Of a stretch of 57,143 bases of DNA, positions 1 through 57,143 are shown in pieces. The notes beneath the pieces are model-generated. The model was not told where the DNA came from. It saw only the letters and a program-made list of their open reading frames with translations, and made no database searches. Each line of letters begins with the position of its first letter. Position 1 is the first letter of the stretch. The DNA is from a virus. A program made the translations under genes and the position numbers. The stretch spans positions 1 to 57,143 of the IMG/VR virus record IMGVR_UViG_3300003886_000028; one strand, written 5' to 3'.

Positions 1-280
1 CACCATGCTCCCTGCTGCCCCGCAAATAACTATTGCATGCGACGACTTGTGTTCAGCGGTTGTACTTGCGGCGCGGCAACTGTCGCACGACGTCAAACGG
101 AACCTAGCAATGACTGAGGGCCAGCAGAAAACTCAACTAACGCAGGAAATACTAATCCACTCAGCAACGTGGTGGATGACGGACGCCGAAAAGATGAGGA
201 CGAGGCGAAACGACCCTTGCCCGTGCGGCTCCGGTCGCAAGTTCAAGAAATGCTGCATCACCGGCATGCGTAGCCGCTGA
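1..280 (+). CDS. SEC-C motif protein (3' part; gene continues from 57022)
   Basis: The C-terminus carries a SEC-C type zinc-binding motif (NDPCPCGSGRKFKKCC), which in SecA and many small proteins chelates zinc through C-x-C-x8-CC. An ATG at position 5 exists, but no ribosome-binding site can be judged at the window edge. The frame stays open to base 1 and matches exactly the open frame leaving the right end from ATG 57022. Joined, they give 133 residues with the zinc motif at the C-terminus, a common layout for small phage SEC-C proteins. The function beyond zinc binding is unknown. The join is an inference from frame continuity. Confidence 0.75.
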   Translation, partial: TMLPAAPQITIACDDLCSAVVLAARQLSHDVKRNLAMTEGQQKTQLTQEILIHSATWWMTDAEKMRTRRNDPCPCGSGRKFKKCCITGMRSR

Positions 281-301
281 CTATAACTGACAGGAACCTA
301 T

Positions 302-751
302 ATGAACATTACAAAATCACAAGTAGAGCGAGTGCTGCTGTCAAAAATCAAGGGACTTGACCCAATAGCGGTATTTCTGATTGATCATAGCAAGGAACAA
401 GGTTCGATAATCATCACCTGTTGCGGCCAAGCGTGGACGGCGTTCTGGGCTGCTATGGGTAAAAGAAATGTTGCAGATTTCGTGCTGTCTTGCGACAAAT
501 ACTATTTAGCGGGCAGCCTGTCGTCTGTCAGTTCCACGGCAATTGACTACGACCGAATCGGCCGCAAGATCGGCCATGACGTTGAAATCACGACGATGGC
601 CTACTTCGATGCAGAACTAGTGGATGCCTACGGCCCTGACTGGCGTATGGATATACCAACGAAGCCAAATCACGAATACGAATATCTGTGTCGGATTATT
701 TTGGCCGTTCAACAAGGACTGGTCACTGTCCTACAACAACAGGAGCGGTGA
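302..751 (+). CDS. Conserved phage protein of unknown function
   Basis: This 149-residue protein starts at an ATG preceded by an AGGAA ribosome-binding site. It has no membrane segment or recognisable catalytic motif. The pattern around residues 38-70 (TCCGQAWTAFWAAMG, then a DYYLAG-like stretch) resembles hypothetical proteins carried by many lambdoid and other phages near small accessory genes. It lies 21 bp after the SEC-C gene on the same strand and is probably in one transcript with it and the DHH gene. I cannot assign a role. Confidence 0.75.
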   Translation: MNITKSQVERVLLSKIKGLDPIAVFLIDHSKEQGSIIITCCGQAWTAFWAAMGKRNVADFVLSCDKYYLAGSLSSVSSTAIDYDRIGRKIGHDVEITTMAYFDAELVDAYGPDWRMDIPTKPNHEYEYLCRIILAVQQGLVTVLQQQER

Positions 752-954
752 TTTTGGAGATGACTGGAAGGACTTGGCCGCTATGGTGAAACTCCGGACG
801 CGAACACTCACGGATAGACGGGGAACCTCGCTACATAGGTGCCGAGCAGCAGTAGACCTGATCGCGCGACTAGGGCCGCACACGAGCGGCGGGAAGCCGG
901 CAGAGCGCCAATCTCCGAACCAGTCATCTTTAAAGCCACTGATCACAACGACAA

Positions 955-1054
955 GGTCTACCCGCCGCAGTTCTCAAGTAAGGTTTCCAGCGAATTGGCA
1001 GAAAATAGCCAGTTCGCGGGGTGCTACCACACCCACGCCCAATCCAGCGCCTGA
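955..1054 (+). pseudogene. Remnant of a duplicated DHH phosphoesterase 3' segment
   Basis: The 377-bp stretch between 751 and 1129 holds no convincing complete gene. Bases 961-1045 are clearly related to bases 1737-1821 inside the intact downstream DHH gene, with an offset of 776 bp. In frame it reads YPPQFSSKVSSELAENSQF, against CPPQFSSEIAGELAENRQF in the gene. Weaker similarity continues past 1054 (a tgatcgcgagaaa-like string). This looks like the end of a tandem copy whose 5' part has been lost. No start codon or ribosome-binding site serves it. Confidence 0.6.
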
Positions 1055-1128
1055 TCGCGAGAAAACTGGTTATAACCGCCAGCCGCAAAATTGTGGCGCA
1101 CCATCAACTTTTCTAAGGAAAATACCCA

Positions 1129-1944
1129 ATGAACAAACCCTTATGCATTTATCACGGCGGATGCGATGACGGCTTCGCCAGCGCCTATGCGGTCCACCTT
1201 GCGTATAGCAAGGGCGTTGACTTTCACTACGGAATTTATCAGCAAGAACCACCAGATTGCACGGGGCGGGAAGTTTTTCTGGTGGACTTCAGTTACAAGC
1301 GCGATGTGATGGAAAAAATCATCGCGGTAGCGGACCGGGTCACAGTGTTGGATCACCACAAATCCGCTGAGGCCGAACTCACTCCGCTGCTGGAGTCTGG
1401 AAAACTCGATGGCAGGTTCGATATGACGCGGTGCGGCGCCGTAATAACATGGAACTACTTCTCGGTGAACTCTACCCCAATGCCGTGGTTATTCGAATAC
1501 ATTCAGGACCGTGACCTTTGGCGCAAACAACTGCCGGACTGCGACCAGATCATCATGGCTCTACGTTCATATCCGCATGATTTTAAGATTTGGGGGTCAA
1601 TTATTGCAAAGGGTCGAGACGCACTGCACAAAGAGGGAGTATCCATATATCGGTATTATCGACAGATTGTAGACAACCTCAAGGAGACCGCGATTCGACA
1701 GAGAATAGGCGGCATTGAGGTTCCTGTCGTCAATTGCCCGCCGCAGTTCTCAAGTGAGATTGCCGGCGAACTGGCAGAAAATAGACAATTCGCAGCCTGC
1801 TACCGTACCCACGCCCACGGCACAACCTATTCGTTGCGATCGCGGAAAGGAGGTTTAGACGTGTCGGCGATTGCCAAACAGTACGGCGGTGGGGGGCATG
1901 CAAATGCGGCGGGGTTCACGACAGAGAAACCGCTGCTGCCCTAA
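1129..1944 (+). CDS. DHH-family phosphoesterase
   Basis: This 271-residue protein has DHH/DHHA1 phosphoesterase features. An N-terminal metal-site pattern HGGCDDG lies at about 9-15, followed by FLVDFSY at about 50-55 and the signature DHHKS at 75-79. The C-terminal DHHA1 substrate motif GGGGHANAAGF is at about 253-263. Family members hydrolyse phosphodiesters in small nucleotides or single-stranded DNA/RNA ends using two metal ions, such as nanoRNase or RecJ-like enzymes. The start ATG has an AAGGAAAA ribosome-binding site. It is the last plus-strand gene before a strong terminator. The substrate is unknown. Confidence 0.85.
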   Translation: MNKPLCIYHGGCDDGFASAYAVHLAYSKGVDFHYGIYQQEPPDCTGREVFLVDFSYKRDVMEKIIAVADRVTVLDHHKSAEAELTPLLESGKLDGRFDMTRCGAVITWNYFSVNSTPMPWLFEYIQDRDLWRKQLPDCDQIIMALRSYPHDFKIWGSIIAKGRDALHKEGVSIYRYYRQIVDNLKETAIRQRIGGIEVPVVNCPPQFSSEIAGELAENRQFAACYRTHAHGTTYSLRSRKGGLDVSAIAKQYGGGGHANAAGFTTEKPLLP

Positions 1945-1945
1945 G

Positions 1946-1983
1946 AAAAAGGCGCGGTAGCTTTTGCGGCTACCGCGCCTTTT
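1946..1983. terminator. Bidirectional Rho-independent terminator
   Basis: An 11-bp perfect stem (GGCGCGGTAGC at 1951-1961 with GCTACCGCGCC at 1969-1979) is flanked by five A upstream and four T downstream. It can therefore stop transcription in both directions. It sits exactly between the convergent plus-strand DHH gene and the minus-strand late operon end. Confidence 0.9.
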
Positions 1984-2012
1984 GGCGCACGAGTGTCATT
2001 TCCGTGAGTTGA

Positions 2013-2432
2013 TTACGGTGTGGCAATCTCGGCGCTATCGCGGGGAGGCCCATCAGTCGGACTGTCCGGGTTTACTGTTCCACCGCCGATCCCACCGCCT
2101 GCTCCGGGTTCTGGGATTTCGACCTCACCACCAACACCGCCGGGGTGGTCGACCGTATCGGGTGCATTTCCACCATCAGATTCCAGCTGATCCCCACGCG
2201 CCAGCAATTCATCAACTTCAGAATTAACGCGATCTTTTAGATCATCAAAGTCCAGTTCACCCTCACCCAGCATGTAAGCAGCAACAGCCTGCATATGCGC
2301 GTCTACGTCCTGCCGGTTCTTCTTCAGAAACACACCTCGCCGTACATAATCAGCGGCTCGCTCATTGTCCTGAGACTCGAAGAACCTTAGTGCAAACCCG
2401 AGGAATAGATCAATAATCAATGTTTTTCGCAT
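2013..2432 (-). CDS. Hypothetical phage protein at the end of the late operon
   Basis: This 139-residue protein has an N-terminal half of charged helical sequence (an LDFDDLKDRVNSEVDELLARG segment near residue 60-80) and a glycine/proline-rich disordered tail. A short hydrophobic start (LIIDLFLGFALRFF) could be amphipathic, but it is not a clear membrane segment. It is the last gene of the minus-strand operon, downstream of the holin-like and endolysin genes. A lysis-related role is possible by position only. Confidence 0.7.
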   Translation of the reverse strand: MRKTLIIDLFLGFALRFFESQDNERAADYVRRGVFLKKNRQDVDAHMQAVAAYMLGEGELDFDDLKDRVNSEVDELLARGDQLESDGGNAPDTVDHPGGVGGEVEIPEPGAGGGIGGGTVNPDSPTDGPPRDSAEIATP

Positions 2433-2457
2433 GATACTTCAGCTCCTATGAATGAGG

Positions 2458-3135
2458 TTACGACACTGCAACGGTTTGGCAGTATGTGATGGCCCGCGGC
2501 GATTCGGTCATGAGAGCGGCATCCATACAGGCATTGTATTGGCTTGACCCACCGACAGCCTTGATCGCATCCACCAGCCGCGAGATAGCCACAGCGGCTT
2601 CAGACAGTGCTGCGGCGAGCGTTGCCTCGTTTTCTGCGGAGCGAACCGCCCTGTAAGCGCTGCCGGCATCAATTAACGAGACCACTAACGGCCGGGTTTC
2701 CAGCGCTATTCTCTGCAGGCTGCGAAGGTTTGCCGGACTCAGCTTGCCCTCATCGTCGAGCCGGTTAATGCCTCGAACCTCAGCGAAGTAATGCTCGCCA
2801 ACCACGTAGGAGGTTTCCGCCAGTCCATCAGCAGCTTTGTAGGCAGCACGGGTACCGGAGCAACCGGAGAGTACAAGAGCGCCGAGAATCAACGCGATTA
2901 CGCCAATGAAAGCCGGTGAGTTCGTGTCGGTGCCTGTACCTGGCAACGCTTTAATGCCGGCGTCAGACTTAAACAGGATACCGGCGGAAACAATCAGGGC
3001 GCCCGTAAAGAGTTCTCCCAACATTTCGGGGGCGGTGGCCATCAGGTCGGGCAGGAAGTACGAGGCCAGCCACAACAGTGCGACCGAGACAAAGGTCGCG
3101 AGTGCACTGATTTGTACGTTGGTTTGTCCGTTCAT
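2458..3135 (-). CDS. Holin-like membrane protein fused to a lipoprotein-like domain
   Basis: This 225-residue protein has two hydrophobic segments near its N-terminus (about 9-28 and 43-55), as in small class II holins. A third hydrophobic stretch (about 75-90) ends in a lipobox-like LSGC at 89-92 (Cys92). The remaining ~130 residues are helical with a few cysteines, resembling small phage lipoproteins that start right after such a lipobox. It lies next to the GH108 endolysin, so holin/spanin roles are likely. The unusual point is that both parts are in one open frame. A normal ATG inside that could release the lipoprotein separately is not seen. Confidence 0.65.
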   Translation of the reverse strand: MNGQTNVQISALATFVSVALLWLASYFLPDLMATAPEMLGELFTGALIVSAGILFKSDAGIKALPGTGTDTNSPAFIGVIALILGALVLSGCSGTRAAYKAADGLAETSYVVGEHYFAEVRGINRLDDEGKLSPANLRSLQRIALETRPLVVSLIDAGSAYRAVRSAENEATLAAALSEAAVAISRLVDAIKAVGGSSQYNACMDAALMTESPRAITYCQTVAVS

Positions 3136-3196
3136 AAACTTTCTCCACCAAATGAATGAATTTGTTTGGGTGCGGTGATTTTACATGGAAATCGGA

Positions 3197-3787
3197 TTAA
3201 TTCACCTTTTCGGTGTGTCGCGCCTCGATACGATCCGCCATTGAGTCGATAAATTTGGCGGCTCGATTGTTCCAACCCCCGGCCCAGCGGGCCTGAAGAT
3301 TGAAGCCGGCGCGACGCGCCTTGGCCAGTTCAGGGTCGCGCCCAATCAAGCGCCCGAAGAGTCGTATCCGAAACGATATCACCCGCAAGTAGAGCTCGCG
3401 GGGGTCTGCGGAGTTGACAAACTCAATCGTGATGTCACCGATAATCCCGTCTTGCCGAGTCCCGACGGACCGCTGCAACCACTTCGTCGCTGCCCTGGGT
3501 CCGTGGTGAACCCCAGCATCAACGACGAGCTCACGCAGGTATGGACAGGCGATGAGTTCAAATTTTGGTTTGATGATGTATTTTCGGCGGTAGAAACTGC
3601 GCGCTTGTGACTCAGTGATTGCCTGCACATCGCGGGCGGTAGCGCCGGGGTCGTTGATGTGTTCCCGCCAGGCCTTTAGTGTAATTCCACCCTTGGTGGG
3701 GCCTCCTCGATCGGCGGGATCGTTAGTGTATTTGGGCCAGCCCTCACGCCGGAGTATGCCGGAGACAATTTTCACTTCAAGCGTCAT
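3197..3787 (-). CDS. Endolysin, glycoside hydrolase family 108 (N-acetylmuramidase)
   Basis: This 196-residue protein has the GH108 N-terminal signature (REGWPKYTNDPADRGGPTKGG, about 14-34). Glu15 is the expected catalytic residue and the DPxDxGGxTxxGI pattern that follows is typical. The second half (VHHGPRAATKWLQ at about 93-105, then a DGIIGD turn) matches the PG_binding_3 domain that accompanies GH108. It cleaves the peptidoglycan glycan chain at lysis. There is no signal peptide, so release depends on the holin-like protein encoded next to it. Confidence 0.9.
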   Translation of the reverse strand: MTLEVKIVSGILRREGWPKYTNDPADRGGPTKGGITLKAWREHINDPGATARDVQAITESQARSFYRRKYIIKPKFELIACPYLRELVVDAGVHHGPRAATKWLQRSVGTRQDGIIGDITIEFVNSADPRELYLRVISFRIRLFGRLIGRDPELAKARRAGFNLQARWAGGWNNRAAKFIDSMADRIEARHTEKVN

Positions 3788-3830
3788 ACGGGGAGCCTTC
3801 TGTTATTGGCTTGAGGTATGCTCATGCGCC

Positions 3831-4031
3831 ATGACAATTATGTCCATAATAGCAGTAACGTTTATCTCGTGGCTGCTGCTGTTTTTAATGCTGGCGCTGT
3901 TCGACACATTCGTCTACGGCTACAAAAGTCCCATTCACTGGTGGTACTGCTGCATCGACAAAGACCCCAGGTCGGGTATCTGGTACTACGGGAGTTTGCC
4001 AGCGGCGCGACGGAGAGTTCGACGGCGGTAA
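3831..4031 (+). CDS. Possible small membrane protein
   Basis: A 66-codon plus-strand frame fills the only real gap (3788-4033) between the endolysin and the giant gene. It encodes one strong hydrophobic segment (residues 4-26, IIAVTFISWLLLFLMLALFDTF) and a C-terminal tail with CC, aromatic residues and a basic end. The ribosome-binding site is weak (TTGAGG about 15 nt upstream). It is opposite in strand to all its neighbours, which lowers confidence. It could be a moron-type gene or a chance frame. Confidence 0.35.
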   Translation: MTIMSIIAVTFISWLLLFLMLALFDTFVYGYKSPIHWWYCCIDKDPRSGIWYYGSLPAARRRVRRR

Positions 4032-4033
4032 CG

Positions 4034-7000
4034 CTACTGGTCGTTGACTCGCTCGTTGTAGAGCCGGTTAAACTGATTCATCGTGTCCTTGATCTCGTCC
4101 CCAATATTGCTGATCTGGCGTTTCTTTTCTGCGTCTGACAGATCCGATTCGTCAATTCTATTACGCTCTTTGCGCTGTTTCATGAGGTAGCTATCGGATT
4201 TGCGACGTTCCCCAATCAGGGAATATTCGCCCCATCGAGCTTCCTTTAGTTCTAATTCAGCGTCGATGTTTTTGGTCTCGATGTAGTGTTTTGCTTCTTT
4301 TTCGGTGATACGGACCGCATCGGCATTACGGTAGTACTCCTGGTACAGCGTACCGAGGCCGGGCTGGCCATAGAGTTTACGAAGCAGCGGAATCTCGTAG
4401 GTCTCAATCTCATCGCCTTTGAGGGCCTTGATTGGCGTGGACACCGTGTCTGCGATGAATCGGCCCGCACCACCGGTGACGTTATCGATGATCAGGTCGA
4501 TCATTTCCGGGTTGATATCCACGGTGCCGCTGCGGAATTCATTACCGCCAGTCAATTCATTGAGTTTTTCGGCGACCCACCGCGACGGCTCGCGAACGCT
4601 ATTCCAGTATTGCTGTGATTCCGGGGCATCGACATCGAAAGGATTGCCCTCGGGGCGCAGCGGGCGTCCGGCCCAGTCTTTGTTCTCGCCCCACTGAACG
4701 ATTGGGTCCGTGATTGTGGGTGAAATGATTTGCCCCAGCGAGGCATCACCACCGATCGGATTGAAAGAACCGGCCACCGATGCGGCCACTCGAAGCGCGC
4801 CAGCGCTGGCCTTAAAGTTCTTTTTGGTCGCAGCCTCACCTGTGACCTGCCCCATGACGTGGAACACGTTGTAGCCCCAGGGCAGCGGTATCTTGACGTA
4901 ATCACCCTTGCCGCCTGGTAGCATGAAAATGAGGTTTCGCTCCTTTACGTGGTCCGGAATCTTGTCGTAGCGATTCTTGCCGTCCTCATCGTCTCCACCC
5001 ATTGCTCGATTCATGATGTCTAGGAATGTGGCGAAAACAATTGTGGCACCAATCAACACTCGTACCTTCGGGCTTTTAGCAGCGCCCACAATGATCCGGG
5101 CCGAGCCTTGAATGCTGGCGTTATAAAACAGCCACAGCGCGTTCATTATCTGCCCGTAATCGCCTTTGCGGTTGAAGTTGACGGTCAGTTCTTTGGCGAG
5201 CCTCGCCGACTTGCCCACGCTGATGCCTGCCCGACGCGCATGAACGAAGGCCGACAGCCGAACCGCATTCTCGACAGCCGTGTTCTCGTTCTCAATAAAC
5301 TCAAACAGGGCGCGCACCGATCGCTTCACCTTCAGCAGCGGCACGTCTCCTCGCAATTCTTCAACCCTATTGCGCAGCCGATCCTCTTTCTGGGAGATAT
5401 CGCCGTACAGGCCGAGCCATCCGGTTTGAGCGCCCGCTTTTCGGAACTCGTCAAATTCCTTGGCCCACGGATGATCTTTTTGGCTCTGAAACGCCCGAAT
5501 ACCACGCCACGCCTTACCGACGTCCTTGATGATGGTCCATTTCAGACTATCCACTTCCGTGGACGACAGGTTATATCCCGCGGTCTGTATGTCGCGGAGA
5601 AAGTTTGAAATTATGAATTCGGGGTTGTAGCCGGTGTTGATTGCGGCCAGATACCGCATGACCCGCGTCAACACGTTTATGATCGGTCCGGAGTTGTTGG
5701 CGCCCAGACTCTTCATTGCATGGGCAATGCGCATAGCCTCGTGGCTGCGCTGGTTAAACGTGACCGTGTGATCTTTGCCGGCAACCTTGACGACCAGTAC
5801 GTTATCGGCGAACTGGAACCCGCGGTGCGGTTTGTAAACCACCAATCCCTCGGCATCAAAGGTTGCTTTGAATTCGACCTTATCGACCGCGTACAACTCC
5901 TCGTTGGGATTGTTCTGGGCAAACCTCAGCATAGCCTGTGCCACTTTATTCTTCTCGGCCCGGATCAGGGTTGCCTCATGCTGGGCAGTGAGGTGCGACA
6001 GAATGCTGACTACCTCACGCTTAGAGCCTGCGCGGCGCTTTTGACGGCCCGTGACAGAGAATCCCTTGCCACGCTGTGGCGGGGTGTCTCCGAAGCCCTC
6101 ACGTTGCAATGGCACATAAAATTCGTAGGTCGATTCCCACTTTGCCACGGTTTTGGCCGTTTCCAGGCCAGATTCCACCAGCAGCTTGCGCTGGCTCGCA
6201 GTAATAGCATCGGTTAGTGCGGCAATCTCCTCAAGTTTTTGCAGATCACCCGACGCTTCGAAGTCGGCGATAATCGTGGATGCCGCCTCATTGGTCATGC
6301 CGCTCAGTCCATCGTTATCCTTTAGCCCGCGCGATTTATCGCCATCTTCACCAATATTGAGGTCTTTTTGCGGATCGATGGGATTGATGCGTTTGAGTTG
6401 GGCATTGGCTTCTGGGGCATGGCGGGCATGCAGATACGATTCGACATCCTCAATGTCGAGGCCTGATTCGCTGATTTTCTCCACCAACGGGTCAACGTGA
6501 TCGCGCTGAAAGTCCTCGATCGCCGCGCCAGCCATACCGTGGTATCGCAGTTCTGACAGATAAGCGTCTTCGGGTTCGGCAAGCTCTTCGAGTCCCCTCT
6601 CTTTTGCCGCCGTCTTCTGGGCCTTGTACAGATAATTGAATTTGTCCTGGAAGCGGAATATTGCCTCGGACAGGAACAGATTTGATTGTCGGTCTGGGGT
6701 TGGCTCAGGGGCCGTCTCCACAGACTTGCGTGGGCGATTCGGATTAAAGTCGCCGGGTTGAAGTGCTAGGCGACCTTCGGGAGAATTATCTTCTCTATAC
6801 TTGACAAGGTCTTTCCGAGTCAATACCTTGTCCCTGTAGCCCTTGACCTCCTGCAGCCCAGGCAATCGCAGCCCGGAACGTCCAGATAGGTCAAGGGTTT
6901 TTCTTTGGTCAATATATCGTAACAGTCCGTCCTCCACCCACCGTTTTAGAGGTGATTTTCGACCATCTTCGTACACGCTAACAATTAAGGTGGTACCACC

Positions 7001-10000
7001 GTTTGGTCGAGGCGCAGCAATTATACGAACAAGAGACTCGCCGACTGGGTCGGGTGCTATAAAAACTAACCGCCCAGGTTGAGTCTCAGATTCAAATACC
7101 AAGGTAGGGTTCTCCAGCCAGTTTGGTACTTTTTTCCAGTCTTCCGCAGTCAACCGATGATTAAACCTGCTGGCCGATACCTTACTCTCCACAAGGAAAA
7201 CGGGACCATCATCAATCCCGTGCATTGCCAAAACATCGCTGCGATCAAGTATTCGAACTCCAGTTGGGTCGGGTTTTTCCCCGGCAAATAGTTCATCAAT
7301 TCTGGACTCATAGATGCGGCGTGTATCGGCCAGTAAAGTTAACCTTTGACGCTTCTCATTAGCCGCCACTCCATCCCTCCGCCCCACCTCACCTCGATCG
7401 ATGCGCCGGAAGATATCGCCCGCACTCTGGAATCCAGCGCCGCGCAGCGCATTGCCGAGGGCTTCCAGAAATTCGCTAATTCTCTGGAAGGCGGTTTTCA
7501 GGAAACCCCTGGCTTGTTTCTGGCTCGTCGACCAGTCGGCGTGCAAGTCCGCGATCGCCTCTTCAACCAGCTGTTGCTCGGTGAGGTTGCGGCCGCTGTA
7601 CCGCTGGCGCACGCTATCCATGCGATCCTCCGCGGCACGCGCCAGCGCGGTCCATTCCGCGGTCCGGATCACCCCGATGTCTCGCAGGGCGTGAATAACC
7701 TCATGATCCATGACCCATGCCTTGTTCGGGGCATCAGCAGCCACCTCGATCAGGCGACCCAGATAACGGCCCTGTGCGCCAGACATGGCTGAACCAGCAC
7801 TGTTGCGAATCTCGTCAACCAGTTTGACCGCGACACGATCCGTGATACCCACCTTATCGAGCCGGGCCTTGAGGTCGGACTCAATCGCATCCGCTTTGCC
7901 GGCGACACCTGGCTGAAGCGTGAACAGCGGTAGCCCGAGGAGGGCTTGTTCGCGCATCGCGGGGGTGATTTGAATGGAGTGTACATCGATGCTTTCACGG
8001 CCAGCATCAACCCTGCGCTCGATGTATTGAGTAGCCTCAACATGGCTTTCAAACGGCCCTTGACGGGGCGTGTTCAGGCTTTCTACCCACCAGTTGTTAC
8101 CATCTTTAACGACTTCATATATTGCGCCCTCGCCAATACCAATAGATTCCACCTTAACGGCTCTATCCAGCTTTTTGGTGACTTTGCTGAACAGGTTTCG
8201 CAGCGTGCGATCGTAGAACCCCTTCATACCTTCGCCGCCAACCCTGAGGTCGAGGCCTGAGAGTCGCCGCCATGTCTTTTCGTCCGCTCGCGGAGACGGA
8301 GCGCCCTCACCGTTAATTATTTTCTCGGCAACATCCTTACCAACGATGTCTTCAAGTTCTTCGGGCTTTACGGCCTTACGATCAAAGACAATGTTGCCAC
8401 CGCGGTCTCTGGCGATAACAGCGTAGTTCGAGCCGTTTGGCTCAAAATCGATGTATTCCAGCCGTTTCGAGAGGTCGTATCGGTCTGCCTGCTGCTCCCC
8501 CGTGGTCCATGCCACCTGGTCGTAGCCACCCTCGGCCGCCATGCGAATCACCCGCTTGATTGCCAGTTCAACCCAAGCGTTGCCTTTGAATGGGGCGTCG
8601 GGGACCATTTCGTTCTTACCAATCCGAACATGGCGTGCGTCCGAATTCATCTCTTCCAGATAGGATAGTTGCTGAGCTGGACCCATGGCCGCCCAGTCCA
8701 CATCGGTAATGCCAAAGAACCTCTTGGCATCATCAGGTGTGAGTGGTTTATCAGATCGATATCCTTTGCGACGACCCGTTTGATGCCAGTCGCTCTGCAG
8801 TTCTTCGATGAATAGCACCTTCTCACCGTTCGGGCCGGAGCGATCGTTCAGGCGTACATGGGCGAGTACGTTGGCAGTATCGAAGTGGCCATCAATAAAA
8901 ACCCCGGCATCACGAGAGGCCAAGGGACTGCCAGGGGAGTTTGGATCAATATCCTCGCGCCGCGGCAATGTGAGTAGGACTTCGCGATAGTTCTCACCAC
9001 CTGGCAAAACGTGGTCTTGGTATTTGGTGGTTGTAAAATCGTCCGACATTTGTCGGCCAATCGCCTGTTTCAGACTTTTCGGTAAGTCGTCAAATTCAAT
9101 CTCATTGCCCTCTGGGTCCAGGTAGAGAGCCACTTCAGCATCGCTGTTGTCTAGTGTGTAACCTTCCCGGGCGAATATTTCCACCAATCCAGCGTTGCTG
9201 CTTTGCAACGTAACGTCTTCGACGCGCACCCCGTTGCCGGCGAGATATTCCACAATTTCGGCCTTGGTTACCGCACCTTCTTGGGTTGCGAGCCATTCCT
9301 CAATGCCGGTCCACTGAATTTCCTCGGCCTTCACACCGGGCTGCTTTTTCAGCATTGCCAGCATTTGATCGGGTTGGCCCTTCGCCTGTTTCAAGCCTTC
9401 CGCGGCGCGCGCCAGCGATGAGAAGTACCACGGCGCGTCGTCACGCAGCGAAAACATTTCAACGCCTGTGGCGGTCTCGCGGGACTCAATGGTCTCGAAC
9501 AAGTGATCGAAGGCAGCGCGGATCACCGGGATCTCAGCGGGCGTCGGGTAGGGATAGCCCGCCGCCTCTCCGGTGTTCTGGAATCCCATGCTCAGCGCGG
9601 CCTCGGCTTTCCAGTACTGCTCAGAGACGATATTCGCGAGGTAATCGTTCGAGGCGCCCTGGTCTTGCAGTTTGGCGATGATGTAGCTCTCAAACGCCCG
9701 GGCCGTCATTTCCCGGCCGGTTGACCAATACGCGTTGGTGCGGCGTTTATCAATCGACTCCGAGCGCTGTTTCAGGCTGGTCTGACTGATCGCCTGGACC
9801 ACGCCGTCAAAGGCTTCCACCACCTCGGGTCGGACGCCCTCACCGCGCTGTACCGCGTCTTCGCTGAGGAAACCATCGTTCTGCCCCCGGTTGCGGGAGA
9901 AGTAGTTGTCCATTGAGTGTAGCCACTCGTGCGCCAGCGAGCCCGATCCGGAGCGCTTGGTCAGATTGATGACCACCGTATCGGCTTCGAAGTGTGCTGC

Positions 10001-13000
10001 CGCCGCGCCAGCCCCACCGGTACCACGAGCTCCAAACGCCAAACCGAGGCGGCCATTCAGCGACAAGGCCTGAGCCGGCACGTCGAGCACGCCGGCGAGG
10101 TCCATCAATGCATCGTAGGCGCTATTCAGGTCCTGCTGGCGGCGCTTGCCCTCTACGTAGTTACCGAACTGGACTCCGCGGAAGCCGAAGGTCTCGGCGA
10201 ACACTGTTGGGGTGACGTCGGCGCCATCCCGATGATCCGAGCCAACCCGCGGCGCATTCTCGGGCCGTCGATCGGCAGGCAGTTCTTTCCAGCGCTTGAA
10301 GTCCGACACCAGTGCATCATGATTTTCATCGAGGTACTTGCGAGCCTCTTTGATGTTGTCGAACTCACGCAGATCGATCCGGTCCTTGCCCAGTTTCTTA
10401 CCGATGACAAATCGCCCCGCCTTCGGTCCGCGGCGATAGCTGTAAATGCTGAATTTGACCTGCTTCGAGGCCTTGGGCTGAGTATCGATGTTGTCGAACT
10501 CGGCCTTGAAATTCCCGATTGCGGCGTCTCGGGTATTACCCTTCGCCAACTCTATCGGCCAATTGCTGAAGGCAGTCGCCTTGGCGGCACGCGATACGGT
10601 CCAGATAACTTTGGGAGGATTGTACTTTTTGCCACCAAACAGGGAATATTTACCCTCTCTGAGCCGGATACCCTTCAACGATTTGCTGTGTCCCACGGCT
10701 TGATAAAGGTCAATGCTGGCATCGAGTTCGGTACGCAGGGTCAGAAACTCGGCGTTGTTTCTCAGCTTGGCAGTAATTGTGTCTTGCGTCAGCGTGCCAT
10801 CCAACACTTGACGCGCCATTTCCCGCAGCACTTTGGTTTGTTCAACCCAGCGCTTTGCCTTCCACGCCTTTCTAGGCTTGTTGGGAACCGTGTCTCGTGC
10901 GGTGCGGATGAATGCTACAGACCACGGATCCGCGCCGGCCTCCAGCATTGTCTCGTAGTTCGGAGCCGGCCAGGATTTCGAGAGCGGGACGACCGCAACA
11001 TCCAGTTCAGCGGCTTTGGTGAGATTGTCCTGATAAGCCGCCCAGACGTGTTTGCGGGCGCCGGTCAGCACTTCCCCGAAGTCTTCGATATCTGCCGACG
11101 GCTTGGGTGTCTTCTTTGGCGCATCCGTGAGGTCCGTTTGCTGGCGGGCCTGGCTGAACAGATCATCCGGCTTGCCGGTCTCGATCGAGTCCTGTCCGGT
11201 ATTTCGGCCCGTATCGCGCTTACGCTTCTCGTCAGCGAGCGCCTGCGCCGCCACAGTGTCATCCCCGAGCAGGTCGGGCTGAGTGGCTGGTGGTGTTGAT
11301 GTGGCGGTCTCAGGGGCGCTCTGCGCCGTGAGGGTTAACTCTTCACTGGGTTCTGCAGGCGTTTCAGCACTCGCTTGGCTGCCCGCTGCAGCTTTCTGAC
11401 TCGCGGCAACGAGGTCACGGACCCCGGCGATGAATCCGGCGTCGTCGTCTTCGAATCGTGTGGCGAGTCTTTCGACCGCATCTTCGTCAATCTCCGTCGC
11501 CGTGGCGACCAGTGCTACGTCATCCGCATTTTGAGGTGTTTCGTCGAGATCCTCAAACGCGAGTTCTTCGGGCGTCGGGAAGGCTTTGGTAAGTGTGTTT
11601 CTCTCCTGGGCGACCTCAACCAGAAAATTGAAATATTCTCGCGGCTTCGTGCCGAGGTACTTACCCGCCAGTCCTTTGTCGATTATACGCTCGGTTTGAG
11701 CCTCATTGTAGTTCCCGGGACGTCCTTTCCACCAATCCGCTTTTGGCACCCATGGCGTGCGGCCAGTGACCTCACCATCCTGATCCATCAACACGCGGCC
11801 GCCAATCTCTGCCCATCCCGATTCGCCCTTCATTATTTCCAGGGAATCGCGCACCTCACTGGATATCTCACCAGCCGGCACCGGGCTTGACAAATCTGCG
11901 GTTGCTTGACTTTCCACGGCTTGCGCACTTTCAGCCAGTCCACCCTCGGCACTCGGAAACTCGGGGACTTCTTTGAGCAGCTGTGCGATCGGCGCGTCGA
12001 GCCGGATCACACGGATATCTTTGCCGGCCTCCACAGCCGCCAGCCATTGGTGGTGCCCGTCGAGAACATTGCCCTCCCTGGAGACCAGTATGGCGCGATC
12101 CCCGCCCTCGAAGGCCATGGCCTTTCGGACCTTCTTTTCGGAGAATTCGGCTTGCGTCGGTTTCAGTGATATCGCGGGCACAGTCTCCTCAACACCTGCG
12201 ATGTCGCGGGCCTTCAGGAAATTGGCCAGAGCACCGCGATGCTCGGCTTTGATTTGCGGCATTTCGGTACGGGGCACATTCAGGGAGCCGCTGGTCTCGG
12301 CAAAACTGACCCATTCATCGTCGATGCGTTCACCGCGCAAAGCATTGGCAGCACCGGATTCAGCAGTTTCAGGTGTTAATGCACCGCCGGGGTCGGCGGC
12401 TGTGTCTGCACCAGGTACACCATCCGCATCGCTTTTGTCAGTCGGGGCGGTAATGGTTCGCAGTTGCTGCTCCACCGGCTCAATGCTCGCGCCTCGTTCC
12501 GGGTCACTAGCCGGTGCTGTCGCGCCAGGTTCAGTGCCTCGTCGAACGTCATTACGAAGTTGTGGTAGCTGATCAAGGCCTGTCTCCTCTGGAGCGATGG
12601 CAGCGACCGGTGTTAGTCCTTCAACATCGAGAGCGGGCTGGGTCAGTATTTCATCCCGTGGTGGCTCAATAGGCCTCGCCGGCGTTTGGGTTGTGTCTGG
12701 CGTTTCTTCACGACCGGGCGCGGTTGGTTCGATGGTAACGGCTTCAATACCTTGGGCTTCATCGGTTTGTGGCGCATCTTTTACCTCGATTGGGGCGATT
12801 CTACCCCGTAGTGTGTCAAACGGTTCCGCAACGGTGCGGCCATCGTCGTATTGCAGTTTCGCCCCGATAACCCCGTCTTGCTCATAGGCGTCGATCACGG
12901 TGGCGGGTTCTCCGGATACCGTGATTTGAGTCCCGATTTCGGGAAATCCTGCCCGCACAAGCATTTCTGTCGCGGCCTGCTGGCCCAACGCGTCTTGCAG

Positions 13001-14320
13001 TACTGCTCTGCCGGAACTGATCAATTCGTTGGGTATCGGGCTGTCCAGGTCTTCCTGTGAGAGCGGGTCCACCTCGGTGCGCGCCCGCTCACGTTCACCG
13101 ATTGGCTGTAGCGCGATGCCATAGGCATCCGCAATGGCCGCTGGCGCGCTTCGGTTATCACGTAGAAAGTCACGTTCCGCGGTTTCTGCCTCAGTCGGCG
13201 CCTCGATGGCCTCGAGGGTCTGAAGCCGCTCATCGGCTAATTGGGCGACCTCTTCGATGGGTTTTGGGGCGCTATCGGTGTCGGGTGTTGTATCCGGCGC
13301 TGTACCGCCTGCGCCGCGCCGCCGACCTGGCAATGCCAGCGTAAACAGTGTTTCCAATATGGCACCAGTGGTGAAGCCCACGGCGCCTTCTTCAACCCTT
13401 TCCGTGGTCCACACTCCGCGCTCCGGGTCGTACAGCTTTTGGGCAACCGCGGCATTCATAATGCCGGCGAACGATTCCTGGACCGCCTCTTCAGTGCCTT
13501 GTCGAACCGCACGTGCCAAGTAGCGTTTGATTACCCCTCCGCCTACCTTATCAAGCCGGTTAAGCAGGTTACCTACCGGAATGGCTTCGGTGGTGCCAAT
13601 GATGGCGCCCAGTTTTGAGGCTTCCAGCGCGGTCGCAATATCAGCACCCGAATCTATGGCTTGTTCAAATTGGTCAACACTATTAAGCGATGACCCCAAT
13701 ACTGCCGGCGCACCATAGGTCGCCAGGGCGGATGTGCCCACTACACCTCGGGTAACTAGCGCGGCGGAAACAAACCCCAGTGCCGAACCCAATCCCTGCG
13801 GCACTTTTGAGGTCCAAAACTCATCCTGCAACGCGGGATCGACGGGAAACTTGTCGGCGATGAACTTATCGATTGCGTTGCCGGCTTTGTATAGCGCTGA
13901 TTTTTGGGCCTTTTCCGCCTGTTCTGTCCACTGCGTGCGAACTTGCTGGCGCTGTTCGGGACTGGCCGAGGTATAGCCCTCATAAAATGACGTCAACGGG
14001 TCGGCCAATTCAATGACGCCAGCTGAGCCGGCGTATTGCGTTTTTGGCCGATAGGGTTCACCCCTATCGATGCGATCAAGGTTCCGCCACACCGACGGCT
14101 CTGGAGTGGTGGCCAATGCCAAAGACTTTGGGATCCCGGATACCACGCTGCTGAACCCACGAACCAGCGAACTCGATGCGGTACGCGCGCGGCCTGGCGG
14201 CACCTCAGCACCGCTAATAGGCGTTAAACCGGTGGTGTCGAGTTCCGTCAGCCCACCCGTATCCAGGCTGTTAAGCCCGGTGGTGTCGAGTGGTTTTAGG
14301 CCGGTAAGGTCTAGTGACAT
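4034..14320 (-). CDS. Giant polyvalent internal virion/ejection protein (3,428 aa)
   Basis: This is the largest gene. The N-terminus has short LDTTGL-like repeats (residues 1-33). A ParB/sulfiredoxin-like motif (VLDGHHQWLAA, Asp754-Gly-His-His) lies near 750. An LPD5-like region (about 1370-1440) leads into a zincin-like HEWLH at 1464-1468. A conserved ELQSDWHQTGR motif is at 1840-1850, a second zincin-like motif HEVIH at 2206-2210, and a BECR/MuF-C-like nuclease-type segment near 2380-2520. An LPD38-like region (FNRKGDYGQIMNALWLFYNAS, about 3045-3150) is near the C-terminus. This multi-domain build is the polyvalent-protein pattern described for phages and conjugative elements, whose products are injected with DNA to counter host defence. 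Domain names are from memory. The ejected role is inferred from the family and from its place at the end of the virion genes. Confidence 0.85.
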   Translation of the reverse strand: MSLDLTGLKPLDTTGLNSLDTGGLTELDTTGLTPISGAEVPPGRARTASSSLVRGFSSVVSGIPKSLALATTPEPSVWRNLDRIDRGEPYRPKTQYAGSAGVIELADPLTSFYEGYTSASPEQRQQVRTQWTEQAEKAQKSALYKAGNAIDKFIADKFPVDPALQDEFWTSKVPQGLGSALGFVSAALVTRGVVGTSALATYGAPAVLGSSLNSVDQFEQAIDSGADIATALEASKLGAIIGTTEAIPVGNLLNRLDKVGGGVIKRYLARAVRQGTEEAVQESFAGIMNAAVAQKLYDPERGVWTTERVEEGAVGFTTGAILETLFTLALPGRRRGAGGTAPDTTPDTDSAPKPIEEVAQLADERLQTLEAIEAPTEAETAERDFLRDNRSAPAAIADAYGIALQPIGERERARTEVDPLSQEDLDSPIPNELISSGRAVLQDALGQQAATEMLVRAGFPEIGTQITVSGEPATVIDAYEQDGVIGAKLQYDDGRTVAEPFDTLRGRIAPIEVKDAPQTDEAQGIEAVTIEPTAPGREETPDTTQTPARPIEPPRDEILTQPALDVEGLTPVAAIAPEETGLDQLPQLRNDVRRGTEPGATAPASDPERGASIEPVEQQLRTITAPTDKSDADGVPGADTAADPGGALTPETAESGAANALRGERIDDEWVSFAETSGSLNVPRTEMPQIKAEHRGALANFLKARDIAGVEETVPAISLKPTQAEFSEKKVRKAMAFEGGDRAILVSREGNVLDGHHQWLAAVEAGKDIRVIRLDAPIAQLLKEVPEFPSAEGGLAESAQAVESQATADLSSPVPAGEISSEVRDSLEIMKGESGWAEIGGRVLMDQDGEVTGRTPWVPKADWWKGRPGNYNEAQTERIIDKGLAGKYLGTKPREYFNFLVEVAQERNTLTKAFPTPEELAFEDLDETPQNADDVALVATATEIDEDAVERLATRFEDDDAGFIAGVRDLVAASQKAAAGSQASAETPAEPSEELTLTAQSAPETATSTPPATQPDLLGDDTVAAQALADEKRKRDTGRNTGQDSIETGKPDDLFSQARQQTDLTDAPKKTPKPSADIEDFGEVLTGARKHVWAAYQDNLTKAAELDVAVVPLSKSWPAPNYETMLEAGADPWSVAFIRTARDTVPNKPRKAWKAKRWVEQTKVLREMARQVLDGTLTQDTITAKLRNNAEFLTLRTELDASIDLYQAVGHSKSLKGIRLREGKYSLFGGKKYNPPKVIWTVSRAAKATAFSNWPIELAKGNTRDAAIGNFKAEFDNIDTQPKASKQVKFSIYSYRRGPKAGRFVIGKKLGKDRIDLREFDNIKEARKYLDENHDALVSDFKRWKELPADRRPENAPRVGSDHRDGADVTPTVFAETFGFRGVQFGNYVEGKRRQQDLNSAYDALMDLAGVLDVPAQALSLNGRLGLAFGARGTGGAGAAAAHFEADTVVINLTKRSGSGSLAHEWLHSMDNYFSRNRGQNDGFLSEDAVQRGEGVRPEVVEAFDGVVQAISQTSLKQRSESIDKRRTNAYWSTGREMTARAFESYIIAKLQDQGASNDYLANIVSEQYWKAEAALSMGFQNTGEAAGYPYPTPAEIPVIRAAFDHLFETIESRETATGVEMFSLRDDAPWYFSSLARAAEGLKQAKGQPDQMLAMLKKQPGVKAEEIQWTGIEEWLATQEGAVTKAEIVEYLAGNGVRVEDVTLQSSNAGLVEIFAREGYTLDNSDAEVALYLDPEGNEIEFDDLPKSLKQAIGRQMSDDFTTTKYQDHVLPGGENYREVLLTLPRREDIDPNSPGSPLASRDAGVFIDGHFDTANVLAHVRLNDRSGPNGEKVLFIEELQSDWHQTGRRKGYRSDKPLTPDDAKRFFGITDVDWAAMGPAQQLSYLEEMNSDARHVRIGKNEMVPDAPFKGNAWVELAIKRVIRMAAEGGYDQVAWTTGEQQADRYDLSKRLEYIDFEPNGSNYAVIARDRGGNIVFDRKAVKPEELEDIVGKDVAEKIINGEGAPSPRADEKTWRRLSGLDLRVGGEGMKGFYDRTLRNLFSKVTKKLDRAVKVESIGIGEGAIYEVVKDGNNWWVESLNTPRQGPFESHVEATQYIERRVDAGRESIDVHSIQITPAMREQALLGLPLFTLQPGVAGKADAIESDLKARLDKVGITDRVAVKLVDEIRNSAGSAMSGAQGRYLGRLIEVAADAPNKAWVMDHEVIHALRDIGVIRTAEWTALARAAEDRMDSVRQRYSGRNLTEQQLVEEAIADLHADWSTSQKQARGFLKTAFQRISEFLEALGNALRGAGFQSAGDIFRRIDRGEVGRRDGVAANEKRQRLTLLADTRRIYESRIDELFAGEKPDPTGVRILDRSDVLAMHGIDDGPVFLVESKVSASRFNHRLTAEDWKKVPNWLENPTLVFESETQPGRLVFIAPDPVGESLVRIIAAPRPNGGTTLIVSVYEDGRKSPLKRWVEDGLLRYIDQRKTLDLSGRSGLRLPGLQEVKGYRDKVLTRKDLVKYREDNSPEGRLALQPGDFNPNRPRKSVETAPEPTPDRQSNLFLSEAIFRFQDKFNYLYKAQKTAAKERGLEELAEPEDAYLSELRYHGMAGAAIEDFQRDHVDPLVEKISESGLDIEDVESYLHARHAPEANAQLKRINPIDPQKDLNIGEDGDKSRGLKDNDGLSGMTNEAASTIIADFEASGDLQKLEEIAALTDAITASQRKLLVESGLETAKTVAKWESTYEFYVPLQREGFGDTPPQRGKGFSVTGRQKRRAGSKREVVSILSHLTAQHEATLIRAEKNKVAQAMLRFAQNNPNEELYAVDKVEFKATFDAEGLVVYKPHRGFQFADNVLVVKVAGKDHTVTFNQRSHEAMRIAHAMKSLGANNSGPIINVLTRVMRYLAAINTGYNPEFIISNFLRDIQTAGYNLSSTEVDSLKWTIIKDVGKAWRGIRAFQSQKDHPWAKEFDEFRKAGAQTGWLGLYGDISQKEDRLRNRVEELRGDVPLLKVKRSVRALFEFIENENTAVENAVRLSAFVHARRAGISVGKSARLAKELTVNFNRKGDYGQIMNALWLFYNASIQGSARIIVGAAKSPKVRVLIGATIVFATFLDIMNRAMGGDDEDGKNRYDKIPDHVKERNLIFMLPGGKGDYVKIPLPWGYNVFHVMGQVTGEAATKKNFKASAGALRVAASVAGSFNPIGGDASLGQIISPTITDPIVQWGENKDWAGRPLRPEGNPFDVDAPESQQYWNSVREPSRWVAEKLNELTGGNEFRSGTVDINPEMIDLIIDNVTGGAGRFIADTVSTPIKALKGDEIETYEIPLLRKLYGQPGLGTLYQEYYRNADAVRITEKEAKHYIETKNIDAELELKEARWGEYSLIGERRKSDSYLMKQRKERNRIDESDLSDAEKKRQISNIGDEIKDTMNQFNRLYNERVNDQ

Positions 14321-14329
14321 TGCGTGGCC

Positions 14330-15193
14330 TTATTTTACGTAGAGTTTTCCGTCGACCTCAATGATCGTTCCGGGCCGGGCAGAATCCTTAAACCAATTGA
14401 TGTCGGCCTGTGATGATGCCTGGTAAGGATCGGCCTCGGTACCGCTGCCTGTTGGTGCTCCCGCTTGCTCGGGGGGGGCACTTGTACGATCTTGCGGTGC
14501 GCCGGTTTGGGCTGAACCGGTTGATGCCGGAGCGGTGCCACCTTTCATTTCGTTGTAAATCTCAAGCGTCTTTTTCTGAATTGCCTCGGCACGGTTACCG
14601 CCATAACCCTCAAAATCTGTTTTGTCGCGGCTGAAGTACCCGGCCTGATCTGAGGCCCATTTTTCGGCGAGTCTCGCCGACTCGCGGTACTCGGAGCTTT
14701 CAACGTCGGTTTTAGAATTACCACCAGTTTGTGGCAAAACACGCTGTGCGAGATCCGGACGGCCCGCGGCGATCAACGATGCCGCAACCCCCTCCCAATC
14801 AGTAGTTTCGCCTTCAAACGATCCTTTGCCGCTGGTGTTGGGTTTAATCGCGATATCGATTTCACGTTTGTCGTCAACCGAGAGTCCGGTGTTGTTCTGG
14901 TCCTTCTTCCGCCCGCTCTTGATGTCGAGGTTTTTGGTCTCGCCACCCTGAGTTATCCCGATCAGATTACCGGCCTCATCGGGAACGACACTGCTCAACA
15001 ATCCCTTCCTGTTATTGAACTGCGTGGCATCCCTGGCTGTGGCGCGATCGTCGCGGGATTTTTCCCGGGACGACTGATTCTCCTCCCGGAGCCGCAACAT
15101 AGCTTCTTCACGCTTTGCTCGGGCGCTTTCGAGCATGCCTTCACCAAGACCGGCGAGCAGACCCCCAGCGATACGTTTCGCGGTACGACCCAT
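14330..15193 (-). CDS. Predicted internal virion protein with coiled coil
   Basis: This 287-residue protein begins with a small hydrophobic glycine-rich helix (IAGGLLAGLGEGMLE). A highly charged coiled-coil segment follows (about 22-65, rich in R, E and K), then a low-complexity middle and a conserved-looking C-terminal end (DINWFKDSARPGTIIEVDGKLYVK region) that recurs in podophage internal proteins. It lies just upstream of the giant ejection protein and immediately downstream of its neighbour (stop and start adjacent), consistent with one translationally coupled virion block. No enzymatic motif is visible. Confidence 0.75.
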   Translation of the reverse strand: MGRTAKRIAGGLLAGLGEGMLESARAKREEAMLRLREENQSSREKSRDDRATARDATQFNNRKGLLSSVVPDEAGNLIGITQGGETKNLDIKSGRKKDQNNTGLSVDDKREIDIAIKPNTSGKGSFEGETTDWEGVAASLIAAGRPDLAQRVLPQTGGNSKTDVESSEYRESARLAEKWASDQAGYFSRDKTDFEGYGGNRAEAIQKKTLEIYNEMKGGTAPASTGSAQTGAPQDRTSAPPEQAGAPTGSGTEADPYQASSQADINWFKDSARPGTIIEVDGKLYVK

Positions 15194-15808
15194 TTAACCT
15201 CCCCGCTGAGGCTGTGGGTTGGCCTCATCTGGCTTTGGCGCATTCTTTGCGTACTCGGTGATACCGGGAAAGACCTCTTCGATTTGGCCGGATTGTTCGG
15301 CTTTCGCGAGTTCCTGCAGGTCTGCCTGAAACGCCTCCTGTGGCAGCTTTCCCTGTTCTTGGCGAGTCTCTCGGTATTGGTCCATCGCGAGATACAGCGC
15401 GCTTTCCATGTCTTTTTCGCTGTATTCAATGCCGGCCTGGCCCGCCAGTTCTGCCATTTGCTCCAGCAACTCCGAGCCGCCATGCATCATGACGTCACCA
15501 CTGAGTTCTTGCCCGCCTTGTGCCGCCGAATCTTCGAGCCGGGTCACAATCATAACCAGAGAGTTTGCCAAGCCCTGCACGGGGTTGCCATCGCCTCTGA
15601 GCGATTCAATCAGCTGGGGCATCGCGGCCTCGTCATACATGATTTTCATGCCGTTGGTCACGAACGCGTCGTAGGCTTCCTGCTCCTCTGGACCCACATT
15701 GGCCGACTCTTCCTGATCAGCAGGCCCCGTGGCTTGAGTGGCATTAGGCACAGGCGCACCAGCATTGGGCGCCTGTGCTGAGGTTTGTTGATTTAATAAT
15801 CCGGGCAT
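15194..15808 (-). CDS. Predicted virion-associated protein
   Basis: This is a 204-residue acidic, mostly helical protein with a disordered Ala/Pro/Gln-rich N-terminus and a Pro-rich C-terminus. The central part (YDAFVTNGMKIMYDEAAMPQLIESL, about 45-70) resembles hypothetical proteins found between the tail and internal-protein genes of podophages. Its gene abuts the next one with no gap. It is probably a minor structural or assembly protein. No specific function can be shown. Confidence 0.7.
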   Translation of the reverse strand: MPGLLNQQTSAQAPNAGAPVPNATQATGPADQEESANVGPEEQEAYDAFVTNGMKIMYDEAAMPQLIESLRGDGNPVQGLANSLVMIVTRLEDSAAQGGQELSGDVMMHGGSELLEQMAELAGQAGIEYSEKDMESALYLAMDQYRETRQEQGKLPQEAFQADLQELAKAEQSGQIEEVFPGITEYAKNAPKPDEANPQPQRGG

Positions 15809-15819
15809 GTCGCTCTCCG

Positions 15820-16692
15820 TTATCCGCCTACCGATACTCGCACAATCCGCCCAACAGTCGGGTCAAATTGATATTCGAATGATCCGTAGCTCTTTGGATT
15901 AAATCGATCGGTCGGTGCCTGGCCACCCACGCTCGGCGCGGCGGTTTGATAGTTCTGCCCCGGATCGGTGCCTTCGTAATTAGCGCCGCGTAGACGCTGT
16001 TGCTCCCGGAGGTAGGCCAGTTCATCATCGCCCGCTGCGCCCGATAACAGGCCTTGACCGACACCTTTAATCAGGCCGCCAGCCAGTTCCGGATTGCGCT
16101 CAATCCAGCCACCCTTGCCGATGACCTTGGACAGCAGTCCACCGCCGCGGGGTGCCGGCGCTGTCGCAACATTTGCGGCCGGGGTGATTGCGGTGCCCGT
16201 CGCATCAATGGCGGTCATCTGTGGTGGTGCTGCACCGTCCGGTAGCGGGAATGTCGTGGCACCACCCTCAATGGGTTGGCCTGTGGCCGCGTCAATGGTG
16301 ACACCGCCACCTTGACCCGCCTGGGCCGCTGGGTTTCTCAGCGCGTTATAGCCGCTGAGCAGTCCACCAGTGATCGCCCCGGTTACCGCGCCGGCACGTG
16401 CACCCTTTGAAAATGAGCCTCCGCCGATCGATGATGCGATACCGCCGATCGCCGCAGCAGTGCCGGCCTGAGTAATCGCTCCGGTAATTGCGGACCCGAG
16501 AACTCCGGATCCCAGACTCGATGTTAGCGAACTCGCGGCCGCGGCCCATCCACCTTTGGCAAAGCTAAGCCCCAGTGCAGCGCCACCTGTAAACACCAGC
16601 GCCCCAACAGCCAATGCGATTGGCGCTATCTTTTTGATGGCCTTCACAACCTTTTTGAAGATTTTTTTTATACCCTTGAAAACGCTGGACAT
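15820..16692 (-). CDS. Glycine-rich hydrophobic virion protein, probable ejection/pore protein
   Basis: This 290-residue protein has a very basic amphipathic N-terminus (KGIKKIFKKVVKAIKKIAP, about 6-24). A long Gly/Ala/Ser-rich hydrophobic region (25-135) contains GxxxG-like spacings that suggest membrane insertion. Such proteins in podophage internal modules are thought to take part in forming the DNA-ejection conduit. The C-terminal third is polar. It overlaps the GNAT gene by one base (stop and start share A). The role is inferred from composition and position. Confidence 0.65.
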   Translation of the reverse strand: MSSVFKGIKKIFKKVVKAIKKIAPIALAVGALVFTGGAALGLSFAKGGWAAAASSLTSSLGSGVLGSAITGAITQAGTAAAIGGIASSIGGGSFSKGARAGAVTGAITGGLLSGYNALRNPAAQAGQGGGVTIDAATGQPIEGGATTFPLPDGAAPPQMTAIDATGTAITPAANVATAPAPRGGGLLSKVIGKGGWIERNPELAGGLIKGVGQGLLSGAAGDDELAYLREQQRLRGANYEGTDPGQNYQTAAPSVGGQAPTDRFNPKSYGSFEYQFDPTVGRIVRVSVGG

Positions 16693-17198
16693 TACGAGCC
16701 CTCCGCCTGTTGTCTTGGTTCAGTGAAGTCAATTCGATACAGCCCGCCGCACTGCTCTAGGCCCGCGCCTGTATACAGTCCGGCAACACGGGTCCAATCC
16801 GTCGCATCATCGGTCGCACCGAGCAATATCTTGATGACCTTGGGATTATCTTCTGCCCAGCGGATCAATGCCAACACAATGTCTCTGGCATCTCTGGGAT
16901 CGATTTGTTCGGTGACAATGAAGAGCAGGTCCGTGACCTTGAGTTCCTTCAGACACGGATAGACCAGGTCGATAATGCCGATAACAAAGCCTGTGACCTC
17001 GTTGTCGCGCTCCGCAACCAGTACCAATGACCCCATGTAGTTCAATTGGCCATGGCGTTGGATAGATTGAGCCAGCAGTTGTTTCGCCGCAATCTCGTCA
17101 AATGTGGTGAGTGCGGCGTCTCGGCTGGTCGCATGGGCCTCGACCATGATGTCAACGAGTCGCGGGATATCCACGAAATTGGCGGGACGCACGCTCAT
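16692..17198 (-). CDS. GNAT-family N-acetyltransferase-like protein in the virion block
   Basis: This 168-residue protein fits the GNAT fold. The N-terminal pattern VRPANFVDIPRLVDIM (3-18) is strand 1/helix 1, LVLVAERDNEVTGFVIGI (about 59-76) is the strand 4 region, and a C-terminal half has LYTGAGLEQCGGLYRIDF. GNATs transfer an acetyl group from acetyl-CoA, but the canonical R/Q-x-x-G-x-G/A loop is not clear here, so activity is uncertain. Similar acetyltransferase-like proteins occur among structural genes of several podophages. Confidence 0.7.
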   Translation of the reverse strand: MSVRPANFVDIPRLVDIMVEAHATSRDAALTTFDEIAAKQLLAQSIQRHGQLNYMGSLVLVAERDNEVTGFVIGIIDLVYPCLKELKVTDLLFIVTEQIDPRDARDIVLALIRWAEDNPKVIKILLGATDDATDWTRVAGLYTGAGLEQCGGLYRIDFTEPRQQAEGS

Positions 17199-18136
17199 CT
17201 AGTTAATCTGCCCGGGAAGCCACCCGGGAAATATCCCGGCCCCGGGTTAATACCTGGTGGTGTTGGAGTGCCCGCGGGCTGTCCCCAACTCAGTTCAATC
17301 CCATAGAATTGTTCGAGCAATCTCAGGTTTGAATCCCGGATGTTGCTGGCGTGATTCAAATATCGTTGCCTCTCGTTCGCGGGGATATCGGCGTTGCTCA
17401 TGATGGCCGCCACCATATTGCTGTAGGAGGCCTCGTAGGCTTGCGCGAGCTGTCCTGCCGCCGCACGCTCTTGAGCAGACAGGTTCAGTGTGGAAAGTCG
17501 ATCCTGAAGGGCAAGGTCTGCACCCTGCATGCGCTCGCGGCTCTCAAGTTCCGTATCAAGGCGGCCCTGGGCGGCCTGAAGCTGCTGCAACGCCTGCTGT
17601 TCTTGCGAGGTCAGCTGCATTCCAAGGCGCTCTCTGGCGGCGGCCTGTTCTGCGTCCTGCAGTTGAGAGCGACTGCCTAATTCACGCTCCAGAAATTCAC
17701 GGTTAGCCTCGATGGTTTGGGTTTGCAGGCGCTCACGGCTGCCAATGTCGAGACCCTGCATGCGCTCGCGGCTATTAATTTCATTTCCGGACAGGCGCTC
17801 ACGGCTATCGAGTTCTGTACCCAGAAACTCGCGCTGCGCCCCGATTTGCCGAATCTCGCTCTTGTCCTGGAACTTGAAAGCCCTGTCCTGGATGTTGCTC
17901 TGCTGATTTTGCGCAGCGGTTTGACTAGCAATTGGTAAGGCGGCTGATATTCGGGAATCCTCAATGGCACTAACCCCCATTGTAGAATTCAGTAGGCCTC
18001 GTCGATTTGCCACTTTCTTGCCGCGGGTATCGGCTTGCTGCATGTACGGATTGTTTTTATTAAGGACGCGAGCCATTTCAGCCCCAACGTCGGTGTTTTT
18101 GCGTTGATACCCGCCTGTTACCGAATTGTCCAACAT
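17195..18136 (-). CDS. Long coiled-coil virion protein with 10-12 residue repeats
   Basis: This 313-residue protein is dominated, from about 85 to 225, by repeats of about 11 residues centred on SRERL/SRERM (GTELDSRERL, EINSRERM, DIGSRERL, ELGSRSQL, ELESRERM). This is a hendecad-type pattern expected to form an extended, slightly right-handed coil. The C-terminus is a Pro/Gly-rich tail. It lies in the internal/tail protein block and overlaps the GNAT gene by 4 bp (ATGA). The likely role is an elongated internal or tail-associated structural protein. Confidence 0.75.
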   Translation of the reverse strand: MLDNSVTGGYQRKNTDVGAEMARVLNKNNPYMQQADTRGKKVANRRGLLNSTMGVSAIEDSRISAALPIASQTAAQNQQSNIQDRAFKFQDKSEIRQIGAQREFLGTELDSRERLSGNEINSRERMQGLDIGSRERLQTQTIEANREFLERELGSRSQLQDAEQAAARERLGMQLTSQEQQALQQLQAAQGRLDTELESRERMQGADLALQDRLSTLNLSAQERAAAGQLAQAYEASYSNMVAAIMSNADIPANERQRYLNHASNIRDSNLRLLEQFYGIELSWGQPAGTPTPPGINPGPGYFPGGFPGRLTR

Positions 18137-18139
18137 GGC

Positions 18140-18478
18140 TCACCCATCCTTATTGTCCAAATTTCTGTTGATCAGCGTATCGAGCTTCGTGTTGAATTGC
18201 CTACTCGAGTCTGAGATACGATTGTGCACCACTCTCAACCCTTCCTTGATTTCAGTCATATCGTCTCGTAGATTGTCGTAATGGACCTTTACGACCTGCA
18301 GGCGCGCCTCATGATCCGATATTACGGCATTATTGTCTGCCACCTTGGTACTCAATTCTGCATTCTTTCTCAGCACAACACCTGCAAACGCCGTAGAAAC
18401 AGCCAGTAGCGCCCCGGCTACCCATTCCAGAATTGTAGAACCCGCGGGTGGCGGTATCTGATGTGGCTCAATAGGCAT
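18140..18478 (-). CDS. Membrane-anchored coiled-coil protein
   Basis: This 112-residue protein has one hydrophobic segment (about 17-36, ILEWVAGALLAVSTAFAGVVL), then a long coiled coil with heptad-spaced leucine, valine and isoleucine (about 40-105). This could be an inner-membrane spanin-like or accessory protein, but it lies far from the lysis genes and among tail genes. It is separated from its neighbours by only 3 bp on each side. I cannot choose between a virion and a membrane role. Confidence 0.7.
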   Translation of the reverse strand: MPIEPHQIPPPAGSTILEWVAGALLAVSTAFAGVVLRKNAELSTKVADNNAVISDHEARLQVVKVHYDNLRDDMTEIKEGLRVVHNRISDSSRQFNTKLDTLINRNLDNKDG

Positions 18479-18481
18479 TGA

Positions 18482-18802
18482 TCAATTATTCCCGCTCAAT
18501 ATAGAGTTTCGACGGTTGTGGTGGAGGCGAATCTCATCGCGCAGTGAAGTAATTTCCTGAACTTCGCCGGCGCTGAGAGGGCGTTGCTGTTGCGCTGCCC
18601 TATCCGTGATTCGTGCAATTTTGAGTTTAAGTACATCGATTTTGTGAGTGATCGACTCCAACTCATTCCAGCTTTGCATTTCAGCATGCTCGCTGGTAGC
18701 GATAGTACGAGGCTGATAAAAATGCGCCGCATCCGAGTAATACCCGGCCAATGCCAATAATCCCACCACTGTTGCAATCATCAGGTTCACCTTTTTGGTC
18801 AT
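18482..18802 (-). CDS. Small membrane/coiled-coil protein
   Basis: This 106-residue protein has an N-terminal hydrophobic segment after two lysines (KKVNLMIATVVGLLALAGYY, 3-22) and a helical, charged remainder with likely coiled coil. The layout matches an N-in, C-out inner-membrane protein. It overlaps the start of the upstream gene (18799) by 4 bp, so it is probably translationally coupled to it. No family is recognised. Confidence 0.65.
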   Translation of the reverse strand: MTKKVNLMIATVVGLLALAGYYSDAAHFYQPRTIATSEHAEMQSWNELESITHKIDVLKLKIARITDRAAQQQRPLSAGEVQEITSLRDEIRLHHNRRNSILSGNN

Positions 18803-19398
18803 GTCGTGCTGCCGTCTCCGGATACGCTTATTTGTGCCGTATCGAGTAGCGTGCCGCCGCTGGAGGCGTTGTAGAAATTGAGCGTGAACGTAGCGTTTTG
18901 GACTCCACCAAAAGCAGAACTCACCCCGATGTCAAAGTTTCCAGCTCCCAGGTTAACGCGCCCCGCTCCAATATCGTCGGTATCCAGTGTTCCCGAGTCA
19001 ATCGTTCGCTCAACCCAGACAGCGCTAGCGGCCCCACTCTCCAGCCAAAGCTCATTTGCGATTGAAAAAAAACCATCCTCATTAGACTGGTAATAATTTC
19101 CATCGGAACTTACGCGAACATTAGCAACCGCCACGCCCTCAATAATTCTTTGGGTTGAATGAAATTTATTCGCCAATTCCACGACCAGGCTTGAATAGAA
19201 CTGCCGCAACGTACCGCTGTCGTTGATCCAGCCTGTCTGAATCTCACGCAGCGTGCCGCTATCGTTGACGTAGATCCCGGTGATTTCACGCAGCGTGCCG
19301 CTGTCGTTGACGTACACGCCTTGGGCAGATACCAGCGAGGTGGCCAGCATTAGCCCCAACGCGAATCGTCTCGCTATTGTGGCGAATCGTTTCATCAA
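18799..19398 (-). CDS. Exported fibre-like protein with YVNDSGTLREI repeats
   Basis: This 199-residue protein starts with a classical Sec-type signal peptide (basic MMKRFATIARRF, hydrophobic ALGLMLATSLV, cleavage near SAQ-G). Three copies of a ~15-residue repeat follow (VYVNDSGTLREI, IYVNDSGTLREI, GWINDSGTLRQF; about 28-68), then a beta-rich domain. The repeats resemble short beta motifs of phage tip/fibre proteins. It is coupled (ATGA, 19395-19398) to the fibre gene upstream. A signal peptide on a fibre-like protein is unusual. Confidence 0.75.
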   Translation of the reverse strand: MMKRFATIARRFALGLMLATSLVSAQGVYVNDSGTLREITGIYVNDSGTLREIQTGWINDSGTLRQFYSSLVVELANKFHSTQRIIEGVAVANVRVSSDGNYYQSNEDGFFSIANELWLESGAASAVWVERTIDSGTLDTDDIGAGRVNLGAGNFDIGVSSAFGGVQNATFTLNFYNASSGGTLLDTAQISVSGDGSTT

Positions 19399-20582
19399 TA
19401 CACCAGCCGGATATCGCCGGTCGACATACCCGTGGTATCCGTCGGGGTTGTCGCGGTCACCACGATGCGACCACTCGCATAGGCGGTATTATTGTGGGTA
19501 ATCACGGCGCGACCCGCAATATCAATACTGCCGGCACTCTGGCGGGTGATTGTTGTATCGACGCTATTGCCAATATTGACACCACCAAAATGAGGAAAAC
19601 TTGAAGTACCAAGCCCCAGATTGGTTCTCGCGCCTGAAGCCGTTGATGAACCGGTACCGCCTTGGGCAACCGACAAGTCTGTACCCGACCAGTTATTAGC
19701 ATTGATACTGTTCAACGTGGCGAGGGAACCCAGGCCGAGGTTGGTTCTAGCACCCGACGTGGTCGATGACCCAGTACCACCATTGGCAACGGACAGATCG
19801 GTACCGGACCAGTTGTTATTGCTGATCGTAGTCAGCGTGGCGAGGGAACCCAGGCTGAGCGAGGCTCGTGCGGTAGCACCGCTTTCTGCGACCCATGTCG
19901 AGCCATTACCGACAATAAAGTTGCCGTTGGTATCCGCCAGCCCAGCGATCGCACTGAGGTCCGTATCGAAGGCCTGGACGTTCGCTCCAATTGTGAGCCC
20001 TAAGTTGGTTCTGGCGCCACTCGACGTCGACGATCCTGTACCACCATTGGCAACGGACAGATCAGTACCGGACCAGTTGCCACCGTTGATTGTGCTGAGA
20101 GTAGCGATTGACCCGAGGCCCAGTGAGGTTCTAGCGACTGAACCGGTCTCTACGATCCAGCCAGCACCGTTACCGACAATGAAGTTGCTGTCCGTCGTGT
20201 TGAGTCCCGACAACGCGCTTAGACCCGCGTCAAAGGCCTGTACATCGGTACCAATCGCAAGCCCAAGGCTAGTCCGGGCTCCGGCCGCTGTCGTAGCCCC
20301 GGTGCCTCCCACGGAAATACCGAGCCCACCGCTGGCCACGGTCAGCGCGGTGCCACCTGCATTGACCACGACGATATTGCCGCCGTTGCCCGCCAGTGGC
20401 GGCAGCTTGTCCGCTATGTTGGTATCGATCGAGGCAAACTCGGTGCGAAAATCAGCGCTATTAAGCTGCGATCGCTGCACCGGGCGCCCAGTGGCTTCGT
20501 ACCAGTCCTGGGCGCCTGCAATGCCCGCGACCAGAGCGATTCCAAGCAAGAATCCGAATACTTTGTTTCTCATTGACTTCAT
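19395..20582 (-). CDS. Tail-fibre-like repeat protein with N-terminal signal peptide
   Basis: This 395-residue protein has a signal-peptide-like start (MKSMRNKVFGFLLGIALVAGIAGA) followed by a phage fibre N-terminal type sequence (FRTEFASIDTNIADKLPPL). Long Gly/Ser/Thr-rich repeats built on NGGTGSSTSSGARTNLGLG and AFDxxLSALxGL follow (about 85-340). The C-terminus has a short beta domain ending in GMSTGDIRLVY. The NGGTG-type repeats are typical of trimeric tail fibres that bind host surface sugars or proteins. The repeats are highly similar at DNA level, so recombination between them is likely. It overlaps the nozzle gene by 4 bp. Confidence 0.8.
   Translation of the reverse strand: MKSMRNKVFGFLLGIALVAGIAGAQDWYEATGRPVQRSQLNSADFRTEFASIDTNIADKLPPLAGNGGNIVVVNAGGTALTVASGGLGISVGGTGATTAAGARTSLGLAIGTDVQAFDAGLSALSGLNTTDSNFIVGNGAGWIVETGSVARTSLGLGSIATLSTINGGNWSGTDLSVANGGTGSSTSSGARTNLGLTIGANVQAFDTDLSAIAGLADTNGNFIVGNGSTWVAESGATARASLSLGSLATLTTISNNNWSGTDLSVANGGTGSSTTSGARTNLGLGSLATLNSINANNWSGTDLSVAQGGTGSSTASGARTNLGLGTSSFPHFGGVNIGNSVDTTITRQSAGSIDIAGRAVITHNNTAYASGRIVVTATTPTDTTGMSTGDIRLVY
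19600..20310 (-). repeat. Internal DNA repeats of the fibre gene
   Basis: Several blocks encode the same NWSGTDLSVANGGTGSSTxSGARTNLGLG unit with few base differences. Examples begin near 19620, 19735 and 19985. They make this the most repetitive part of the structural region apart from the 12-bp array at 49.3 kb. Confidence 0.7.
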
Positions 20583-22693
20583 CCTCTTACCTGAACCGTT
20601 GGCGTAAACCGATAGTGAATGCCACTAAGCAGCAATGGCTCAAAAAAGTCGCTGTCCTTGGTGATAACCCAGCCAATGTTACGACCCTCGCCCCGTAAAT
20701 CCAGCCCTACCGTCGGCACGGTCGTGGAATCATCCCAGACAATGCCGGTATCCCACATCAGCCCGCTGTCCCAAGACGCCCCAGCCGAAGCGGGCATTTC
20801 AGCGGTTTGCGTATCGGGCTGCGCCACTTCGCTACGGCCATAGTCGAGCTGATACCCCAGGTCGAATTCGGCATATCCCGTGCTACGACCCTCCAGGGTG
20901 ACCGGGGCGTAGTACTGCTTTATCCACTCAATCGACTTGCCGTGATCGAAGTGGGTATACAGGTATGCGTAGATATTCTCGCCGTCAAAACTGGTGCCGC
21001 GCTCCATCTGATACACAAAGCCATCATCCGCACCAAAGAATATCTCCTCATTCCCGTCAGGGTCCTCTTCCGACCAGATAGTTGTGATCTGGTGGTTCAG
21101 GGTAATCGGCATCATACCCTTCATCTTCTTGCCTTCCATGGTCGAATAAATCGCCGTTCTATCGGAGAAAAAGAGGCGGTACTGGTTCTTGTCACGCACC
21201 ACACAACTCGCGACCGCCAGCGGCTTTTTCTCATTGATCAGCTTACGCAGCCGGTTACTCATGCTGGAGTGGTCAAAGTTGCCGAAGGCCTGAACGGTAC
21301 GCAGGTCGGTGATGCCTCGATCGTCGAGGAACAATGTGTAGGCCAACTGCTGAATCGTCCACTCATACGCGCCAACCTTTTCGCGGTATCGGATCAGGTT
21401 CCAGTCGCTGGAGTCATTGCCGTACAACGTGAAAATTTGCTGGCGGCACGCGATCAGAAGCGCCGCATTGCCTTCTCCACCAGGTTCCACGTGAAACCCG
21501 GTAATGGGGCTGCCCGTCGCAATTTCGCCAGCACCGAGTACCACAGACCACGCGAATGGCGATCCGATACCTGAGTGCTGGGCACTGCCGTCAAAGCTGA
21601 AAAACAGCTGGTTCTTGTGCACATAGACGTGAGTGGGTGTGTCATCGACCATGCCGGTGCGAATCTTTGCGAACACCGCACCATCGAACTCCCAGCCATT
21701 GTTAACACCATCAGAGCCATAGATTCGTTCCGGCCCTCTCGGATCCGCAAAGTTTGAGCCATCATGGTCAAGCCGTCCGTTGGGCAGCAGCGTGATGGCC
21801 GCAGAATCCCCAGCGATGGTGGCTACGTTCAGGTTTGCGCCAACATTCAGGTTCTCGGCTTGAAACACGCCGACCTGTCCAGATAGCGTGAGCCAACCCA
21901 CAACATCAGCGCCCGCCCAGGTTCCTGATACGAGTTGTACTCGCCGCACCGTCGCGGTGGCACCAGAGATTGCCCCGGTCGCAACATCGCCTTCGGCAAC
22001 CTCGTACGCGCCACCACTGGTGATGGCCACCTCACGACCCAGATCAACCAATACCCAACCCGCTGCGCTTGATCGGTGCAGGGAGGCGGCGAGGCCACCA
22101 ATATCGTTTCGAATCGCGTATTTTGTGGCGCCGAGTGTGAAACCGCCCCATACCGAGCCTTCACCGGGGGCGGCGGTGATGTCGGCGCGGTACGCATCGG
22201 CGGCTAGGTTCTTGTATTGGGCCGTGAGTCTTGTGGTCGGGGAACTGTCAGAATACCCTTGAGCATCCGCATTGCCTTGAACAACAGCGGCAACGGTGAG
22301 GTTTTCAGCCGCATCATTGAATATGCCGGTGACCTTGGTTAGGACCAGGTAGGTCTGTGCCGGGTCATCCGGATAGGTCGTGATGGCAATCACTAGTCCT
22401 GTCGCGGCACTTATCGCGCCCGCCACAATATTACCGACTGCGATCACACCAGTCATGGTTACATCGAGGATGGTGAATCCGGCGGATGACGGCGCGCCTT
22501 GCCCGTCAAAACGCTCATACCCGGCGAGATCCCGATAACCGTCTTCCACCGCTATTTCATAATTCACCGCGTCGCGGAGTACCCCGGGTGGTATTGACCA
22601 TGCCGGCGTCTCCAGATCAAGCCCACCCGCGAATCGAGTGAACGAGTCCTTGGGCCGGAGTCCGGGCGATAAGGGCATGCCTCCGCCAAACAT
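20579..22693 (-). CDS. Nozzle/tail-tube-B-like protein
   Basis: The frame encodes 704 residues from the ATG at 22693, which overlaps the stop of the adaptor gene as TGATG and is therefore preferred over an ATG 45 bp further upstream. The N-terminus (RPKDSFTRFAGGLDLETPAWSIPPGVLRDAVNYEI) resembles the start of T7 gp12-type nozzle proteins, where a GGxxxxxP..rD..N motif is common. About 115-300 contains two beta modules with (T/S)GAISxAT and FQAENL patterns. The C-terminal half looks like a beta-propeller/platform. It lies immediately after the adaptor, as expected for the distal tail component. Confidence 0.75.
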   Translation of the reverse strand: MFGGGMPLSPGLRPKDSFTRFAGGLDLETPAWSIPPGVLRDAVNYEIAVEDGYRDLAGYERFDGQGAPSSAGFTILDVTMTGVIAVGNIVAGAISAATGLVIAITTYPDDPAQTYLVLTKVTGIFNDAAENLTVAAVVQGNADAQGYSDSSPTTRLTAQYKNLAADAYRADITAAPGEGSVWGGFTLGATKYAIRNDIGGLAASLHRSSAAGWVLVDLGREVAITSGGAYEVAEGDVATGAISGATATVRRVQLVSGTWAGADVVGWLTLSGQVGVFQAENLNVGANLNVATIAGDSAAITLLPNGRLDHDGSNFADPRGPERIYGSDGVNNGWEFDGAVFAKIRTGMVDDTPTHVYVHKNQLFFSFDGSAQHSGIGSPFAWSVVLGAGEIATGSPITGFHVEPGGEGNAALLIACRQQIFTLYGNDSSDWNLIRYREKVGAYEWTIQQLAYTLFLDDRGITDLRTVQAFGNFDHSSMSNRLRKLINEKKPLAVASCVVRDKNQYRLFFSDRTAIYSTMEGKKMKGMMPITLNHQITTIWSEEDPDGNEEIFFGADDGFVYQMERGTSFDGENIYAYLYTHFDHGKSIEWIKQYYAPVTLEGRSTGYAEFDLGYQLDYGRSEVAQPDTQTAEMPASAGASWDSGLMWDTGIVWDDSTTVPTVGLDLRGEGRNIGWVITKDSDFFEPLLLSGIHYRFTPTVQVRG

Positions 22694-23406
22694 CAGGCCA
22701 GTGCCTTGGCCCACCGCATGCGGTGGCGCCCGTACCATTGATTGAGTACCAACGCGTCTAAGAGCGTCTCACCCTCGGTATTTGCCCAGGCCAGTATTTC
22801 CTGCCCAACCACGTTGTAGGCATATTTGAAGAGGGCGCGATACACGATAAGCATGTGGTAGTCCGAAGGCATTTCGGGAATATCGTCATCGACAGCCATC
22901 TGTTGCAGGCCTTTCCAGTACGTACCCGTGATGCGATAGACCCCATCGGGCGGTGGTCCAACATAGAGCGTGTCATCAGGTTTGACTGAAATTACTCCGG
23001 GGTAAGCTGGCGTGTTGACACCGCGAACATAAACGCCCCGAAACTCCATCCAGGGATAAATAACGAGTTCCCGTTCAGTCAATTTCCCTTCGCTCACCAG
23101 GTAGATAAACGGCTGTTCCTCTTCATCCATATCCCACGCCTTAAATCGTGAGATTACCGCAGCATCATCAACGTCGGTCACTGCGGCGGGGGCGTAGCTG
23201 GCGGTGCTGGCCACAGTATCCAGCGTCCAATCACTACGCAGCCATTTCCAACGTCCGTCCTGGTCGCGCTGGATATCGTTCCACGCCTCGATTGTCCACC
23301 GCACCAGATCCGCGGACCTGCCGACTTGGCCGGTTACCGCGTCGGGGGGACTGCCGGGTAGCTTCGCTTCGTAATGCAGCGTCTGGACGAGGTTGAGGAG
23401 GTCCAC
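22693..23406 (-). CDS. Head-to-tail adaptor protein
   Basis: This 237-residue protein resembles the adaptor proteins that ring the portal in SU10- and Phieco32-like podophages. It has an N-terminal helical part (DLVRWTIEAWNDIQRDQDGRWKWLRSDWTL), a middle beta part (YPGVISVKPDDTLYVGPPPDG) and a C-terminal helical part (MPSDYHMLIVYRALFKYA). It would connect portal and nozzle. It has 3-bp spacing from the gene upstream and a TGATG overlap with the nozzle gene downstream. Confidence 0.75.
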   Translation of the reverse strand: MDLLNLVQTLHYEAKLPGSPPDAVTGQVGRSADLVRWTIEAWNDIQRDQDGRWKWLRSDWTLDTVASTASYAPAAVTDVDDAAVISRFKAWDMDEEEQPFIYLVSEGKLTERELVIYPWMEFRGVYVRGVNTPAYPGVISVKPDDTLYVGPPPDGVYRITGTYWKGLQQMAVDDDIPEMPSDYHMLIVYRALFKYAYNVVGQEILAWANTEGETLLDALVLNQWYGRHRMRWAKALA

Positions 23407-23409
23407 ACG

Positions 23410-23877
23410 TTACGCCACTCGTTGAAACGGGTAGGCCGGTACTTCACGGGGAATGGGGTTCAATCCACCATCTCCCAACGATTCGTATTTGTACGCGATC
23501 GCGTTATTCAGCACCTCAAAATAGGATAGGGGAATATCAACCTCTTTGCCACGCGGTATCAGCATGGCCTTGCCGTTAACACTCACCGGTACCGGCTCAT
23601 TGCCACCGGGGTCTTCGGTAATGCTGATGACAATGCGTACCTTGTCGTCCTCGGGACTGGCCTGGACATCGGTTACCGGTCGCGGGGCAGCGCCGGCATG
23701 CTTCTGAATGTCCTCTTCCTTTGAGACCATGATGTAGTCCTTGCCCCATGCCGCAGTGATTTTCGCCACCACGGTTTCATCTTTCGTGTTTGGCGGAAGG
23801 TTTAATCCGAGCGAGTTATTTGCAAACTCTCGAAACTGGGCCTGAGTTGCCTCCGCGATGCTGATTTTCTGATTCAT
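23410..23877 (-). CDS. Conserved head-region protein
   Basis: This 155-residue protein has a C-terminal segment, VSVNGKAMLIPRGKEVDIPLSYFEVLNNA (about 102-130), that recurs in short proteins encoded between capsid and adaptor genes of podophages. The N-terminal part is charged and helical. It is probably a minor head or head-tail completion protein. The role is inferred from position. Confidence 0.7.
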   Translation of the reverse strand: MNQKISIAEATQAQFREFANNSLGLNLPPNTKDETVVAKITAAWGKDYIMVSKEEDIQKHAGAAPRPVTDVQASPEDDKVRIVISITEDPGGNEPVPVSVNGKAMLIPRGKEVDIPLSYFEVLNNAIAYKYESLGDGGLNPIPREVPAYPFQRVA

Positions 23878-23898
23878 TGTCTGTTACCCCTTGGGTGA

Positions 23899-24498
23899 TT
23901 ACTCGTCGTAGCCCTCAAGCTCAATCAAGAACTTGCCAGCGGTGTAGACCGCATTAGTACCGGCGCCACTACCAACCAGATACACATACTCATCATCGGC
24001 AGGCAGTCCGGTAAATGCCCGAACGGTGCCAATGGCCCAGTCGCCCGCCGCGGTCTGCAGCGCGGTTTCCGTCAGGCCCGCGACAGGAGCATCTTCAGTA
24101 CCTGTTTCCTCAGTAGCTGAATACGCATCGATATCGGGTTCACCGGTGCCTGGCGCTTCGAGGCAGGTCATCCGGCCCGAGAAGATAGTGCCGTTACGTG
24201 CCTTGGTGATACGGCCAAGGTGGCAGTTAGCTGCAGCCTCGACGCCGATGATGTCGCCGGCGGCCGAACTGCTCAATCCCGTTAAATCAATGAGAATTGC
24301 GGTTTTGATAATGCCGCCGACTCGATCGACGCTTGATTTGATGATGGTGCCTGTGCCCGCGGAAATTCCGGCGCCAGCGCCGACCTCGAGGGTTTTGCCT
24401 TCGACCTGTGATCGCAGCAGTATTTCGAGTGAATTCAGATGACCACGGCCCGCCTGTTGGGCGTACTGAAGCGATTCAGCGGTTGTCAATGCCTTCAT
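23899..24498 (-). CDS. Putative head decoration/structural protein
   Basis: The start is the ATG at 24498, which has an AGAGGAAT ribosome-binding site. A longer frame from a TTG lacks one. The 199-residue product starts MKALTTAESLQYAQQAG. It is rich in Gly, Ala, Thr and Val, with beta-strand patterns (GTIFSGRMTCLEAPG; DEYVYLVGSGAG). It lies directly downstream of another capsid-associated gene and the major capsid gene, suggesting a decoration or minor capsid role. Confidence 0.65.
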   Translation of the reverse strand: MKALTTAESLQYAQQAGRGHLNSLEILLRSQVEGKTLEVGAGAGISAGTGTIIKSSVDRVGGIIKTAILIDLTGLSSSAAGDIIGVEAAANCHLGRITKARNGTIFSGRMTCLEAPGTGEPDIDAYSATEETGTEDAPVAGLTETALQTAAGDWAIGTVRAFTGLPADDEYVYLVGSGAGTNAVYTAGKFLIELEGYDE

Positions 24499-24565
24499 GA
24501 TGCTATTCCTCTGTTGTTGAGACAACGCAAAGATGGGGCGGTCTGGAGACCGCCCCGGCTATTGC

Positions 24566-25117
24566 TTAGTTGTCGTTACGCCACGCGGTCCAGCGCAGGA
24601 GTCTCGCCTCTTCGGCAACAGTCGCACCGATGGTGAAACCCTTAGAACTGGTACCGGAGACGCCGACAAACGCCGCGATGCCTCCGGCGCCCGGCGGCGC
24701 TGCGGCCACCTCAGTGTCGATGTCGTAACCGTGCGAGACCTGGACGGTCACAGTTGCATCATCAACGGCGCCAGCCGCTTCACCGATAATGTTCTCGGCT
24801 TGGAACGTTCCGAAGATTTGATCGCGTTCAGCAACAAAGAACCCCGCCGCGTCACCGCTAGGCCAGTCGCCGGAGTACAGCAGCACAGATTCGACAAATG
24901 CCGTGGCGCCTGATGTCACGCCAGTTATCTTGGTGCCCGGGACGATTGCGTTGATGCCGCCACCGCTAAATGGGATGACCATCCGGTTAGGGAAGCCAAC
25001 GGTGACAGAGTCACCGTCTGTGGCGTTGAAAACCTCTACGCGATCAGGAATCCAACCGAGTTCGACGTTGATGGCGGCTGCATTACCAACCACTTCGCCT
25101 GATTTGAAAGATTGCAT
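24566..25117 (-). CDS. Putative head decoration protein with SGATA/FQAEN beta module
   Basis: The start is the ATG at 25117 with AGAGGAAATTATT before it. The 42 codons upstream of it read as junk. The product has 183 residues. Residues about 60-125 hold a module (GVTSGATAFVESVLLYSGDW...GTFQAENIIG) that recurs in the nozzle protein (GAISGATATVRRVQLVSGTW...GVFQAENLNVG). It lies 47 bp after the major capsid gene, the usual place for a decoration protein. Confidence 0.65.
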   Translation of the reverse strand: MQSFKSGEVVGNAAAINVELGWIPDRVEVFNATDGDSVTVGFPNRMVIPFSGGGINAIVPGTKITGVTSGATAFVESVLLYSGDWPSGDAAGFFVAERDQIFGTFQAENIIGEAAGAVDDATVTVQVSHGYDIDTEVAAAPPGAGGIAAFVGVSGTSSKGFTIGATVAEEARLLRWTAWRNDN

Positions 25118-25164
25118 AATAATTTCCTCTATATGCGTTGTTGAGACTGGTGCCGCACCTCGCT

Positions 25165-26175
25165 TTACAGCAAGGTGACAGCAACTTCCAGGCGAGCCAT
25201 CCAGAGTTGATTCAGGATGATTGTGGCGTGCCACGTCTTCCATCCCACGTATCCGCGCTGGCCCAGTGGATCAGACTTAGATATAACTCCCGGCCGCAGA
25301 ACGGTGGGAGAAATAGCGCCTTGACCACGAAGTGGTACGGTACCGTAGGCATGCTTCCCGATATACAGAATCGGGTAAACGTCCGCACTCACACCCGACG
25401 TGGAGACCATGTCGCTGCCCGATCCGCCGAACGCACCGCCAGCATCGGTAAACGGATCAAGATCTGGCGAGCAGATATAACGCACATCCTCGACCGTTCC
25501 GAGCTCGTATTCGCTGATAATCTGGCGACTACCGTATTCAGCGGTCGGCGTGAAACCTTGGAGATTCCGGATATCCTGCTCAACATCGGTGTGGTGAATC
25601 GCGACATACGCTGCCTCAACTGGCTTGGTGCCGTAGTTAACGCTGCCACTCAAGATGCGGGTGATCTTGTACGACTTCTGCGCCTTCAACGCTCGCATCA
25701 CTGCGCGCTGCTTGTTCAGGCTGATCGGCGTGTTCACTACGCTTCGGCTCGCGCCGTTGGCATAGACCACGTTGGTACCGGCCCGGAGTACACCCCAGTT
25801 CAGGGCTTCCAGGGTACGGCCAATATTTTCACCGGCCTGTTCCGTTGCATCGTTCAGCACCGGATCTTCGTGGGTGTCTTCGATCACATCAGTGATCTCG
25901 ACGATTTGCCCGTATTGCTTCAGAGAGACCGAAACGTCTTCATAAGCAAACTGGGTTGCCGTCGGCGTAATGCCCTCGACCAGCGGCGTTGTCGCAGCGG
26001 TGAAGACCTTGGGACGGCGGAATTTGATGGTTTGCGTCTTATTCCGGGGCATCGGCTTAATCATGCCGAATTTGTCCAGAATGACGACCGGGGCCTGATG
26101 CTTAAGCATTTGGCGCTCAGCATAGACATTAGTACGCGTACTGACGCCTGGGTCGGTATAACGGGTAGTAGTCAT
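25165..26175 (-). CDS. Major capsid protein, N4-gp56 family
   Basis: This 336-residue protein matches the N4-gp56 type major capsid protein pattern. It starts MTTTRYTDPGVSTRTNVYAERQMLKHQAP, followed by KTQTIKFRRPKVFTAATTPLVEGITPT and VSVSLKQYGQIVEITDVIEDTHEDPVLNDA. The C-terminal strand is TWHATIILNQLWMARLEVA. It forms the HK97-fold shell. It is preceded by the scaffold gene and followed by decoration-type genes. Confidence 0.9.
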   Translation of the reverse strand: MTTTRYTDPGVSTRTNVYAERQMLKHQAPVVILDKFGMIKPMPRNKTQTIKFRRPKVFTAATTPLVEGITPTATQFAYEDVSVSLKQYGQIVEITDVIEDTHEDPVLNDATEQAGENIGRTLEALNWGVLRAGTNVVYANGASRSVVNTPISLNKQRAVMRALKAQKSYKITRILSGSVNYGTKPVEAAYVAIHHTDVEQDIRNLQGFTPTAEYGSRQIISEYELGTVEDVRYICSPDLDPFTDAGGAFGGSGSDMVSTSGVSADVYPILYIGKHAYGTVPLRGQGAISPTVLRPGVISKSDPLGQRGYVGWKTWHATIILNQLWMARLEVAVTLL

Positions 26176-26194
26176 GGCTTACGTTCCTGAGAGT

Positions 26195-27295
26195 TCAGGC
26201 TCGCTGCTGTTGCTGACGCTCTTCCTGCTTATCAAAAGCCTTCCAGATCGCCTTTTCGTCCCCGTCTTCGGGAATTCCTGTGGCGGCACTGGGGCCACCT
26301 CGGCGAGTGGTTGAGGCTGATTCAAGCTGGCGCTGTCGCTTATCAGAGAGCTGGGTTCCGTTGTCCTTACCAGTATCGGCAAGGGCCGTTTCTGTGTTGG
26401 AGTTACCAGTATCAGTATTCTCCTGGGCAGAACGGAAGGCCTTGAAGCGGCTGAGTACATCAGCGGCTTCCGCGGCGTCCACTATCTCTTCACCATTGCG
26501 AATAGCGGCCTCTTGAATGTGCCGTGGCTGTTCTCTTAGCCAGGGCATTAATTCCGGGGCGTCTATCACTTTTTCCCAATCGTCGTGCTCCTCGGCGAGC
26601 AGCTTTTCCTGCTCATCTGCCAAGTTTTGTGCTCGATCTATGCCGATAACGTCGAGTTGTCGGTTTTGGCTCTCGATTTGTGCAGTGAGAGAACTTACGA
26701 GCGTTTCCATCGGTTTCGCGACTTCGGGGTATTCCTTGGCAAACGCCTTCCAATCGTCTGAGCCAACAACACCTTTTGAATCGCTTTTTTCTACTGCTTC
26801 TCCCGCGTTGTCACTGGCGGCCGCTTTATTGGCGTCCGGGGCTGCGGCGGGCTTGTCCTGCTTCATCAGACCATTGATCTGGCGCTGTGCCGCGGCTAAG
26901 CGGCCCCGCTGGGATCGATCCGATTGTTCGAGCTTCTTGATCTGTGCCTGGGCGGCATCAAATGCGGCCCGTTGTGTATCGTTTGCGCCCGCCCACGGAT
27001 CATCCGTATCCGGGGTGGCTTTGTCGGACGGATCACCGTCGGACAGGTCTTGCGGTGGGACATCCTCATTCTCACCAACTTTGGCTGCTTCTGCGCCCGC
27101 GTCATCGGTTGGGGCTGCTGCCGCAGCGCCAGCACTATCGTCGGGGGCTGGATCAGCCTTAGATTCTTCTTGCTCGATTTCGGCCCAGATCGTTTCGTCG
27201 TCTTTGCCTTCGTCCTCGAGCTTATCGTCGACCAGATCAAGGTCTGTATCGTCGATTTTTTGAGTATTGGACTCTTTGGGGGCAGTTTCGCTCAT
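26195..27295 (-). CDS. Capsid scaffolding protein
   Basis: This 366-residue, strongly acidic protein has long disordered Asp/Glu/Ala-rich regions (1-110), a coiled coil (about 105-145) and a helical C-terminal part (HDDWEKVIDAPELMPWLREQPRHIQEAAIRNGEEI). The last residues are basic/Gln-rich (FDKQEERQQQQRA). This layout and the place between portal and major capsid genes fit an assembly scaffold that leaves the mature head. It overlaps the small gene upstream by ATGA. Confidence 0.8.
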   Translation of the reverse strand: MSETAPKESNTQKIDDTDLDLVDDKLEDEGKDDETIWAEIEQEESKADPAPDDSAGAAAAAPTDDAGAEAAKVGENEDVPPQDLSDGDPSDKATPDTDDPWAGANDTQRAAFDAAQAQIKKLEQSDRSQRGRLAAAQRQINGLMKQDKPAAAPDANKAAASDNAGEAVEKSDSKGVVGSDDWKAFAKEYPEVAKPMETLVSSLTAQIESQNRQLDVIGIDRAQNLADEQEKLLAEEHDDWEKVIDAPELMPWLREQPRHIQEAAIRNGEEIVDAAEAADVLSRFKAFRSAQENTDTGNSNTETALADTGKDNGTQLSDKRQRQLESASTTRRGGPSAATGIPEDGDEKAIWKAFDKQEERQQQQRA

Positions 27296-27456
27296 TTCTC
27301 GCCAGCACCGTCAAGAGCGCTCTTCATTTCACGCTTTTTCTTCATTGCCGCTTTCAAGCGCTTTGGGTCAGCCTTGATCTTTTCCGCATCAATGAGTATG
27401 CGTAGATCATTCTCGGCTTCCCAGTCTTTGTCTGAGGCTGAAATTGATCGGGCCAT
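27292..27456 (-). CDS. Small conserved protein between portal and scaffold genes (54 aa)
   Basis: A 54-codon frame from ATG 27456 encodes a lysine-rich helical peptide (MARSISASDKDWEAENDLR..., then KRLKAAMKKKREMKSAL). Its stop overlaps the scaffold start (ATGA at 27292-27295). Its own start overlaps the stop of the upstream gene (TAATG at 27454-27458). This tight coupling in both directions and the charged helical sequence support a real gene. Similar ~55-residue proteins sit next to portal genes in related podophages. The function is unknown. Confidence 0.8.
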   Translation of the reverse strand: MARSISASDKDWEAENDLRILIDAEKIKADPKRLKAAMKKKREMKSALDGAGEK

Positions 27457-27692
27457 TAGCTTTCAATCCCGTCGCGGGTTTCTACCAGACCCAGAAGTTC
27501 TTTGAGTTCTTCGACGGCACCACGCTGATTCTCGGTGTCCGACATATCCAGTCCCACCACTTCCAGATTGCCGCGGCGCATCTTAAGGCGACCATTAGCC
27601 CAATCGCGAATTGCCAACCAGGTATCACTAGCAACGTCAATGCTGTGTGGTGCCTGCTCTTCAGCCAAAATACTAGAAATATCCGCCACCAC
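27456..27692 (-). CDS. Small protein downstream of the portal
   Basis: This 78-residue acidic protein (DTWLAIRDWANGRLKMRRGNLEVVGLDMSDTENQRGAVEELKELLGLVE) lies between the portal and the 54-residue protein and overlaps both. It begins inside the last 20 bp of the portal gene. No motif is recognised. Translational coupling and position suggest a head-assembly accessory. Confidence 0.75.
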   Translation of the reverse strand: MVADISSILAEEQAPHSIDVASDTWLAIRDWANGRLKMRRGNLEVVGLDMSDTENQRGAVEELKELLGLVETRDGIES

Positions 27693-29898
27693 TGGGTCCT
27701 TGTTGTTGCGTAACCGCTGCTTCGGTAGCGATCATACGTTCCTTGCTACCTCGTTCCTCGCGAGCATCATCCAATTTTGCACGGAGTTCGTCAAGTTTCA
27801 TGTTGTTCACCCCCGCGAGCTTGATGAGTTCTGTTTCTCGATTCAAGTTTGCTAACGCGATTCGCCCGTCCCATTCCATTTGCTTTGCGTTCATCGCAGT
27901 TTCGAGCTTTATCATTTCCAGATCGGGCTGGGGCGGCGATTTAGCGGCCTTAGCCTCATCCTGAGCTATTTCTTCGTTGGTCTTCACCAGATCGTTGGCC
28001 GGAATCATCATGGTCTGTGCGAGCCGGCGCAGTCCGAGTAATCCCTCTTCCTTCAAATATTTTCCGAGCGTGGGATGATTCGCGAAATTTCCGAGGAATA
28101 ACAGCAGGTTTGCGCTTTGGAGTTCGCGAACCAACAGTACCGAGGTACCGCGCGCATCCACTTCGAAATCACCTTTGATCTGCTCTTTCTTACTGAATTG
28201 CATCAGGAAGTCGTACATCCGACGAATCGTGGGCGTGGTGATATCGTCGTCCCAGTTTTTCACAATTCTCCGAAACACAACGTTCGCCGAGTTCATTAGC
28301 AGTGACATGCCCTGGGCAGTCTTAGTTACATTCGCGCCCTGCTCGCCCTGAGCAATAACGGGCATGCTCGTTTCCTCATCGATATTGCGTTTGCACAGTT
28401 CGATGAGGGCCGATAGTTCTTGTAGGTGGCTATCTATATTAATGACCTCAAACGGTTTTTCGTTCTTGGGTGCTCCTGATTTTCGTATCCATATTTTTCG
28501 CGGCTCCAGCGCCCACACCCCATTCTCAGGCTCTATAATTTTAGGGTTAACAACAATTTGTGGACCCGACGCGAGGCCAGCGTTGTCCATCAGTGCCCGC
28601 CATGCCGCCGCCATAGCGGCCTGCGGGTCTCGCATGATGTAGGGGATACCAAACCCAAATATGCTGGCATCGTCCTTTTCGAGGCAAAACACGCTGTAGA
28701 TCGGATCACCGCTATCGAGATAGTGGAGTCCAAACTTCAGCAATTCGCCCTGGCAGAACCAGACAACGGCTTCGACTTCATCGAGCGGGTCAACCTCAAT
28801 GTCTTCGAGATCACTAAGAATGCCCTCGTTCTGACTCAACGCCGCGATTTCCTTCATTTCGTCCATGGACAGCGGGCCGTGATATTCCCAAACGTGGTAT
28901 CGATCGGTCACGCTTTCGTTGTACGACCCCGTGATTGATCGTAGATCAGCCAGGTATGTCGGGGTGGTGCTATTTGCGCCCGCAATGATGAGTCGACGAA
29001 TCGCGTCCTTATCAAAGCCGGGACGGCGTGAGAGTCGGCGCAGTTGTTTCTTGTTCAGCATGTGGCGTTCGTAATTGCCCTCGCTGTCCTCAATTTTAGT
29101 GGCATCCATATCGGGGAAGAAGTTCCACGGGTCGGTACGCCACAACACGGGTCTGGTGTCATCGACCTCGTTCATCGAATATTCGGTCTTGCCCTCAATA
29201 ACCTCGCCATTCTCATCAAGCAGGTTCTGCAACTTCCAGGCACGCCGCGTGCGATCGCCAATTACCGGGCCTTTGATAATGCCGGTCCCCATTTTGCAGG
29301 CGTCATCAATGATTTCGCGGGCCTGAGCCGCGTAGTTGGCTTGGCGCAGATGGTCGTCAATCTCTTCTTCCATGGCCCTGGCGCGCTTTTTAGCCTCATC
29401 CATGCGGGCCTGGACCGACTCGGCGGCTTGTGCCGAACCTTCAGCAGCCGCTTTCAGTTGAGGGTTTTCGGGATCCGCTGCAGCCGCAATTTCAGCGGTG
29501 GCGGCGGCTTGCGCTACTTCTTCTGCCTCAACGGTGAGTTCCGGGACCGGTGTTGGGCCTATTCCCCAGTTGCGATCGTCGGTCGGAAACAGCATGTCCG
29601 ATAGCCGCGACGCCATAGCGTTTGTCTTCGGGCGCGTCGAGTTTATGAACAACATTGATTTTCTTGCTTTTTTGAACTCTTCTTTCAGGCCAGTACTGTA
29701 TCTGCCATGAAATTGAGCCAGATCATCGAGCCAGCGTTTTTCTACAATTTCCCGCTCACCGACGCGCCGCTCCGCCTCTTTGTCGAGACGGCCCACGATG
29801 GCGGCGAGGCGTTCCGCGGTGTCTTTTTTCTGGCTATCGTCGTCGGGATCGTTGAACGATTCGCCGTATTCTGATTCAGGCTTTGGAGTGGATGCCAT
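27673..29898 (-). CDS. Portal protein
   Basis: This 741-residue protein has portal features of the large podophage type. Residues 78-110 (MLFINSTRPKTNAMASRLSDMLFPTDDRNWGIGP) are typical. Wing/stem regions follow with a DVDDTRPVLWRTDPWNFFPD-like segment near 260, and KTAQGMSLLMNSANVVFRRIVKNWDDDI near 530. The C-terminal crown/barrel is a coiled coil (about 670-720). It forms the dodecameric DNA channel and binds terminase. It starts immediately after the nuclease half of the large terminase (stop and start within 2 bp). Confidence 0.9.
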   Translation of the reverse strand: MASTPKPESEYGESFNDPDDDSQKKDTAERLAAIVGRLDKEAERRVGEREIVEKRWLDDLAQFHGRYSTGLKEEFKKARKSMLFINSTRPKTNAMASRLSDMLFPTDDRNWGIGPTPVPELTVEAEEVAQAAATAEIAAAADPENPQLKAAAEGSAQAAESVQARMDEAKKRARAMEEEIDDHLRQANYAAQAREIIDDACKMGTGIIKGPVIGDRTRRAWKLQNLLDENGEVIEGKTEYSMNEVDDTRPVLWRTDPWNFFPDMDATKIEDSEGNYERHMLNKKQLRRLSRRPGFDKDAIRRLIIAGANSTTPTYLADLRSITGSYNESVTDRYHVWEYHGPLSMDEMKEIAALSQNEGILSDLEDIEVDPLDEVEAVVWFCQGELLKFGLHYLDSGDPIYSVFCLEKDDASIFGFGIPYIMRDPQAAMAAAWRALMDNAGLASGPQIVVNPKIIEPENGVWALEPRKIWIRKSGAPKNEKPFEVINIDSHLQELSALIELCKRNIDEETSMPVIAQGEQGANVTKTAQGMSLLMNSANVVFRRIVKNWDDDITTPTIRRMYDFLMQFSKKEQIKGDFEVDARGTSVLLVRELQSANLLLFLGNFANHPTLGKYLKEEGLLGLRRLAQTMMIPANDLVKTNEEIAQDEAKAAKSPPQPDLEMIKLETAMNAKQMEWDGRIALANLNRETELIKLAGVNNMKLDELRAKLDDAREERGSKERMIATEAAVTQQQGPSGGGYF

Positions 29899-29899
29899 G

Positions 29900-30643
29900 T
29901 TAGTAGGCCGTCCTGGGGTCAGTGGCCGTTTGGCCGTGAATTAAGTGCTGCTGAACCGGCACTGGTATAGCAATAGCTTTGCCGGAAAGCACGATATACC
30001 GCATTGTATCCATCAGATGATCAAAGACATTGACAACATTACCTTTCTCGTCTCGCCGGTACAAACGGTACTCGGCCTGCCAATTCATTAGGGTTTTGAA
30101 TATCTTGAGGCGGCCCGTGGAGAGCAGGTTCCAAACGTCGTAAATCCCAGCCTCCAGCGCATTCGCTGACTCGGTCAGGTTCAGTCCGAGATCCCGATAC
30201 GTGACCAAAAGCTGTTCACCGTCTTTTTGACTGCGCCCTCGCGCCGCGGGATCAATTAATCCCGGTATCCACTCGCCGCGTGCCTGGATTGCGGTTACGT
30301 GAATCGAGGGTTCGGCCTTGCCACGGTAGTGTTCGGTGTACATATACCAGCAGTCGGACTCTCGATCGAGAGCGGCCCAAAGCGCGGCGGTGCGGTTCCA
30401 GCCCACATCCAACGCATAAACGCGTGGCCAATGAGCGGGTATCGCAAACGGGTCAACCAGAATTTCCGACAATTGAATCGGGTAAATCGCGCCAGCACCG
30501 AGGCTTGGCTCGCCTTTTGAGCGCGCGTCTCGTAAGTACTCTGGCGTGGCCTCCATGAGTTCACGCTTGGTCTTCTCGTCGAGATGGGGCACATCGTCCC
30601 AACTCGCGGTGACCAGATACTTCGATTGTGATATTTCAGGCAT
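29900..30643 (-). CDS. terL: Terminase large subunit, C-terminal nuclease half (split gene)
   Basis: This 247-residue protein corresponds to the C-terminal part of a phage large terminase. It has YLVTASWDDVPHL (9-21), an RNase H-like nuclease strand RVYALDVGWNRTAALW with Asp79, GLIDPAARGRSQKDG near 126-140 and a final acidic FDHLMDTMRY near 207-216. There is no ATPase motif. The matching ATPase half is 5.5 kb away at 36163-36990. In-frame codons upstream of the ATG (SDGNRF) still read like terminase before a stop, so the ATG is probably a secondary start. The halves may work as two polypeptides. Confidence 0.85.
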   Translation of the reverse strand: MPEISQSKYLVTASWDDVPHLDEKTKRELMEATPEYLRDARSKGEPSLGAGAIYPIQLSEILVDPFAIPAHWPRVYALDVGWNRTAALWAALDRESDCWYMYTEHYRGKAEPSIHVTAIQARGEWIPGLIDPAARGRSQKDGEQLLVTYRDLGLNLTESANALEAGIYDVWNLLSTGRLKIFKTLMNWQAEYRLYRRDEKGNVVNVFDHLMDTMRYIVLSGKAIAIPVPVQQHLIHGQTATDPRTAY

Positions 30644-30805
30644 AAAGCGGTTTCCGTCGCTTACCGGTACAAAACTTTCCCGACCTCACCGGTTTACCCA
30701 TGACGCGCCCGGCAGAAAAAAGCAAATACGGGGTTAGGCACATTTAGGGAGCGACAGCATTACAGGTAGCACCGCGAGACTACCCTGGAGTCGAGGTCGC
30801 CCCAG
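30644..30805. other. Non-coding junction between split terminase half and fibre cassette
   Basis: This 162-bp gap is long for this genome, where genes normally overlap. It holds a hairpin (CAGGTAG at 30763-30769 with CTACCCTG at 30780-30787, one bulge) without a convincing T-tract, and about 13 in-frame codons of apparent terminase sequence just before 30643. I see no repeat shared with the other cassette boundary at 36142-36162, and no intron core that I can recognise by eye. Confidence 0.5.
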
Positions 30806-31201
30806 TTATGAGCAATCCGCATCGCAAAACGCGACCCGGAGCGTGCCTTCGCGCACGTCGTTATTGGATAGCCCGACCCAAAACCCGCCGGCGGGAATGC
30901 GGAAGTCGCTAGTCGTTAGGCCTGTCGTCGGACTCGTACCCAGCTGCATATGCATGACCTCATCGCAGTAAATCCAGAGATATCGTGTACTCGATGTAAA
31001 CGCACTGGCGATTGCGGCTGGCGCAGTCGCCGTGACGACCTGCGTCCTCGGTGTCGGCGCCGTGACTAGCGGTATATTAATCCGATTGCCACCCAGGTCG
31101 GTGATCAGGCTCGTGAACTCCGAGACCGAGCAGGTCGCGGCCAATGCCTGAGATAACGGCAACAGCGCCAGCAGTAGTGTTGATAAAATCAATCGCTTCA
31201 T
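30806..31201 (-). CDS. Exported small fibre/lectin-like protein
   Basis: This 131-residue protein begins with a strong signal peptide (MKRLILSTLLLALLPLSQALA, cleavage before ATCSV). The mature part is beta-rich, with RTQVVTATAPAAIASAFTSSTRYLWIYCDEVMHMQLG and IPAGGFWVGLSNNDVREGTLRVAFCD. It resembles small phage surface/fibre proteins that normally lack a signal. Five cysteines remain in the mature chain, consistent with an oxidising compartment. It is the last gene of the cassette before the terminase half. Confidence 0.7.
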   Translation of the reverse strand: MKRLILSTLLLALLPLSQALAATCSVSEFTSLITDLGGNRINIPLVTAPTPRTQVVTATAPAAIASAFTSSTRYLWIYCDEVMHMQLGTSPTTGLTTSDFRIPAGGFWVGLSNNDVREGTLRVAFCDADCS

Positions 31202-31219
31202 TATTTCTCTCCAGCGGGG

Positions 31220-31453
31220 CTAATCCCAGTTATCAGGAAATCTAAACAAATTTTTCAGGTCGTTGTCACTACTCACCGGGGAGGGCGGGTCGGGTGGCAG
31301 ACACGACTCATCCAGGTACGAGGCTTGCATATAAGCGGGACCAAAATATCCGCCAGCGACAAAGCAGTCTGCCTCAAGGCTGGCATTGCCAACCGAAGAA
31401 AACAATACCAGTCCGGTGGCGGCCAGGGCTACGGTGCTACTACGCCTTCGCAT
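31220..31453 (-). CDS. Small exported protein of the cassette
   Basis: This 77-residue protein has a signal peptide (MRRRSSTVALAATGLVLFSSVGNA-SL) and a short mature part with two cysteines and a Pro-rich stretch (CLPPDPPSPVSSD). It overlaps the 3' end of the long fibre-like frame by 25 bp. No family is recognised. Two mature cysteines could form a disulfide after export. Confidence 0.6.
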   Translation of the reverse strand: MRRRSSTVALAATGLVLFSSVGNASLEADCFVAGGYFGPAYMQASYLDESCLPPDPPSPVSSDNDLKNLFRFPDNWD

Positions 31454-33132
31454 ACTGCGTTCTCCACAATGATGTAGTTGTCGGTGCTTACCGCGGCGGT
31501 CATTGGTCTGAACAGCACGGTATCGCTGGCGGCCGTGAAGCTGTAAATGCAGCTGGTCTGGCCCGCCGCAGCACCCGAGGTCATGACGATCGCGTTGCCC
31601 TTCCAGTAGTCGTTACCTTGCGTGAGCGCGGCGTCAACACAGGTCGTGGTGGATCCAGAATCACACGTTCCGGTGCGTAGCGTGTAACCGTTCAATATGG
31701 AAACTGTGGTCACCGCTCCAATCGTGTTGTTTTCACCGTTATATCCGGTGCCATCAAAAAACCGTTCCGCGTTATCGGCGGCAAACGCATCACCAGAGAT
31801 AGCCCCAACATCAACCGTGTCTGTAGAGGCATTGAAATACGTGTCGGACGGGACGGATCGTGCGATAAACTCAGCATCTGTTGGCGAGTCATAGGCGAGC
31901 AATGCTGCATCCATTTCTGATCGCATCTGGACCGTGCTGAGATTGTTCAGGTTACCGATGATGTTGCCAGCAGTACCCGCACCGTAAGCGCCTGGCAGCG
32001 CCGTCAACCACGGATCTCCGGCCGAGGCGGCACCGTCCAACAGCAGATCGAGCCTGCCGCCATCTGCCCACTCGGTTTGCAGTATGTTTGTATCCGCAAC
32101 GATTGCGGAGTTTGTATCCATTTCAATTCGAATTTGCTCAACCGTAGGAGATGAGCCGCCAGCACCGGTAAGCCACGCTACATCACCCCGGGCGCGTATC
32201 GCGGCGAGGCTATGGGTGCCGGTCAGGAACCCTGCGCCCTCAATACCCACAAACCTTGTGGGATAGTCGTCAGTCTGTAGTTCGTTTGTATCGGCCAGGA
32301 CCGCATCCAGGTCTGTGCAGAGCTGAAATTCGAGTGTGCCGGCAACCGGAGAAGCACACGGAAGCGCGGCCCATGCCGCGGTGAAATCGTTAGCGGTTTG
32401 CAGTGGCGTTGAGATTGCGGTGCCATTCCAGAACTGGGCATCAGCTGGAACAAACTCGCCAAACGAACCTGTAGCCGTATGACCCGCCCGAAGCTCATCC
32501 CACACTCCATCAGCTATTGCGGCTACCGTGGGGGCAGAACCACCTGCACCTGTAGTCCATGTCCCCGCCCCACCGGCAGTGGTTTGAACCAGTATGGCGT
32601 TGATGTCGGCGCTATTATTATTAGCGGTTTGAGCCGTGCCGGCAACAGCCGCGATATCAACACGTCCGGTTGTCGCTGTAATCGACAAATCCGACCAGTT
32701 AGTCGGTGCTGACACAGCCAATATTGCTGAGTTAGTGCCGCGCATCGGAGCGGTGTCGACACCGTCCGTACCGCGCATATTGGCTACGGTCGTGACATTC
32801 GCGACAGTATCTACCGCGGGATCGAAATAATCAGCGGCCAGTACCGTCCGCAAGATCAAGTCGGCATTTATCAATCCATCGTAGTCAACCAGAGCGGTAT
32901 CGGCTTCGGAATTTACTTGCGCTGCCGTTAGCGAACCAACAGCCGATGCTGCGTGAAAGTTGTCATAAACCGACTCTTCATACACATAGCAGCGCGTGAA
33001 ATAGGGTGCAGCGCCAGCAACCTGCACATCAATACTCAAAATTCCTACCGTTGCGGTATCCGTAGCGTCAAGAACAATTTGGTATTTCCCAATCTCGTCG
33101 TGCGTCGCCCCGCCCGATATCCGTGTTGGCAA
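31429..33132 (-). CDS. Large fibre-like repeat protein, 5' end in another frame (frameshifted)
   Basis: This 567-codon frame is an Ala/Thr/Asp-rich beta-repeat protein of the phage fibre type (ILNGYTLRTGTCD at the C-terminus; repeated TDAEFIARSVPSDTYFNASTDTVDVGA-like units). Its first residues (RISGGATHDEIGKYQIVLDATDTATVGILSIDV) match the interior of a common phage fibre domain. The preceding part of that domain (LLGPFVDSTDGVTAETALTIANTDI) is in the upstream frame at 33068-33292. One gene is therefore split by a frame change near 33105-33118. It may be inactive, rescued by frameshifting or an assembly artefact. Confidence 0.7.
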   Translation of the reverse strand: MPTRISGGATHDEIGKYQIVLDATDTATVGILSIDVQVAGAAPYFTRCYVYEESVYDNFHAASAVGSLTAAQVNSEADTALVDYDGLINADLILRTVLAADYFDPAVDTVANVTTVANMRGTDGVDTAPMRGTNSAILAVSAPTNWSDLSITATTGRVDIAAVAGTAQTANNNSADINAILVQTTAGGAGTWTTGAGGSAPTVAAIADGVWDELRAGHTATGSFGEFVPADAQFWNGTAISTPLQTANDFTAAWAALPCASPVAGTLEFQLCTDLDAVLADTNELQTDDYPTRFVGIEGAGFLTGTHSLAAIRARGDVAWLTGAGGSSPTVEQIRIEMDTNSAIVADTNILQTEWADGGRLDLLLDGAASAGDPWLTALPGAYGAGTAGNIIGNLNNLSTVQMRSEMDAALLAYDSPTDAEFIARSVPSDTYFNASTDTVDVGAISGDAFAADNAERFFDGTGYNGENNTIGAVTTVSILNGYTLRTGTCDSGSTTTCVDAALTQGNDYWKGNAIVMTSGAAAGQTSCIYSFTAASDTVLFRPMTAAVSTDNYIIVENAVCEGVVAP

Positions 33133-33292
33133 TTGTCAGCGCCGTTTCAGCCGTTACCCCGTCCGTTGAGTCCACAAACGGTCCCAGCAGCAATTCCTGA
33201 CTGGCCGTAGACTGACGTAACGCACAATCGGATGCTAACGCCGGAATCGACAACAACGATGCGAATACCGCAATAGTTATTCGTTTGATCAT
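33068..33292 (-). CDS. Signal peptide and N-terminal piece of the frameshifted fibre gene
   Basis: From the ATG at 33292 the product reads MIKRITIAVFASLLSIPALA-SDC, a clear signal peptide, then LLGPFVDSTDGVTAETALTIANTDI, the first strands of the fibre domain continued in the other frame by the downstream gene. After NTDI the frame runs into a meaningless GRGDARRDWEIPNCS and stops. The break lies in a G-rich run (GGGCGGGG on the coding strand). Its start is coupled to the stop of the upstream gene (33295). Confidence 0.65.
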   Translation of the reverse strand: MIKRITIAVFASLLSIPALASDCALRQSTASQELLLGPFVDSTDGVTAETALTIANTDIGRGDARRDWEIPNCS

Positions 33293-33294
33293 TA

Positions 33295-34050
33295 TCAATT
33301 TTCCCCTAAAAGCTGTCGGTTGTAGTGAAATATCGCATTATTTGTGGCGCTTACTACAAATCCTCTAACCACAACTGTTGTCGCTGTCCAATTCTCGCTC
33401 TCGCTCAGCGTAAATGCGCTGGGATCATCAGTATCCGCCGCCAAATCCCGACGCGCCGAGAATATACGACACGACGCGTTGACTGTATTGTTTACAATTG
33501 TTGATGTCTGCCCGACCGTATAATCTGTAGGCCAGGTGCTGACGCTTGAATCATCATCTGAAACGCCCACTATGGTAATGAACGTATTGTCATCGACACC
33601 CCAACTCGCTGTTACCGCAGTTGGATCAGGATTGGTATTGCCCCCATTCGCGTAGACCGAAATTTCTGGTGGTGTCGTGCCGTGCCAATTCTCAATGCGA
33701 TAAACCTGTCCGGCCGTCTCTGTGGCGCCGAACTGAAGGCTGAACGATATTGTCGTACCACCCTCAGTTCCGTCCGATATTCGATAACCCGTCCACGTAG
33801 CAATCCCACTTCTGAGGCCCTCAGCGAGTAATGTCCAACCTGCCGGCACGGTTATCGCACCAACGCTGTTCCCGGTCGATAAGGTCACAATTAACAAATC
33901 GCCGCTATTAACCGTGGCTGGATTGTCAATTATCGCGGGGTTTCCACCCGTCGTATTCAACGTTTCGGTTATCGTGATGCCTGTCGGGAAATTCGCGTAG
34001 ACGGCTCCCGACAGGAGGACTGTTACCAAGAGTATTAAGCGTTTTCTCAC
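33295..34050 (-). CDS. Exported beta-sandwich fibre-like protein
   Basis: The likely start is a GTG at 34050, overlapping the upstream stop as GTGA. It gives VRKRLILLVTVLLSGAVYA-NF, a textbook signal peptide. An in-frame ATG five codons earlier would add METGI. The mature part (GITITETLNTTGGNPAIIDNPATVNSGDLLIVTL; AGWTLLAEGLRSGIATWTGYRISDG) resembles a beta-sandwich domain common in phage tail proteins. It is coupled at both ends to its neighbours. It is probably a surface-binding module, but its export route is unusual for a virion part. Confidence 0.7.
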   Translation of the reverse strand: MRKRLILLVTVLLSGAVYANFPTGITITETLNTTGGNPAIIDNPATVNSGDLLIVTLSTGNSVGAITVPAGWTLLAEGLRSGIATWTGYRISDGTEGGTTISFSLQFGATETAGQVYRIENWHGTTPPEISVYANGGNTNPDPTAVTASWGVDDNTFITIVGVSDDDSSVSTWPTDYTVGQTSTIVNNTVNASCRIFSARRDLAADTDDPSAFTLSESENWTATTVVVRGFVVSATNNAIFHYNRQLLGEN

Positions 34051-34598
34051 GATCCCGGTTTCCACAGAATTGATCCGCCGTCACCCGACCCGCCGCCGCC
34101 ATTCGAGGCTGCACACCACACCACGCCATAGCGCGGGATTGCTGCGGGTGTCCATGATCCACCGTCGTTCGTACTGATGGGCAAATTGTCCCAACACGGA
34201 TGCGTGAATGACTCTAACGTCCACTGCGAGGAGAGCGTGGTTCCCGGAACATCATTGTTGGTCCAGACCCTGTTACCGCGACGCTCCAACAACATTACTG
34301 TTCTATCGTTACGTGGATCGATCAACAGGTGGGCACCAGCATTGATGTCGCTCTGTACGCTAATTGGGAGCGGTACGAGCTGCGGTGTCGCGCTCGGATT
34401 GATCCCATAGCTGGCCGGAATGACAATACCGTCCAGCGAGACGTCGCGGCCTGAGCCGAAAAACACGACGTCATGGCCGGGAATATACAAACTGCTGTTG
34501 TGGTTTCGGTTACCGTAGGGCGGTCCCAAACCAAAATTAGCGCCCTGTGTCCAGGTTTGAGCGAGTTTGTCGAACCACGCAAAACGCAGTCGAACCAC
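34047..34598 (-). CDS. C-terminal part of a frameshifted kelch/propeller-like protein
   Basis: This 183-codon frame reads RFAWFDKLAQTWTQGANFGLGPPYGNRNHNSS, then GHDVVFFGSGRDVSLDG and a C-terminal GGSILWKPGS. It looks like further blades of the propeller begun in the frame at 34322-35581. The two frames overlap across an exact 20-bp tandem duplication at 34570-34609. Removing one copy joins ...AYSSVRFAWFD to KLAQTW... in one frame. It is unlikely to be translated by itself from a good ribosome-binding site. Confidence 0.6.
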   Translation of the reverse strand: MVRLRFAWFDKLAQTWTQGANFGLGPPYGNRNHNSSLYIPGHDVVFFGSGRDVSLDGIVIPASYGINPSATPQLVPLPISVQSDINAGAHLLIDPRNDRTVMLLERRGNRVWTNNDVPGTTLSSQWTLESFTHPCWDNLPISTNDGGSWTPAAIPRYGVVWCAASNGGGGSGDGGSILWKPGS

Positions 34599-35581
34599 GC
34601 AAAACGCACTGAACTGTACGCGAACAGCCCTGGCCTGCCTGGCCCCATTAGATTTGGATGATACGCCGCACCTGGATTAGGGCTATCCGTTGACCAAATG
34701 TCGAACGCCGCTAACGGCAAATCAGTCCACGTGTCGGCAGATCGTGAATAGTGTCGGATCGTGCGCGTTCGGACGGGTGCTGCGGTGTGACCGTCCTCGA
34801 CATGGTAGTAATCGCCCGGATCATCCGTGTGATCAAATGCTGCAGTCCAAATATGCCCAACCTTGCCTGGCGTGACATCCAAATTGGGTGAGCGCCATGT
34901 ATTTGTTTGTTCATCGTAAATAAAGTGTCTGGCCGCTCCCCCACTCTGCGCTTTGCCCATATACTGCAATTCACGATTCTCGTTATCCCAAAACGCGGTG
35001 CGGTTCTGCCACGAAATATCGAACGCCTGGCTCTGCGGATTAAACGCAATCGCATCGGCAGTCCACGCACCGTTTGCCAGTGCCGCTGCGGCCAGTTCCA
35101 GCACAGAGCCGCTAAATGTACTCGGCGGCGGGATGTATTGTTTGGAGAAAATCAACTGATCGTATTTTTGCCAGAAATCAGTCGCGATGTTAAATCCATT
35201 GTGAAATGTGCCTAAGATTGTTGCGTTCCACGCATGTGGGTCAATTTCCTGATAATCAATCACTTCTGATTGGGCATCGAATATTGTCGTATACGTTTTC
35301 TCACCTGCGCGTACACGCCTGACAACAATTCGGGTGGTCGCGGCGAGTTCATCACCCGGTCCGACTTGGTACAGGTAATGGATCCATTCATCGGTAATGT
35401 GCGGAACGTTGGGTACAACAGTCGTCGTAGACTGCCCACCGGCTTTGTACAAATCGAAATCAACACTATTTTCGTAGTTGGTAACCAGTTCCTGCGCGGT
35501 CAGAGAACGTTGGGTTCTTGTTAGATATTTTATTTTTCCACCGTCAATCCCGACCGGTATTCGCCGCGGGTCTAACTTCAT
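34322..35581 (-). CDS. ConA-like lectin plus kelch-like propeller protein, frameshifted
   Basis: The start is the ATG at 35581, coupled as ATGA to the upstream stop. The first ~150 residues read like the second half of a ConA-like lectin/lyase sandwich (RIPVGIDGGKIKYLTRTQ; HITDEWIHYLYQVGPG; WQKYDQLIFSKQYIPPP). The rest holds kelch-like blades (AFDISWQNRTAFWDNENRELQYMG; TIRHYSRSADTWTDLPL). After the 20-bp duplication near 34590 the frame runs into unrelated sequence and ends. The first half of the lectin domain is in the upstream frame (35578-36141), so this gene is probably broken on both sides. Confidence 0.65.
   Translation of the reverse strand: MKLDPRRIPVGIDGGKIKYLTRTQRSLTAQELVTNYENSVDFDLYKAGGQSTTTVVPNVPHITDEWIHYLYQVGPGDELAATTRIVVRRVRAGEKTYTTIFDAQSEVIDYQEIDPHAWNATILGTFHNGFNIATDFWQKYDQLIFSKQYIPPPSTFSGSVLELAAAALANGAWTADAIAFNPQSQAFDISWQNRTAFWDNENRELQYMGKAQSGGAARHFIYDEQTNTWRSPNLDVTPGKVGHIWTAAFDHTDDPGDYYHVEDGHTAAPVRTRTIRHYSRSADTWTDLPLAAFDIWSTDSPNPGAAYHPNLMGPGRPGLFAYSSVRFAWFDCVLRGSTNSLKPGHRALILVWDRPTVTETTTAVCIFPAMTSCFSAQAATSRWTVLSFRPAMGSIRARHRSSYRSQLAYRATSMLVPTC
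34570..34609 (-). repeat. Exact 20-bp tandem duplication causing a frameshift
   Basis: The unit tcgaaccacgcaaaacgca plus one base (g, then c) occurs twice back to back (34570-34589 and 34590-34609). Twenty bases is not a multiple of three, so the second copy shifts the frame. RFAWFD is encoded once in each frame across the duplication. The near-perfect identity points to a recent slippage event. Confidence 0.9.
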
Positions 35582-42006: not shown

Positions 42007-42543
42007 TTACTCTACCTCTGCGCTCTGCAGCGCCTGAATTTTTTTGAAGCCCTGGGCGACCTGTTCCCGGACCGTATTGGGCGATCGCCCCAACTGCTCC
42101 GCAATCTCGCCGCAACTGTAGCCGTAGACTTTCCTCAACACGAAGGCATGGCGCATTTTCTCGGGGAGATGCGTAATGGCGGCACATAGGTTCTCGAACT
42201 GCTGTTCCGCCATGACCTGGCGCTCCACGGACGGCGTATCGTGATCTGCAGCAATTTCGTTGGTCTCGATCGAGACGTCGACCAGAACAATTTTATTCTT
42301 TCGGTACGCGTCGTAGACAAGATTGCGCATCGTGACAAACAGAAACCCCAACGGCTCGCGGATTTCATTACCCTTTCGAAGGTGGTCGTGCGCCTTGAGA
42401 AAGGTTTCCTGAACCAGGTCGTCCGCTTCGGCACCGATGCCCACCTGGTTTCTGGCAAACCGGGTCAAGCGATCGCAGTGATCCCTGTACAGCATTGCCG
42501 CTGCTTCGTTGCTATGCGGGAGATTGAGGGCGCACTCACTCAT
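42007..42543 (-). CDS. ECF-type RNA polymerase sigma factor
   Basis: This 178-residue protein has both ECF sigma domains. Region 2 (YRDHCDRLTRFARNQVG...ADDLVQETFLKAHDHL...FLFVTMRNLVYDAYRKNK, about 19-83) carries the DDLVQETF core-binding and -10 recognition pattern. Region 4 (LPEKMRHAFVLRKVYGYSCGEIAEQLGRSPNTVREQVAQGFKKIQ, about 125-170) holds the helix-turn-helix for the -35 element. It would redirect host RNA polymerase. No anti-sigma partner is visible next to it. It overlaps the methyltransferase gene by ATGA. Confidence 0.85.
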   Translation of the reverse strand: MSECALNLPHSNEAAAMLYRDHCDRLTRFARNQVGIGAEADDLVQETFLKAHDHLRKGNEIREPLGFLFVTMRNLVYDAYRKNKIVLVDVSIETNEIAADHDTPSVERQVMAEQQFENLCAAITHLPEKMRHAFVLRKVYGYSCGEIAEQLGRSPNTVREQVAQGFKKIQALQSAEVE

Positions 42544-44402
42544 TTTCTAATCTCCATGCCCGCAATTCTCTCTCCAATCCACCGCATACACGGCACAGCC
42601 ATGCTGTTCCCAAGAGACTTGTAAACCGCTGAGTCGCTGCTTATGGGTCGATTGGAACTTTTCGACGCATCCTCTGAATGTGCATATCGCAAAGGCCATG
42701 TCCTTTGTGCTTGCGGCCACAATTTGGAACATCGCAAAAACGCTCTTGCCGGTGACGCTTCAAGTGGCAACTCCGACAAAGTGTTTCTAAGTTCTCCGGC
42801 AAGTTGTTCATAGGATTTTCGTCGATATGGTGAACGTCCAGCCTTTCGTGCTTCCCGCAGTCTTTGCAGGAATCCTGCAGACCATCTTTTCTTGCCCACA
42901 TGCGAGATGTTCTGACGCTTTGCGTACTGCTCTGCCTGCGCCCACTGAAGCCATCCGACATGCACTCCTGCGAGCAAAATTTCCGGCGTGAGAAGTGCAA
43001 CAAAGATTCGACGTTTTTCACGTAGCTTATCTTTCCCGTTTTCTTCGATACTCGTCGCTTTTGGATAAGTTTCTTTCTTTCCAGCCTCTCGCCACAATTC
43101 ATGCAGTATTTGAGCGGAGTGGGCTTCATCGGCATTGCCATAAGTTAATTCCAAATAGTCGTCAGGAAATTGCTGTAAACGAGAGCACTCTGTCGGGGTA
43201 AGTCGTCTGATAGCTAAATCCTGATGGATATAGGTTTGCTGCTTCGCCCCTGGTTCTGCCGACAGAGTTCCGGACTGGTCCATCAATCGAACCTCGTCAC
43301 GTTGGTTCTGTGCAAAGGCAACTACGTTTTCTTGCCCGTGGTTTTGGCCCAACGCAAACGCCTGATCCGATGTGCAGGGATCTTGCGTACCATGGACAAC
43401 GCACAGGTTCTCATCGTCCTCTTTTCGGCGACCCGGTGCATTAACGCCTGGCCGTGATGATCCTGCCGTCAGTGGCGCAGCGACGTCCGGCGATCCGCGT
43501 ATAACAATCGGAGTCTGGCATTCATCGGCAGTAGTATTGATGCCCTTGTGCATTCTGGCTGTCAGTGGATTGGCAACCTCTGGAACTAAAAGCGCCTCTC
43601 TGGATGCGTTGTCTCCGTATGGGTTTCCTGTTAGTGATGGGGCTATTGGAATTAAACAATCTTGTCCTCGCCCGTCACCGACTCTATCAAATCCCGGGCC
43701 ACTTGCTTTAAGGTACGGTGCAACATCGTAGGTATCTCTTTCCCTCGTTTCCCCGCTCGGCGGAGAATTCCTAAGCAGGCTTTCGGGGTCAAATAATACC
43801 GCTGCGGCACGACGCCAGTCTCCAAGATATCCGACAACGAACACGCGACGGCGCCGCTGGGGAACTCCGAAGTATTGAGCGTTAAGAGTTCGGTAGGCGA
43901 ACCCATACCCGAGTTTTTGAAGTCCGGCCAGGAAGCATCCGAACGCATGGCTTTCTTCTGCTTCGTAAGAGTCGAAGATAGTTTGCCCGTCTCTGGTTCC
44001 CACTCGTAGTTGGTCTGTCGATCGACGTGGATCGGGAGCGTCGTGAGAAGTTGACGACAAGACTCCGGGGACGTTCTCCCATACCAGCCAGTTGGGGCGG
44101 TAGCGGTTAGTGATTGCAAGATAGACGAGTGCGAGGTTTCCGTTAGGGTCAGCCAGTCCCTTCCTAAGTCCGGCGATACTGAATGAAGTACACGGTGTTC
44201 CTCCGACGAGAACATCGAAGTCTGTGTCGGGCCATTGTTTGAAGTCATTCATGTCCCCATAATTTGGTACATCCGGATAATGGTGTTGCAAGACCGCGTT
44301 GGGGAATTTCTCAATCTCAGAGAACCCAACCGCTTGCCAGCCAAGCGGTTGCCAGGCTACTGTTGCCGCTTCAATTCCTGAGCATACCGATAGATATTTC
44401 AT
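42540..44402 (-). CDS. dcm: C5-cytosine DNA methyltransferase with inserted segment
   Basis: The preferred start is the ATG at 44402 (MKYLSVCSGIEAATVAWQPLGW), a typical phage Dcm-type beginning. A GTG 30 bp earlier is possible. Motif I is in VCSGIEAA, motif IV is GGTPCTSFS with the catalytic Cys, motif VI is WENVPG, motif VIII is QRRRRVF, motif IX is RRLTPTECSRLQQFP and motif X is YKSLGNSMAVPCMRW. About 160 extra residues separate motifs IX and X. This insert coincides with an HNH gene in another frame at 42641-43141. It methylates cytosine in DNA, probably for protection. Confidence 0.85.
   Translation of the reverse strand: MKYLSVCSGIEAATVAWQPLGWQAVGFSEIEKFPNAVLQHHYPDVPNYGDMNDFKQWPDTDFDVLVGGTPCTSFSIAGLRKGLADPNGNLALVYLAITNRYRPNWLVWENVPGVLSSTSHDAPDPRRSTDQLRVGTRDGQTIFDSYEAEESHAFGCFLAGLQKLGYGFAYRTLNAQYFGVPQRRRRVFVVGYLGDWRRAAAVLFDPESLLRNSPPSGETRERDTYDVAPYLKASGPGFDRVGDGRGQDCLIPIAPSLTGNPYGDNASREALLVPEVANPLTARMHKGINTTADECQTPIVIRGSPDVAAPLTAGSSRPGVNAPGRRKEDDENLCVVHGTQDPCTSDQAFALGQNHGQENVVAFAQNQRDEVRLMDQSGTLSAEPGAKQQTYIHQDLAIRRLTPTECSRLQQFPDDYLELTYGNADEAHSAQILHELWREAGKKETYPKATSIEENGKDKLREKRRIFVALLTPEILLAGVHVGWLQWAQAEQYAKRQNISHVGKKRWSAGFLQRLREARKAGRSPYRRKSYEQLAGELRNTLSELPLEASPARAFLRCSKLWPQAQRTWPLRYAHSEDASKSSNRPISSDSAVYKSLGNSMAVPCMRWIGERIAGMEIRK
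42641..43141 (-). CDS. HNH endonuclease nested out of frame in the methyltransferase gene
   Basis: This 166-residue protein has zinc-binding CxxC pairs (CMNCG near 13-17; CSQEC near 56-60) and a full HNH motif. CKDCGKHERLDVHHIDENPMNNLPENLETLCRSCHLKRH (92-130) has HH at 104-105, Asn112 and His126/His130. It is probably a homing endonuclease. Its ATG lies where motif IX of the methyltransferase ends and its stop lies just before motif X. The same bases therefore encode both HNH and the read-through linker of the methyltransferase. Confidence 0.85.
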   Translation of the reverse strand: MAMPMKPTPLKYCMNCGERLERKKLIQKRRVSKKTGKISYVKNVESLLHFSRRKFCSQECMSDGFSGRRQSSTQSVRTSRMWARKDGLQDSCKDCGKHERLDVHHIDENPMNNLPENLETLCRSCHLKRHRQERFCDVPNCGRKHKGHGLCDMHIQRMRRKVPIDP

Positions 44403-44407
44403 TGCGG

Positions 44408-45169
44408 TTACTTTCTCAGACACCCCTTCCACGCCGCCGCGGTGCGTCGCTGGGCCTCATCGCACTGGTTGCGCCCATCGTTGGCCAGGGTCAGTTCGTG
44501 GGTCAATGTCTGGTTTTCGTTGGACAGGGCCTTTACCGCGCTGCGAAGACCGTCCAGTTCTGCCTGGTCTCGTAACAGGTTAACAAGGTGGGTTCGGCAG
44601 GCCTGCGTCTTGTTCTTGGCGCCCCTCATGTTGCCGCCGAAGCGGGTTTGCATGGATTTGGTGCCGCAGCGAGCCTCGATCGCCGCCAGCCGCATACCCA
44701 TTTCCGCCAGCCAGTTCGCATCAGCATCCGCTTCACAATCGCGAATCTTTCGAGACAACCAGCGGGGTACCGGCAATCCCAGCGAGCCGGAACCGTTCAG
44801 ATTGGTGTATCCGAAGCCAATAACCTCGCCACATTTTATGTTAGAGAACGCCGGCGGGGCGTAGCTGGTGTTGCTGGGGAAGTCGTAGGTCACGGTATCG
44901 CCATCGACCCTCACCGTTGTATCGCCCGCATCTACGACCACAGCGACATCGCTGGAGGCGTCCACGTCGGTCTGGTTTTCGGCAACCGAAGATGACTCTG
45001 CCGCGGCGCGGGCGTTAGAGGCGCTCTCACTGCTGCTAGTGGCGTCGCCGCCGCGGGCTATTTGGTCCTGGTGTTGTTCTTGCCGGGACTGCTCAGGTGG
45101 CTTTGGCTTTCCCGCATGGGCTGTAAAGCTCAGGCTCAGGGTTATTATTCCGATGATTGTTGCTTGCAT
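44408..45169 (-). CDS. Exported phage protein
   Basis: This 253-residue protein starts with a signal peptide (MQATIIGIITLSLSFTAHA-GKP). A low-complexity Gln/Ser/Ala-rich part (about 25-75) follows, then GYTNLNGSGSLGLPVPRWLSRKIRDCEADADANWLAEMG and a C-terminal coiled coil (about 205-240). Similar exported proteins are known in phages of Xanthomonas and Pseudomonas, without known function. It slightly overlaps the methyltransferase start region. Confidence 0.7.
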   Translation of the reverse strand: MQATIIGIITLSLSFTAHAGKPKPPEQSRQEQHQDQIARGGDATSSSESASNARAAAESSSVAENQTDVDASSDVAVVVDAGDTTVRVDGDTVTYDFPSNTSYAPPAFSNIKCGEVIGFGYTNLNGSGSLGLPVPRWLSRKIRDCEADADANWLAEMGMRLAAIEARCGTKSMQTRFGGNMRGAKNKTQACRTHLVNLLRDQAELDGLRSAVKALSNENQTLTHELTLANDGRNQCDEAQRRTAAAWKGCLRK

Positions 45170-45543
45170 TGCTGTACTCCGTGGTCGTCACTTAGATGCC
45201 AGGTGTCGGGTGTCGGGTATGGACCGGTTTGCTTGTCTATGAGTTCAAGGGCTGGTACCAGGTGTTCTGCTACCTGGTTTCCCAGCGGGGTTAGGCGGTA
45301 CATGAACGGGCGGCGGCCTCTGCGTGGCTTAAACCCAGTTAGTCCGTTTCGATCGAGTTCTGTGATGGGGGCATTGGCATAGGGGTCTGATTTGTACCGT
45401 TCCACGAAACCATCGGTGACCAGGCGCACCAGCATTTTTGCCGCCCCATTCTTGGCATGCCCCATCGTAAAGGTGACTAGGTTGGGGGTTGCGGGCTGAA
45501 CGGTATGCAGCGCGACGAGGCAATTCATGTGGTATCGGTCCAC
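45145..45543 (-). CDS. Putative winged-helix DNA-binding protein
   Basis: The GTG start at 45543 has AGAGGA five bases upstream. The 132-residue product has LVTFTMGHAKNGAAKMLVRLVTDGFVERYKSDP (about 22-54), an MFSxxxHxxxGAAxKMVxxLxxxGxIxR-like helix-turn-helix. A wing with RRPFMYRLTPLGNQVAEHL follows, as in PadR/MarR-type regulators. It may regulate phage promoters. The target is unknown. Confidence 0.6.
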   Translation of the reverse strand: MDRYHMNCLVALHTVQPATPNLVTFTMGHAKNGAAKMLVRLVTDGFVERYKSDPYANAPITELDRNGLTGFKPRRGRRPFMYRLTPLGNQVAEHLVPALELIDKQTGPYPTPDTWHLSDDHGVQQCKQQSSE

Positions 45544-45741
45544 TTATTCCTCTCCCCAGATTCTGACATCGGTTCCTTGTGTGTGGTGTTCTATAAGTGC
45601 GTGCAGGCACCGCAAGTGAAACTGCAAATAGGACTCGGACGCCGTTTCATGGTCAAACCAAAGCCCCTCATCTTCGGCCTGCTTATCCACCATCACCCTG
45701 ATTTCTTGTAAGGGGGTCAGTTTCGGGTCGGTAGTCATCAT
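45544..45741 (-). CDS. Hypothetical small protein
   Basis: This is a 65-residue acidic, mostly helical protein (LQEIRVMVDKQAEDEGLWFDHETASESYLQFHLRCLHALIEHHTQG) with several His and one Cys. It abuts the winged-helix gene and shares one base with the gene upstream. This segment recurs in small phage proteins of unknown role. Confidence 0.65.
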   Translation of the reverse strand: MMTTDPKLTPLQEIRVMVDKQAEDEGLWFDHETASESYLQFHLRCLHALIEHHTQGTDVRIWGEE

Positions 45742-45857
45742 CAGTTTTCACCTTTGTTGCTGTCCATCCTTGTTTTCCAACGAACCAGTTCCGCGGCACT
45801 CTCGTCCTGTTTTGTTAAATAATTCCTGAGCAACTTGATTATTGTTGTTATTTCCAT
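45741..45857 (-). CDS. Very small protein (38 aa)
   Basis: The likely start is the ATG at 45857, two bases after the stop of the upstream gene (TGATATG) with an AAGGG ribosome-binding site. A longer frame exists but overlaps coding sequence and lacks support. The product is MEITTIIKLLRNYLTKQDE..., a charged amphipathic helix. No function can be given. Confidence 0.5.
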   Translation of the reverse strand: MEITTIIKLLRNYLTKQDESAAELVRWKTRMDSNKGEN

Positions 45858-45858
45858 A

Positions 45859-46962
45859 TCACGTGCCCTTCTCATTTTTCCATTCCTCGGCATCTTCGAG
45901 GTCTTTGAAGTCCACCACACCGGCCCCCGCGCCATCGAATTCAGACACCCATTCGGTGGTGGATTGTTTGTTTGGTGCCGGGGCTGGGCTATCCGGAGTT
46001 ACCGTCCCCCTCGGACTTTCTCTTTGCTGGACGGGAGCACTGTCCGGCCCGCCACTCTTCGGTGTATTGGGTTTTACCTCGGGTGCTGGGGCGAAGCGTT
46101 TATCCCATTCCCGCTTTGCCGCATTGCGGATGTCGGGTTTGTCGGTGATGTTCTTCAGCAGCCAGGTGAGTTCGCGTTCATCCATTTCGGCGAACGCTTT
46201 GTCGAGCATCTTGCCCCTGGTACCGATCGGGCAGTGTGTGAGATGGGCACCGGTGTTGTATTGGCCCGTCTTCGGCTTACGCTGGCGCGCACTGGTTGAG
46301 TTGCCGCCTTTTTTTCTCGCCGCATCCCGCGCGACCTGGGCGAGGAAGTCGTCTTCGAACAATGCCGAGATGCCGGGCAGACGCAGTACCGCGTCGACCC
46401 GGGCGCGCTTGCACGCGATCTTCAGGGTGTTGTTGAGGTCGCCCCGGTGATCACCGCGGGTCGCAGCGCCCATACCTTCGGCTATCTTGTTCTCAGCACT
46501 GGCCAGTACATGGCACGTCATAATGACGTCCGAGATTTGTTTACCCGTCACCGCCGCCCTGATGTAGTCCTGGTAGCCCGTGTAGGTTGCTTCAAGTCCG
46601 AGCATTGCGAGTACTTTATCGGCGCCAGGGGCCCACAACGAGTTGTCTGACCAGTGATACGGCTCGCGTTTATAGCTGCAGGCCCATGGTTTTGGGCATT
46701 TATCCTTATTCGCGTGATGGATGCGCCCGAAGTCTTTGTCGGGGATCAGCATTTCACGCATAAATGAGGCGAGTTGGTCGTAGTTTTCCTGCCGCGATAT
46801 CAGTTGGTTCTTGAATACAACGGGTTCGGCCGCCAGCGGACTGAATGAGACTACCTGATTGGCGCCGGCACGTACTATGGCACCCGCCTTAGCGCCAGTA
46901 GGAATAGCTTCGGAATAATTTTCACCGTTTTTGACAATTTCGCCTTCGAGTTGAGTCACCAC
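45859..46962 (-). CDS. Putative phage recombination/annealing-type protein
   Basis: This 367-residue protein has a conserved core (DNSLWAPGADKVLAMLGL at about 107-125; MTCHVLASAENKIAEGMGAATRGDH at about 148-172; NTLKIACKRARVDAVLRLPGISALFEDDF at about 178-206). This pattern recalls proteins in replication/recombination modules of phages and plasmids, in which NT-x-K-x-A-x-KRA-x-V-x-A-x-L precedes a FTQD-like end. The C-terminal third has an ExoX-C-like patch (RGKMLDKAFAEMDERELTWLLKNITDKPDIRNAAKREWDKRF) and a disordered tail. It is the best candidate for a DNA-metabolism protein here. The assignment is tentative. Confidence 0.6.
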   Translation of the reverse strand: MVTQLEGEIVKNGENYSEAIPTGAKAGAIVRAGANQVVSFSPLAAEPVVFKNQLISRQENYDQLASFMREMLIPDKDFGRIHHANKDKCPKPWACSYKREPYHWSDNSLWAPGADKVLAMLGLEATYTGYQDYIRAAVTGKQISDVIMTCHVLASAENKIAEGMGAATRGDHRGDLNNTLKIACKRARVDAVLRLPGISALFEDDFLAQVARDAARKKGGNSTSARQRKPKTGQYNTGAHLTHCPIGTRGKMLDKAFAEMDERELTWLLKNITDKPDIRNAAKREWDKRFAPAPEVKPNTPKSGGPDSAPVQQRESPRGTVTPDSPAPAPNKQSTTEWVSEFDGAGAGVVDFKDLEDAEEWKNEKGT

Positions 46963-47234
46963 GATATTCCCCGCTTGATTGATAGCAGGAGCGATGCTTC
47001 GACCACTAATCCTTCATCGACAGAATCCACAAAACCCACCTCAATGTCTTCGACATACGTCACTAAGCAATCGAGGTATGGTGGGCCTGAGCCTTGGCCT
47101 TCCAAATGAATTCGAAGGCACTTACCGCCCACAACTTTGGTGTCGGCTGGAACGATGAGCGTACGCTTTTGCGCCAGCATGATGGCCTGAAACTCGGCGG
47201 CATTGACGTGGTGCAGTGGGTTGCTCAGTTTCAA
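46956..47234 (-). CDS. Small beta-rich protein, possibly ASCH/DUF3850-like
   Basis: The likely start is TTG 47234, overlapping the upstream stop as TTGA and preceded by GGGAGA. The longer frame upstream is out-of-phase noise over the neighbouring gene. The 92-residue product (KLSNPLHHVNAAEFQAIMLAQKRTLIVPADTKVVGGKCLRIHLEG...YLDCLVTYVEDIE) has an order of helix, strands and a final YV-x-Y strand like ASCH-type RNA-binding folds. This is weak evidence. Confidence 0.55.
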   Translation of the reverse strand: MKLSNPLHHVNAAEFQAIMLAQKRTLIVPADTKVVGGKCLRIHLEGQGSGPPYLDCLVTYVEDIEVGFVDSVDEGLVVEASLLLSIKRGISW

Positions 47235-47470
47235 TGTATTTCTCCCGATGCCGTCGACATCTCGATTGTCACGGGGGCGCCGTGACTGAGGTTTCGCACC
47301 ATTTCCGCCTCGTCCTTTCCAGCGAAGATGAAGATGTCGCCGACACCCCCCATATCCTCCAGTGAGCACTTGATTGGCTGACCTTTTTTGAGGCGTGCCA
47401 GATTCTCGTGTGAGAGTCCAAGCCCGTACACGGGGCGCCCATCCTTGGTTTCTCCCTTGAATTTAACCAT
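47231..47470 (-). CDS. Hypothetical small protein
   Basis: This 79-residue protein (VKFKGETKDGRPVYGLGLSHENLARLKKGQPIKCSLEDMGGVGDIFIFAGKDEAEMVRNL) has a beta-alpha-beta feel and the KDGRPVYGLGLSxxNLxxLKxGxPI pattern. I have the impression that the pattern is conserved in phages. It is coupled to the gene downstream by TTGA. The function is unknown. Confidence 0.7.
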   Translation of the reverse strand: MVKFKGETKDGRPVYGLGLSHENLARLKKGQPIKCSLEDMGGVGDIFIFAGKDEAEMVRNLSHGAPVTIEMSTASGEIH

Positions 47471-47471
47471 G

Positions 47472-47657
47472 CTAGGTTCCCATTGATATTTCGAGGTGAT
47501 CGATTTCGGCGTGTTCCATCATTGCGTCGTATTGCTCGCGTAGACAGTCCAGGCAGCACTGGCTGCGGGTTATCTCATCGATGGCGCAGGGCGTGCCGCA
47601 GTGCGCGCAGCGGGTAGTTAGGACTGCCACAGAATTTGTGTCCTTGCAGGCTTCCAT
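47472..47657 (-). CDS. Small zinc-ribbon protein
   Basis: This 61-residue protein has four cysteines in two pairs (CAHCG at 17-21, CCLDC at 34-38) spaced as a zinc ribbon, plus one more Cys near the start. The C-terminal part is acidic and His-containing. It shares its first base with the stop of the gene upstream. It probably binds zinc. The partner is unknown. Confidence 0.7.
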   Translation of the reverse strand: MEACKDTNSVAVLTTRCAHCGTPCAIDEITRSQCCLDCLREQYDAMMEHAEIDHLEISMGT

Positions 47658-48040
47658 CAGCTATTCCGCCTAATTCTGAATATTTTATCGAGGTCGGCTG
47701 ACGTGACGGTGTGCTTCGCCAGCGGCAGGCCGCAATCGGAACAACTGTCGTCGTGTTCTGGGTTCCACACGAAGACGTGTCGCATCCGCTCGTTTTTGGA
47801 AAACCCTTCAAGCCGCTGGTATTCGTTCTGCCCCCCGCCGAGTTCACCGATCAGTTCGCACGAGGTAAGCAAGCTCTCGTATTCGGCCCGAACCACGGTG
47901 ACCTCTGTCAGGGTTGGATTTTCGATAACGAGGTTTTCCTCGATGAATGCGAGGGTTGCCTTCTCGAGGGCACTTATCATCGAGTCAGCTATCCACACCA
48001 GAGCATAGCTGTCGGAGGTAATCAGATACGCGTTAGCCAT
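47657..48040 (-). CDS. Hypothetical protein with C-terminal Cys pair
   Basis: This 127-residue protein has a helical N-terminal half (SDSYALVWIADSMISALEKATLAFIEENLVIENP) and a C-terminal segment HDDSCSDCGLPLAKHTV that forms a possible zinc-binding C-x2-C-x6-H site. It overlaps the gene upstream by 8 bp. I do not recognise the family. Confidence 0.65.
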   Translation of the reverse strand: MANAYLITSDSYALVWIADSMISALEKATLAFIEENLVIENPTLTEVTVVRAEYESLLTSCELIGELGGGQNEYQRLEGFSKNERMRHVFVWNPEHDDSCSDCGLPLAKHTVTSADLDKIFRIRRNS

Positions 48041-48314
48041 TATTTTTCTCCTGAATAATCAGCGATGCCCGATTGATTTTTCTCATTGCGCCGCGCTTTG
48101 TAGCGGTAATGCAACTGTACCCACCCTCAAGCCGTATAAACCAAAGCCAGCGCTTGCAAAGGACAATTACAAACTTAGTCCAGGTCTGGTTTGGCCACCC
48201 AAAGCCGTTGCGGAGTTGCCAGCGCCGGCGGTCGCTGACACGCACCTTAGTTAGCCGGTACTTGACGCCATTACGCGAACCCAGTTCGGTGAATCTCAGT
48301 ACTTTTGACTTCAC
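48033..48314 (-). CDS. Basic hypothetical protein
   Basis: This 93-residue protein is strongly basic (RLTKVRVSDRRRWQLRNGFGWPNQTWTKFVIVLCKRWLWFIRLEGGYSC). It has many aromatic residues. The charge suggests nucleic acid contact, but no motif is evident. It overlaps the downstream gene. Confidence 0.55.
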   Translation of the reverse strand: MKSKVLRFTELGSRNGVKYRLTKVRVSDRRRWQLRNGFGWPNQTWTKFVIVLCKRWLWFIRLEGGYSCITATKRGAMRKINRASLIIQEKNNG

Positions 48315-48323
48315 GGGCGATCC

Positions 48324-48593
48324 TCAGACCCGGCTCGGGGGTGGTACGCCAAGGGCATCAGCAATTTCAGTGACATTCCGGCGGCGAGGCACATATGGGG
48401 ACTGGTCATCGTGCTTGCCCACGCAGGTCGGGGTGTTGCGCATGTCTTCGGCCCACGCCTGAAAGTCCGCCATCAGCGTTTCCGCGGGGAGTTGCCCGGT
48501 TTCCAGGGTGAAGCAGGACACGAGCTCGTTGAGGGCGCGACTCAATATGGAATGGCGCTCCTGCATGTTTTTCTCAGAATTTGGTTTCGGCAT
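48324..48593 (-). CDS. Hypothetical small protein
   Basis: This is an 89-residue, mainly helical protein (RHSILSRALNELVSCFTLETGQLPAETLMADFQAWAEDM) with a basic C-terminal part RRRNVTEIADALGVPPPSRV that resembles the start of a helix-turn-helix. It may be a small DNA-binding or regulatory protein. The family is not recognised. Confidence 0.6.
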   Translation of the reverse strand: MPKPNSEKNMQERHSILSRALNELVSCFTLETGQLPAETLMADFQAWAEDMRNTPTCVGKHDDQSPYVPRRRNVTEIADALGVPPPSRV

Positions 48594-48595
48594 GT

Positions 48596-48868
48596 CTATT
48601 CCTCTTCACGTAAAAATGCATAGAAATCATCTAGGACGGCGTCCAGCGCATCAATGCAACACCCCAATTCGTCGATGGAGGATTGTTTCTCTGAGCCTGC
48701 AGGACCTCCTCTATATCGATAGTCCTTTGCCAATAGAGCCTCTTGGGCGCGAGACTCCTCGCCCCGCAGCCGATGAAGGCCCGTGGTATCAATGTGCGCC
48801 ACGATGCGCCTCAGCGCTGCTTTACGCATCCGGTCCATCTCCAGCAGCAGCCTCAACAAGTTGGGCAT
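48596..48868 (-). CDS. Hypothetical helical protein
   Basis: This is a 90-residue protein (LLRLLLEMDRMRKAALRRIVAHIDTTGLHRLRGEESRAQEALLAKDYRYRGG...). It is helical with alternating basic and acidic parts and an acidic C-terminus. It overlaps the first gene of the operon by 47 bp in another frame. The function is unknown. Confidence 0.55.
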   Translation of the reverse strand: MPNLLRLLLEMDRMRKAALRRIVAHIDTTGLHRLRGEESRAQEALLAKDYRYRGGPAGSEKQSSIDELGCCIDALDAVLDDFYAFLREEE

Positions 48869-49010
48869 AGCTCATAAATACCCGGTTACCGTCACGAATG
48901 ACCTGGTACTTGCCGTCTAAGACGCGGCGATCAAACGTTGCGCGTGAAATACCGAGTTGTTTCAAACACTCACTCACCGAATATCGCAGTTTTTGCTCTG
49001 GTTTGCCCAT
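48822..49010 (-). CDS. Small helix-turn-helix (excisionase/AlpA-like) protein
   Basis: This 62-residue protein (SVSECLKQLGISRATFDRRVLDGKYQVIRDGNRVFMSYAQLVEAA) has the MerR/excisionase-like helix-turn-helix in which a short HTH is followed by a strand and a helix. It is the first gene of the long minus-strand operon, just after the promoter at 49034-49062. It probably regulates this or the divergent promoter. Confidence 0.75.
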   Translation of the reverse strand: MGKPEQKLRYSVSECLKQLGISRATFDRRVLDGKYQVIRDGNRVFMSYAQLVEAAAGDGPDA

Positions 49011-49033
49011 GAACCTCTCCGTAACGTGGTGTT

Positions 49034-49062
49034 ATTATGATGCGTATTGAGGTACTATGCAA
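49034..49062 (-). promoter_or_regulatory. Sigma70-like promoter of the minus-strand operon
   Basis: On the minus strand, TTGCAT (49062-49057) and CATAAT (49039-49034) are separated by exactly 17 bp. The -10 matches the consensus at 5 of 6 positions. It reads into the small HTH gene that starts at 49010. It lies in the divergent gap between the left-going operon and the plus-strand DUF6745-like gene. Confidence 0.65.
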
Positions 49063-49111
49063 GTTATAAATAAAACCCACCGTTTCATTATTGCTCGTGG
49101 AGAATACCGCC

Positions 49112-50356
49112 GTGATTAAAAAATTGACCAACAAACAGAAAAGCACATTTTCACATTACATACGCAAATGGACCGCCATCGGGTTATCAACAGATCGCAT
49201 TAATAGAAAAAAACACAACCACGCGATTAACGGCGTCTATGCATTGGCTGGGTTAGGTTGCCCGAAAATTATTTATACACCGTGTCCTCTTAGTGCGGCT
49301 TTGGCAGCAGCCATTTATGCTAAGTATGTAAACGATAGTTCAAACTCAGCGGTGGAATCAGCGGTGAACTCAGCGGTGGAATCAGCGGTGGAATCAGCGG
49401 TGAACTCAGCGGTGGAATCAGCGGTGGAATCAGCGGTGGAATCAGCGGTGGAATCAGCGGTGAACTCAGCGGTGGAATCAGCGGTGGAATCAGCGGTGGA
49501 ATCAGCGGTGCACTCAGCGGTGCACTCAGCGGTGCACTCAGCGGTGGAATCAGCGGTGGACTCAGCGGTGCGCTCAGCGGTGCGCTCAGCGGTGCGCTCA
49601 GCGGTGAACTCAGCGGTGGAATCAGCGGTGGAATCAGCGGTGCGCTCAGCGGTGCGCTCAGCGGTGAACTCAGCGGTGAACTCAGCGGTGGAATCAGCGG
49701 TGGAATCAGCGGTGGAATCAGCGGTGCACTCAGCGGTGATCAGGTTCCAGTCTTATTTGTGGGGCAATCAATGGGCTGGTTATGCTGCGTGGGGAGAATT
49801 TTTCCGCGACCAATGTGGTGTTGACGTAAATAATGACTGTCTGTCGATGATGAGAAATGGCCACTATATATGGCCATTTAAGAATGTTTGTTTTGCGTCA
49901 GAAAAACCAATAGCAATTCACACGGATGATCAGGGCCGCAGTCACTGCGAAAATGGCCCCGCGGTGGAATACGAATCCGGTTGGGGCGCGTATTGCTGGC
50001 ACGGTACGAACATTCCGCCAGAATGGGTGTTAGATAAACCGCCTTCTGCTGCTGCAGCCATTCGTTGGAAAAACATGGAACAACGCCGCGCCGCCTGCGA
50101 AATTGTTGGCTGGGTTAACATCCTGGAACAACTGAACGCCAGAGTAATCGACAAACACATCAATCCTATGGTTGGCGAACTCTTAGAGGTTGATATTCCC
50201 GATGTTGGCCGCGAGAAATTTCTCAAGGTCATGTGCGGAACTAATCGTGAATTTGCATTACCTGTACCCCCAGAAATGAAAACCGCGGAGGAAAGCCAGC
50301 GTTGGCTGAATTTCGTGCCTGATAATATTGACTTTTTACCAGAGGTGAGAACATGA
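49112..50356 (+). CDS. DUF6745-like protein with hypervariable SAVx repeat tract
   Basis: The start is a GTG at 49112 with GGAG nine bases upstream. A TTG 21 bp earlier is less likely. The 414-residue product has an N-terminal helical part (VIKKLTNKQKSTFSHYIRKWTAIGLSTDRIN). Residues about 79-210 consist of 33 SAVx tetrapeptides, and a C-terminal DUF6745-type domain follows (SHCENGPAVEYESGWGAYCWHGTNIPPEWV; RWKNMEQRRAACEIVGW; ending DIDFLPEVRT). Serine, alanine and valine codons never vary (tca gcg gtg), while x is E, N, H, R or D. DUF6745 proteins have no established function. It is coupled to the next gene by ATGA. Confidence 0.8.
   Translation: MIKKLTNKQKSTFSHYIRKWTAIGLSTDRINRKKHNHAINGVYALAGLGCPKIIYTPCPLSAALAAAIYAKYVNDSSNSAVESAVNSAVESAVESAVNSAVESAVESAVESAVESAVNSAVESAVESAVESAVHSAVHSAVHSAVESAVDSAVRSAVRSAVRSAVNSAVESAVESAVRSAVRSAVNSAVNSAVESAVESAVESAVHSAVIRFQSYLWGNQWAGYAAWGEFFRDQCGVDVNNDCLSMMRNGHYIWPFKNVCFASEKPIAIHTDDQGRSHCENGPAVEYESGWGAYCWHGTNIPPEWVLDKPPSAAAAIRWKNMEQRRAACEIVGWVNILEQLNARVIDKHINPMVGELLEVDIPDVGREKFLKVMCGTNREFALPVPPEMKTAEESQRWLNFVPDNIDFLPEVRT
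49346..49741 (+). repeat. 33-copy 12-bp coding minisatellite
   Basis: The unit is tcagcggtgNNN. The nine constant bases are identical in all 33 copies. NNN is gaa 16 times, aac 6, cgc 5, cac 4 and gac 1, with atc in the last unit. There are no spacers. The perfect identity of the constant part points to recent expansion or frequent homogenisation. The array length is a multiple of 3, so copy-number change keeps the frame. Confidence 0.97.
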
Positions 50357-50688
50357 AAACTTTTAAAGGATTATACGTAGCACAAGGCGATCTGAACATA
50401 TTCTCAGTAAGCGAAATCCCCAACCGCTTGACAGAAAAGCCAGCAGAAAACGGTCAGCATACGCTGGCTCACAGTGAGACAGGCCACCACCACGTCATTG
50501 ATGGCAACACTGTGCGCGTCTACGAGCAAGATGAATTCATTTCTTTTATCGATGTCGAGGAAAAATCAAATGTTGTGCATCTGCGTGGTTTCGATACACA
50601 CGAAACGATAGTTCTGCCACCGGGTAAGTATCGCGTCTCGCGACAGCGCGAATACACAGCCGAGGGATTTCGCTTAGCCGCCGACTAA
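50353..50688 (+). CDS. Partner protein of the DUF6745-like gene
   Basis: This 111-residue protein (MKTFKGLYVAQGDLNIFSVSEIP...HTLAHSETGHHHVIDGNTVRVYEQDEFISFIDVEEKSNVVHL) has a beta-rich, cupin-like pattern with ETGHHHV as a possible metal site. Proteins with QGDL...ETGHHH often accompany DUF6745 genes, which supports joint action. The start overlaps the DUF6745-like stop (ATGA). Confidence 0.7.
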   Translation: MKTFKGLYVAQGDLNIFSVSEIPNRLTEKPAENGQHTLAHSETGHHHVIDGNTVRVYEQDEFISFIDVEEKSNVVHLRGFDTHETIVLPPGKYRVSRQREYTAEGFRLAAD

Positions 50689-50699
50689 GGGAGGTACCT

Positions 50700-50876
50700 A
50701 TGGACCTGATCGACTGGATCTTTATCGTTGTGTTGGGCTGGCTAATTGGCGATGCCGCTGGGTTTCTGAGGAGAGCGGATAACTGGGGCGCCCGTATCAT
50801 TTCGGGCAGCCTGATATTGCTCTGGGCCTGGCTTATTCTGGCGTTGTTACACCGAGCCTCGGAGGTGGTGTTTTGA
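50700..50876 (+). CDS. Small two-segment membrane protein (58 aa)
   Basis: This is a 58-codon frame from ATG 50700 with an excellent AGGGAGG ribosome-binding site. It has two hydrophobic segments (WIFIVVLGWLIGDAAGFL at 6-23 and IISGSLILLWAWLILALL at 34-51), separated by a charged turn. Its TGA overlaps the TTG start of the next gene (TTGA). It is probably an inner-membrane protein. Its function is unknown. Confidence 0.7.
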   Translation: MDLIDWIFIVVLGWLIGDAAGFLRRADNWGARIISGSLILLWAWLILALLHRASEVVF

Positions 50877-51106
50877 GCCTACTCAGTGAGCAAGAGAAAT
50901 TCGCGCGAAAAAACTGGACGCGGGATACGGAGGGTAACTACATCGATTGGACCCAGCCGCCCTTCTATGTCCGCGGTGTGCTGCATTTCATGCTGCCCGG
51001 TGAAACTTCGATTGATTTTGAAACGCTGGGGAAGCGAACCCAGGAGTATATGAAATTGACACGCCACCGAATGACGCGTAGAAATAAAAACGGCCCAGCA
51101 CTGTGA
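50873..51106 (+). CDS. Hypothetical small protein
   Basis: The TTG start at 50873 has GGAGG seven bases upstream. The 77-residue product (SLLSEQEKFARKNWTRDTEGNYIDWTQPPFYVRGVLHFMLPGETSIDFETLGKRTQEYMKLT) has no recognised domain. It is the last plus-strand gene before a terminator that overlaps its 3' end. Confidence 0.65.
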   Translation: MSLLSEQEKFARKNWTRDTEGNYIDWTQPPFYVRGVLHFMLPGETSIDFETLGKRTQEYMKLTRHRMTRRNKNGPAL

Positions 51107-51121
51107 AGGAGCTGGGCCGTT
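51086..51121 (-). terminator. Rho-independent terminator for leftward transcription
   Basis: AACGGCCCAGC (51089-51099) pairs with GCTGGGCCGTT (51111-51121) around an 11-base loop. On the minus strand the stem is followed by TTTTTATTT. On the plus strand no T-tract follows. It therefore stops transcription coming from the minus-strand methyltransferase block at 51.5-54.4 kb. Confidence 0.8.
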
Positions 51122-51259
51122 AGAAGAAGCCAAGAAATATCTTAGGGATATTGGCTACCTGCGCAGATTGATTATACCAAATCCGCAGATGCCCGCAACC
51201 CGAAACACAACATCTAGTGCTTGTTCTCGTACCCGATACGAAAATAATGGGGTTGAAGC

Positions 51260-51478
51260 GTGCCTGCTCGGATTAAAGCGCTATCTGGTTCACCGGTCCT
51301 GCGCCCATCTGACCGCCAGCTGATATGGAATCTGTCGAGAGAAGAGGACTTGAGTACTCCGCCAGCCCTGCCTGCCGAGGAAAGAGGGCTAATAGTCTCT
51401 GAGATTTATGAAATCAGCCTAATAATACTGGCTTGCGGTTATTCGGAAACCGTCAAATCAAGGATCGATTTTGAGTAG
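51260..51478 (+). CDS. Possible small protein
   Basis: A 72-codon frame starts with GTG at 51260 (PARIKALSGSPVLRPSDRQLIWNLSREEDLSTPP...EIYEISLIILACGYSETVK). The ribosome-binding site is weak. The sequence has a helix with charged and hydrophobic residues typical of protein, but it lies between a leftward terminator and a leftward gene. The rest of the 51122-51565 gap holds nothing firm. Bases 51479-51565 carry, on the minus strand, a short frame that reads like the remains of a protein (VCRDYGIGIYAITNKADL) with no start. Confidence 0.35.
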   Translation: MPARIKALSGSPVLRPSDRQLIWNLSREEDLSTPPALPAEERGLIVSEIYEISLIILACGYSETVKSRIDFE

Positions 51479-51565
51479 GAAACGCTCCTCCACCTTCACC
51501 TTCAGGTCGGCCTTATTGGTTATCGCGTAGATACCAATGCCATAGTCGCGGCAAACCCGCCAGTT

Positions 51566-52783
51566 TCATTCTTCGGCGTAGAAACAGCGGAGGCAAATGA
51601 ATTCCTGATTGTGGATCGCCGCAGTTGTCGCAATGCTGACCGCCTCTTTGCAATCCCTACAGAGCGGATCAATGTCTGCGATGCGTTTTTTCACCAACGT
51701 ATCCTGGACCGGCTCGCACACCGGCAATACGTCAAACCGTAATTGTTGCTGGCGCAGACGGTCACGCTGAAACTCCAGGTACTCTGGGTTTAGATCAATC
51801 CCGAGCCATTTTCGCCCTAACTGCTCCGCGACCTGGGCGACAGTACCGGACCCCATAAAGGGATCAAACACGACGTCGCCAGGCCTTGAGCCGGCGAGAA
51901 TGCAAGGTTCAACCAGCTTTCTGGGAAATGTGGCGAAATGGGCTTCGGAATACGGCTCGCTTGCGATAGTCCAGACAGTACGTTTGTTACGACTCTCTAC
52001 AAGCCCAGATACTGCGGCTGAAAACGATTCGTTTTGTTTGTTGCGCCCGCCCGCGCCACGACCAAACTTAGTGGAATCCCGCAGACCCTGTTCGGCGCGG
52101 CCCGTATCTTTTGGGCCACGATTCGCATGCTTCAGCGTTGAGTGAGCGCCTTTGCCCACATCCCAACCACTGACCGCCTTCGGGTTTACCCCATCGCCAC
52201 GAGAATGCGCCCCGCCTGTCACCGGTTCCTTGATGGCATCCGCGTCGTAGTAGTACCGCGGTGACTTGGTTAGCAAGAACAGATGCTCATGCGCTTTGGT
52301 GCAGCGATCGGTCACGGATTCTGGCATCGGCGCCGGCTTGTTCCAGATGATTTCCTGCCGCAGATACCAGCCGTCGGCCCGCAACAGCAGCGCCAGCATC
52401 CACGGCATGCCGACCATGTCCTTTTGCTTTAATCCGGAACGCCGCTTCTGGCGACCCGCGCGCTGGCGCGTAGATTTTGGTAGGTATGCGTGCTTTCCTC
52501 CAGTTTTCCCGCCAGACTTGCCATCGGTCGCATAGCTATCCCCCATGTTGAGCCACAGCACGCCGTCATCCGCCAGCAACTCTCTGACCAGTCGTAAGAC
52601 ACCCCGCATCCTAGTCAGGTAGCGTATTGGCGTGCGCTCCAAACCTATCTGCCCGGGAACGCCGTAATCTCGTAGTCCCCAATAGGGAGGCGAGGTGACG
52701 ACACACTGGACCTTAACGCCGGCCGCAATCATTTCACGCATCACGGTCCGGCAATCGCCTATATGGCAGGTACCCGTGGTCAC
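51566..52783 (-). CDS. DNA methyltransferase (N4-cytosine/N6-adenine type, beta class order)
   Basis: The start is a GTG at 52783, overlapping the stop of a 30-residue gene (GTGA). The 405-residue product has motif IV TSPPYW early (about 30-35), followed by LLADDGVLWLNMGDSY. Motif I DPFMGSGTVAQVAEQLGRKWLGIDLNPEY lies late (about 312-340), the order of beta-class enzymes. TSPPYW is usual for N4-cytosine enzymes. The C-terminus adds a zinc-ribbon-like tail (CRDCKEAV...FICLRCF). It is probably for protection of phage DNA. No matching nuclease gene is next to it. Confidence 0.9.
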   Translation of the reverse strand: MTTGTCHIGDCRTVMREMIAAGVKVQCVVTSPPYWGLRDYGVPGQIGLERTPIRYLTRMRGVLRLVRELLADDGVLWLNMGDSYATDGKSGGKTGGKHAYLPKSTRQRAGRQKRRSGLKQKDMVGMPWMLALLLRADGWYLRQEIIWNKPAPMPESVTDRCTKAHEHLFLLTKSPRYYYDADAIKEPVTGGAHSRGDGVNPKAVSGWDVGKGAHSTLKHANRGPKDTGRAEQGLRDSTKFGRGAGGRNKQNESFSAAVSGLVESRNKRTVWTIASEPYSEAHFATFPRKLVEPCILAGSRPGDVVFDPFMGSGTVAQVAEQLGRKWLGIDLNPEYLEFQRDRLRQQQLRFDVLPVCEPVQDTLVKKRIADIDPLCRDCKEAVSIATTAAIHNQEFICLRCFYAEE

Positions 52784-52872
52784 TGATCCGGGTACTCACG
52801 GACCTGCAGGGCGGTCGTAAACGAAACGAAATTGTTGTATTTATGCCAGTTTGCTTGCAATCCTTGTTTCAT
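52780..52872 (-). CDS. Tiny coupled protein (30 aa)
   Basis: The ATG at 52872 has GGAGGG upstream. The product reads MKQGLQANWHKYNNFVSFTT.... Its stop overlaps the methyltransferase GTG (GTGA), and its start overlaps the stop of the next small frame (ATGA). The good ribosome-binding site and coupling on both sides support translation. No function is known. Confidence 0.5.
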   Translation of the reverse strand: MKQGLQANWHKYNNFVSFTTALQVREYPDQ

Positions 52873-52967
52873 GAAAATGGCCCTCCATTCGCTCGGCAAT
52901 CATTGAGTATGCCCGTGCACCACTGAGGTTCCATGGGCCTTGGGGTGTATCCTGATTTGTCGCTCAT
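52869..52967 (-). CDS. Tiny Cys-containing protein (32 aa, possibly 50)
   Basis: From ATG 52967 the frame reads MSDKSGYTPRPMEPQWCTGI...CRANGGPFS. An in-frame ATG at 53021 would give 50 residues. The end CxxxLxxCxxNGGPFS is a recognisable small phage protein pattern. The stop overlaps the next start (ATGA). Function is unknown. Confidence 0.5.
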   Translation of the reverse strand: MSDKSGYTPRPMEPQWCTGILNDCRANGGPFS

Positions 52968-53038
52968 TTTAATTACCAATGTTTTGGAAGTTAGACGGCC
53001 ATCGAAGCAGAAAGACTCCATAGTGTTTTTTCAAAAAA

Positions 53039-53776
53039 TTAGCCCCTCTTGACTCGTTCAAACTCGATAACCCACACCCAAGGATTCGAGTCCCAGCCAT
53101 GGCCACGATTGTGGTTGAGTCCGTCCCATAGGCTCGCAAAATATGCCCGCAACAAATCATCCGTGACGTTGGCCCCGGTCGGGCCTCTAAATGCCGTAGC
53201 AGTTTCGTTGCTGATGTAGTCGCAGGGCGGAAAATTGCCCGTGTGGTTCAACAACTGGCCACCCGCTTCTCTTGAAACAGGAATCCGCACACCCTCGGCG
53301 ATACAGGCCATCGGCGTGATGTCCTGCAACCGCTCGACGCGCACTGACGTTACTTCGAGTAGCAGGCGGCAAGCCCATCGCGGCATGTGAATCGACGGCC
53401 GCCAGCAAAAATCACCTTGGCTCGGCTTGCCGACTCCCCACTGATAGTCGTCGGCTAGATTAGCCCGGTATACCAGTCGGTCGCCTTTCTGTGGTTTGCG
53501 GCCGTTCTTGCATCGTGGGTGATCGGCATTTAATGATCCCCATGTCTCCCGCACCCACAAAACAGTACCCGGCGCGCCGTATGGGCACTTAAGGCCCCAT
53601 TCACCAAGCTCATCATATATTCCAAAAACATCAGGATCAGGCCGCTCATCGCCAAACCTGTCGTAACCTGTCGGTGAATAGAATTCAGGTCCATAAAATA
53701 ACTCATCAACATCTGGCTGGAAACTAAGCACACGCCGGGTCTGAGTTTTTTGTCCGGCAAGAATTGCTCGCACCAT
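53039..53776 (-). CDS. ASCH-like phage protein with a 5' frameshift
   Basis: This 245-residue frame from ATG 53776 reads MVRAILAGQKTQTRRVLSF, CPYGAPGTVLWVRETWG, WRPSIHMPRWACRLLLEVTSVRVERLQDI and a final WVWVIEFERVKRG. This is the standard layout of widespread phage ASCH-like proteins with unknown substrate. Family members normally begin with about ten more residues (..KPILFSAPMVRAIL). Those residues are present from a GTG at 53810 with a strong AAGGAG site (GEKPILF), but one extra base at 53786 puts them out of frame with SAPMVRAIL. The gene is therefore probably 53039-53810 with a one-base insertion. Confidence 0.75.
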   Translation of the reverse strand: MVRAILAGQKTQTRRVLSFQPDVDELFYGPEFYSPTGYDRFGDERPDPDVFGIYDELGEWGLKCPYGAPGTVLWVRETWGSLNADHPRCKNGRKPQKGDRLVYRANLADDYQWGVGKPSQGDFCWRPSIHMPRWACRLLLEVTSVRVERLQDITPMACIAEGVRIPVSREAGGQLLNHTGNFPPCDYISNETATAFRGPTGANVTDDLLRAYFASLWDGLNHNRGHGWDSNPWVWVIEFERVKRG

Positions 53777-53810
53777 TGGTGCCGATAAAGAGTATGGGTT
53801 TTTCGCCCAC

Positions 53811-53891
53811 CTACAATCTCTCCTTCTTCGTAGTAACTATCTCGCCATGCAACAAGAGGTCGATAGGGCTGATTTTGACGACGTCACCCAT
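53811..53891 (-). CDS. Possible 26-residue peptide
   Basis: ATG 53891 opens MGDVVKISPIDLLLHGEIVTTKKERL, ending in TAG directly before the GTG of the ASCH-like gene (TAGGTG). It overlaps the stop of the upstream gene. The short length limits confidence, but the arrangement fits the chain of coupled small genes here. Its last codons contain the AAGGAG that serves the next start. Confidence 0.35.
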   Translation of the reverse strand: MGDVVKISPIDLLLHGEIVTTKKERL

Positions 53892-54129
53892 CATCGTCTC
53901 CAGCCTCAAGCGAGGCGTTATGCAGGTCAACAATATGTTGGGCAAATTCACCCCTATCGGGCGGCTCGGTGTCATAAATTTCGGCCCACTCGTCGCTTTC
54001 CATAAAATCAATTATTGCCATTCCGACATACGGGTCTGGATTGCCGGCGACGATATATGGCTGCATGTTCGTGGGTAGCCATGGTGCGCCAACCACGTAC
54101 CAGCGCTGCTTTAGAGTTTCGTGAGCCAT
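53884..54129 (-). CDS. Hypothetical acidic protein
   Basis: This 81-residue protein (MAHETLKQRWYVVGAPWLPTNMQPYIVAGNPDPYVGMAIIDFMESDEWAEIYD...) shares one base with the stop of the repressor-like gene upstream. It resembles short phage proteins in which GxPWLPxxxxxYIxAGxxDPHxGxxVxD is conserved. The function is unknown. Confidence 0.7.
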   Translation of the reverse strand: MAHETLKQRWYVVGAPWLPTNMQPYIVAGNPDPYVGMAIIDFMESDEWAEIYDTEPPDRGEFAQHIVDLHNASLEAGDDDG

Positions 54130-54392
54130 TACGTGTCCTCCTCAATCGTTCTGGCCTTGGTGCCGAAGAAATCGGCCGGTATCGAGACGCCCTTTGCCTG
54201 CCCCAGCACAACCAGGGGGCCGCGGTAATCGAATGGAATGCCGCGGCGCATCCAATTACTCACCGCCTGCGACGACATTTCTTTACCCATATGCTCGTTT
54301 ATCGCCCGCGACACTGCAGTCGGGCCACCGTAATCAGCAATCAGCTTGACGTGGGCTTTCAGTTCTTCATCCGTGGTGGCTAGGCGCGGCAT
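54129..54392 (-). CDS. Cro/YdaS-like helix-turn-helix regulator
   Basis: The true start is the ATG at 54392 with GGAGATAG before it. The longer upstream frame covers the promoter region. The 87-residue product has LIADYGGPTAVSRAINEHMGKEMSSQAVSNWMRRGIPFDYRGPLVVLGQAKGVSIPADFFG, a YdaS/Cro-type HTH followed by the R-G-I-P segment typical of such regulators. It probably represses the divergent promoter region at 54.45-54.5 kb. Confidence 0.8.
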   Translation of the reverse strand: MPRLATTDEELKAHVKLIADYGGPTAVSRAINEHMGKEMSSQAVSNWMRRGIPFDYRGPLVVLGQAKGVSIPADFFGTKARTIEEDT

Positions 54393-54451
54393 AAATCTAT
54401 CTCCATTGAAGTGGGGCGTTTTGGGACATCTCGCGATATTTGGCGCCAACA

Positions 54452-54497
54452 TTGACTGCGATACAGTTTGACTGTAACCCCATGTTACACTCATACT
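54452..54497 (+). promoter_or_regulatory. Rightward promoter with two operator-like palindromes
   Basis: TTGACT (54468-54473) and CATACT (54492-54497) are 18 bp apart and form a plausible promoter for the DUF1566 gene. Two palindromes overlap it: ACAGT-TTG-ACTGT (54463-54475) and TGTAAC-CCCAT-GTTACA (54473-54489). A further TTGACTG occurs at 54452. The arrangement between divergent genes, one encoding an HTH regulator, suggests repressor control. Confidence 0.5.
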
Positions 54498-54602
54498 GTT
54501 TTTTTTACTACATTTCACTGGCCAGGTGAGAATAAAGACTTCTCATCATAACCGTTCGCGGCGGTCAGTAATTTGTCCTTGGAACAATCATCAGGAAATA
54601 GT

Positions 54603-55037
54603 ATGAACACAGAAATCAAGGAAATAACGGCCCCCAAGCCACGGTTTGAAGTAATTGGTGATGGAATGGTTAACGACCACAACACTGGCTTGATATGGAC
54701 ACAATCCGACGTTGGCGACGGGAGACTAAATCACCAAAACGCAATGCGTGCGTGTGCTGATCTTAGTCTTGGCGGGCATGCTGATTGGCGCTTGCCAGCA
54801 TGGGATGAATTGCTTTCGCTGATCGATGTCGAAAGATACAGACCTGCCATAAACATCGAGTTTTTTCCGGGTTGCAAATCATCGTATTACCGAACCGGCA
54901 CACCTTACCAAACCGGCACACCTGTATTGCCTTCAACCCGCGATTACGTGTGGGGCGTCAACTTCGGCAGCGGTAACTTAAATGGTTACACTTGCAATAG
55001 CAGCGGCTTCGTCCGGGCCGTTCGGTCATCGGGGTAA
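54603..55037 (+). CDS. DUF1566 (Lcl C-terminal-like) protein
   Basis: The ATG at 54603 has AGGAAAT upstream. The 144-residue product follows the DUF1566 pattern: VIGDGMVNDHNTGLIWTQ (about 18-35), ACADLSLGGHADWRLPAWDELLSLID (about 51-76), PAINIEFFPG and a C-terminal VWGVNFGSG...GFVRAVRSSG. The domain has a C-type-lectin-like/FGE-like fold and often serves as a surface or binding module. No signal peptide is present. A short repeat (aaccggcacacct twice near 54891-54925) encodes TGTP twice. Confidence 0.75.
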   Translation: MNTEIKEITAPKPRFEVIGDGMVNDHNTGLIWTQSDVGDGRLNHQNAMRACADLSLGGHADWRLPAWDELLSLIDVERYRPAINIEFFPGCKSSYYRTGTPYQTGTPVLPSTRDYVWGVNFGSGNLNGYTCNSSGFVRAVRSSG

Positions 55038-55081
55038 TGAGGGTCAAGTGTCCGGGATGATGATGTGGATGGAGAGGAAGA

Positions 55082-55126
55082 ATGAGCCTCATTTGCTTAT
55101 CGAAAACCCGCCAGCCGGTTTTTTGA
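55082..55126 (+). other. 14-codon mini-ORF ending inside a terminator-like hairpin
   Basis: GGAGAGGAAG lies two bases before ATG 55082, and the peptide is MSLICLSKTRQPVF then TGA. Its last codons form the hairpin at 55103-55122. A leader peptide with an attenuator would look like this, but a lost gene is equally possible. A related 16-base string (atttccttatcgaaaa) recurs at 55511, near the start of another small gene. Confidence 0.35.
55103..55124 (+). terminator. Terminator-like hairpin
   Basis: AAAACCCG (55103-55110) pairs with CCGGTTTT (55115-55122) with one mismatch and a four-base loop, and T continues to 55124. It follows the DUF1566 gene by about 65 bp. The stem is weak, so termination may be partial. 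Confidence 0.45.
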
Positions 55127-55143
55127 TTTTGGAGCGTACGGAA

Positions 55144-55320
55144 ATGGCGGATTGTGAGCACCGATGGGTGGGTAACGATGGGTGCGGCGCTCTACCAATA
55201 TGGCAGCGATTATACGGTCGCGTCATGCGAGTGCGGTGTGCAAACTGCAATATTTGCGCCTGGGTCATGCGGTCGGCGTGGAAAAACATTCTCCGCCGCC
55301 AGCCGCCAGAGTTCCCGTGA
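55144..55320 (+). CDS. Small zinc-binding protein
   Basis: The ATG at 55144 has GGAG nine bases upstream. The 58-residue product (MADCEHRWVGNDGCGALPIWQRLYGRVMRVRCANCNICAWVMRSAW) has CEH, a second Cys and CANCNIC, fitting a zinc-binding fold. The frame is open upstream, but the earlier part overlaps the DUF1566 gene. It is coupled to the next gene by GTGA. Confidence 0.6.
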   Translation: MADCEHRWVGNDGCGALPIWQRLYGRVMRVRCANCNICAWVMRSAWKNILRRQPPEFP

Positions 55321-55505
55321 GAGTTAAATGCCCGAGGTGTAACCGAAAGGTTCGAGCAAACAATCAGATTGGACCTGATGACTGGCCAGAACTAATTCTG
55401 GCTACCCACCATGCCCGCAGCTATCCGCGGCGAATAATTTGCCACTACAGCAAAAAACGCTTCGAACTGAACAGCGTTAAAATTATTGACAGGGAAACCT
55501 CATGA
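55317..55505 (+). CDS. Small zinc-ribbon protein
   Basis: The GTG at 55317 overlaps the previous stop (GTGA). The 62-residue product begins VRVKCPRCNRKVRANNQIGPDDWPELILATH and continues with HHARSYPRRIICHYSKKRF, with one CPRC knuckle and later His/Cys. It is similar in build to other tiny phage zinc proteins. Confidence 0.6.
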   Translation: MRVKCPRCNRKVRANNQIGPDDWPELILATHHARSYPRRIICHYSKKRFELNSVKIIDRETS

Positions 55506-55664
55506 ACCGTATTTCCTTATCGAAAAGAAGTGCTACGCCGGATCGATGTGGAAGACATCGGCCATCTATCTTCACTCTGCTACGACGCCGACATGCGGGC
55601 GATACTGATAAAAGTTGACGGCGAATACGCTGTTGAGTGCAGGCCGAAAATGGAGAAGAGATAA
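55502..55664 (+). CDS. Small protein, probably with a one-base frameshift
   Basis: An ATG at 55502 (ATGA overlap with the previous stop) gives MNRISLSK and then nonsense. The next frame, open from 55506, reads EVLRRIDVEDIGHLSSLCYDADMRAILIKVDGEYAVECRPKMEKR, clearly protein-like, and ends at 55664 in a TAATG overlap with the next gene. Dropping one A from the AAAA run at about 55523-55526 joins the two as MNRISLSKEVLRRIDV. Translation from the GTG at 55530 is the alternative. Confidence 0.5.
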
Positions 55665-55900
55665 TGGATGTTGATAACGAGAATAAAATGGATGTGCAGA
55701 TTGAGCATCATAGGCAATTACAGAGCGATGCCTATATTAGTTCAGTGAAGTCCGAAAACGAACGGAGAAAAGATGCTCACACAATATGGCAGAGGCATGT
55801 TTCTACGGTTAACTACATCAATATTGTACAGGTAATCGCTATTGTTTCGATGTGTGCGAGCATGGTTTTTCTGGCTCTAAAACTAATCGAAAAAATTTAA
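55664..55900 (+). CDS. Small membrane-anchored protein
   Basis: The ATG at 55664 follows GGAGAAGAG and overlaps the upstream stop. The 78-residue product has a charged helical cytoplasmic-type part (KMDVQIEHHRQLQSDAYISSVKSENERRKDAHTIW) and one C-terminal membrane segment (YINIVQVIAIVSMCASMVFLALKLI). It is a tail-anchored type of topology. The function is unknown. Confidence 0.65.
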   Translation: MDVDNENKMDVQIEHHRQLQSDAYISSVKSENERRKDAHTIWQRHVSTVNYINIVQVIAIVSMCASMVFLALKLIEKI

Positions 55901-56151
55901 TGAGCATGACAAACAGTCCTTGCCCCTGCGTCTATCGGTGTCGCGCTGATACGGGGTGGAACAAATCATGCGCCGCAATGCCGGGAGTTTCCCGGAGTGC
56001 GCGGAAAGCGGGCCAGTCTCGCGAGGTACCTTTATACCTGAACGGGGTCGGCGGACAGGCGACCGATCCCCACGAAGCTAGCAAAGTCCAAGCCGTTTAC
56101 CTGCCCTCTGAGCGGTTTGGCACTGACTATCGGGGATACGAACATGAGTGA
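55900..56151 (+). CDS. Hypothetical small Cys-containing protein
   Basis: The ATG at 55900 overlaps the previous stop (TAATG). The 83-residue product starts MSMTNSPCPCVYRCRADTGWNKSC, with five Cys in the first third, then becomes basic and polar. A second ATG follows two codons later. There is no recognised family. Confidence 0.5.
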   Translation: MSMTNSPCPCVYRCRADTGWNKSCAAMPGVSRSARKAGQSREVPLYLNGVGGQATDPHEASKVQAVYLPSERFGTDYRGYEHE

Positions 56152-56728
56152 CATAATCGAAGAAATGTGCGGGCCATTGCGAGGGTGTCGAGCCGAGGCG
56201 ACTGTATGGGCAGAAATTAGGCGCCTGACTGCTGAAAAGGACCAACTGCTATCCGAGAACGTAAAGCTATTGGAGAAAAAGCTGTTTGGGAAAAAAGCCG
56301 AGGCGGACGCACTGGAACAGGCTCAGTTTGAATCGGAAGTAGCCAAAGAGCGTGAGGCGATTGACGACTCTGAATCGAGACTCCGTGAAAGGCATATCGA
56401 GCAGCTTGAGGCAGCACTTAAGGAGATAGCCAAATATTACACACCAAACTGGAATGTCGGCGACACTCACGAATCTACCCAACGGCTTTCACAGATTGCA
56501 AGGGTGGCGCTTGGGTCCATCGTAGAGTTGAACTGTACCCATCCACAGCGCACCAATGCTGGTGGCTATGAGCAGTGTGATATATGCGGCGAGAAATGGC
56601 CTGATTCCGATGTTGGGGGCTGTATGCACGGAGTCAGTATCCATAAGAAATGCGAAATTTGCCGGCATGATGCCGAAATGAACGGAGCCAAAGCAGATAA
56701 CTCGGACAGGTTTTTCAGCGTGCCATAG
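56144..56728 (+). CDS. Coiled-coil protein with C-terminal zinc site
   Basis: This 194-residue protein from ATG 56144 overlaps the previous gene by 8 bp. It has a coiled coil (ATVWAEIRRLTAEKDQLLSENVKLLEKKLF, about 19-50, continuing to about 105). The C-terminal third has several Cys/His (EQCDICGEKW, GGCMHGVSIHKKCEICRH) that look like a zinc-binding module. It is perhaps a nucleic-acid or host-protein binding factor. Confidence 0.65.
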   Translation: MSDIIEEMCGPLRGCRAEATVWAEIRRLTAEKDQLLSENVKLLEKKLFGKKAEADALEQAQFESEVAKEREAIDDSESRLRERHIEQLEAALKEIAKYYTPNWNVGDTHESTQRLSQIARVALGSIVELNCTHPQRTNAGGYEQCDICGEKWPDSDVGGCMHGVSIHKKCEICRHDAEMNGAKADNSDRFFSVP

Positions 56729-56740
56729 ACAGTGAATGAC

Positions 56741-56769
56741 TTGACATCTTCACACCGTTAGTGTACCGT
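56741..56769 (+). promoter_or_regulatory. Putative promoter with palindrome before the last gene pair
   Basis: TTGACA (56741-56746) is a perfect -35 box. At 17 bp lies TACCGT, a poor -10, with TATACA a little further on (56771). An inverted repeat ACAC-CGTTA-GTGT (56752-56764) lies between the boxes and could be an operator. It precedes the genes at 56822 and 57022. Confidence 0.4.
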
Positions 56770-56821
56770 CTATACATGGCGTTGGGACAGGCCCGACGCG
56801 ACAGGCAACAGGAGCCTAGAA

Positions 56822-57019
56822 ATGAAAGTCACCGAATCTCAACATAACGACTGCCTCATGATATGCCATCGATTTTCCGACACTATTTCAGTCTCGGAAA
56901 AGACGACATTAAACGTTGTTGCGGGTGCGTTCGCCTGCAATAGTGATGTCAGTTACACGGATATTGCAGATGCGGACAGCATAGTCGTAAAGTACCGAGA
57001 AATTTTGGTTGAGGTATAA
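56822..57019 (+). CDS. Hypothetical small protein
   Basis: The ATG at 56822 has AGGAG upstream. The 65-residue product (MKVTESQHNDCLMICHRFSDTISVSEKTTLNVVAGAFACNSDVSYTDIADADSIVVKYREILVEV) has three Cys but no clear motif. It is followed two bases later by the start of the SEC-C gene, so the two are probably co-translated. Confidence 0.6.
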   Translation: MKVTESQHNDCLMICHRFSDTISVSEKTTLNVVAGAFACNSDVSYTDIADADSIVVKYREILVEV

Positions 57020-57021
57020 AA

Positions 57022-57143
57022 ATGAAACTCACCCCATTTGCAGAAGCATGTGTCTCCACTGTGCCAGTTAACGAATTGGTAGATGCGTTGAATGGTCCCG
57101 TTGACTCTAACGATTTGGTGGAGTGGGACATCACAGAGGCTGA
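57022..57143 (+). CDS. SEC-C motif protein (5' part; continues at position 1)
   Basis: The ATG at 57022 has GAGG upstream. The frame (MKLTPFAEACVSTVPVNEL...DLVEWDITEA) is still open at the last base. The last two bases plus base 1 complete a GAC codon and the frame then enters the SEC-C protein at the left end. This is the main evidence that the sequence is circular. Confidence 0.7.
   Translation, partial: MKLTPFAEACVSTVPVNELVDALNGPVDSNDLVEWDITEA

Follow-up and report, generated by a model that had tools for sequence, protein, structure and literature searches.

The window analysed here, that is, the whole stretch of 57,143 bp, is an IMG/VR virus record carrying genes for capsid and portal proteins, a methyltransferase and an endolysin-like protein. 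The portal protein has its closest relative (31%) in a Pseudoalteromonas phage, and the minus strand encodes, at 4034-14320, a 3,428-residue virion-type protein (phrog_616) with an endolysin-like stretch. The gene under study (49112-50356, plus strand) is a single open frame of 414 residues. It starts at a GTG (49112), 9 bases after a GGAG at 49099-49102, with a TTG at 49091 as alternative start, and the protein opens as the rest of its family does (I.KLT.EQ). Two conserved domains flank a tetrapeptide array. The N-terminal domain of about 75 residues (49112-49345) contains a motif common to dozens of phage homologues and closes in a predicted helix that leads into the array. The array itself comprises 33 SAVx units (49346-49741). 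It is followed by a DUF6745 domain (Pfam PF20530; 49787-50308, residues 226-399), recognized with 69.5 bits against a curated cut-off of 27 (E 3e-19). A second gene, encoding a 111-residue partner protein (50353-50688, plus strand; phrog_27831, E 4e-5), starts in an ATGA overlap with the array gene.

The array occupies 396 bases, exactly 33 in-frame units of 12 bp, each made of TCAGCGGTG plus one further codon, which we call x. The initial annotation described three frozen codons and one variable codon, and this was borne out base by base: the core is invariant in 33 of 33 units. The x codon is GAA in 16 units, AAC in six, CGC in five, CAC in four, GAC in one and ATC in the last one, in agreement with the annotated restriction to E, N, H, R or D, with I in the final unit. 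Its third base is A in GAA and C in all the others. TRF reports the array as the top tandem repeat of the window (period 12, 32.8 copies, score 534); further tandem repeats are a 42-bp unit present 2.7 times at 19205-19316 and an exact 20-bp unit present twice at 34569-34608. Since the order of x is clustered (15 identical neighbours vs 9.2 expected, P=0.007), unit copying has shaped this array. A simple-repeat phase-variation (contingency) locus with frame switching was rejected, because a 12-bp unit keeps DUF6745 in frame at any copy number.

Structure prediction by AF2 gave a pLDDT of 91-97 for residues 1-70, the N-terminal domain. For two family members, both terminal domains were modelled confidently and the array was modelled as long helices of low confidence (pLDDT about 40-60), the helix ahead of the array pointing towards or into it. 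These models weakly predict that the array forms a helical scaffold. Foldseek returned no match below E 0.9 in the PDB, VIA-align gave no Z of 5 or more, and PDB profile searches with DUF6745 and the partner protein as queries yielded no sequence relative. In a viral structure library, confident matches were limited to relatives of DUF6745 and to phage fragments that are uncharacterised. The array also gave weak matches in Pfam, PHROG, NCBIfam and PADLOC (among them DUF445, MSCRAMM and a nicking endonuclease), which were discarded as low-complexity. No paper in the literature searched mentions DUF6745, and arrays of this type appear to be undescribed there, the mycobacteriophage case discussed below aside.

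Viral contigs were scanned with a degenerate pattern of four SAVx units, which yielded at least 119 stretches. From these and a few cellular ones, at least 76 loci with mixed-x arrays were obtained; in most of them the array is preceded by this N-terminal domain and followed by DUF6745. When the DUF6745 alignment was the sole query, blind to the array, 80 loci were recovered, nearly all with arrays and at the same position. The array types in these 80 loci are SAVx, [DG]AVx, [DAG]QVx, SQLx/GQLx and [DA]SVx; an SSLx array is present in phage MW202476 and a QLx array in the Mycobacterium prophage prophiGD102-1, resident in M. abscessus GD102. Mycobacterium sp. E1747 likewise harbours a prophage of this array-bearing kind. 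The closest relative found of the window protein (L002, 60%) has only 2-3 units, with serine encoded as AGT. Unit number thus spans from 2-3 in L002, through 33 in the window, to 56 in L013, with the qualification that many arrays terminate contigs, so that truncation or partial misassembly may affect the long ones. The architecture was also seen in Actinobacteria and Rhizobiales, on prophages or plasmids. Complete genomes of E. coli gave no match, and no close cellular relative was found when the whole window protein was the query.

Four of the 80 DUF6745 loci (L238, L293, L260 and L269) contain no in-frame array, and array-less members include LMM01 gp174 and proteins of Nonomuraea, Mycolicibacterium and Streptomyces. 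In L238 (downstream of 3986) and L293 (downstream of 4079), the array-less DUF6745 is followed by a separate QLx ORF of about 60 codons, beginning MNSIKDQL... and MMSSVRDQL..., respectively, which looks like an array provided in trans. L018 and L096, at both ends of contig IMGVR_UViG_3300002460_000076, show a SAVx array of core TCCGCAGTT without DUF6745, located in a short protein ending in LERWEE. Pairs such as L012/L029, L017/L050, L032/L085, L074/L078 and L097/L102 correspond to viral contigs with both ends inside an array. Arrays thus cause breaks or false circularisation in assemblies, and they could pass for terminal repeats.

The partner protein carries the motif QGD ... SETGHHHV ... 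H ... RQREY, and the family alignment shows GD, GHxH, H, EH, PGxY, RQREY and a final D as invariant. This pattern of residues suggests a metal-binding, cupin-like fold. A partner-gene HMM built from the family was run on the 80 DUF6745 loci. The partner adjoins DUF6745 in 52 of them (34 downstream, 18 upstream) and lies elsewhere on the locus in another 10; in 17 of the 18 loci without it, the N-terminal side leaves the contig or too little sequence is available for a test. The two-gene operon is conserved. The HMM also matched at three cellular loci that lack an array, L316, L317 and L318. In L318, the array-less DUF6745 of Streptomyces cadmiisoli lies near genes of the STM4014/STM4015 families, with the partner relative just upstream. 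The partner family is nearly always found together with DUF6745, and Pfam gives only a sub-threshold match to DUF4399.

The distribution of the operon bears on the idea that it is a prophage-borne defence or toxin-antitoxin cassette, in which the array would sense invading phages. Array-less DUF6745 genes with the same partner family are present on actinobacterial chromosomes and plasmids, and several matches lie in bacterial genomes, as a cassette of this kind would predict. However, array-bearing copies are found mostly in phage contigs, the window copy belongs to a phage genome that has capsid and portal genes, and PADLOC families match only as low-complexity overlap with the array. We consider this interpretation improbable.

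Variation within the unit was measured in 89 arrays with 8 or more units (1,972 units), taking the majority base of each array as reference. The percentage of differing units was 1.3, 11.6, 3.0, 0.3, 0.3 and 1.3 at positions 1-6, and 0.2, 0.0, 0.3, 39.4, 31.9 and 2.4 at positions 7-12. The value at position 2 reflects the alternation of D, A and G in the non-serine array types. Synonymous third bases of the core therefore vary by 0-3%, against 39% and 32% for the first two bases of the x codon. Where the x codon has the form NRY, its third base departed from the majority of its own array in just 2 of 1,559 units. The control consisted of 96 arrays of cellular origin that match the same DNA pattern. 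They are PTAE-type repeats in another frame, obtained from a genome-contig pattern scan, and showed 29-42% variation at the bases left degenerate. Loci of this kind (L126, L130, L148, L159 and others) are clostridial ORFs of 1,500-2,700 codons, partly composed of PTAE tetrapeptides, with synonymous codons free. Substitutions spread evenly over the unit, which would have contradicted the initial annotation, were looked for in the homologues and are not what the 89 arrays display; its description of a constant scaffold with one diversified residue is supported.

There are 37 distinct core words among 104 arrays, and hence no sequence-specific constraint acts on the DNA of the core as such. Within a phage the copies of the core are homogenised, between phages they drift apart, and x remains mixed. 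Since whole-unit copying should homogenise x too, its mixed state points to diversifying selection on x or to a site-biased mutator. The x alphabet is narrow: D, G, R, Y and H in SAVx arrays, G, E, W and R in SSLx arrays, and R, G and W plus D/A/G in the SV and QV types. The same classes are encoded by GAC/GGC/CGC/TAC in SAVx, GAG/GGG/AGG/TGG in SSLx and GGG/CGG/TGG in QLx. Selection on x is supported by this recurrence of the same chemical classes through different codons, and by the near absence of aliphatic residues.

Close relatives allowed arrays to be compared with their flanks. Four loci from four metagenomes (L258, L255, L256 and L259) show one substitution in 4,067 bp of downstream DNA, one pair having in addition a small gap, and the array of L258 diverges from those of the other three from the fourth unit off the flank, within 96 bp of unique sequence. 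In L276 and L277, 4,079 bp of downstream DNA are identical and the arrays share only their last seven units. L281, L289 and L309, apparently isolate genomes by their identifiers, are 98-99.8% identical downstream, with arrays of roughly 39, 5 and 56 units. Thus, the proposal that length and order vary in frame more than the flanks holds, and by a wide margin, for close relatives such as the L258 group and L276/L277. A pure assembly artefact is an unlikely source of these differences, as they begin within 96 bp of unique flank and Tweety-type isolates behave alike; it was rejected as a general cause and is possible for arrays that end contigs.

Copying of units is evident in part of the family. 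Blocks of x are shared beyond chance in some pairs (14 units in L063/L058), and some relatives have in common long x-blocks that include the marker units LAVG and SALY, which implies copying. In other pairs the shared blocks are at chance level (6 units in L054/L013 vs 5.4 expected), and neighbouring x residues are random family-wide (363 identical observed vs 362.7 expected, 59 arrays). L118 is a hybrid array, with 17 units of one core and 22 of another and with G, D and R in both halves, and L261 and L294 differ in array type with flanks 82-83% identical. Arrays are thus recombined and replaced as modules. Two arguments of the initial annotation have to be revised. It reasoned that slippage would copy the variable codon too, and copying of x does occur (HHH, RRR and shared blocks). 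It also suggested that the order of x encodes target specificity; some relatives with near-identical flanks share x-blocks no more than by chance, which means that no fixed order that could be read is conserved, and no support for a code was obtained. We regard as very improbable a linear recognition code in which every unit displays one of about four residue classes, the sequence of x fits a target (a polymer or a repeat protein) and a dedicated process free of reverse transcriptase rewrites two bases per unit.

Turnover of this kind could be all there is to explain if the array were a passive in-frame minisatellite, a flexible or helical spacer whose length matters because it sets how far apart the two domains lie, and in which polar x residues are merely tolerated and copies are identical because they are recent. 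The wide range of unit numbers agrees with it, as do the runs and block duplications in L217, L031, L037 and the window; moreover, Tweety escape mutants alter copy number, for which the authors propose juxtaposition of the end domains (PMC9262239). However, a tolerated x predicts equal variation at synonymous sites, which is not observed in the 89 arrays; the narrow x alphabet is reached repeatedly by way of different codons, and several close pairs have no x-blocks beyond chance. A mere spacer is therefore unlikely, although it deserves some weight.

Alternatively, a mutator acting on two bases of each unit could rewrite x and leave the core protected, similar to a diversity-generating system without its known parts. 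Ten of the 12 bases of the unit are frozen and two variable, the order of x is random across the family, and near-identical phages often carry arrays unrelated in order, all of which would fit. Nevertheless, no reverse transcriptase (PF00078) was detected in any of 24 phage records, which include the window and of which several are fragmentary. The adenine-to-any signature by which diversity-generating retroelements are known is also missing, with A at the first variable base in 30 of 1,307 cases in SAVx arrays. The long blocks marked by LAVG and SALY indicate copying, and the near absence of hydrophobic codons means that selection acts in any case. A mutator has, in our opinion, little chance of being the explanation. 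A diversity-generating retroelement proper was rejected, given the 0 of 24 records with PF00078, a first variable base that is rarely A and a second that is almost only A or G.

The nearest known counterpart is gp54 of mycobacteriophage Tweety, whose family (Cheoctovirus) includes Che8 gp57 and PMC gp51. Its unit consists of GCC GCA and two variable codons with fixed third bases (PMC2884959). In the Tweety-type records the 12-bp unit reads [S/Y]-A-A-x, with x being W, G, R, E, Q or D and third bases invariant. Unit number and order differ between phages whose N-terminal DNA is 97.5-100% identical (see also PMC2884959); DeadP and Taj, with terminal segments 100% identical, have 38 and 30 units vs 48. 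Two reviews by authors close to the discovery describe gp54 as a counter-defence protein tunable by repeat number and state that escape mutants obtained on bacteria that express the Phrann (p)ppGpp-synthetase defence had changed their number of repeats (PMC8549241, PMC9262239). The window array shares the design of the Tweety type: a 12-bp tetrapeptide unit whose core and third bases are frozen and in which one or two codons vary. In its family, too, unit number and order are variable. In contrast, the terminal domains are unrelated: gp54 contains no DUF6745, a Pfam search of gp54 gave no match, and hhalign of gp54 against the flanking domains of the window protein gave probabilities of 0.3 and 1.8, at which no homology is detected. 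Besides, no such partner gene has been noted alongside gp54, which is known in mycobacteriophages only. By its anatomy, the window protein may work like gp54, from outside the gp54 family and on a DUF6745 body. The primary paper on Tweety counter-defence is reportedly Dedrick 2017.

More distant parallels exist. The zinc-finger minisatellite of PRDM9 and the repeats of TAL effectors consist of near-identical units in which the residues that contact the target vary and the rest undergoes concerted evolution. Their units are of 28 and 34 residues, with known structures and DNA targets, whereas the window unit has four residues, and they are not homologous to it. Bordetella phage BMP-1 has a variable number of short in-frame repeats (VR2) in the non-essential gene bbp36 (PMC2884959), but that unit is of 24 bp, against 12 bp here, and no single diversified codon has been described in it.

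Taking these data together, we propose, with a probability of about 0.6, that the array is a protein-level interaction module, tunable in length and composition, which evolves by unit turnover and diversifying selection and is likely used in conflict. The unit [S/D/G/A]-[A/S/Q]-[V/L]-x would form a constant, probably helical scaffold exposing one residue, drawn from a small alphabet of acidic (D/E), glycine or small polar (G/N), arginine, and aromatic or histidine (Y/W/H) types. Frequent duplication, deletion and exchange of units between arrays would keep their synonymous sites homogeneous within a phage, and diversifying selection would keep x varied despite this homogenisation. Changes in the number and kind of units could then retune binding to a variable defence or anti-defence protein of the bacterium or of a prophage. 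By comparison with Tweety, the array is probably used in phage-host or phage-prophage conflict; a counter-defence role of the DUF6745 array protein is proposed by analogy only. The analogy may fail because the flanking domains of gp54 are not homologous, and the ancestral function need not be counter-defence, since array-less homologues lie beside the same partner family on chromosomes and plasmids.

In summary, the Tweety-type array is no curiosity, as the same genetic design recurs on an unrelated protein body and in a conserved operon in scores of phages. If the array tunes specificity, phages would have in it, without any known diversification enzyme, a compact and evolvable recognition module built of 12-bp units.
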